A DNA stretch of 34,110 bases from an uncultured Clostridia bacterium (GTDB lineage: Bacteria > Bacillota > Clostridia > TANB77 > CAG-508): NCBI GenBank assembly GCA_944388675.1, contig CALXJR010000003.1, positions 1 to 34,110 of the forward strand, written 5' to 3'. The position numbers were made by a program, and so were the translations under genes. This document shows, one piece after another, positions 1 through 34,110 of the stretch (position 1 is the stretch's first letter; each line of letters begins with the position of its first letter). Under the pieces are notes generated by a model. That model saw nothing but the letters and a program-made list of their open reading frames with translations. It searched no databases and was not told where the DNA came from.

Positions 1-645
1 ATTTATATCATATGGTATTTCTGGAATTAAAACAATATCTGCTCCACCAGCAATACCAGACTCTAATGCAATCCAGCCTGCATATCTTCCCATTACTTCT
101 AATACCATTATTCTATGATGTGTTTCACCTGTTGTGTGAAGTCTATCTAATGCTTCTGTTGCAACAGATACAGCTGTATTATAACCAAATGTTATTTCTG
201 TACATGCAACATCATTATCTATTGTTTTTGGAACACCTATTACGTTTATCCCTTTTAAAGATAAATCTCTTGCTGATTTTTGTGTTCCATCTCCGCCTAG
301 TGTAAATACACAGTCAAATCCATCATCTTTTACATTCTGCACGCATTTATCAGATAAATCCTGATATTCTACTTCACCATTTGGCATTACTACTTTATAG
401 TTAAACACATTTGCATTTGTAGAAGAACCTATTATTGAGCCACCTTTTGGTAATATTCCTGATGCTATTTTATTTCCTTCTGTACTTAGCTTTATATAAT
501 CATTATTAAGCAATCCTCTATATCCTTCTATAAATCCATAACACTCTATTCCATTTTCCTCTGCTGTTTTTACAATAGCTCTTATAACAGCATTAAATCC
601 AGATACATCTCCACCATTTGCTAAAATTGCAACTTTTTTTAACAT
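1..645 (-). CDS. pfkA: 6-phosphofructokinase, 5' part (gene runs off the left edge)
   Basis: Phosphorylates fructose 6-phosphate to fructose 1,6-bisphosphate in cytosolic glycolysis. Translating leftwards from the ATG at 643-645 gives 215 residues without a stop, about two thirds of a usual 320-360-residue enzyme; the rest is outside the window. Visible family motifs in order: an N-terminal nucleotide loop with GGD then GFNAVIRA (residues 11-22), PKGGSIIGSS, LGGDGTQKSA, the catalytic PKTIDND stretch, and MGRYAGWIA. GGDG (Gly, not Asp) at the donor site usually goes with ATP, while the Lys of PKTIDND is common in the mixed 'X' clade and in PPi enzymes, so ATP is the more likely donor but this is not certain. 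The loop reads GGDVSG where most relatives have GGDxPG. The RBS TAGGAGGA at 653-660 fixes the start. A likely promoter lies at 701-728. Confidence 0.93.
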   Translation of the reverse strand, partial: MLKKVAILANGGDVSGFNAVIRAIVKTAEENGIECYGFIEGYRGLLNNDYIKLSTEGNKIASGILPKGGSIIGSSTNANVFNYKVVMPNGEVEYQDLSDKCVQNVKDDGFDCVFTLGGDGTQKSARDLSLKGINVIGVPKTIDNDVACTEITFGYNTAVSVATEALDRLHTTGETHHRIMVLEVMGRYAGWIALESGIAGGADIVLIPEIPYDIN

Positions 646-700
646 TTCTTTATCCTCCTATGTTTTTTATTTATATTTATCTTTTAGTTTTTCTTATAAT

Positions 701-728
701 ATTATACCAAAAAGATGAGAAAATACAA
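701..728 (-). promoter_or_regulatory. Probable sigma-A promoter of pfkA
   Basis: On the minus strand a perfect TATAAT (701-706) is preceded at 16 bp by TTGTAT (723-728). The start codon lies about 55 bp downstream. The element lies within the left copy of the 44-bp direct repeat (702-745). Confidence 0.5.
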
Positions 729-745
729 CAATTTTAGAAATATTT
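702..745. repeat. 44-bp direct repeat, left copy
   Basis: This segment (TTATACCAAAAAG... to ...TTTTAGAAATATTT) recurs in the same orientation at 1144-1187 with three mismatches. The two copies bracket the toxin-antitoxin module. This copy carries the -10 of the pfkA promoter. Confidence 0.85.
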
Positions 746-800
746 ACTAAATTTCCAAATAGCTTTTTACATTTTTTTCCTATTAATTTTTGCTTTTATA

Positions 801-829
801 TTGACTTATGTTTGAATAATTTGTATAAT
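801..829 (+). promoter_or_regulatory. Sigma-A promoter of the small toxin gene
   Basis: TTGACT (801-806), a 17-bp spacer and TATAAT (824-829) on the plus strand. The expected start of transcription is near 836, giving a leader of about 50 nt before the ATG at 888. Confidence 0.8.
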
Positions 830-861
830 TTTACTCAGAAGTAAGGAGAAGCAGAAGTGTG

Positions 862-882
862 TCGCCTCCTCAAAGGAGGTGA
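862..882 (+). promoter_or_regulatory. RBS-sequestering hairpin in the toxin leader
   Basis: TCGCCTCCT (862-870) can pair with AGGAGGTGA (874-882) across a 3-nt CAA loop: nine pairs, one of them G-U. The right arm is the Shine-Dalgarno sequence of the toxin peptide, so the mRNA would start out translationally closed. This is a known property of Fst-like and related type I toxin mRNAs. Confidence 0.7.
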
Positions 883-887
883 TGTGT

Positions 888-1001
888 ATGGTAGAATTTT
901 TATTACAATTTATTATATTACTTTTTACTGGTCTTGTATCAGTAACTATCATTACTATTGCCTTAATAATTGTACTTGTACATAATTTAGGCGAAAAATA
1001 A
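888..1001 (+). CDS. Small hydrophobic holin-like/Fst-like peptide, probable type I toxin
   Basis: A 37-residue peptide: a short N-terminus (MVEFLLQ), a continuous hydrophobic helix of about 25 residues (IILLFTG to IIVLVH), and a short polar tail ending NLGEK. This is the format of Gram-positive type I toxins (Fst, TxpA/BsrG, 'putative holin-like toxin'), which insert in and damage the cell's own membrane. The RBS AAAGGAGGTG ends 8 nt before the ATG at 888; an in-frame ATG at 882 is too close to it. The gene has its own promoter (801-829), a sequestered RBS (862-882) and a convergent antisense unit sharing its terminator (1007-1043). It is too short for common gene callers. Assignment rests on size, hydrophobicity and layout; I do not recognise the exact subfamily. 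Confidence 0.7.
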   Translation: MVEFLLQFIILLFTGLVSVTIITIALIIVLVHNLGEK

Positions 1002-1088
1002 ATAACAAATACACACTCTGCTTGCTGATTAGAGTGTGTATTTAACACATAAAACTAATGGCGACCACTTTTGTGGCTCCTTATTTCT
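1000..1088 (-). ncRNA. Predicted antisense antitoxin RNA of the type I module
   Basis: A minus-strand promoter at 1095-1122 would start an RNA near 1088 and end it just past the shared hairpin 1007-1043, about 80-90 nt in all. Its 5' part can fold into a stem-loop (CCAC-AAAA-GTGG core, plus-strand 1064-1075). The RNA is complementary to the toxin mRNA through the terminator, and its 5' end has a weak match to the toxin leader (TGTGGCTCCTTA at 1072-1083 versus TGTGTCGCCTCCT at 858-870). Ends are inferred from promoter and hairpin only. Confidence 0.55.
1007..1043. terminator. Bidirectional terminator hairpin shared by toxin mRNA and antisense RNA
   Basis: AAATACACACTCT (1007-1019) and AGAGTGTGTATTT (1031-1043) form a perfect 13-bp stem with an 11-nt loop. 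It starts 5 nt after the toxin stop codon. The AT base pairs at the stem foot supply U-rich ends on both strands. Convergent RNAs sharing one terminator is the par/Fst layout. Confidence 0.75.
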
Positions 1089-1094
1089 ATTTTT

Positions 1095-1122
1095 ATTATA
1101 GCATAAATTTTACATTTGTCAA
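1095..1122 (-). promoter_or_regulatory. Strong sigma-A promoter for the antisense RNA
   Basis: Consensus TTGACA (1117-1122) and TATAAT (1095-1100) with a 16-bp spacer on the minus strand. It is closer to consensus than the toxin promoter, as expected if the antitoxin is made in excess. A perfect palindrome (1110-1128) is centred on its -35. Confidence 0.8.
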
Positions 1123-1128
1123 ATGTAA
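1110..1128. repeat. 19-bp perfect palindrome over the antisense -35
   Basis: TTACATTTG and CAAATGTAA flank a single central T. It could be an operator for the antisense promoter; it might also be coincidence in AT-rich DNA. Confidence 0.5.
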
Positions 1129-1143
1129 TTTTTTATTCAGTAG

Positions 1144-1187
1144 TTATACCAAAAAGTTAAGAAAATACAACAATTTTAGAAACATTT
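1144..1187. repeat. 44-bp direct repeat, right copy
   Basis: Second copy of the element at 702-745, with 41 of 44 positions identical. It lies directly beyond the antisense promoter and 7 bp after the restored stop codon of the frameshifted surface gene (1194). Confidence 0.85.
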
Positions 1188-1193
1188 TTCACT

Positions 1194-2445
1194 TTAATAG
1201 ATTGTAACTCTAAAACCAAAATTGTATCCTTCAATTAATTTATCTATATTTTTACTCATTACATTATAAGACCCAGCATAATCCATGTAAGTTGAATCAA
1301 TTCCTCCTCCTCTAGCAGTCCATATTAAATCTCCACCAAACGACATTGGATATGAAAGAGTAAATTCAAATACATTTCCTGCTACATCATAAGTATTTAA
1401 TACTTTTGTTTTATTTGATGCACCAGTTGTTAATAATGTTTCTGTACCGTCTTTCTTTTTTTGATGATGAATTTATCCAATTATTGTATGGATATTTAGT
1501 CGCCTGTCTAGCATTTTGGCTTGTAATCTCCAATTCACTATCATCATAATTACCCCAATCTTTACTATTTAAATAAACATCTACACCTGTATTTTTCAAA
1601 CATTTTAGCATTAAGTTCCATTGAATTCCAAATAATAAGCTACTTGTATATTCTCCAGATTGAAAACTATCTGCTAATATTTGTGCTTGATTACAAGTTA
1701 TATAATTATATGGGTAAGCATCTTTTTGGATAACAGGCTTATTACTTTCAATTAACTGGTTAGCTGTCATATTTATCATTTGCTGTAGTTTTGTTTCATA
1801 ATTATCATCGCTTCTACTTATTTCTCTTATCTCTCCAGTTTTATATCCAGTTTCATATCTTCCTACGTAGAATCCTCCATTTTCATAAATACTTTTTAAC
1901 ATTTTTCTTTTTAAAGCATTATAATCTTTTATTCCTAATGCTTCTTCTGTTGTTTCCGAATAATTAGACCAATCATCAATATATTCTTTATCTACTTCAT
2001 TAAAATATGAATAGTCTGATAAAGCTTGTTCTATTGCATTATAGTATTCATCTGAATCTTCTTGTGTATTATTTACTAAATCATAATTTGGGCCTGTTCC
2101 ATCATTTGGAACTGGAATCCATACATATTCATTTCCACTACCATCTTTTATTACTAGCCCCTCTTCAATTGTTGTTTCTCCTTTTGTAGTTGATGCAGAA
2201 AAACCACTTGGTAGATAAGGCGTTGAGCCTGTTATTTTAGTAGAAATAATTTTGTTTTCATTTTCATATTCATCAGATATTACTTGGTTTAAATTATTTC
2301 TAGCAGAATCTGTATCTGTTTTTTTCAGAACAAAAATTAGTACAAATGTAATAAGAATAAGTACAATAATTATGATTGTTAAAATAATATTTAAAGATAC
2401 TCCTCTTTGATTTATTTTTAATTTTTCAATTAATGATTCTTTCAA
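1194..2445 (-). pseudogene. Frameshifted pseudopilin-like surface protein with FGE/SUMF1-like domain
   Basis: The open frame from the TTG at 2443-2445 (RBS AAAGGGGAT) ends prematurely near 1411. Removing one base from the A7 run (T7 on plus, 1456-1462) restores a protein of about 416 residues ending at the TAA at 1194-1196. N-terminus: a short basic stretch, then RGVSLNIILT and a long hydrophobic helix, resembling a prepilin-type leader without the usual Glu5. Downstream, EYVWIPVP, GGFYVGRYETGY and, beyond the shift, DVAGNVFEFT, ARGGG and FGFRVTIY match the signature order of formylglycine-generating-enzyme/C-type-lectin-like folds, seen in Clostridia surface proteins with such leaders. The cysteines of a working formylglycine enzyme are not evident, so a binding role is likelier than catalysis. 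The cause may be real inactivation, slippage at A7, or a sequence error. Confidence 0.75.
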
Positions 2446-2483
2446 AATTTTTATCCCCTTTTTAATTTAAGATTATATTTAAA

Positions 2484-2512
2484 ATTATAATTCATTTTAT
2501 ATTTAATTTCAA
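2484..2512 (-). promoter_or_regulatory. Sigma-A promoter of the pseudopilin/FGE-like gene
   Basis: TTGAAA (2507-2512), 17-bp spacer and TATAAT (2484-2489) on the minus strand, about 40 bp upstream of the TTG start. Confidence 0.65.
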
Positions 2513-2527
2513 TTAAAATTTAAAAAT

Positions 2528-2553
2528 GGCGGGGCTTGTTATAAAGCTCCGCC
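2528..2553 (-). terminator. Terminator of the first 68-residue cassette
   Basis: GGCGGGGCTT (2528-2537) and AAGCTCCGCC (2544-2553) form a GC-rich stem around a GTTATA loop. On the minus strand it is followed by ATTTTTAAATTTT. It is almost identical to the hairpin at 2875-2908. Confidence 0.85.
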
Positions 2554-2560
2554 AAAAATA

Positions 2561-2767
2561 TTAGCTCTCCTCCTCCATAATTTCTGCACACTTTGCCAGC
2601 ATCTTGATGAAGTCCTCTCGGTTCTTCACATAGAACTTTGCACTGCATGAAGTTGCCATAAGAGATTTGGCATACTCCTCAGCAGCAATCATGGATGCGC
2701 GAGTTTTGAAGGTTGCCTTTACCGCATTGTCCCGGTCTAAGCAAACCTCCAGCCAATATTGTTTCAT
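2561..2767 (-). CDS. 68-residue protein of unknown function, cassette A
   Basis: I do not recognise a named family. The start at 2765-2767 is set by the RBS GAGGAGGG 6-7 nt upstream and by a promoter at 2801-2829; a longer frame starting at 2872 would begin upstream of that promoter and is rejected. The product is soluble, mixed alpha/beta in look (MKQYWLEVCLDRDN... NREDFIKMLAKCAEIMEEES). It has the same length as its neighbour (2921-3127), with about a third of positions identical and no gaps, e.g. WLEVxLD, KxTF, AE-(Y/F)-A, a central F, R-x-D and L-A-x4-IM. Base composition is clearly richer in G+C than the surrounding genes, which suggests acquisition from another source. It is a monocistronic unit with its own promoter and terminator. 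Confidence 0.75.
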   Translation of the reverse strand: MKQYWLEVCLDRDNAVKATFKTRASMIAAEEYAKSLMATSCSAKFYVKNREDFIKMLAKCAEIMEEES

Positions 2768-2800
2768 GCAAAAACCCTCCTCATGGATTTTTATGTCCAT

Positions 2801-2829
2801 ATTATAACACATTTTGACACTTTTTTCAA
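2801..2829 (-). promoter_or_regulatory. Sigma-A promoter of cassette A
   Basis: TTGAAA (2824-2829), 17-bp spacer, TATAAT (2801-2806) on the minus strand; the RBS lies about 25 bp downstream. Confidence 0.75.
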
Positions 2830-2874
2830 ATATATCTATTTTTGCCCATCTTGGACGTTTCTTTTTGGGCAAAA

Positions 2875-2908
2875 AAGTGGCGGAGCTTGTTATAAAGCTC
2901 CGCCACTT
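2875..2908 (-). terminator. Terminator of the second 68-residue cassette
   Basis: AAGTGGCGGAGCTT (2875-2888) and AAGCTCCGCCACTT (2895-2908) form a perfect 14-bp stem with the same GTTATA loop as 2528-2553. It is followed on the minus strand by TTTTTT. It lies just beyond the stop codon of cassette B. Confidence 0.9.
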
Positions 2909-2920
2909 TGCTTTTGGTTG

Positions 2921-3127
2921 TTACTTTTCCCTTGCCATAATGTTAATCCAATAGGCAAGAACAGTCACATAGTCTTTGCGACTGCGCATAAAGAACCGTG
3001 GGCCAGTTCTTCTATTGCACATCCGCTCAGCAAATGCTTCTGCACTTTGCTTGTCTCTTACACAGGTAAATGTTACCTTTGCTTGATTTTCGGCATCTAA
3101 TGCAACCTCCAACCATAAGCTGTCCAT
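2921..3127 (-). CDS. 68-residue protein of unknown function, cassette B (paralogue of A)
   Basis: A diverged paralogue of the 2561-2767 product, also exactly 68 residues. Shared positions include WLEV at 5-8, LD at 10-11, TF at 19-20, AE at 29-30, F at 45, R50, D52, LA at 57-58 and IM at 63-64. The RBS GAGGAGGG precedes the ATG at 3125-3127 by about 6 nt, and a promoter sits at 3159-3187. No signal peptide or membrane segment is seen. Like cassette A, it is richer in G+C and uses codons (CGC, CGG, GCC) that are rare in the neighbourhood. The function is unknown. Tandem, individually promoted and terminated small genes resemble mobile-element cargo. Confidence 0.75.
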   Translation of the reverse strand: MDSLWLEVALDAENQAKVTFTCVRDKQSAEAFAERMCNRRTGPRFFMRSRKDYVTVLAYWINIMAREK

Positions 3128-3158
3128 AAAAATCCCTCCTCTGGGCTTTTATGTTAAC

Positions 3159-3187
3159 ATTTTATCACAATTTTTTATTTTTTTCAA
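3159..3187 (-). promoter_or_regulatory. Sigma-A promoter of cassette B
   Basis: TTGAAA (3182-3187), 17-bp spacer, TAAAAT (3159-3164) on the minus strand, matching the arrangement at cassette A. Confidence 0.65.
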
Positions 3188-3190
3188 GTT

Positions 3191-3316
3191 TTATTTATCT
3201 TCCAACAGCCAATCCATAATATTTTTATGAATAATTCCATCTTGTGAAAAATCTAATTTATCCATTGTTAAAACATATTTAGGGAAATTGAACTTTTTAT
3301 GCCTTTTTTTAACCTT
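3191..3316 (-). pseudogene. C-terminal remnant of an AAA-family ATPase with DUF4143-type tail
   Basis: Reading leftwards to the TAA at 3191-3193 gives about 35 recognisable codons: FNFPKYVLTMDKLDFS, then DGIIHKNIMDWLLEDK. This is the typical end of the widespread prokaryotic ATP-binding proteins with a C-terminal DUF4143 nuclease-like domain (KYVLTxD...GI.H.NI.DFLL). An in-frame TGA at 3317-3319 and no ATPase sequence upstream show that the rest is gone. The stop lies against the -35 of cassette B, so the cassette probably inserted at, or replaced, this gene. Recognised by motif memory only. Confidence 0.55.
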
Positions 3317-3340
3317 TCACAAAAACATAAAAATCTTAAA

Positions 3341-3371
3341 GCTGTTTTTGGAAGGTGTCCCCAAAAACAGC
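3341..3371 (-). terminator. Terminator of the spoIIIA operon
   Basis: GCTGTTTTTGG (3341-3351) and CCAAAAACAGC (3361-3371) make a perfect 11-bp stem, followed on the minus strand by TTTAAGATTTTTATGTTTTT. It starts 13 bp after the spoIIIAH stop. Confidence 0.75.
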
Positions 3372-3383
3372 CCCAAAAATACC

Positions 3384-4079
3384 CTATTCTTTATTGCTTA
3401 TATGTATATTATCAACTTCTGCAGATAATTCTCTAGATACTATGTTTTGTATTTGTGCTATTTGCTCTGGTGTTATTTCTTTTCCTTTTATTATAACACT
3501 TACACTTTCTCCATTTACAAATATTACTACATCTTCGAATCCCTTATTTTTTATTAAATTTTCAGCTATCATTATTGCATTTTTTTGGTCATTTATGTTT
3601 TTTATTTCATTTTGAGATATTTCTTTTTGTGTTTCTGATATTTGGCTATTTTCTAATATATTTTGATAGCTTTCTAACATTTGTGAATACATTTTTTCTC
3701 TTTCTAGCCTAGATTCTGTAAAATACTCATCACTTGTTGTATTACTTGTTGTTTCTATATTAGTATTATTTTCTATATTATTATTGTTGTTTTCCATCTT
3801 TGTAGCATTCGTTTCTTTAGTATTATTAGATGCAGTATTTGATGCAGTATCTGTTGCATTATTTGTTTCTGTATTTAATTCTGTACCTTGAACATTTTCT
3901 TCTACATTTGCACTAACTAATTTTGCGTCTCCTAACCCTGCATATTGCTCAGAGTCGGCTAATGCTGAAGCTTGCAAAGCATCTTTTGTATTCGCAGTAT
4001 AATTCATATAACCTGCAGCAATAAGCATTATTGCAATTGCTGAAATAATAACTTGATTCTTCTTTAATATATTTTTCAT
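3384..4079 (-). CDS. spoIIIAH: Stage III sporulation protein AH
   Basis: Mother-cell component that binds forespore SpoIIQ across the intermembrane space and forms a ring of the SpoIIIA-SpoIIQ channel. It has 231 residues. There is one N-terminal membrane helix (about 9-27, QVIISAIAIMLIAAGYM), then a long Asn/Thr/Glu-rich low-complexity linker (about 65-115) and a C-terminal domain with the YscJ/EscJ-like ring-forming fold (about 125-231, including ENLIKNKGFEDVVIFVNGESVSVIIKG). Last gene of the operon, 126 bp after spoIIIAG and just before a terminator. The RBS is AGAAAGGG. The Asn-rich linker is longer and less complex than in Bacillus. Confidence 0.93.
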   Translation of the reverse strand: MKNILKKNQVIISAIAIMLIAAGYMNYTANTKDALQASALADSEQYAGLGDAKLVSANVEENVQGTELNTETNNATDTASNTASNNTKETNATKMENNNNNIENNTNIETTSNTTSDEYFTESRLEREKMYSQMLESYQNILENSQISETQKEISQNEIKNINDQKNAIMIAENLIKNKGFEDVVIFVNGESVSVIIKGKEITPEQIAQIQNIVSRELSAEVDNIHISNKE

Positions 4080-4205
4080 AGATAATCTATCCCTTTCTAA
4101 GTTTTTATTTAAAATATAATTTTAATCTTTTTTATTCTTGGTCTTCTCATTTATAATTTTCTGACTTCTAATGCTCTTCTATTTTCAATCTTTTTTTATT
4201 TTATC

Positions 4206-4857
4206 TTATTTCATTTCAAATACTTGTATTTTATATGTTGCAAGACCTGTAACTGCCTCTACTGCTTGAACTATATTTGTTTTTACGTCTGCATTTCCTG
4301 CACCTGTTGCAGTAATTATTGCTCCTTCAATTTTCGGATTTACAACACTTTGTGTCATTGGAGTTTTTACTCCATCATTTTCTTCATATATTATTTCTTT
4401 ACTTGTGCTTGATTCATTTACCACTCTTGTTCCACCTCCGAGAGTCGGTTTCTTCAGTTACTGTAGAACTTGTGTCTTCATCATACATTGGTATAACACT
4501 ACTTGTTTGTGAATATGTAATAAGTACTTTTACTTCTCCTACTCCTTTTATATTAGAAAGTATATTCTCTAGTTTTTCTTCTATTCCATTTGAGAAAGAA
4601 GTAGTAGCATCATTTGAAATTATATTCTCTTCTTCAGCAAGTCTTTTTCCTGAAGCATCATTTGTAATTGTTTGGCTTTTACTACTATCTCCATTCCATA
4701 TGTAATTAATTGCAACTATTGTTACTATTAAAATGATAACAAAAATAACCAAATTTTCTATTTTTCTTTTATTATTTTCTCCTTCTTTAGGTTTAAACTT
4801 TTCTTTAATTTTATCTAATTTTTCCTTTAACAAATCCAATTCCACCTTTCTGCTCAA
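4206..4857 (-). pseudogene. spoIIIAG: Stage III sporulation protein AG, split by a frameshift
   Basis: SpoIIIAG forms the large ring of the feeding-tube apparatus in the mother-cell membrane. The first frame (TTG at 4857, overlapping the spoIIIAF stop; a TTG at 4833 has the better spaced RBS AAAGGTGG) encodes a cytoplasmic start, one membrane helix (about 34-54) and the first part of the ring domain up to VTEETDS, then drifts to a TGA at 4414-4416. Dropping the single base at 4440 joins it in register to GGGTRVVNES and the remainder down to 4206, giving about 216 residues, the usual length; Bacillus has TEETDKEGGKR at this point. The second half also has its own GGAGGTGG seven nt before a GTG at 4422-4424, so it could be made separately. 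Either a real lesion or split, or a sequence error. Confidence 0.88.
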
Positions 4858-5483
4858 AGAATTTCTATATTATCAATGGAAATATCATATGTGCTACTAA
4901 TATACTGAGCAATTTTTTGTTTTTCACTAGAGGTAATTGTAGTATTATTTTCTTTTGTAGTATTTTCTCCTATTTGAATATTTACTTCTTCTACTTCATT
5001 TATTTGTATTGTTCCAGTATTGCTTTTTTCTGAATTTTCTGTATTTGGGGTTGTTTCTTCTTTATCTACACTTAAACTAATAAATTCAATTGTATAATTT
5101 TCATCATCTCTAATTTGAATATATGTACTTAAAACATCATAACCTTTATCTTTTAGTTTTGCTTTTATGTCAGATTCCAAATTTGATTGATATATGTCTT
5201 TAATTGTTCTATTATTGTTTTCCTCTATCTTTTTTGATATTTCTTCATCACTTTTTGCCATTTGCTCCTCATAAGCTTTTGTGTCTAATAGGTCATTTAC
5301 ATTAAAATCTTTGCTTGTAAATTTTTTAATTGCTGGAGATATTATTGTAAATAAAATATATAATCCAACTACAACTTTTACATATTTTTTACTTGAACCA
5401 TTTGGCAAAATCATTTCAATTATTGTTGCAATTATTACCGATACAATGATTCCCTGTGCCCAATTATTAAGCCATTCAACCAA
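4854..5483 (-). CDS. spoIIIAF: Stage III sporulation protein AF
   Basis: Ring-forming membrane subunit of the SpoIIIA complex; 209 residues. Two N-terminal membrane helices (about 10-27 and 36-55), then a charged helical segment and a C-terminal domain resembling the SpoIIIAG/YscJ ring-building fold (about 100-209, with DKGYDVLSTYIQI and the final TYDISIDNIEIL). A Glu/Asn/Thr-rich insert lies in the middle. The start is a TTG at 5481-5483 after AGGAGGAG, the RBS overlapping the end of spoIIIAE; it overlaps spoIIIAG by 4 nt, indicating coupled translation. Confidence 0.93.
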   Translation of the reverse strand: MVEWLNNWAQGIIVSVIIATIIEMILPNGSSKKYVKVVVGLYILFTIISPAIKKFTSKDFNVNDLLDTKAYEEQMAKSDEEISKKIEENNNRTIKDIYQSNLESDIKAKLKDKGYDVLSTYIQIRDDENYTIEFISLSVDKEETTPNTENSEKSNTGTIQINEVEEVNIQIGENTTKENNTTITSSEKQKIAQYISSTYDISIDNIEIL

Positions 5484-5495
5484 AATTACTCCTCC

Positions 5496-6677
5496 TTAGC
5501 TTCCCATCATTAAACCACTATTAGATATTTTTATAACCAAAGTTACCCCAATAACTAGCATTACAGATATACTACACATTATTGCTAAAAGTAGCTTAAA
5601 TGTTCCTCCAATTTGACTAAGTAAATCTACAATTTTTTTATCTGCAATTGGTTGGCATAAAGCAGATCCTAGATAATACACTCCCATAAGTACAGCAAGT
5701 TTTATAATAGGCATTATACAAATACTTAAAATAATAATTACACCAACAATTCCTACTGCATTTTTCAAAATATTACTACAGCTCATTACTGTATCTACCG
5801 CATCTCCTAAAATTTTACCTACTATTGGAATAAAATTAGAAACAGCAGCTTTTGTTGTTTTTACTGTAAGACCATCTACTCCATTTGTTATGCTTCCTTC
5901 TAAAGATGAAACACCAACAAATATTGTAAGTACTATTCCTAGAATCCAAATTACAGTTTTATTTATAAATGTACCCAATTTATCTATTTGAACTCTATCT
6001 GAAATATTTGATATTACATTTAAAGCTACTGCAACGAGTGCTGCAGGAATTAATATTGTGTTAATAAAGTTTCCTATAAATGTTATTATAAATAATATAA
6101 TTGGTTGTAACATTCCAGCAGAAGCAATATTTCCTGTTGTTATCATTAGTGTAATTAATAAAGGTATTAAAGAGTTAGAAAATCCAACTAAGTTTTCTAT
6201 TGATGTTCTACACATTACAATTATGTCTGAAAAGTTTTTCATTATAATTGTAACTATTAATATGTATGTAACATAATGCGATATTTGAGCTATTCCTTTA
6301 TTATCTAAGTCATCACTTATACTTTTTAAAATGCTAGATATAATAACTATAACTAATATTATTCCTATAGATTTTATAGCTTCTCCTACTTGGCTAAATA
6401 ATATGTTTAATATTTTCTGTCCAATTGATTCATTATCTATTTCTCCTTTAATTGCTTCAGTTATTAAATCACCAACATCAAAATCAAATTCATCATTTTT
6501 ATACTTGTCTGCTTCTTCTATAAAACTTGATATTCCTAGTGTTTCTGATTGGCTTTCTAAAATTGCTTCTGTATCTACATTTTCTGCACTTGTATCTTCT
6601 GCATATGTATTTGGTATTAAAGAAGTTAAAATAACTATAATTATTATTAATATTTTCTTTAATCTTCTGTTTATCAT
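5496..6677 (-). CDS. spoIIIAE: Stage III sporulation protein AE
   Basis: Polytopic core membrane subunit of the SpoIIIA channel, 393 residues from the chosen start. An N-terminal signal sequence (RRLKKILIIIIVILTSLIPNTYA) is followed by an exported Asp/Glu-rich segment and about seven to eight membrane helices, with the conserved middle GMLQPIILFIITFIGNFINT and GVDGLTVKTTKAAVSNFIPIVGKILGDAVD. I prefer the ATG at 6675-6677, preceded by AGGAG, over the ATG ten codons upstream at 6705-6707, which has no good RBS and lies in a small inverted repeat (6703-6726). Overlaps the spoIIIAF leader. Confidence 0.93.
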   Translation of the reverse strand: MINRRLKKILIIIIVILTSLIPNTYAEDTSAENVDTEAILESQSETLGISSFIEEADKYKNDEFDFDVGDLITEAIKGEIDNESIGQKILNILFSQVGEAIKSIGIILVIVIISSILKSISDDLDNKGIAQISHYVTYILIVTIIMKNFSDIIVMCRTSIENLVGFSNSLIPLLITLMITTGNIASAGMLQPIILFIITFIGNFINTILIPAALVAVALNVISNISDRVQIDKLGTFINKTVIWILGIVLTIFVGVSSLEGSITNGVDGLTVKTTKAAVSNFIPIVGKILGDAVDTVMSCSNILKNAVGIVGVIIILSICIMPIIKLAVLMGVYYLGSALCQPIADKKIVDLLSQIGGTFKLLLAIMCSISVMLVIGVTLVIKISNSGLMMGS

Positions 6678-6736
6678 TTTTTCTCCTATATTATGGTTAC
6701 AATTCACAGCTTTATTTAACTGTGAATGATTACATA

Positions 6737-7123
6737 TTATGGTAAAATTTTTATTATTGTTTCCAATAAACTAGACATGATAGGAATTGACATTGACATT
6801 ATTATTACTTTTCCTCCTAAATCTACTTTGCTTGCAATTGCATTTTCTCCTGAATCTTTACATACACTTACTGCAAATTCTGTAAGTATTGCAATTCCTG
6901 TAATCTTTATTAATAATACTAAAAAGTCATTGTTTATTGATGTTCTACTTGCTAGACTTTTTAATACATCTATTATTCCAGATAATTTAGCAGAAATTAT
7001 AGCAAATATTAATATTCCTGCTCCTAGAGAAACATATATTGCAAATTCTGGTTTGTATTGCTTTAGAATTACAATTATTATTAATGCTATTAGTCCTATA
7101 CCAATTATTTTTACAATATCCAT
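6737..7123 (-). CDS. spoIIIAD: Stage III sporulation protein AD
   Basis: Small membrane protein of the SpoIIIA complex, 128 residues with four hydrophobic segments (about 4-20, 28-46, 68-87 and 107-126). Conserved features include the AVSVCKDSGENAIASKVDLGGKVIIM stretch typical of the family. It lies 60 bp after spoIIIAC and before spoIIIAE in the standard order. The RBS AGAAAGGAAC precedes the ATG. Confidence 0.93.
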   Translation of the reverse strand: MDIVKIIGIGLIALIIIVILKQYKPEFAIYVSLGAGILIFAIISAKLSGIIDVLKSLASRTSINNDFLVLLIKITGIAILTEFAVSVCKDSGENAIASKVDLGGKVIIMSMSIPIMSSLLETIIKILP

Positions 7124-7182
7124 AATTTTGGTTCCTTTCTAGCCTTACTTAAATAAGAATATTGCCGGAATTTATAATCTTC

Positions 7183-7377
7183 CTACAAATTGAATATTGT
7201 CCTTACAGTATCAAACAATGAGCTTATTTCTTTTATTACCATTGTTAATACTATTATAAGCCCTGCAAGTGTTGTCATCATTGCTTGATCTTCTCTTCCA
7301 GCTCTTACTAATACTTGGTATAAAACAGCTACTAAAATTCCTATTGCTGCAATTTTAAATAATAGATTTATATCCAT
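7183..7377 (-). CDS. spoIIIAC: Stage III sporulation protein AC
   Basis: The smallest subunit of the SpoIIIA channel; 64 residues with two membrane helices and a short loop holding basic/acidic residues (RAGREDQ). The ATG at 7375-7377 has GGTGGAGG five nt upstream and is chosen over a GTG at 7387-7389 within that RBS. Follows spoIIIAB by 12 bp. Confidence 0.92.
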   Translation of the reverse strand: MDINLLFKIAAIGILVAVLYQVLVRAGREDQAMMTTLAGLIIVLTMVIKEISSLFDTVRTIFNL

Positions 7378-7389
7378 ATTTTCCTCCAC

Positions 7390-7905
7390 CTACATTAAAA
7401 TAATTGCTATTGTAAGCCCCGAGGCTAGTCCTAATGTTCTATATAGTTTAGAATTCTTTTTTCTTTCTTCTTGTGCCTGGTTTATTTGTTCTGTTAACAT
7501 GTTTTGGGTTAATTCTATTTGGCTAACTTGTCCTTCCACATCTGTATTTCCAAGCATTTTGCCTAATGTTTTAATTACTCTTATATCTTCTTTATTATAA
7601 CTTGTTGTAAGTTCTGATTCTTCTATTGCCTTCTCCCATGCATCTTTACTATTTTCATCTTGCATATATGTATTTGCTTTTTTAAAAATTGCTCCTATGT
7701 TATCTTTATTATCCTCATAAATTTGCGTAAAAATTTCTTCTATTGTTGAACAAGTAAACTTTATTTTAGCTTTAAAAATGTTTAACATGTTATTCATTTT
7801 TTCTAGTTCGATTACTCTACTTGTATATTTTTTTGAATATATATTGCCAATTGCTAAAAAAATTAAAAACACAAAAAAAATTAGAATGTACTTTATAAAA
7901 ATCAT
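7390..7905 (-). CDS. spoIIIAB: Stage III sporulation protein AB
   Basis: Membrane-linked subunit, 171 residues like its Bacillus counterpart. An N-terminal membrane helix (about 3-22), a long helical cytoplasmic middle (cf. LEKMNNMLNIFKAKIKFTCSTIEEIF) and a C-terminal hydrophobic helix (about 155-171). The family has been likened to type II secretion GspF fragments. A strong RBS AAAGGAGGT precedes the ATG. The 170-bp gap to spoIIIAA is unusual; these genes often abut or overlap. Confidence 0.92.
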   Translation of the reverse strand: MIFIKYILIFFVFLIFLAIGNIYSKKYTSRVIELEKMNNMLNIFKAKIKFTCSTIEEIFTQIYEDNKDNIGAIFKKANTYMQDENSKDAWEKAIEESELTTSYNKEDIRVIKTLGKMLGNTDVEGQVSQIELTQNMLTEQINQAQEERKKNSKLYRTLGLASGLTIAIILM

Positions 7906-8075
7906 AGCTTGACCTCCTTTGGTATCTACTTTCTTTTATATATGTATATTCTAATTTTTTAATTTTAGAACTATTTTTTATAAATTTTTATAATCAAATA
8001 TACAATTCATATAATATTTGCATTTTTTACATATTTCTACATTAATATTTTTATTTGTTCAATTGATTTTGAAAT
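7906..8075 (-). other. 170-bp non-coding gap between spoIIIAA and spoIIIAB
   Basis: Extremely AT-rich DNA with no credible ORF other than the spoIIIAB RBS at its left end. I cannot assign a clear sigma-E promoter or terminator here. Confidence 0.5.
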
Positions 8076-8996
8076 TTAATTTATATTTGCTACTTCTATT
8101 ATTCGTTTGGTTTTATTGCTATTTTCAAGTTTTTCATTCTTAATTAATACTACTCTTTCAATTATTTTGTTATTTATTAATTCTTCTAAATCTGGATTTT
8201 TTTCAATATCTTTTATATCTTGTCCATGTGCTGTAAATATTCCTTTTACTCCACAGCACATTGCATAGTTTATTGCCTGGCTATCTTCTTTGCTTCCTAT
8301 TTCATCTACTGCAATTACCTTTGGAGACATAGATCTTACCGCAAGTTTCATTCCTATATATTTTGGTATATCATTTATTACATCTGTTCTTATTCCTAAA
8401 TCATTTTGCATAATTCCTTTATATGTTGCAGAAATTTCTCCTCTTTCATCTATTACTGCAATGTTCATTCCATTTATTAATCCATCTATTCCATTACTTA
8501 TATTTCTAATCATGTCTCTTAAAAGAGTGGTTTTTCCCATTCCAGGCATTGAAACAATTAGTGTGTTATATATAGTGTTTTGTTGTTCGTTTATAATACC
8601 GCTCATAATAGGGTTACTACAGCCTATTATTTGTCTACTTATTCTAAAATTTAATCCAGATATATAATTAAAATTAGTAACTTTATTATCATGCAGTACT
8701 GCAGTACCTACTATTCCTACTCTATTTCCTCCTTGTATTGTGATATATCCATTTGCTATTTGATTTTGGTATGTATAAATAGAATTTTCACAGATTTTTT
8801 GAAATATATAGTTTATGTCTTCTGTTAATATCTTATAATTTAATACTTTATCTGCTTGTCCAATTTTACATATTAAAGGCAAGTTGTTTCTAATACGTAT
8901 TTCTTCTAAGAGATTTAGCTCTTCTATTGATAATCCATTATTTAATACCTCTCTAATATGTCTTGGAAAACATCTTAATATATTATCTAAATTCAT
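8076..8996 (-). CDS. spoIIIAA: Stage III sporulation protein AA (secretion ATPase)
   Basis: Cytoplasmic AAA ATPase thought to power the SpoIIIA channel, related to type II/IV secretion ATPases; 306 residues. Walker A at about 147-157 (IVSMPGMGKTT), an Asp-Glu-Arg stretch (AVIDERGEIS, 180-189) and Walker B (KVIAVDEIGS, 226-235), followed by FTAHG. The N-terminal part carries the family motif GNRVGIVGTAV. RBS TAGGAGG before the ATG at 8994-8996. First gene of the operon; expression in the family is from a sigma-E promoter, but I could not place one convincingly in 8997-9083. Confidence 0.95.
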   Translation of the reverse strand: MNLDNILRCFPRHIREVLNNGLSIEELNLLEEIRIRNNLPLICKIGQADKVLNYKILTEDINYIFQKICENSIYTYQNQIANGYITIQGGNRVGIVGTAVLHDNKVTNFNYISGLNFRISRQIIGCSNPIMSGIINEQQNTIYNTLIVSMPGMGKTTLLRDMIRNISNGIDGLINGMNIAVIDERGEISATYKGIMQNDLGIRTDVINDIPKYIGMKLAVRSMSPKVIAVDEIGSKEDSQAINYAMCCGVKGIFTAHGQDIKDIEKNPDLEELINNKIIERVVLIKNEKLENSNKTKRIIEVANIN

Positions 8997-9083
8997 TTTT
9001 CCTCCTAATTTGTACCAAATTAAACTTTACTATTATTTCAAACTTATTTTATAAGATAGTAAAACAAGTAAATAAAAAAACAA

Positions 9084-9110
9084 CATACAATCTTCTTATA
9101 AGATTATATG
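9084..9110. terminator. Terminator after cpsB, possibly bidirectional
   Basis: CATACAATCTT (9084-9094) and AAGATTATATG (9100-9110) form an 11-bp stem (one G-U pair on one strand) with a 5-nt loop. The minus strand continues TTGTTTTTTTATTT; the plus strand continues CCGTTTTTTAA. It separates the cps module from spoIIIA. Confidence 0.8.
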
Positions 9111-9164
9111 CCGTTTTTTAACTTTTAGAACAAATTTTGAACTTTCAACCTAAAATGCGCGTCT

Positions 9165-9914
9165 CTAACGAGCGAAAAATCCTTTTTTTATGTATTCTGG
9201 TGTTTCTACATTTATTGTTTCATTATTTATAATTCTACTTGGATTTGCATTTGTTAAATACTGTAATTTGTTTTTACCAACTATTTTTTCTATTTCTTTT
9301 AGAGCATCTGGTATATTATAATAAACTGTTCTAGGTCTATGTACATCTGAGCCTAATAAATGTACCATATTATGTTTTAACATTTTTTGGATTGTTTTTT
9401 TACACTCTTTTCCATATTGTCCTAATATGCTTCCATAATTAGATTGCATTATTACACCTGCTTCTATTAGTTCAATTAGTGAATTCGGATCTTTTTGTAC
9501 ATGAGGGTATCTTTCTGGATGTGCTAATACTGGAATTCTTCCTTTTTCCATAATTGAATAAACAACTCCCATTAAATTTAATGGTTCTGCATTTAGAGGA
9601 AGTTCAAATAGAACATATTTACTATTTGCTAAAGTGCTTGCTTTTTCTTCTTCTATTAAATTATTTATTTCATCTGTAATATAAATTTCATTTCCTTGAA
9701 GTATTTGAACATCATCCTGCATTGATTGTAATTTTTCTATTTTTTCTGCAATTTGACTTTTATTACATTCATAATATCCTTCTATGTAATGTGGTGTAAC
9801 TATCACTTTACTAAAACCTGCTTTTCTAGCCTCATGTAACATTTGCAAAGATTGTTCAATACTTTTAGAACCATCATCTACTTCAAATACAATATGAGAA
9901 TGTATATCAATCAT
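9165..9914 (-). CDS. cpsB: PHP-type protein-tyrosine phosphatase (CpsB/YwqE family)
   Basis: Manganese-dependent phosphatase that removes phosphate from the tyrosine kinase of the same operon and so tunes polysaccharide chain length. It has 249 residues, the usual length. PHP metal ligands: IDIHSHIVFEVDDGS at 2-16, a central GNEIYI, PVLAHPERYPHVQ and LLGSDVHRP, in family order. Soluble, cytoplasmic. Starts 3 nt after the cpsD stop and is the last gene before the terminator at 9084-9110. Confidence 0.93.
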   Translation of the reverse strand: MIDIHSHIVFEVDDGSKSIEQSLQMLHEARKAGFSKVIVTPHYIEGYYECNKSQIAEKIEKLQSMQDDVQILQGNEIYITDEINNLIEEEKASTLANSKYVLFELPLNAEPLNLMGVVYSIMEKGRIPVLAHPERYPHVQKDPNSLIELIEAGVIMQSNYGSILGQYGKECKKTIQKMLKHNMVHLLGSDVHRPRTVYYNIPDALKEIEKIVGKNKLQYLTNANPSRIINNETINVETPEYIKKGFFAR

Positions 9915-9917
9915 ATT

Positions 9918-10886
9918 TTAATCTTCTTTCTTTAACTGTTTTTTTTGCTCAGATAAATAATTATTCATTTGCTTCATTACATCTTCTGGATCTTCATAGC
10001 TTTTCTTTCTTGTTTCTTTTGTCTCATCTTTTTCAAAGTCATAAATGCTAGATTGTCTTTGATTTTTAGTATTTTGTTCTTCTCTATTTTGCTTTATTAT
10101 TGCTTCTGCTCTTTTTTTGTCTCTTTCTTTTTGCATTCTTATATTTTCTTCCATAGCCATTTTAGAATTTTGTTTTCTTACCATTGGAGTATTAATAGAT
10201 CCATAATAATATGAGCCATAATATTTCTTTTGTGAAATAGGCATTTTGTTTATTACAACTCCTGCAATTTTTCCTCCAACATTTTGAATTTCTTTTTTTA
10301 CTTTTTCTAAAGATTCAATTTTTGTTGTTTTGTAAGCTGCAACTATTATAGTAGAATCTACATATCTAGATAATATTACAGCATCTGTAACTAAATCGCT
10401 TGGTGTTCCATCTATTATAATTAAATCGCTTACTTCTTTTAATTGTTTTAATGCATCTACAACTTTAGAAGAAGTTAGTAATTCTGAAGGATTTGGTGGT
10501 ACATTTCCTGCTGGTATTAAATATAAGTTTTCAATTTCTGTTTCTTTTATATATGATAATATATTTGAGCTACTTTCTCCCCCTGTTGCATCTACTCCTG
10601 ATAAAAAATTTGATATTCCTGGTGTTGGTGCAACTCCAAATATTGAGAATTGTCTTCCTTTTCTCATATCACAGTCTATTAAAATAACTTTTTTGCCTGC
10701 TTGTGCAAAGGTAACTGCTAAATTTGCTGTTACCCAGCTTTTTCCTTCTGCTGGTGAAGTACTTGTTACTAATACAGATTTTAGACTATTTCTAGAATTT
10801 AAGAATTGAATATTAGTTCTTAATGTTCTAAACACCTCTGATACAGGAGATTTCGGATCTCTAAATGTTATAACTTCTTTTCTCAT
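9918..10886 (-). CDS. cpsD: Capsular exopolysaccharide tyrosine kinase (CpsD/CapB family)
   Basis: Cytosolic BY-kinase that pairs with the CpsC membrane adaptor and regulates polysaccharide polymerisation and export. 322 residues: Walker A SPAEGKSWV (44-52), Walker A' ILIDCDMRKGR (68-78) and Walker B LIIIDGTPSD (155-164). A tyrosine cluster KKYYGSYYYGS (220-230), the expected autophosphorylation site, is followed by a charged Lys/Glu/Gln-rich tail of about 90 residues with two further Tyr (SIYDFE, KSYED). Typical relatives end soon after the cluster, so the tail is unusual. The ATG overlaps the cpsC stop (TAATG) and uses the GGAGGT in the cpsC end. Confidence 0.93.
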   Translation of the reverse strand: MRKEVITFRDPKSPVSEVFRTLRTNIQFLNSRNSLKSVLVTSTSPAEGKSWVTANLAVTFAQAGKKVILIDCDMRKGRQFSIFGVAPTPGISNFLSGVDATGGESSSNILSYIKETEIENLYLIPAGNVPPNPSELLTSSKVVDALKQLKEVSDLIIIDGTPSDLVTDAVILSRYVDSTIIVAAYKTTKIESLEKVKKEIQNVGGKIAGVVINKMPISQKKYYGSYYYGSINTPMVRKQNSKMAMEENIRMQKERDKKRAEAIIKQNREEQNTKNQRQSSIYDFEKDETKETRKKSYEDPEDVMKQMNNYLSEQKKQLKKED

Positions 10887-11599
10887 TATCTTCTACCTCC
10901 TCTTCTCTTATTCACATTTGCGTCAAAATCACATAATGGTATTGTTGTTAAAACAGTAAGTCCTATTTTCTTTTCTACATCATCTTTAGATTTTACAGTT
11001 GTATCTAACATGTTGGCAATTAGTACATATATTGCAGATACTACAAGCCCTGCAAATATAAATATTATTATATCTCTTGTATGATTTATATTTGAAGGTG
11101 CTGTTGGTGTTTCTGCTGCATCCCATACTTGGGCGTTGTTTATTTTATATACACCATTTGCAACTTTCTCTATAAACACATTTACAACTTCTGAAGCTAT
11201 TCTACTTGCAAGCTCTGGATTGCTATCAGTTACTGATATTTGTATTAAGTCTGTATCATCTACAGATGAAACTGATATATTATTTTTTAATGAGCTTGCA
11301 GTTTTGTCAATATTTAAATTTCTTATAACTTCATCTAAGACATTATCACTTTTTATTAAAGTGCTATATGTTGAAACTAATTTTTGGTTTAATGTTAAAT
11401 CATTACTTGTAATTGTTTCTGAATCATCAGTTGTAGCCGATTGTGCTAGTATTACTGTTGTAGTTGCTGTATATTCTGGTTCTACATAAAGATATGAATA
11501 TACTACACCTATTATTAAAAATATTAGTACAATTATTACTATTTGAAGTTTTCTCGACCAAAACATGTTTATTAGTTCTTTTAAATCTAGTTCTTCCAT
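10886..11599 (-). CDS. cpsC: Wzz-type chain-length regulator / kinase adaptor (CpsC family)
   Basis: Membrane co-polymerase that activates CpsD and sets polysaccharide chain length. 237 residues with two membrane helices (about 18-38 and 173-195) around an extracellular loop beginning EPEYTATTTVILAQ, the standard Wzz domain. The second helix is preceded by the family's Pro-rich PTAPSNINHTRD stretch, and the short cytoplasmic tail ends NKRRGGRR. First gene of the cpsC-cpsD-cpsB operon; the promoter is at 11638-11667. The RBS GGGGAGA is about 13 nt from the ATG, rather far. Confidence 0.92.
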   Translation of the reverse strand: MEELDLKELINMFWSRKLQIVIIVLIFLIIGVVYSYLYVEPEYTATTTVILAQSATTDDSETITSNDLTLNQKLVSTYSTLIKSDNVLDEVIRNLNIDKTASSLKNNISVSSVDDTDLIQISVTDSNPELASRIASEVVNVFIEKVANGVYKINNAQVWDAAETPTAPSNINHTRDIIIFIFAGLVVSAIYVLIANMLDTTVKSKDDVEKKIGLTVLTTIPLCDFDANVNKRRGGRR

Positions 11600-11637
11600 T
11601 TTTCTTATATTTCTCCCCTAAAAAATATTACTCATCT

Positions 11638-11667
11638 ATTATACCTAAAGTTAATATAACTTTGCAA
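11638..11667 (-). promoter_or_regulatory. Sigma-A promoter of the cpsC-D-B operon
   Basis: TTGCAA (11662-11667), 18-bp spacer, TATAAT (11638-11643) on the minus strand, about 40 bp before the cpsC start. Confidence 0.65.
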
Positions 11668-11717
11668 TAGTTTTAGCAATTTTTTCTCTTAAAATATCAT
11701 TTCGTTATAACAAATTT

Positions 11718-11763
11718 ACAGTCCATTGTAATATAATTAGAAATTATATGGCAATGAACTGTA
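11718..11763. repeat. 46-bp imperfect palindrome between the cohesin gene and cpsC
   Basis: Outer arms TACAGTCCATTG (11718-11729) and CAATGAACTGTA (11752-11763) match at 11 of 12 positions; inner arms ATATAAT (11731-11737) and ATTATAT (11743-11749) also pair. There is no long U tract on the minus strand, so it may be a weak terminator of the cohesin operon, or an operator upstream of the cps promoter. Confidence 0.6.
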
Positions 11764-11784
11764 TTAGTTTTATAAACTTATTTT

Positions 11785-12633
11785 CTATTTTACTTGAATT
11801 GTACGATATCTAATGTAACATGCAATACCTATAATAGCTATTACACCAACAATTATTAATGTAGAAACTCCTCCTGTTTGTGGAATTTTACCATCTGCAG
11901 TTGTTTTATCTTCATTTGTTCCGCCCTCGATGATTATTGTATCATTAGAGTTTGTTTGTGTATTTTGTATAACATTTGCTGTAGTATTTTGATTATTGCC
12001 ACTAGGTTTTTCTTCTTCGTTATTGTCATTTGGTTGTTGTTCATCGTCTGTATTAGGTATATCTTCATTTGGTTGATTATCATTTGGCTGTTCTTCGTCA
12101 GGTGTATTATCATCTGGTTGTTCTGCATCGGGTTCATTATCATCTGGCTGTTCTGTTGGGGCATTTTGTGCAAAATCAAGTGTAAAAGTTTTATTAAATG
12201 TTGCACTTGTCTCTCCATCTGAGAACATTAGATTACTTATGGTTACTTCTGTATTTTGTGCTGTTACTCCATCTTTTAATGTTAATGTAATTTCTGCAAT
12301 TGTTGTTCCTGCCTTAGCATTTTTTGTTGTTGAAAGGAAAGTTCCTGTAGAATCTTCATAGTCAATGTCTTCCCAATCATTTAATGATGTCATTGTAACA
12401 CTCTCAAATATGTTTTTATCATATTGTAAAGTTCCTTGGTATCCTAAATCTCCTGCTCCAGAATATGAACTTAAGTTTATTTGTATTACAACTTGTTTTT
12501 GACCTTCTGCAATATTTGCATTTTGTAAATTTATATTAAGTGTGCATAAAACTTCTGCATTTACAGATATAAACATTCCTGCTGTTACTATAACTGCAAA
12601 AATAATTAATGTTGTTATTAAAATTTTTTTCAT
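11785..12633 (-). CDS. Wall-anchored surface protein with one cohesin domain
   Basis: Probable receptor on the cell wall for dockerin-bearing proteins. 282 residues. Signal peptide 1-26 (cleavage after VNA). A cohesin-like beta-sandwich follows at about 27-155: VVIQINLSSYSG, LGYQGTLQYDKNIFESV, TTIAEITLTLKD and TEVTISNLMFSDGE follow the cohesin strand pattern. Then comes an Asp/Pro/Gln/Asn-rich wall-spanning linker (about 156-245) with three 10-residue EQPDDN-type repeats. The C-terminal sorting signal is IPQTG (250-254), a hydrophobic helix and a basic tail RYRTIQVK. It follows the dockerin gene by 13 bp, with RBS GAGGAGG. The neighbouring dockerin strongly supports the cohesin call. No catalytic domain is present; the sortase is not in the window. 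Confidence 0.82.
   Translation of the reverse strand: MKKILITTLIIFAVIVTAGMFISVNAEVLCTLNINLQNANIAEGQKQVVIQINLSSYSGAGDLGYQGTLQYDKNIFESVTMTSLNDWEDIDYEDSTGTFLSTTKNAKAGTTIAEITLTLKDGVTAQNTEVTISNLMFSDGETSATFNKTFTLDFAQNAPTEQPDDNEPDAEQPDDNTPDEEQPNDNQPNEDIPNTDDEQQPNDNNEEEKPSGNNQNTTANVIQNTQTNSNDTIIIEGGTNEDKTTADGKIPQTGGVSTLIIVGVIAIIGIACYIRYRTIQVK
12071..12155 (-). repeat. 30-bp tandem repeats in the cohesin-protein linker
   Basis: ATTATCAT(C/T)TGG(C/T)TGTTCT recurs at 12076, 12106 and 12136 with a 30-bp period. It encodes EQPDDN/EQPNDN units of ten residues. Such repeats can change copy number and so the reach of the surface domain. Confidence 0.75.
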
Positions 12634-12646
12634 AAGTATTCCTCCT

Positions 12647-14347
12647 CTAATTTATAATAATTTTTATTAATCTCATAACATCCATTATATTAATACTTCC
12701 ATCAGAATTTAAGTCAGATGCTAATTGTTCTATGGTGCTTAAAGTTCTGGTTCCTAAAATATGCCTTTTTACTCGCATTAAATCCATAATATTTGCTTTT
12801 CCATCTCCTGATGAATCTCCTGTAACAATTATAATATATGTCTTTCCATTTACTGTTAAAACATCACCAGTTGCTACTATATCTGTGTTTGAAAGCTCTT
12901 TATTATCTCTTGTAACTTTTAGTCCTGTAGTAACATTTAAGTTTTTAATAAAGTTTTCTAATGTCGTATCTAACTGAACATTTTTTAAATATCCATCATC
13001 TACTTCATATATATCAGATACTGGAGTTTCTTCCTCTGACACATCTGTGTCTGTTTCGTTTTCTATTGTATCTTCTGGGCTATCGTTTTCTTTAACAGAA
13101 TAATGCATATAAATAGTAATATAATTATTATCATCATCTTTCATTGTAAAAATTAAATCTTGCTTTTTTAGGTCTGAAACATTAACTAAAAAATATGTTA
13201 AATCTTCTGTAATCCAATACGTAATATTACCAGGCTCCATTTCATAGTAAACTTCACTATTATAAATTTTACTATTTGGATTCTTTAGACTTCTAAAAAT
13301 TGAAGTTAAATATACTTTTAATTGTTCAGAATTAAAGTCTTGTGTAACCTCTACAAAATATGTTTGATTATATATTGTCACTTTTTTTATATTAGATAAT
13401 GTTTCTAGTGGGTCTGTGTTAATTATGTGATTTGCATCTAAGTATAAATATTCTATTACATTATTATTATTAAAAGCTGAAATATCCGAAATTTGATTTT
13501 TATTTAAATTTATATTATATAACTTGCTTAATGTAGATAATTTTGAAATATCATATATTTCATTATTACTAGCACTTAAAATACTTAAATTAGTAATATT
13601 CTCTATACCTTGTAATGATTGTAAATTATTATAATTTAAGTTTAACTTTTCTATAGATGTATTGTTTTTAAAATTTACTATAGTGGAAATAGAGTTTCTA
13701 CTTATGTCTAAATTTTCTAATGATGTAAGTCCAGTAAGCATTGATGCATCTGTAATCTTATTTCCTGCAATTGATAACTCTCTTAAACTATTTAAATTGC
13801 CTATAGGTGAAATGTCTTGAATTTGATTATTATCTAAGTATAAATATTTTAAATTAGTTAAATATTGTAAAATTCTTATATTTGAAATATTGTTATTACT
13901 AAAATTAATATTTTGTAAATTAGTTAAATTTCTTAGAAAGCTTATATCTGAAACTTGGTTGCCACTTGCACTAATTTTGGTTAAAGACGTAAAATTACTT
14001 AGCACACTCATATCTGAAATATTGTTCCAATCTAAGTAAATCCATTCTATTCCTTTATCTGCAAATACTTCTAAGCCAGATAAATCTGTAATATCCTTTC
14101 CTGCTAAGTTTAATTGCTTTCCACTTGGCAATTCGTCTGATGTAATTTTATCTATATCAGACATTGTTATATTGTTTTTACTTTCGTTTCCTTCTACATC
14201 TCTTATTATCTCTAGTATTGCATTCTTTAAGTTTTCATCTTTAAATGAAGATGTTACATCTTCTTCTGCAAATACTGTTGTAGAAAATAGTAGAAGGTAT
14301 AACAAAATAGTAATGAAAGCAACTATTTTCCATTTGGTTGTTTGCAT
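12647..14347 (-). CDS. Secreted leucine-rich-repeat protein with C-terminal type I dockerin
   Basis: 566 residues. Signal peptide 1-28 (cleavage VFA-EE). From about 75 to 330 there are some eleven 22-residue internalin-type leucine-rich repeats (LTNLKYLYLDNNQIQDISPIG pattern), which usually bind protein or glycan ligands. A beta-rich region (about 331-420), an acidic linker (about 421-450) and a small domain (about 455-508) follow. The dockerin occupies 510-566 with two calcium loops, D511-x-S-x-D-G-x-x-N-I-x-D522 and D545-x-N-x-D-G-x-x-N-I-x-D556, each followed by a helix (LMRVKRHIL, VMRLIKIII). No hydrolase domain is seen. First gene of the operon, followed by the cohesin gene. The RBS AAGGAG lies about 10 nt from the ATG. 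The promoter is at 14385-14413. Confidence 0.9.
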   Translation of the reverse strand: MQTTKWKIVAFITILLYLLLFSTTVFAEEDVTSSFKDENLKNAILEIIRDVEGNESKNNITMSDIDKITSDELPSGKQLNLAGKDITDLSGLEVFADKGIEWIYLDWNNISDMSVLSNFTSLTKISASGNQVSDISFLRNLTNLQNINFSNNNISNIRILQYLTNLKYLYLDNNQIQDISPIGNLNSLRELSIAGNKITDASMLTGLTSLENLDISRNSISTIVNFKNNTSIEKLNLNYNNLQSLQGIENITNLSILSASNNEIYDISKLSTLSKLYNINLNKNQISDISAFNNNNVIEYLYLDANHIINTDPLETLSNIKKVTIYNQTYFVEVTQDFNSEQLKVYLTSIFRSLKNPNSKIYNSEVYYEMEPGNITYWITEDLTYFLVNVSDLKKQDLIFTMKDDDNNYITIYMHYSVKENDSPEDTIENETDTDVSEEETPVSDIYEVDDGYLKNVQLDTTLENFIKNLNVTTGLKVTRDNKELSNTDIVATGDVLTVNGKTYIIIVTGDSSGDGKANIMDLMRVKRHILGTRTLSTIEQLASDLNSDGSINIMDVMRLIKIIIN

Positions 14348-14364
14348 TAAAAAAAAGCTCCTTT

Positions 14365-14393
14365 ATATATGATTTTACATAGAAATCATATAT
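14365..14393. repeat. Perfect inverted repeat over the -10 and leader of the dockerin operon
   Basis: ATATATGATTT (14365-14375) and AAATCATATAT (14383-14393) are exact inverted copies with a 7-bp spacer. The right arm contains the -10 and the left arm is transcribed just before the RBS. It may be an operator or an mRNA hairpin. Confidence 0.65.
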
Positions 14394-14413
14394 TTTATGG
14401 AACTTTTTGTCAA
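14385..14413 (-). promoter_or_regulatory. Sigma-A promoter of the dockerin-cohesin operon
   Basis: TTGACA (14408-14413), 17-bp spacer, TATGAT (14385-14390) on the minus strand. The start codon is about 38 bp downstream. Confidence 0.8.
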
Positions 14414-14417
14414 TAAA

Positions 14418-14455
14418 TGTTACAGAAATGTAATAAAAGTGTTAAAGGATTGTAA
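14418..14455 (-). promoter_or_regulatory. Four 11-bp-phased TTACA/TAACA boxes upstream of the -35
   Basis: On the minus strand the boxes are TTACA (14451-14455), TAACA (14440-14444), TTACA (14429-14433) and TAACA (14418-14422), spaced exactly 11 bp, then the -35 TTGACA. Direct repeats at 11-bp period on one helix face are the signature of OmpR/PhoB-family response regulators; the Bacillus PhoP box is TT(A/T)ACA-like. The regulator itself is not in the window. Confidence 0.6.
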
Positions 14456-14491
14456 TAAAAATAACATTCTTAAAGACACTGTTTTTATCTT

Positions 14492-15019
14492 TTATAATTT
14501 TTTAGCACTATTAATTATTCTTCCATTAATTTCATCTAAATGATATTGATCTTTAACATTTGTTGGATCTATTACAATACTTATTATTTTATCAATATAT
14601 ATAATCAATTTATTATTAAAATCTATTAACATATTAGTCATCTTATTTATGTCAATCTCTTTAGATCTTATTATATCAATATTTGGTTTAATTCCTTCAA
14701 CTTTAAAAAAATCAGGTATATTTATTCCTAATATATTGAAAGCACCTTGATGTTTAATATAATTATATGACTCTCTATAATCTTTATTTAATATATTATT
14801 CCAAAAACATTTAATTGTCCCTAATAATATTCTTAATTTATTTTGATAATCAACATCTACCAATTTGTGCATTTAAATATTCTATTATAAACTTATAATA
14901 GACAATTTCTTCTGCATCTATATCAAATCATGTCTTTTTGCTTTTGAATAGTAATCTAATTGATTAGGAGCAAAATCTCCCCAATTAGGTAATTTTAATT
15001 TTTCTACATTGATTTTCAT
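14492..15019 (-). pseudogene. Decayed gene of unknown function
   Basis: From the ATG at 15017-15019 (RBS AGGAG 7 nt upstream) a frame begins MKINVEKLKLPNWGDFAPNQ and stops at a TAG at 14918-14920. A different frame continues sensibly for about 20 codons (DIDAEEIVYYKFIIEYLNA), and the original frame resumes near 14872 for 126 codons to 14492. Two opposite single-base indels 50-60 bp apart would give one protein of roughly 175 residues. The product would be soluble, Ile/Asn/Lys-rich and mostly helical. I do not recognise it. A promoter with a phased-box upstream element precedes it at 15188-15216. Confidence 0.5.
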
Positions 15020-15187
15020 AATAAACTCCTTAAATTTTATCATTTCTAATTATATTTAACATTTTTTGTTTTCGTCTTAAAATAATGATGTTCCAAACAT
15101 ATTTTAAGACATGAACTAATATAATATTACAATAAATTATAATTGCATTAACTATATTTCATTTTCGTTACTTAAATCAAAAAAATA

Positions 15188-15216
15188 TTTATAAGCGTTT
15201 TTATAAATTTTTTCAA
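15188..15216 (-). promoter_or_regulatory. Promoter of the decayed gene
   Basis: TTGAAA (15211-15216), 17-bp spacer, TATAAA (15188-15193) on the minus strand. Transcription would run towards the ATG at 15019 through about 160 nt of AT-rich leader. Confidence 0.55.
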
Positions 15217-15249
15217 TAAAAATTACAGAAGTGTAACAAAAGTGTTTTA
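15211..15249 (-). promoter_or_regulatory. 39-bp promoter-upstream element shared with 14408-14446
   Basis: Aligned without gaps to 14408-14446, 32 of 39 positions are identical, including the -35, the spacing and the TGTAA/TGTTT boxes (15232-15236, 15243-15247). The box nearest the -35 is degenerate (AATTA at 15221). This suggests a common regulator for both units, or a duplicated promoter. Confidence 0.65.
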
Positions 15250-15266
15250 TAATTGCAATTTTCTTG

Positions 15267-16337
15267 TTAAACCACTTTATTTAATTTTGGTATTTTATTA
15301 ATAATTATTGAAATGAATAGTGATATAAAATAAACTAGTACTACAATTATAATCATCATTAAAATTGGATTAAATTTTAAAGTTGACATTCCAATTAAAT
15401 TTAAAAAAGTTATTACAATTGGATGAACTAGATAAATCCCAAAAGAGTATTTAGAAAGTTTGGCAATATTTAAAGCTTGCTTGTCAGATATTTTTATTCT
15501 ATTTGCAACTTCTTTTACTAACATAAATATACCTATACTCATCATAAATATATTTGGAAAAAAGTTATTATAAAAAGTCTCACTATGTACATTTGTAACA
15601 TTAGAAACAATTTTTGTTCCTATAAAAGTTATTATACCTCCCACAATAATTAAAGAAATATATGGTACTATTTTATCCTTAGTTCTTCGTTTGTTTAAGT
15701 AATATCCTAATATAAAATAACCAGAATATCCCATAATAAAGTTTATATGCATTTTATTGTTTAATATCTCACTAATTTCAAGATTCATTGTTGGAAATAT
15801 TTGAAAAATACTAATAACCACTTCAAAAATCAACCATAAATTCAGAAAATACTTCATTATTTTTTCATTCTGAATTAAATTTCTAAGAAATGGAACAATC
15901 AGATACAAACCAATTAACATATATAAGTACCATAAATGTGGAGCTCTATTTATAAAAATATCCTTTATTATATTATATCCTATTTCTTTTCCATTCATAT
16001 AATCTTCTAAATTGTAAAGTATTGCATATATTACATTCCAAAATAATAATACGATGACCATTCTTTTTATATATTTTGAAAATATTTCTTTAATGGTAAT
16101 ATTTTTATCTAGAAAAAATATACCACTTACCATTACAAAAATTGGCACTCCCCACCTAGCAAATGAACTGAATAAGTTAAAAACATCAAATTGGAAATCT
16201 GTATTTGTCCTATAAAAATTCTTCGAAGCTACATGAATTATTACAATTGCAACACTAGCTATAATTTTTAGAATATCAGCATATACAATTCTATAATTTT
16301 CACATTTATCATTTACGCTCTTTGTTGTTTCATTCAT
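15267..16337 (-). CDS. Membrane acyltransferase (acyltransferase-3 family)
   Basis: Probably O-acetylates or otherwise acylates the polysaccharide at the membrane. 356 residues with about ten membrane helices. The N-terminus RIVYADILKIIASVAIVIIHVASK carries the family's conserved His in the first helix, and FARWGVPIFVMVSGIFF and APHLWYLYMLIGLYLIVP are family stretches. Last intact gene of the polysaccharide operon, 60 bp after the flippase gene. The RBS AGGAG (16366-16370) is 28 nt from the ATG, but a small hairpin (16348-16363) lies between and could bring them together. The substrate is unknown. Confidence 0.87.
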   Translation of the reverse strand: MNETTKSVNDKCENYRIVYADILKIIASVAIVIIHVASKNFYRTNTDFQFDVFNLFSSFARWGVPIFVMVSGIFFLDKNITIKEIFSKYIKRMVIVLLFWNVIYAILYNLEDYMNGKEIGYNIIKDIFINRAPHLWYLYMLIGLYLIVPFLRNLIQNEKIMKYFLNLWLIFEVVISIFQIFPTMNLEISEILNNKMHINFIMGYSGYFILGYYLNKRRTKDKIVPYISLIIVGGIITFIGTKIVSNVTNVHSETFYNNFFPNIFMMSIGIFMLVKEVANRIKISDKQALNIAKLSKYSFGIYLVHPIVITFLNLIGMSTLKFNPILMMIIIVVLVYFISLFISIIINKIPKLNKVV

Positions 16338-16347
16338 TTTTTATTTT

Positions 16348-16363
16348 TGATACTTTTGTATCA
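16348..16363 (-). promoter_or_regulatory. Small hairpin between RBS and start of the acyltransferase gene
   Basis: TGATAC (16348-16353), TTTT loop, GTATCA (16358-16363). Folding it out cuts the RBS-ATG distance from 28 to 12 nt. Confidence 0.4.
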
Positions 16364-16397
16364 TACTCCTTCTTCTAAATTTAAAACATTAAATATT

Positions 16398-17924
16398 CTA
16401 TTTTTTTATTATTTTCTTTATTAAACTAATTATCATGTTTTTATAATATTTATATTCATCTGTTTTTCTGAAAAATAATATTAAGATTATATTTGGTATA
16501 GTTATACAGATTAATATGTTCTTTAAAATATCTATATATATATTGTCAAATACAATTATATTATTAAATACAAAAGTTATTAAAAACACTATGATTAGGA
16601 CTACAAAATATTTAACATTATCTAATATATATTCATATTTTTTTCTACCAGTAATCGGTCCATAAACATACTTAGGAAATGAATATAAATGTAATACCAT
16701 TGAACTTAAGACAGTCCCTATAAAAACACCAGCCAACCCACAAATATATACTAATAGAATTGAGAATATAATATTAACAGCCGATTCAAATAATGGAACA
16801 TATCTATCTTCATAATAAATTCCAGCAGCTTCTTTATAACTATTCATTGTTTTTCTCATGTTTTGGAAATATAAATTGATAGATAGAACAATAACTACAA
16901 ACTGAGATAGTAGATACTGTTTTCCATATACTATACTTATAAAATTTGTAACTATAAAGTAAAAACAAATAGCACAAAATGCTGATAACCAAAAATTAAA
17001 AAATAAAAGTCTTTTATATATCTCATAATTTTTTAATTTATTTTTTTCCACTAACAAATTTCCAATACTAGCCGTAAGTGAGGAATAAATTTGTGTTATA
17101 ACATTATTAATCGCTGTAATTATCATAGAATAATTTGAATATAATCCGACCCATGTAACTCCCAAAAACATAGATATTATTATATTATCTGTTCCGTTTA
17201 CAACAAAGCCACCAATTTTATGATAAACTAAAGCCTTAATTTTCTTAAATATATCTTTTTTAGTATCTTCATCTAATTTTTTGACATCATTTTCTGTTAT
17301 GTACTTATATTTTTTATTTGCTATAATTGTAATAACTACATTCTCTAATATTCTACATACCACTTTAATGATTAAATAAATAATATAATTTTTACTTAAT
17401 AACAAGAATGTAATTTGTATGGCATTCATTACAACTAAATATCCAATATGTACAAGATTTACAACATATGTCTTTTGGTCAGCATATAAAATTGACCTTT
17501 TATATGTTAACATATATGAGCAAATAATATCAAATAAAAAAAACGCATAAATAACATATATACTTTCATGTATATTAACTTCGCCAACTATGATTCTTAA
17601 GAATGGTATTATTGCTATACCTATCACAAAAATTATAATTGCTATTATTCTATAACTAAATTTATAAAATCTCATCAACGATTTGATTTTTTCAGTATCT
17701 TTTTCACTTATAGGTTTGTACAAGTTGAATATAATTGCTGAACCAATTCCTAATTCAACTATTCCCAACATAGAAATTATATTATTAAATAAACCATTAA
17801 TACCTAAATATTCTATTCCTAATGTGCTTAAAAAGATTTTTTGAGCAATAAAACCTATTAAAATAGTTATAATATTTGTTATTACTGAAACTATAGTATT
17901 TTTTATTGAATTTTCAGCTCTCAT
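16398..17924 (-). CDS. Wzx-type polysaccharide flippase
   Basis: Flips lipid-linked repeat units across the membrane. 508 residues, about 14 membrane helices, MATE/MOP superfamily. The N-terminus NTIVSVITNIITILIGFIAQKIFLSTLGIEYLGINGLFNNIISMLGI is typical of the PST subgroup found in Gram-positive capsule loci. Starts 36 bp downstream of the beta-helix gene; AAAGGAG lies about 14 nt before the ATG. The last segment is Lys-rich (IISLIKKIIKK). Confidence 0.92.
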   Translation of the reverse strand: MRAENSIKNTIVSVITNIITILIGFIAQKIFLSTLGIEYLGINGLFNNIISMLGIVELGIGSAIIFNLYKPISEKDTEKIKSLMRFYKFSYRIIAIIIFVIGIAIIPFLRIIVGEVNIHESIYVIYAFFLFDIICSYMLTYKRSILYADQKTYVVNLVHIGYLVVMNAIQITFLLLSKNYIIYLIIKVVCRILENVVITIIANKKYKYITENDVKKLDEDTKKDIFKKIKALVYHKIGGFVVNGTDNIIISMFLGVTWVGLYSNYSMIITAINNVITQIYSSLTASIGNLLVEKNKLKNYEIYKRLLFFNFWLSAFCAICFYFIVTNFISIVYGKQYLLSQFVVIVLSINLYFQNMRKTMNSYKEAAGIYYEDRYVPLFESAVNIIFSILLVYICGLAGVFIGTVLSSMVLHLYSFPKYVYGPITGRKKYEYILDNVKYFVVLIIVFLITFVFNNIIVFDNIYIDILKNILICITIPNIILILFFRKTDEYKYYKNMIISLIKKIIKK

Positions 17925-17960
17925 TTATTGTATTAATTCTCCTTTTACTATAATCTTTTA

Positions 17961-19049
17961 TTATTCAATATAATTATTTCCTTCATTTACGACTATTTCT
18001 ATATCTTCATCCAATTCTACTTTACTTCTTGTAAAATTATTATTTAATAGTTGAATAGTATTTATTCTATATTTATTATCTGTTTCTAGTCCCCCATCAT
18101 AGATATCATTTTGAATAATATCTAATTTCTTGTTTATATTATAACAAATAATTCTACCATATATAAGATTCTCTTTTATTGAAACATCATTAATATATCT
18201 ATATAATTGAATTGCAATGTTGTTGCCAAAACCATAAAATCTATTTTCATATATATTAACATTTTCTATTAGTTGAGTATTGAAATTAGACTCTAAATCA
18301 ATACCTGATTGAGGTGTTTGTCCTTGAATATTAAATATTTCATTTTGATATATATTTATATTTTTTCCTTCAATTATACTTATTCCTTGCCTTCTACAAT
18401 CTTCAAGCCTACAATTATTAATATCAACATTCTCAGCTTTTTCAGAAATATAAATTGCATCTCCAGTAGTACTTTTAATATTTAAATTGCTTATTTCAAT
18501 ATTAGATGAATTTTTTATTTCGATTCCCATTCCCCATTGATGAGTAGATTGAATTGTTTGATAATCATGTGTGTATCTTTCTCCTTGTATAGTGCCATTA
18601 ATTAATCTAACATTTTTTTTTCCATCTATGTCAAAAATAGAATAGTGCGTTTCTTTACTGTCTTTTTGTATAATAGTTGATTCATTCAAATCAACCGTCA
18701 TATTACTTTCCAATAAAATACCTTTATTTTCACCAAATATTTTGTCTCCATTTACTAAGTAATTACCTTTTTTTAACTTTATATATTCAATATTATTATT
18801 TTTAGCATACTGTATTGCTTCATTAATCCCCTTAGTAGATTCTTTCTTACCAGTTTCATCTATGTTAAAGAAATTGTTATTTATTTCACCAGTCTTTAAA
18901 TTTATTAATTCTTGATTTAATAAATCTTCATATATCATTTTTTTAGCTTCAAATGTAAACTTTTTTACTTGAGTAAAATTAGTAATAAATAACAATATCA
19001 TTACAAAAATAATAGTCAATAAAATAGCTAAAACTTTAACTTTCTTCAT
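17961..19049 (-). CDS. Membrane-tethered right-handed beta-helix protein
   Basis: 362 residues: a short cytoplasmic start (MKKVKV), one membrane helix (about 7-25) and an extracellular part. From about 130 to 340 it shows repeated short strand-turn units (IEISNLNIKSTTGDAIYISE, VDINNCRLEDCRRQGISI, INIYQNEIFNI, VNIYENRFYGFGNNIAIQLY), the parallel beta-helix pattern of pectate-lyase/PbH1 proteins. The preceding segment (NEAIQYAKNNNIEYIKLKKGNYLV) matches the start of such folds in phage and pectin enzymes. In this operon it may cleave, epimerise or bind the polysaccharide. Catalytic residues cannot be assigned. The ATG directly follows the stop of the preceding gene; RBS AGGAGA. Confidence 0.78.
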   Translation of the reverse strand: MKKVKVLAILLTIIFVMILLFITNFTQVKKFTFEAKKMIYEDLLNQELINLKTGEINNNFFNIDETGKKESTKGINEAIQYAKNNNIEYIKLKKGNYLVNGDKIFGENKGILLESNMTVDLNESTIIQKDSKETHYSIFDIDGKKNVRLINGTIQGERYTHDYQTIQSTHQWGMGIEIKNSSNIEISNLNIKSTTGDAIYISEKAENVDINNCRLEDCRRQGISIIEGKNINIYQNEIFNIQGQTPQSGIDLESNFNTQLIENVNIYENRFYGFGNNIAIQLYRYINDVSIKENLIYGRIICYNINKKLDIIQNDIYDGGLETDNKYRINTIQLLNNNFTRSKVELDEDIEIVVNEGNNYIE

Positions 19050-20219
19050 TTAATATCTCCTATTTTTTAAAATTTTCACTAAACCCCTCTTTATTTTTTT
19101 TATAATATATTTTAAAGTAATTTCATCTCTAAAATATTTTTTTTCTAATTCTTTCATAGTATATTTATTTAAATCATTGAAAAATTTTTCTCTGTTAGGA
19201 TTAGGCTTTACTGAACCACATAAACATGGATTGAACCTGATAAAATTATTTAACTCTTCTCCTTCTTGCAATACTATATCTTCATTTATATTATTTAATA
19301 ATTCTTCACCTTTCTTATTATTAATAACTATCATTGAAACACCTTGGTCATCACTTAATTCTGGATGCACTTTTTCAACTTCCCAGTAATCACCTAATGT
19401 TAAATCAGCACACCTTGGAATTTTCGAGAATTTACAATCATAACAAGATGGACGCAAACTAACATTTTTTAGAAAAGCTTTCATATAAAAATCTTTGTTA
19501 GCCTGACAACTATAAATTTGCCCATCCTCAAAAAACACTTTTATTTTAAAATTAGTCCAGCCATCATCTTTATTTCTAAAAAAAACTTTTTGAACATTAG
19601 ATTTATATTTTTCTTCTAATTCATTTAAATACTTTTTTAATATTTTATAAGAAGGCACACCGTGACATATTAAATCACATGTATATAAATTATTATAATC
19701 TTTTTTTAAAAAACTATTAAGTGCTGCTATTTCACAAGGTGTACCTGTAAATAGAACTTTATTTTCATTTTCTAAATCATTTTTTACATTTATATATATT
19801 CCATTCATTTCACTTTGTACATACTTTGAACCCTTTAATTTTTCTAATTGTTCAACATTATTAATTCTAATATGCTTTACCTTTGATTCATCTTCTAAAC
19901 TTGCACCATATACAATACCATTTTGTTTTAAAATATTAAGTGCTATTTCTGAAAATAGCCCCCCTGAAGAGCTTGATTTTCTAATCTCATTATCCTTGCT
20001 ATAAGCTAACGCACACTTAGGGATTTGTTGATTTTTATTATTACAATTTAACACTGGACAGTTTTTATTGCATAAGTCACAATTTACACATAAATCTTTA
20101 TTTACCTTTGGATATACAAAACCTTCATCATCTTCTACCATTTCAATACAATGTTTTGGGCAAATAGAAGCACATAGCCCACAACCACAACAATTCTTTT
20201 TATCAATTATATTTATCAT
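19050..20219 (-). CDS. Fe-S protein, coenzyme F420 hydrogenase/dehydrogenase beta-subunit family
   Basis: 389 residues. The N-terminal part carries two [4Fe-4S] ferredoxin motifs, CCGCGLCASICP (10-21) and CVNCDLCNKNCP (44-55). The FrhB N- and C-terminal domains follow, with KSSSSGGLFSEIA, LFTGTPCEIAAL, DLICHGVPS, KFSKIPRCADLTLGDYW and additional Cys (CYDCKF). Family members are usually flavin- and F420- or ferredoxin-linked. A branch without hydrogenase partners occurs in exopolysaccharide clusters next to pyruvyltransferases, as here (21147-23357). The actual reaction is unknown. Starts right after the GT2 stop, with RBS GAAAGG. Confidence 0.88.
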   Translation of the reverse strand: MINIIDKKNCCGCGLCASICPKHCIEMVEDDEGFVYPKVNKDLCVNCDLCNKNCPVLNCNNKNQQIPKCALAYSKDNEIRKSSSSGGLFSEIALNILKQNGIVYGASLEDESKVKHIRINNVEQLEKLKGSKYVQSEMNGIYINVKNDLENENKVLFTGTPCEIAALNSFLKKDYNNLYTCDLICHGVPSYKILKKYLNELEEKYKSNVQKVFFRNKDDGWTNFKIKVFFEDGQIYSCQANKDFYMKAFLKNVSLRPSCYDCKFSKIPRCADLTLGDYWEVEKVHPELSDDQGVSMIVINNKKGEELLNNINEDIVLQEGEELNNFIRFNPCLCGSVKPNPNREKFFNDLNKYTMKELEKKYFRDEITLKYIIKKIKRGLVKILKNRRY

Positions 20220-20220
20220 T

Positions 20221-21144
20221 TTAAACCTTTCTTAACATTATAATTCTTTTTACAATTATTTTTAAATTTAATAAATCTTTGCTTTTTAAATAATTATAAC
20301 TATCTAAAAATATTTCTAATTTTCTATATTTAAAAGATACGTTTAATCTATCAATATAATATTTTATATAAATATCATCTTTATATTTGTCAAGTACATT
20401 CAAACCTTTTAATTCATGCAATAAAATATCTTTCATATATTCTATTTGTTTAATTTCTTTTTCAAAATTTCCTTTAGAGTGTGAATGACTATTTTCTCTA
20501 ACATAATATTTATAAAGTTTTTCTGGTAAATATCCGCAAATATATTTAAAAGCTATAGGTAATAACATCTGCCAATTTTGACCTCCTCTAGACTCATATA
20601 TATGTTTAGCAGGATTTACATCAGTAAATTTATCCATTCTCACCATATATGTTCCAGGAGCAAACCAAATATCTTTTTGTAGTACTAAGTTATCAAAAAT
20701 ATTACTTGGATAATTATGTTTTCTCTTTAACTCACCTACAATTTTACCACTTTTTTCGTCAATTATATAAGCTTCTGATAAAACAAAACCTACTTCTTTA
20801 TGTTTCTTTAAATATTCAACTTTTTTTTGAATTGAATCATTTGTTAATTCATCATCTGCATCAGGCCATGTCAAATATTCGCCTGTTGCATACTTTAAGC
20901 CTTCATTAATTGCACTAGCCTGTCCTCCATTTTCTTTATAGATATAAATAAAATCATATCCTTTATCTTTAACTTTTTCTTGATATTTTTTTACAATATT
21001 CTCAGTTTTATCTGTTGAACCATCATTAACAAAAATAAATTGAATATAGGGATATGTTTGACTAATAATTGAATTTAGAATTCTTTCAACATACTTTTCC
21101 CCATTATAACAGGGCGTTATTATTGAAACTAAGTCTTTAACCAT
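20221..21144 (-). CDS. Family 2 glycosyltransferase
   Basis: Adds a sugar to the lipid-linked repeat unit on the cytoplasmic side. 307 residues. GT-A fold: VSIITPCYNGEKYVERILNSIISQ (6-29), FVNDGSTDKTE (38-48), ENGGQASAINEGLKYATGEYLTWPDADDEL with the DxD-type metal site (DADD), and a C-terminal helical part. It carries the His-rich ENSHSHSKG. Starts 2 bp after the preceding gene, with RBS GAAGGAAAGG. Donor and acceptor unknown. Confidence 0.9.
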   Translation of the reverse strand: MVKDLVSIITPCYNGEKYVERILNSIISQTYPYIQFIFVNDGSTDKTENIVKKYQEKVKDKGYDFIYIYKENGGQASAINEGLKYATGEYLTWPDADDELTNDSIQKKVEYLKKHKEVGFVLSEAYIIDEKSGKIVGELKRKHNYPSNIFDNLVLQKDIWFAPGTYMVRMDKFTDVNPAKHIYESRGGQNWQMLLPIAFKYICGYLPEKLYKYYVRENSHSHSKGNFEKEIKQIEYMKDILLHELKGLNVLDKYKDDIYIKYYIDRLNVSFKYRKLEIFLDSYNYLKSKDLLNLKIIVKRIIMLRKV

Positions 21145-21146
21145 TT

Positions 21147-23357
21147 TTATTCCTTTCCTTCAATATCTTCAACAATTTCATTTATTGCGTTCTCAACAAT
21201 TTTTTGATTGTTTTTTACATTAATTTTTATTTTTTTCTGTAATGTTTCATAATTATCATCAATATAATCTGCTATTTTAATCACTTTTGTTGAAATATCC
21301 TTTTCCCAGTTTTCATCTCCTTTACATTCAATAACCAGTTCATTTAAGTCTAAAGCTTCTCCAATTACCCCTTTATACTTGACACTATAAGATAAACAAA
21401 TTACTGGTTTTCCCATTTGTAATGTAGAAACTGCAGCATGCATTCTACAGGTAACTGTTAAATAACCATGTCCTAATATAATTCTAGCTTCTACTGGTAA
21501 TATAGTATCTTTTATAACAACTAAATTATTGTTTATATAATTATCATACTTATTATTGAGTCTATCTAAAAGTATATTATCTCCTTTATTAACAACATGA
21601 GATAACCAAACAATTTTTTTGTCAGGATATTTTCCTTTTAATTTTATTATTATTTTTATAAATTTTTCATCAAACAAATCTGTATTTTTAGTATAAAATT
21701 GTGACAAAGCAGTACCAACAATAGTAATATAATTATTTTCTTCTATCTTATATTTATCTAAAATTTCTTTATACTTAGATTCATATTCACTTTGCAAATT
21801 TAAATCTAATAATGCTAAATCTCTAGAGTGATAAACATTTATACCTAATTTTTCTTCCATATATTTAGCCGATACCTCATCCCTCGCATATATCTTTACA
21901 TGTTTAAAGACTTTTTTTGCATATTCTTCTCTTTTTCCTGTATATGGTCCAATTGTCTGACCTATCATATATAGCTTTGTATATTTATTTAATATACTAA
22001 CCTTTTTCATAGTTCTAATTAAACCGTTTAATTGAAAATTTGTTGTGCAATAAGTTTCTGCATAATCGTCGCCACCAAGTATTATAACAACATCATACTT
22101 TCTTTTGTTCAAAAAAAGTTTAACTCTATTTTTTATAAAATTTTCTATTCTTTTTAATGGTCCCTTAAAAACATTTTTACTGGAAATTAATTTATCTATG
22201 TATATATCGCAACCAGTTGCATACTTCAATCTGTTTGCATTTTCTTCACTTGTATATTCAATATAGAATTTAGGAATTGTTTTCATTTTTTTCTTAAAAT
22301 ATGTGATTATATTTTCTGCCATCATCATAGTGCCATAATTATATGTATTAAATGCATTCATTAATAGTATTTTAGTTTCTTTTTTCTCTATCATTTTATT
22401 TCTCCCTTTTGACTTTATTTTATATAATATATATATTAATTTTCTTTTAAGATTTAGACTTTTACAATTAATTAATTCAATATGGTTAATTATCTTTTTT
22501 TCATTAAGAATAAAATTAATATTTTTTATTTTTTCTATGATTGACTGTTTACTTTTTAATATTGAATTAATTAATAAAATCATATGTGAAAAATATATTT
22601 GATAAATATATTTTTTATCTATTTTTTCATCTTTTGCATATTTAATCAACTTATTAAATAAAATGTCAAAAAACTTTTTATCATTTAGCGTCATAGTGTT
22701 CATAGTTGAATTGAAATTAGCATTATATATATATAGTGCTTCTTTATTTAATATAGCTGTATTTATATATTTTAAATATTGCAAATTAAAACATAAATCT
22801 TCTCCATATTTTAAATCTGTCATAAATCTTATATTATTTTTATTTATTACATTTACATCATAAATTTTATTTACAACACTAGGTGCAATAAAATTAAAAT
22901 CTTCCAAGTATTTAATTAAAAATTTTTTATTAACTACCATTTTTTCATTATTATAATTCAATAATAAATTATTACGTTCATTATTTTTATACTCTATATT
23001 ATAAATGTATATTGAATTTTTTTTCATACTCTTAAAAGCCATATTTATAAAGTCATCTTTATATTCGTCGTCTGAATCTAAAAAAGTAACAAAACCTTCT
23101 TCTACTTTTTCTAGACCTACATTTCTTGTACTAGCTGCTCCACTATTTTCTTTTTTAATAAATATAAAATAATTTTTATCTTTAATAAAATTTTTTATAA
23201 TATCAGCACTTTTATCTGTACTTCCATCATCAATAATAATTATATTTAAATTTTTTTTATATTCTTCAAAATGCTTATTATTCTCTATTGATTTCAAAGT
23301 TGTTATTATAGTTTTCTCAGAATTATATACAGGTATGATAATTGATAATTTTTCCAT
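21147..23357 (-). CDS. Fusion of GT2 glycosyltransferase and polysaccharide pyruvyltransferase
   Basis: 736 residues, two enzymes in one frame. Residues 1-about 321: GT2 (LSIIIPVYNSEKTI, IIIDDGSTDKS, ENSGAASTRNVGLE, FLDSDDEY). Residues 322-736: pyruvyltransferase of the PssM/CsaB type (NAFNTYNYGTMMMAE, VIILGGDDYAE, GQTIGPYTGKREEYA, YARDEVSAKYMEE, and the conserved CRMHAAVSTLQMGKPVI), which puts a pyruvate ketal from phosphoenolpyruvate on a sugar. At the junction there is an RBS-like AAGGGAGA 6-7 nt before an in-frame ATG (22392-22394), so the second enzyme may also be made alone. This points to a recent fusion by loss of a stop codon. Confidence 0.88.
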   Translation of the reverse strand: MEKLSIIIPVYNSEKTIITTLKSIENNKHFEEYKKNLNIIIIDDGSTDKSADIIKNFIKDKNYFIFIKKENSGAASTRNVGLEKVEEGFVTFLDSDDEYKDDFINMAFKSMKKNSIYIYNIEYKNNERNNLLLNYNNEKMVVNKKFLIKYLEDFNFIAPSVVNKIYDVNVINKNNIRFMTDLKYGEDLCFNLQYLKYINTAILNKEALYIYNANFNSTMNTMTLNDKKFFDILFNKLIKYAKDEKIDKKYIYQIYFSHMILLINSILKSKQSIIEKIKNINFILNEKKIINHIELINCKSLNLKRKLIYILYKIKSKGRNKMIEKKETKILLMNAFNTYNYGTMMMAENIITYFKKKMKTIPKFYIEYTSEENANRLKYATGCDIYIDKLISSKNVFKGPLKRIENFIKNRVKLFLNKRKYDVVIILGGDDYAETYCTTNFQLNGLIRTMKKVSILNKYTKLYMIGQTIGPYTGKREEYAKKVFKHVKIYARDEVSAKYMEEKLGINVYHSRDLALLDLNLQSEYESKYKEILDKYKIEENNYITIVGTALSQFYTKNTDLFDEKFIKIIIKLKGKYPDKKIVWLSHVVNKGDNILLDRLNNKYDNYINNNLVVIKDTILPVEARIILGHGYLTVTCRMHAAVSTLQMGKPVICLSYSVKYKGVIGEALDLNELVIECKGDENWEKDISTKVIKIADYIDDNYETLQKKIKINVKNNQKIVENAINEIVEDIEGKE

Positions 23358-23405
23358 TTATTCTTCCTTTCTTATTTATCTCAAATAATAGCTTACCATT
23401 TTTAT

Positions 23406-24506
23406 TTATAAGTATGTTTTGTATTGATAATATATATTGTCTCTTGAAAACACTGTATATAAAACAAAATATATAAATATAATAAAATATAAAATTCTAG
23501 CTATTTTTTTCTTATTACTTACTTCTATACATTGAATTAATGTAGGAAGTAAAAATATTAAAAATTGATTTAGATAAAATGCTAATCTGTTTATAGGTCT
23601 AATTTGTAAAGATACAGCACATATAGGTAAAGACATGATTAATAAATTAATATATAAACTATTTCTATTATCAAACTGTATTAATTCTTTTCTATATTTC
23701 ATAATAAAAATAGTCATTATTATATGAAATATAAAGTAAATTAGTCCACCTATTCTACCATATATATTATAAGTATAAGTACCATTGAAATATAATATAA
23801 ATCTATCATATAATGATGGAATTAATTTTAAAATATCTGGTATAAACATATAACCTATATATGCAATAATTGAAAATATTATAGAAAATATTACAAGCTT
23901 TCTTGTTGTTTTTAAATTATTTGCTAATATTATCAATGGTATAATTATTATTGTTGAAATATGGAATAAACAAGCTATTCCTGAAAATATAATAAATCTA
24001 AAATATTTTTTTTCATGTAAAAAATGTACAGAAAATAATATAATAGTCATAGCTGTGATTTGTTTTAATATATTCATACTCATTGCAAAATATCCCAACA
24101 AACAATATAGAAGAAAGGATTCACTTGGATTAATTGATTGCTTTCTAATCGTATATATTAACAATGGATATATAAATATTGAAAATATCCAAAAAATACC
24201 ATATACATTATTTCCAAATATAATTTTACCTATAAACATACATAGATTTTGTCCAAAAGTCCCAGCCATATTAAATAAGTCAAAAAAGCTATAATCCATT
24301 TGCAAAAAAATTTTATATGACTTTAAATAACTTCCATAGTCAGAACCAACATAATATCTTATTCCTGTAAAAACAATCAAAAAAATTATTAAAAGTATAT
24401 CAAATATATTAAATTTATTTTTTTTTCCAGAAAATCTATAAAAAATATATAACAAAAGCACCAGTATAAATGTTTCTATTACATAGATTATTGCTTTTGT
24501 TTCCAT
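23406..24506 (-). CDS. EpsG-like polysaccharide polymerase (Wzy role)
   Basis: Polymerises flipped repeat units outside the membrane. 366 residues with about ten to eleven membrane helices. The N-terminal VFTGIRYYVGSDYGSYLKSY is the hallmark of the EpsG family (GxRxxVGxDYxxY), and MNILKQITAMTIILFSVHFLHEKKYFRF is the other recognisable stretch. It overlaps the upstream GT4 gene by 19 nt; the RBS AAGGAG lies inside that gene's end. The only polymerase candidate in the cluster. Confidence 0.88.
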   Translation of the reverse strand: METKAIIYVIETFILVLLLYIFYRFSGKKNKFNIFDILLIIFLIVFTGIRYYVGSDYGSYLKSYKIFLQMDYSFFDLFNMAGTFGQNLCMFIGKIIFGNNVYGIFWIFSIFIYPLLIYTIRKQSINPSESFLLYCLLGYFAMSMNILKQITAMTIILFSVHFLHEKKYFRFIIFSGIACLFHISTIIIIPLIILANNLKTTRKLVIFSIIFSIIAYIGYMFIPDILKLIPSLYDRFILYFNGTYTYNIYGRIGGLIYFIFHIIMTIFIMKYRKELIQFDNRNSLYINLLIMSLPICAVSLQIRPINRLAFYLNQFLIFLLPTLIQCIEVSNKKKIARILYFIIFIYFVLYTVFSRDNIYYQYKTYL

Positions 24507-25615
24507 AAATTCAACTCCTTTATTATATATTTTTCATAATTTTTTGCTACATTACTTATGTCAAAATCAGAGAGTATAGACATTTGATTGTCAAAAATTC
24601 TTTTATTACTAATTTTTATAATATCACTTATCCACATTTCAACACTATTATCTATTTCGAGAGATCTAACATTAGCATTCTTTATAACCTGTTTTGGAAT
24701 ATTATTTGAACAAACACATGGTATTCCATTGGCTTGTGCCTCAATTAATGATATTCCTAACCCTTCAGAAATTGATGGAAATAGAAATACATCTGAAGCT
24801 GATAGGTAATCTTCTATATTTTCTTTATAACCTAATAGTAGTATTTTTGATTTTAAATGTGATTTCTGAATTTTCTGTTTAATTTTTTCTTCATCAGGAC
24901 CACTTCCTATTAAAATTAATTTATAATTCAAATTATCAGCCATATTATCTATTATCTTTATAGATAATTGTTGATTTTTTAAATATGTCATTCTCCCAAT
25001 TTGTATTAAAATTTTTTCGTTATTTTTTATTTTAAGATTATTTCTAATTTCATATCGTTTTTTCTCATTATATTTAAATCTCTTTAAATCAATTCCGTTA
25101 TTTAAAATAAAAACATTTTTATTATTATTAAATAAAAATGTTGCAGCCTCTTTTGAACATGCCATAAAACAATTACACATTTTTACAGATATAGATTGTA
25201 CAATCTTTTTTAAAAGAAGATGTGAATTATCATTGAATTGTACAGAATGAGAGTGAACTATTCTAATAGGAATTTTATTTTTTCTAGCTAATATAGGTAG
25301 AATAGGACGAGTTTGAATGGAGTGGCAATGAATAACTAAATACTGATTATCTTTAAAAATTGAATTTATACTTTTTACATGTTTACTTATGTTCTTTATA
25401 CTAGGAATTTCATATACTTTACCACCCAAATTTAAAATTTCATTTTTGATTGTCTTTTCCATATTAGTTTCTATTATAAAATCAAATTGAAATTTATTTC
25501 TATCTATATTTCTGTATAAATCTAATATAAATGATTCTATTCCTCCATATTTAAAAGCTGGAATATAATGTAGTATCCTTACTACTTTGTCATTTTTTGT
25601 AATTTTTTTATTCAT
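24488..25615 (-). CDS. Family 4 glycosyltransferase
   Basis: Retaining GT-B enzyme of the EpsF type; 375 residues. An N-terminal YGGIESFILDLYRNI, a central IGRMTYLKNQQL and IGSGPDEEKI, and the catalytic EGLGISLIEAQ (E-x7-E) followed by NGIPCV. The start overlaps the upstream GT4 gene by 8 nt (ATGAATAA), suggesting coupled translation. It resembles its neighbour 25608-26717, so the two probably arose by duplication. Confidence 0.9.
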   Translation of the reverse strand: MNKKITKNDKVVRILHYIPAFKYGGIESFILDLYRNIDRNKFQFDFIIETNMEKTIKNEILNLGGKVYEIPSIKNISKHVKSINSIFKDNQYLVIHCHSIQTRPILPILARKNKIPIRIVHSHSVQFNDNSHLLLKKIVQSISVKMCNCFMACSKEAATFLFNNNKNVFILNNGIDLKRFKYNEKKRYEIRNNLKIKNNEKILIQIGRMTYLKNQQLSIKIIDNMADNLNYKLILIGSGPDEEKIKQKIQKSHLKSKILLLGYKENIEDYLSASDVFLFPSISEGLGISLIEAQANGIPCVCSNNIPKQVIKNANVRSLEIDNSVEMWISDIIKISNKRIFDNQMSILSDFDISNVAKNYEKYIIKELNLWKQKQ

Positions 25616-26717
25616 TTTCTCTTTGCTCTTTCAAATAAAAATTTTGAATTTTATCAGTTATTTTTTTTATATCATAGTTATTATCTTTAATAATTAATTT
25701 TTTTCTATTATATTCATTAGAAATTGGTATCATTTTTGCCCATTCTTTTGGGCTATTCTTTAAATCTACAAAATAAATATTATCTGTAATTTTTGTTGTT
25801 TTAGGAATAACATTGTTAGAAGCAAAACACCTTAATCCTGAAATTTGAGCTTCAATTAGAACCATTCCTAAGCCTTCAAATAGAGATGGAAACACAAAAA
25901 AATCAAAAGCATTATAATATTTTTCTATTTGTTCGGTAGGCTTTACTAATATTACATATTTATCTAAGCCTAAGTTTTTAATTTGCTTTGCAATTTTGTC
26001 CTTCAAATTTCCGTCACCAATAATCATAAGTTTACTATTACTATTCATCTTATGATAGTAATAAAAAATTTTTAATAAAAATATTTGATTTTTTTGTTTA
26101 ATTAATCTCCCCACGTTTCCTAGAACTACGCACTTTTCATCTATCTTGTACAAATTTCTTATTTCTACTCTACTACTTTCTGAAAAAGAAAATCTTTCAA
26201 CATCAATGCCATTATTTATAATTGTAGCTTTATTACTCTCTCTCTTAAATAGCCAATTAGCAGCTTCTTTTGAACAAGCAAATAAATCAGTGGCATTTTT
26301 ACATATTTTACTTTTTAAATATATTTTATACATTTTTTGTATAAAATTATTATTATTACCAGTATTGTGTGAATGAGCTATTCTCACTGGCACTCCTGCT
26401 TTTTTTGCTGCTTCCATAACAATACCTGAAATCTCATTTAAATGCGAATGTACTATTTTATATTCTTTATGTTCTTTAAAAAAATCTACTAACTCATATT
26501 CATATTTTTTTCTTCCTAAATCTGTTAAATAATGCATTTGGTATATTCTACCACCTAGTCTCTTTACTTCATCATCAAAAACACCATCACCACAAACAAG
26601 GAAATCAAATTGTACTTTTTCTCTATCAACATTTCTATATAAATTCATTAACAAATTTTGTATTCCACCTTGTTCTAAATATCTCACTAGGTGTAATACT
26701 CTAATAGGATATTCCAT
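25608..26717 (-). CDS. Family 4 glycosyltransferase
   Basis: 369 residues, the same EpsF-like subgroup as the following gene. LEQGGIQNLLMNLYRNVDREKVQFDFLVCG at the N-terminus, VGRLIKQKNQIFLL and IGDGNLKDKI in the middle, SLFEGLGMVLIEAQISGLRCFAS at the nucleotide-sugar site. RBS GAGGAG, with the ATG 6 bp after the epimerase stop. Confidence 0.91.
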   Translation of the reverse strand: MEYPIRVLHLVRYLEQGGIQNLLMNLYRNVDREKVQFDFLVCGDGVFDDEVKRLGGRIYQMHYLTDLGRKKYEYELVDFFKEHKEYKIVHSHLNEISGIVMEAAKKAGVPVRIAHSHNTGNNNNFIQKMYKIYLKSKICKNATDLFACSKEAANWLFKRESNKATIINNGIDVERFSFSESSRVEIRNLYKIDEKCVVLGNVGRLIKQKNQIFLLKIFYYYHKMNSNSKLMIIGDGNLKDKIAKQIKNLGLDKYVILVKPTEQIEKYYNAFDFFVFPSLFEGLGMVLIEAQISGLRCFASNNVIPKTTKITDNIYFVDLKNSPKEWAKMIPISNEYNRKKLIIKDNNYDIKKITDKIQNFYLKEQRENE

Positions 26718-26723
26718 TTAAAA

Positions 26724-27701
26724 TTACTCCTCATATAACTCTTTATTTTCTTTATACCAATATACAAAATTTCTTATTCCTTCTTTAAAGCTTGTTTTAG
26801 GATTGTATCCAATAAGATTCTTTGCTTTCGTAATATCAGCATATGTTCTGTCTACATCACCAGGTTGCATAGGCTTTCTATCTATAATAGCTTTTTTACC
26901 TACAACTTCTTCTATTGTTTCAATCATTTGATTTAAAGTAATTGGTTCAGACTCTCCTAAATTCAATATTTCATATACATCATCGTGTTCTTCTACATAT
27001 TTTAAAGATTTCATAACACCATCAATAATATCTTTTACATATGTATAATCTCTTGATGTAGTTCCATCACCAAAAACAGGAATTGGTTTATCTTCCATAA
27101 TTAGTCTTGTAAACTTATTAATTGCTAAATCTGGTCTTTGTCTTTCACCATAAACAGTGAAAAATCTAAGCATTATAACATTAAAGCCATACAATTTGTG
27201 GTATACATGTGTCATCACTTCATTGGCTTTTTTTGTTGCTGCATATGGGCTAATTGCAAAATCTACAATATCAGTTTCTTTAAAAGGAACTGTTTTTGTA
27301 TTTCCATATACAGAGCTAGAAGAAGCAAATACAATGTTTTTTACATTATATTTTTTCATTGCTTCTAATATAATTTGACTTCCTAAACAATTTACTTCTT
27401 GATAAAGTATAGGATTTTCAATTGAAGGTCTAACCCCTGCCATAGCAGCTAAATGCATTATATTATCAATTTTGTTTTCGGCAAATACTCTATTTACTTC
27501 TTCTTGATTTCTTATATCAATTCTTTCTAATTTGTAATTTGGATTGTCTAAATTATGTTTTATATTATTTTCTTTTATTTTTGGATTATAAAAATCATTA
27601 AAGTTATCTATAACTACAACCTTATTACCATTTTTTAATAATTCATCTGCTAAGTGTGAACCAATAAATCCCGCTCCACCTGTTATTAAATATGTTTTCA
27701 T
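26724..27701 (-). CDS. UDP-glucuronate 4-epimerase (extended SDR family)
   Basis: Interconverts UDP-glucuronate and UDP-galacturonate to supply acidic sugars. 325 residues. NAD-binding TGGAGFIGSHL (8-18), VIDNFNDFYNPKIKENN, AAMAGVRPSIENP (the loop typical of glucuronate 4-epimerases rather than GalE), SSSSVYG, catalytic YAATKK, and GERQRPDLAINKF. Directly downstream of ugd, whose product is its substrate. RBS AGGAGAG. A related NAD-sugar epimerase specificity cannot be excluded by eye. Confidence 0.9.
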   Translation of the reverse strand: MKTYLITGGAGFIGSHLADELLKNGNKVVVIDNFNDFYNPKIKENNIKHNLDNPNYKLERIDIRNQEEVNRVFAENKIDNIMHLAAMAGVRPSIENPILYQEVNCLGSQIILEAMKKYNVKNIVFASSSSVYGNTKTVPFKETDIVDFAISPYAATKKANEVMTHVYHKLYGFNVIMLRFFTVYGERQRPDLAINKFTRLIMEDKPIPVFGDGTTSRDYTYVKDIIDGVMKSLKYVEEHDDVYEILNLGESEPITLNQMIETIEEVVGKKAIIDRKPMQPGDVDRTYADITKAKNLIGYNPKTSFKEGIRNFVYWYKENKELYEE

Positions 27702-27711
27702 TTTTACTCTC

Positions 27712-29007
27712 CTATCTTCCTATTGAATAATATTCTATTCCGGCATTTTTCATTTCATCTAAGTCATATATATTTCTTCCATCATATACAAGAGGAGTTC
27801 TCATTAACTTCTTATATGTTTCTGGTTTTACTGCTTTTATTTCATCCCATTCTGTAAATATAAAACAAACATTAGCATTTTTTAATGCATCTTCTGGATT
27901 TGTTACATAGTGTATTTCTGTTGGATATTTCTTTTTATAGTTATCTTCTGCAACTGGGTCATATGCATAAATGTCTGCTCCTTGTTCTAATAATAATGCA
28001 ACATTATCTAATGATGGAGCTTCTCTTAAATCATCTGTTCCGGCTTTAAATGCTAATCCTAATACTGCTACTTTTAGGTGATTAAATGTAATTAACCTGT
28101 CACTTGCTTTTCTAAATAGTTTCGTTTTTTGTGATTTATTTACATCTACTGCTGCTTGAACTGTTCTTAAAGTATAACCATTCTTCTTAGCTAAATAACT
28201 TAAAGCTTTTGTATCTTTTGGAAAACAACTTCCTCCATAACCAATTCCAGCATGTAAAAAGCTTGAGCCTATTCTTGGGTCATAACTCATACCTTCTGCC
28301 ACATCTTCAATATTTGCTCCTACTAATTCGCAAAGGTTTGCTATATCATTCATATATGAAATTTTAAGAGCTAAGAAATCATTAGAAGCATATTTAATCA
28401 TTTCTGCACTTCTTCTGCTTACTGATACTATTGGTAGCCCAAATGGTTCATATATCTTCTTCAAAAATTCTTCTGCTTTTTTACTACTAGTACCTATAAC
28501 TATTCTTTTAGCTTGTAATGTATCTCTTACAGCATGTCCTTGTGCTAAAAATTCTGGATTACTTGCAACTTCCACTTTTACATCATTTACTAATGAATCC
28601 TTTATAAATTGTTCTACTTTATCGTTTGTTCCTACTGGAACTGTTGATTTTACAACTACTAAGCAATCTTTTTCAATTGATTCCGCAATTTGTCTTGATA
28701 CTGTTGCAACATATGATAAATTTGCTGAGCCATCAGGTTGTTCTGGTGTTCCAACTCCAATAAATATTGCATCTGCATCTTTATAAGCTTCCTTATAATT
28801 TGTAGTAAAATGTAATCTTCCTTCTGCAACATTTTTAGTCATAAGTTCTTCTAATCCTTCCTCATAAATAGGAGATTTGCCTGATTGCATTATTTTTACT
28901 TTATTTTCATCTACATCTACACATATTACATCATGACCTTTTTCTGCAAAACATACTCCTGCTACTAATCCTACATATCCTGTTCCTGCTACTGCTATTT
29001 TAATCAT
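27712..29007 (-). CDS. ugd: UDP-glucose 6-dehydrogenase
   Basis: Oxidises UDP-glucose to UDP-glucuronate with two NAD+; cytosolic. 431 residues, full length. NAD-binding VAGTGYVGLVAGVCFAEKGHDV at the N-terminus, GVGTPEQPDGSANL, the central NPEFLAQGHAV, the catalytic-cysteine loop GYGGSCFPKDTKAL, and C-terminal LGLAFKAGTDDLREAPS. RBS AAAAGGGG about 11 nt before the ATG. Pairs with the epimerase downstream. Confidence 0.96.
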   Translation of the reverse strand: MIKIAVAGTGYVGLVAGVCFAEKGHDVICVDVDENKVKIMQSGKSPIYEEGLEELMTKNVAEGRLHFTTNYKEAYKDADAIFIGVGTPEQPDGSANLSYVATVSRQIAESIEKDCLVVVKSTVPVGTNDKVEQFIKDSLVNDVKVEVASNPEFLAQGHAVRDTLQAKRIVIGTSSKKAEEFLKKIYEPFGLPIVSVSRRSAEMIKYASNDFLALKISYMNDIANLCELVGANIEDVAEGMSYDPRIGSSFLHAGIGYGGSCFPKDTKALSYLAKKNGYTLRTVQAAVDVNKSQKTKLFRKASDRLITFNHLKVAVLGLAFKAGTDDLREAPSLDNVALLLEQGADIYAYDPVAEDNYKKKYPTEIHYVTNPEDALKNANVCFIFTEWDEIKAVKPETYKKLMRTPLVYDGRNIYDLDEMKNAGIEYYSIGR

Positions 29008-29026
29008 AATACTAAGACCCCTTTTC

Positions 29027-30133
29027 TCATATGTCCATAATTTCTAACATTTTTTCGTTTATTATATTAACATCAAAACGTTCTTTGCAATATTCATAAC
29101 TTTTTTGTGCCATCTTCTCTAGCTCATTTCTATGTTCTATCATATAAATCATTTTATCAGCTAAAGCTTTTGAATCTTTAATTGGAACAAAAAATCCATT
29201 TTCACCATCTTTTACGGTTTCTCTACATCCAATTGTATCTGTTGTAATGATTGGTCTTCCCATTGCTAAAGCTTCTAATAATGTTCTAGGTACGCCTTCT
29301 CTATAATAAGAAGGTAATACAAATACTGAACATTTTGCTAGATATGATGGAACATCATTTGTTTCACCACAATATTTTACAATTCCTGTATTTAAAAATT
29401 CTTCTCTTACATCATCTAGGTTTAGAGCTATTTGTGTTTTATCTTCAGCTCCAACATATAAGAACTCTGCATCTTTATATTTTTCTTTTACAATTTTAGC
29501 TGCCTCAAAGTATTCTTTTACTCCTTTTGGTTTCAAGATACGAGATACCATTAAGAATACATTCTCTTTTGGTAGCTCATTTCTCTTAAATCTATTCATA
29601 TTTACTCCAGAGCCATCTACTAATTCACATTTTTCTTTCTTCAAGTATTTTCTTTTTAAAAACTCTTCTATGTCATCTTTATTTTGAAATATAACTTTTT
29701 TATTATATTTAAATGCAATTTTATAGCCAATGCCACATATAATTCTTAATATTTTAGTTTTAAAAGTATCAACTGCATATACATAGCCAAGTCCTGTTAT
29801 CATAGAATACATATCTTTTATTTTTGCTCTTTTAGCAGCAATAGAACCAAATATAACAGGTTTAATAGTATATGCAAATATTCTATCTGGCTTTTCTTCT
29901 TTAATAACTTTGGTTAACTTATTTAAATAAGCTAGATTGTCAAAAATTGTAGTTGAGTTTTTATTTAGTGGTATAACTACACATCTAGCACCACATTTTT
30001 TTAATTCTTCTTCAAAACCTGATTCTGGACAAACAGCTACTATTTCATTTCCTTTTTTTGCAATATCTTTCATTAAGTCCCCTCTAAAGTTAATAAATGT
30101 ACTTGTCTTTGGGGCTATCATTAACACCTTCAT
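29027..30133 (-). CDS. Family 4 glycosyltransferase (second sugar, PglA-like)
   Basis: 368 residues. N-terminal APKTSTFINFRGDLMKDIAKKG, the MITGLGYVYA stretch seen in PglA/WbnH-type transferases that add HexNAc to the lipid-linked first sugar, VSRILKPKGVKEYFEAA, and catalytic EGVPRTLLEALAMGRPIITTD. It follows the priming transferase gene, consistent with adding the second sugar. The RBS AAGGAG is separated from the ATG by a 12-bp palindrome TTGTAATTACAA. Confidence 0.9.
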   Translation of the reverse strand: MKVLMIAPKTSTFINFRGDLMKDIAKKGNEIVAVCPESGFEEELKKCGARCVVIPLNKNSTTIFDNLAYLNKLTKVIKEEKPDRIFAYTIKPVIFGSIAAKRAKIKDMYSMITGLGYVYAVDTFKTKILRIICGIGYKIAFKYNKKVIFQNKDDIEEFLKRKYLKKEKCELVDGSGVNMNRFKRNELPKENVFLMVSRILKPKGVKEYFEAAKIVKEKYKDAEFLYVGAEDKTQIALNLDDVREEFLNTGIVKYCGETNDVPSYLAKCSVFVLPSYYREGVPRTLLEALAMGRPIITTDTIGCRETVKDGENGFFVPIKDSKALADKMIYMIEHRNELEKMAQKSYEYCKERFDVNIINEKMLEIMDI

Positions 30134-30152
30134 TTTGTAATTACAACTCCTT

Positions 30153-30785
30153 TTATCCTACTTTTGTAACAGCTTCTTGCTCTTTTAATTCCTTTAATTC
30201 TTCTTTTATTCCTTGTTCAGATATTTCTGCATCTGTTTCTTTGAATACTTGGTATATTGTTTCAAATACTAATTTAATATCTAACCATAAACTTATATGG
30301 TCTACATAGTAAATGTCATATTCTATCTTCTTAAATATATTAATTCCATTTCTTCCTTTTACCTGTGCTAAACCAGAAATTCCAGGTAAAACTTCTGCTC
30401 TTCTTTTTTGTTCATCTGTAAACCACTCATAATATTCTGGTATCCAAGGTCTAGGTCCAATAAAGCTCATTTGTCCTCTTAATATATTAAATAATTGAGG
30501 TAATTCGTCAATACTAGTTTTCCTAATAAATTTACCAACTTTAGTTACCATTTGTTCATGTGTCATATTACTTTTCAATTCTTCACGATTAACTTTCATT
30601 GATCTAAATTTATATGTATTAAATACTTTGCAGTTTTTTCCAACTCTCTTAGATTTATAAATTACTGGTCCTCCGTCTTCAACTTTAATACAAATTGCTA
30701 CAATTATCATAGGAATTGCTGCTAATATCAATAAAATTAATGCTAGAATAAAATCAAAAACTCTTTTGAAAAAATGTTTATACAA
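30153..30785 (-). CDS. Priming sugar-phosphate transferase (small PglC/EpsL type)
   Basis: Transfers a sugar phosphate from UDP-sugar to undecaprenyl phosphate, the first step of repeat-unit assembly. 210 residues from the TTG at 30783-30785, which has AGGGGAG 8 nt upstream and gives the usual YKHFFKRVFDFILALI start. The longer GTG at 30855-30857 lies within a few bp of the expected transcription start and is rejected. One N-terminal re-entrant helix (about 8-32), then VEDGGPVIYKSKRVG, FNTYKFRSMK, the catalytic TSIDELPQLFNILRGQMSFIGPRPW, and GISGLAQVKGRNG. First gene of the long minus-strand operon. Confidence 0.93.
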   Translation of the reverse strand: MYKHFFKRVFDFILALILLILAAIPMIIVAICIKVEDGGPVIYKSKRVGKNCKVFNTYKFRSMKVNREELKSNMTHEQMVTKVGKFIRKTSIDELPQLFNILRGQMSFIGPRPWIPEYYEWFTDEQKRRAEVLPGISGLAQVKGRNGINIFKKIEYDIYYVDHISLWLDIKLVFETIYQVFKETDAEISEQGIKEELKELKEQEAVTKVG

Positions 30786-30868
30786 CTTTTCTCTCCCCTT
30801 TACACTTATAAAAATATTCCAAATTTCATCTAAATATGTAAAATACTGGAATCTCACAATTCTAAAAC

Positions 30869-30897
30869 ATTATACCATTATAATTTTTATCTTTCAA
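30869..30897 (-). promoter_or_regulatory. Sigma-A promoter of the main polysaccharide operon
   Basis: TTGAAA (30892-30897), 17-bp spacer, TATAAT (30869-30874) on the minus strand. Transcription would start near 30862, leaving a leader of about 75 nt before the TTG start. Confidence 0.75.
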
Positions 30898-31075
30898 CAT
30901 TTTTTTGCATTTTTCGTTTAATTTTTATAATTTTTTGTCTTATATTCTATAAAAGTATTGATATAAGTATAAAATGTGTACTTCATTTCGCTAAACAATG
31001 TTTTTTGTCTTTTCTCTTTACTTTTTGTCTTTTTTTGTATAAAATAGTTAAAGCATTTTGAAAGGACGGTTTATT

Positions 31076-32095
31076 ATGAAAGGTAAAAGATTAAATGAAG
31101 AAGAGAAACCAAAAAAGAAACATATTTTTTTACGTATTGTAGTAATTTTATTAATTATTCTACTTATTTTAGTAATTGCAGTATTTGCAACAGGTTCTTG
31201 GTATTTAAATAGTAAGCTTGACCAAATTAATTATGTAGAAAATGTAACAAGAAATGAAGTTTCTGTTGATGCTCAAGTAGAAGAAAACTTAAGTGGATAT
31301 AGAAATATTGCATTGTTTGGATTAGATACTCGTGAAGATAGTTTTGATGATTCAAGAAGTGATTGTATTATTATAGTAAGTATTAATAATTCTACAAAGG
31401 ATGTTAAATTACTTTCTGTATATAGAGATACTTATGTATATGTAGAAGGTCATGGCTTAACTAAAATTACACATGCTTATGCTTATGGTGGTCCAGCTTT
31501 AGCATTAAGTACTATAAATAGAAATTTTGATTTAGACATAACTGAATTTGTAACTGTAAACTTTGAAACAGTAAGAACAATTGTTAATGAAATTGGTGGT
31601 GTTCAAATTACTGTAACAAGTGCTGAGGCTAATAGTGGAAGTATTCCAAATATTCATTCTTCAGGAACATACAATTTAAATGGTAATCAAGCTTTAGCCT
31701 ATGCTAGAATTAGAAAAATAGACACTGATTACCAAAGAACAGAACGTATGAGAACAGTATTAAGTGCAATCTTTACTAAAGTAAAAGGATTAAGCATTTC
31801 TTCAATTAATTCTTTATTAGATACAATGCTTCCTCATGTTTCAACTAATATACCAAAAGATGAGATTACTAAATTAATTCCTGATATCTTGTCATACAAT
31901 ATTACATATAGTGAGGGATGGCCTTATGAAACAAGAGGATGGTCTTCTGATTTATGGTATGGAATTCCAGTTACTCTAGAGTCTAATGTTAAAGAATTAC
32001 ATGAAACATTATTTGATGAAACAGATTATGTACCAACTGAAACAGTACAAAATATTAGTGATAGGATTATAAATAGAACTGGTTATACTAATTAA
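31076..32095 (+). CDS. LytR-CpsA-Psr (LCP) family wall-polymer ligase
   Basis: Transfers the lipid-linked polysaccharide to peptidoglycan on the outer face of the membrane. 339 residues: a Lys-rich cytoplasmic start, one membrane helix (about 18-41), then the LCP domain (about 75-230) with LFGLDTREDSFDDSRSDCIIIVSIN, LLSVYRDTYV, KITHAYAYGG, FETVRTIVNEIGGV and QALAYARIRKIDTDYQRTERM. These carry the conserved Arg and Asp residues that bind the pyrophosphate. The ATG at 31076 has AAAGGACG about 9 nt upstream and is preferred to an in-frame TTG at 31058. Divergent from the polysaccharide operon; I do not see a clear promoter. Terminator at 32096-32125. Confidence 0.93.
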   Translation: MKGKRLNEEEKPKKKHIFLRIVVILLIILLILVIAVFATGSWYLNSKLDQINYVENVTRNEVSVDAQVEENLSGYRNIALFGLDTREDSFDDSRSDCIIIVSINNSTKDVKLLSVYRDTYVYVEGHGLTKITHAYAYGGPALALSTINRNFDLDITEFVTVNFETVRTIVNEIGGVQITVTSAEANSGSIPNIHSSGTYNLNGNQALAYARIRKIDTDYQRTERMRTVLSAIFTKVKGLSISSINSLLDTMLPHVSTNIPKDEITKLIPDILSYNITYSEGWPYETRGWSSDLWYGIPVTLESNVKELHETLFDETDYVPTETVQNISDRIINRTGYTN

Positions 32096-32125
32096 AGAGA
32101 TGCACAAAAATGCATCTCTTTTTTA
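32096..32125 (+). terminator. Terminator of the LCP gene
   Basis: AGAGATGCA (32096-32104), CAAAAA loop, TGCATCTCT (32111-32119) followed by TTTTTT. It begins directly after the stop codon. Confidence 0.95.
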
Positions 32126-32196
32126 TTTTGGTGGAGATTATATGGATTTTCACCACTTTTAGCCCCTGTATATTACTAACTATTAGCCATATTATA

Positions 32197-32259
32197 TTAA
32201 TCAAAAATCTCCATATTATAACAATTTGGGGCTTTTTTATTTTTCATTAATTTTTTCAC
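32197..32259 (-). CDS. Possible 20-residue Cys-containing peptide (doubtful)
   Basis: A GTG at 32257-32259 is preceded by a near-perfect RBS AAAGGAGAGG at 5-nt spacing. It opens a frame for a Lys-rich 20-residue peptide ending NCYNMEIFD. The same frame extends back to an ATG at 32398-32400 (67 residues with two hydrophobic segments), but that start has no RBS and lies in a TATAAT-like sequence. It follows yebC by some 150 bp. No family recognised; it may not be expressed. Confidence 0.25.
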   Translation of the reverse strand: MKKLMKNKKAPNCYNMEIFD

Positions 32260-32412
32260 AAAATCCTCTCCTTTCATAATAATTTCATTAATTATAAATT
32301 GCATCAGAATGCAAAAAATATTTATAAATAATGTTTTTGGAAAAATTATTAATTCTATAATAAGGATAATGATAACTAATAGTTTTAATATCTTAAACAT
32401 TATAAATTATTA

Positions 32413-33141
32413 TTAGTTGTTTTCACTGTTATGGTAAACATTCATTACATCATCTAGCTCATCTAGGTTTTCAAGCATTTTTTCCATTCTTTCTTGTGCT
32501 TTTTCGTCTAATGTAACATATGTTGTTGGTACCATTTGTACTTCTGCTTGTAAGAACTCTATTCCTTCTGCTTCTAAACTTTCTCTAACCTTAGAAAAAT
32601 CTTCTGGTGATGTTGTAATTGTATAGCATTCATCATCTGCCTCAAAATCTTCTGCTCCTGCATCTAATGCTAGCATCATTAAATCATCTTCAGATTTAGG
32701 GCAATTTGCTTTATCTATTACAATTACTCCTTTTTTATTAAACATATATGATACGCAACCTGTTGTTCCTAAATTTCCACCTGCTCTATCAAAAACATGT
32801 CTTACATCTGCTGCTGTTCTATTTCTATTATCTGTACTAGCCTCTACTATTACAGCAACTCCATTTGGTCCATATCCTTCATATGTAACTTCTTCATAAT
32901 TTTCTGAGTTTCCTGCTCCAGATGCCTTCTTTATTGCATTATTTATTGTATCGTTTGGCATATTTGCTGCTTTACATTTTGCTATTACATCTTTTAGTTT
33001 AGAGTTTCCAGCCGGATCAGGTCCACCTTGCTTTACTGCTATTAATAATTCTCTACCTAATTTTGTAAATATTTTTCCTCTTGCTGCGTCAGCTTTTCCT
33101 TTTTTGGCTTGTATATTGTGCCATTTACTGTGTCCTGACAT
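32413..33141 (-). CDS. yebC: YebC/PmpR family translation factor or regulator
   Basis: 242 residues, the usual length. [32 protein letters not shown] at the N-terminus, [68 protein letters not shown] and a C-terminal VPTTYVTL are all diagnostic. Members were described as DNA-binding regulators and, more recently, as ribosome-associated factors (TACO1-like) helping translation of proline stretches. RBS GAGGAGG before the ATG at 33139-33141. Unrelated to the polysaccharide operon. Confidence 0.96.
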
Positions 33142-33279
33142 GACTAATTCCTCCTCTTTTTTAAATTTTACGGTATATATTGTATCATACTTTTTTAGTT
33201 TTGTGTAGTAGTTTTTGTGTTTTTACTATAATTATTCGCCTTTAACTAATTACATTCAATTTTCTTCTATCAAATTAAC

Positions 33280-34110
33280 TTATCTAAAATAAGATTTATA
33301 CCATATTTGTTTCATTTTATCATTATCATATATAATTCTTAAAATCTGATAATAAAGTATAAATAACTTCTCGTATGAAGTATCACATTTTACTTTATTT
33401 TCTATTAAATTGCTCATTGACTCTTTTGATTTTATCATTTTATCGTTATAATTCTTTTCTTGATAAATTCCTGCTATAGTTCCTACTGTAACGCCTCCTA
33501 TCATAGTTCCCATAATTGTTGCTATGTAAGGAGTAATTGCTGGTCGCTTTAAAAGTAATGGTGTAGCTAAAATTTCTTTAGAAAATTTTACATATTCTTC
33601 ATTAATTTTCTTAAACAATTCAAATAAATTATTATAATTTTCTGTTCCTTGAGCACTTTCTAAATATTCTTCTTTTTTACTCATTAAAATATTATATTTT
33701 CCAATAATACTTCTATACTGATTATCATAAGTCTGATAAATATTTCCAGCCATAATAATATTATCATCAATAAATTGAAAACATTTTTTTGCTTGATCTA
33801 AATCATTTTTTGAAATACGACAATTAAATCCTACTTGTTTCAATTTTATTCCTATATGTCCAGTACTATTTGTAATAAATGCAAAAGTTAAATCACTATA
33901 TAAATATTTTGTTTCTTTTCCACCAATATAATTACCTTTAATTATTATTCCTTTTTCGTAAGCACCTATGTAAGAGCTACCAACATAGCAACTTAGAATA
34001 TATCTTCCAAAACCTTCAATTTCAATTTTAAATGCTAGCTTATCTGAATTTTTGTTCAGAATTGGATACATTATAATAAAAATAATAATTCCAATTAAAA
34101 TTATTCCAAT
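33280..34110 (-). CDS. Unidentified membrane protein, 5' end outside the window
   Basis: The frame is open from the right edge (34110) to a stop at 33280, at least 276 codons. An ATG at 34069-34071 exists, but the 13 codons before it encode a hydrophobic run (IGIILIGIIIFII) continuous with the frame, so the real start lies beyond the window and the protein begins with a membrane helix. A beta-rich region follows (FKIEIEGFGRYILSCYVGSSYIGAYEKGIIIKG), then a helical middle (about 110-190) and a Gly-rich hydrophobic helix (YIATIMGTMIGGVTVGTIAGIY), then a charged helical tail. I do not recognise the family. Confidence 0.7.
   Translation of the reverse strand: MGIILIGIIIFIIMYPILNKNSDKLAFKIEIEGFGRYILSCYVGSSYIGAYEKGIIIKGNYIGGKETKYLYSDLTFAFITNSTGHIGIKLKQVGFNCRISKNDLDQAKKCFQFIDDNIIMAGNIYQTYDNQYRSIIGKYNILMSKKEEYLESAQGTENYNNLFELFKKINEEYVKFSKEILATPLLLKRPAITPYIATIMGTMIGGVTVGTIAGIYQEKNYNDKMIKSKESMSNLIENKVKCDTSYEKLFILYYQILRIIYDNDKMKQIWYKSYFR

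Follow-up and report, generated by a model that had tools for sequence, protein, structure and literature searches.

Through the response regulator WalR, the expression of cell-surface genes is coupled to the growth of the cell wall, and in those Firmicutes that have been studied, WalR systems are essential. The boxes of this regulator, also called YycF or VicR, are found in Bacillus, Staphylococcus, Streptococcus, and C. difficile on the 5' side of the -35 hexamer, and usually consist of a pair of half-sites with the sequence TGTWAH-N5, which produces an 11-bp repeat and reads DTWACA in reverse (PMC9210968, PMC4168254). In S. aureus, WalR sites located 5' of the -35 go with activation, while sites inside the promoter or 3' of it go with repression, irrespective of their orientation (PMC10746227). 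In C. difficile, WalR controls envelope and S-layer genes (PMC9210968), and in B. subtilis, according to a reference cited in PMC4801191 (Fukuchi 2000), YycFG modulates ftsAZ.

The PHO boxes, recognized by PhoB in E. coli and by PhoP in B. subtilis, have a similar architecture of 11-bp direct repeats that are bound by an OmpR-family regulator and lead into the promoter. The half-site of PhoP is TTHACA, and in the pho promoters of E. coli the box replaces the -35 hexamer. With regard to the gene products, the systems most similar to ours are the cellulosomes and amylosomes of Ruminococcus, in which dockerin proteins are paired with cohesins anchored to the wall by sortase.

The locus described here belongs to an uncultured Clostridia bacterium whose genome assembly comprises 1.44 Mb in 138 contigs and is 70.5% complete; the window is the whole stretch of DNA that was analysed, 34,110 nucleotides of contig CALXJR010000003.1. 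As in known WalR regulons, the genes preceded by its repeat include division and envelope genes, ftsAZ among them. Unlike the usual WalR boxes, the sites have three to four tandem half-sites instead of a pair, and unlike the known WalR regulons, the targets include operons for cohesin-dockerin display, a subject on which a literature search for WalR together with cohesin and dockerin found nothing. The site differs from a PHO box in the flank of its half-sites, in the absence of PstB, and in the presence of a consensus -35. The gene pair differs from the Ruminococcus systems in being a small two-gene operon for an LRR or SH3 dockerin protein that adjoins polysaccharide genes, with no carbohydrase seen in the dockerin operon. 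As far as can be judged from sequence, the WalR box would be a known kind of operator, and what appears to be new is that, in an uncultured family, it precedes operons of cohesin-dockerin display.

The array, its promoter, and the dockerin operon

Four TWACA units follow each other in exact 11-bp steps on the minus strand of the window, from 14455 to 14418. Read 5' to 3' on this strand, the region is TTACA ATCCTT TAACA CTTTTA TTACA TTTCTG TAACA TTTA TTGACA, then 17 bp and TATGAT, followed by the ATG at 14347 (Table 1). An earlier note on this DNA had located four pentamers at 14418, 14429, 14440, and 14451 (low coordinates on the plus strand), at 11-bp steps and leading into TTGACA; these coordinates are correct, and unit 4 is only 4 bp away from the -35 at 14413-14408. 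The promoter, with 11 of the 12 consensus bases, is near-perfect. On the plus strand, positions 14418-14456 read TGTTAC-N5-TGTAAT-N5-TGTTAA-N5-TGTAAT, that is, four exact WalR half-sites forming three overlapping TGTWAH-N5-TGTWAH pairs.

The DNA of the window has a GC content of 25.7%, and single TWACA units occur in it about 160-180 times per strand. The exact four-unit array occurs once, and its expected number for both strands, calculated from the single-unit frequency, is about 3e-5. When three mismatches are allowed, the four-unit pattern has 7 matches in the window versus 0.46 expected, the 7 matches including shifted registers of the same array.

Table 1. Coordinates of the array units, promoter hexamers, and genes of the dockerin locus in the window.
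Feature	Coordinates	Strand	Remarks
Unit 1, TTACA	14451..14455	-	WalR half-site TGTAAT on plus, 14451-14456
Unit 2, TAACA	14440..14444	-	TGTTAA on plus
Unit 3, TTACA	14429..14433	-	TGTAAT on plus
Unit 4, TAACA	14418..14422	-	TGTTAC on plus; 4 bp from -35
-35 hexamer, TTGACA	14408..14413	-	
-10 hexamer, TATGAT	14385..14390	-	17-bp spacer to -35
LRR-dockerin protein, secreted, 566 aa, type I dockerin at the C-terminus; first gene	12647..14347	-	Pfam LRR_4 1.2e-30, Dockerin_1 2.5e-12
Cohesin protein, 282 aa, second gene	11785..12633	-	Pfam Cohesin 1.6e-5
Wzz-type polysaccharide chain-length protein	10886..11599	-	Same strand and order in orthologous loci G024, G207, G185
Polysaccharide tyrosine autokinase	9918..10886	-	TIGR01007; synteny
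CpsB/CapC-type phosphatase, 249 aa	9165..9914	-	Synteny in G207 and G185

The N-terminus of the LRR-dockerin protein resembles a signal peptide, and the C-terminus of the cohesin protein, with IPQTG, a hydrophobic stretch, and the basic RYRTIQVK, constitutes a sortase-type sorting signal. The Wzz, tyrosine autokinase, and CpsB/CapC genes are presumably cotranscribed with the cohesin gene. Across genera, the order of all five genes is kept in G207 and G185, and that of the LRR-dockerin, cohesin, Wzz, and kinase genes in G024. In two genomes of the g20 genus, the LRR-dockerin gene is broken into two reading frames (L153 1047-2688, G024:C12, and L206/L208, G052:C72).

Orthologues of the LRR-dockerin gene, whose proteins are 40-81% identical to that of the window, were found in 6 of the 292 family genomes and 4 of the 39 genera, as well as on additional contigs whose label is uncultured Clostridium or Clostridia. 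Unit 4 is identical in every orthologous promoter and invariably lies 4 bp from the -35, and unit 3 is retained in all of them, with the sequence TGACA in G289. In most orthologues, unit 1 stays in the 11-bp register; it reads TTTCA in L218 and is displaced by 2 bp in G289. Unit 2, exact in L218 and degenerate in the remaining orthologues, is the least conserved. The -35 and -10 hexamers are conserved as well, those of G289 being TTGAAT and TATACT. The spacers between the units drift among the orthologues and the units persist; since the upstream flanks of the orthologues differ, the array is a phylogenetic footprint and not just the result of recent copying. The earlier note had named beforehand the conservation of the spacing in related genomes as a check, and units 3 and 4, together with their distance to the -35, are indeed kept in other genera.

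The same promoter contains a perfect 11-bp inverted repeat (14365-14375 and 14383-14393, ATATATGATTT and AAATCATATAT, with a 7-bp loop), which extends from the -10 to just 5' of the ribosome-binding site. This repeat is kept in G207, is weaker in L218, and in G289 has its place taken by an inverted repeat of another sequence; it is possibly a second operator.

Distribution of the array and its target genes in the family

A bare two-unit search of the genome gave no enrichment (70 matches versus 57 in the control). Sites were taken as informative when they had at least three units or when a pair of units was tied to a promoter; a pair at 15223-15238 of the window, which is mid-intergenic and has no promoter at the expected distance, was left out of the counts. 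Runs of three units are present at only four places in the genome, namely the dockerin operon, ftsA, a gene of 597 aa, and a VanY-RR-HK operon.

The family was analysed with the promoter-linked pattern TTACA-N6-TWACA-(4-15)-TTGA-(19-20)-TANNNT, using as control the reversed pattern, which is matched in base composition. In 79 family genomes, the pattern had 185 matches versus 16 for the reversed control, counts that mix in orthologous and paralogous promoters and therefore do not represent independent events. At least one match is present in 68 of the 79 genomes; genome G006 supplies 21 matches, and the excess without it is 164 versus 16. Among the 78 distinct sites retrieved, the gap between the array and the -35 is only 4-8 or 13-15 bp, with no site at 9-12.

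The genes behind these sites have a regulon-like distribution. The 27-bp array of ftsA, which is accompanied by ftsZ, is letter-identical in four genomes of the genus and widespread in the family. In this genome, a second operon, of SH3-dockerin type, has the array, and its dockerin was confirmed by Pfam; the same confirmation was obtained for 7 proteins from seven further family genomes that are counterparts behind the array, and G002 has an SH3-dockerin counterpart with a similar array. At the array sites, the SH3-dockerin genes are followed by those of membrane-anchored partners. Further genes located 3' of the retrieved sites encode a conserved 180-aa protein, prepilin-like and other surface proteins, and the LRR-dockerin protein, and the array also precedes a gene ahead of a polysaccharide deacetylase gene. 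The site is not a feature of all dockerin loci: a third type has none at the beginning of its operon on G003:C34 and G001:C35. This third arrangement (L118 and L120 on these two contigs, and L121 on G000:C81) is composed of an LPXTG cohesin, a sortase-like gene, a dockerin protein of 744-755 aa, and another surface protein. An array of several units, oriented the other way, was also observed 5' of a conserved gene starting with MKRRNFTMSKSGIVNVRMVITEE (L101, L104, and L108 in G004:C20, G001:C75, and G005:C3, and L090 in G000:C80), which is possibly a repressed target.

The base before a unit conforms to the WalR rule (A, G, or T) in the four units of the dockerin array and in all 158 promoter-linked units of the family, so that C, with a background of about 10.6%, is found before none of the 158. 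The T needed by TTHACA precedes one of the four dockerin-array units and 14 of the 158 family units, which is below background.

Candidate regulators and competing explanations

The genome encodes seven OmpR-family regulators. One of them, C17 (G000:C17:5806-6534), adjoins a PAS-containing kinase of the WalK/PhoR type that scores equally as PnpS and as WalK. The best NCBIfam model for C17 is YycF, with 298 bits, below the cut-off of 340, and the next model reaches 231. Its DNA-binding domain has its best PDB matches with WalR/VicR/YycF, with a recognition region of YGDIRTVDVTVCRIREKL versus FGDVRTVDVTVRRLREKI, and the WalR region RTVDVTV is kept in C17 alone, the one of the seven that scores best and specifically as YycF. 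When C17 is the regulator traced, a WalR orthologue of this type is present in 71 of the 79 family genomes and in all 39 genera sampled. Eight array-bearing genomes of the 79 (G001, G003, G018, G035, G056, G063, G067, and G075) have no WalR match at 1e-60, which likely reflects assembly gaps, since their congeners have WalR. The walR-walK group is itself preceded, just 5' of its first gene, by a reversed two-unit site (L025 7637-7652, G000:C17), with autoregulation as a possible function.

The array is a real, evolutionarily conserved control site. Based on the fit of the motif, orthology, and distribution, we assign it to WalR, and we consider it probable (about 75%) that it is a WalR-type operator that would activate the surface display of the dockerin protein along with wall growth. 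The tandem TGTWAH-N5 half-sites, 11 bp apart on one face of the DNA and directly 5' of a sigma-70-type promoter, would be occupied by phosphorylated C17, most likely as a WalR dimer on units 3 and 4 beside the -35, and a second dimer may bind the weaker units 1 and 2. Bound WalR would help RNA polymerase to transcribe the operon, and the secreted LRR-dockerin protein would then be held on the wall by the sortase-anchored cohesin, with the polysaccharide-assembly genes lying 3'. Production of the docking system would follow a signal from WalK that the wall is actively growing. WalR as the binder, activation as its effect, and this physiological signal are what we infer from the pattern; activation is the likely mode because all four units lie 5' of the -35, the nearest one 4 bp away.

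The earlier note had compared the same-face direct repeats with PhoP/PhoB-type boxes and had proposed a two-component switch, possibly responding to phosphate, that would link adhesion to starvation. The direct-repeat box of the OmpR/PhoB family is supported by our analysis, as is, by prediction, control by a two-component system, although of the WalR kind. Phosphate is where the comparison breaks down. PHO boxes likewise consist of direct repeats in 11-bp steps that run up to a promoter (PMC4415409), and the OmpR-family regulator C45, encoded with a histidine kinase and a WG-repeat protein, scores best against the PhoB model, but its 214 bits are under the cut-off of 296, which no regulator of this 70.5% complete genome reaches. 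PstB was found in 0 of 6 genus genomes, with all candidates scored, and in 0 of 79 family genomes, where scoring was in most cases applied to the 29 top candidates of a genome; of 14 control genomes, 13 do score. Hence, the genomes searched offer no pst promoters carrying a PHO box with which the array could be compared, as the note had suggested. The T of TTHACA is as rare before the units as described above, and the genes behind the array are division and surface genes, which also speaks against the link with starvation. A PhoP/PhoB box that turns on the dockerin operon under phosphate starvation is very improbable, and we rejected this reading on the grounds of the missing PstB and the half-site flank.

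It is rather unlikely that the OmpR-family box is bound by another regulator of this genome, such as C45 or C67. C45 keeps YYGDSRTIDSHIKKIRKKL, which is close to the WalR recognition region, and three units at 11-bp steps are found 5' of the C67 VanY-RR-HK operon (L019 7161-7187, G000:C67), an array conserved in G003 (L107, G003:C53). However, the C67 units are CTTACA, with the C that is absent from all the promoter-linked units, and the RTVDVTV region is kept only by C17, a regulator found in all 39 genera. A C in this position is at odds with the WalR rule, and the C67 array may therefore serve the regulator encoded in its own operon and have a different specificity. An array without any specific regulator, consisting of AT-rich phased DNA that aids RNA polymerase as an UP element or a bend, would agree with the low GC content and with the position just 5' of the -35, but it is hardly credible given that TWACA and its flank are conserved letter by letter, C positions included, that the excess over the composition-matched reversed pattern is strong, and that the orthologues retain the units as the spacers drift. 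A different question is whether bound WalR would repress, or do no more than tune, a promoter of high intrinsic strength; a near-consensus promoter could work unaided, and in other species some targets are repressed by WalR, but the units occupy the position associated with activation in S. aureus (PMC10746227), and we find this effect unlikely.

LytTR-type repeats (AgrA/VirR) were considered as well, given an AgrA-like gene divergent to the array on C9, and were rejected for the window site: the repeat length and the 11-bp spacing do not fit AgrA/VirR repeats.

A proposed link between docking and cell-wall growth

Under the WalR assignment, the display of dockerin proteins on the surface through cohesins would seem to be governed by the control of the cell wall and of division, and not by phosphate starvation. 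A broader proposal, to which we give even odds, is that in this family of Clostridia with small genomes the LRR- and SH3-dockerin display operons belong to a WalR regulon together with ftsAZ, and that docking serves wall growth and division instead of fibre degradation. If this is true, docking would replace adhesins on the surface, or enzymes of the wall, in step with the formation of new wall. The repeat would in this way lead to a predicted regulon of an uncultured family, comprising ftsAZ, two kinds of cohesin-dockerin operons, the conserved 180-aa gene, and surface proteins, and it suggests a non-cellulosomal role of dockerin display, coupled to wall synthesis.

Some surface-protein genes of this genome are paralogous and have a common array promoter (L077, L089, and L092 in G000:C33, C79, and C111). 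Those of C33 and C79 have short upstream reading frames encoding THTHTHT or ERERERER, which suggests dinucleotide repeats as a possible basis for phase variation.
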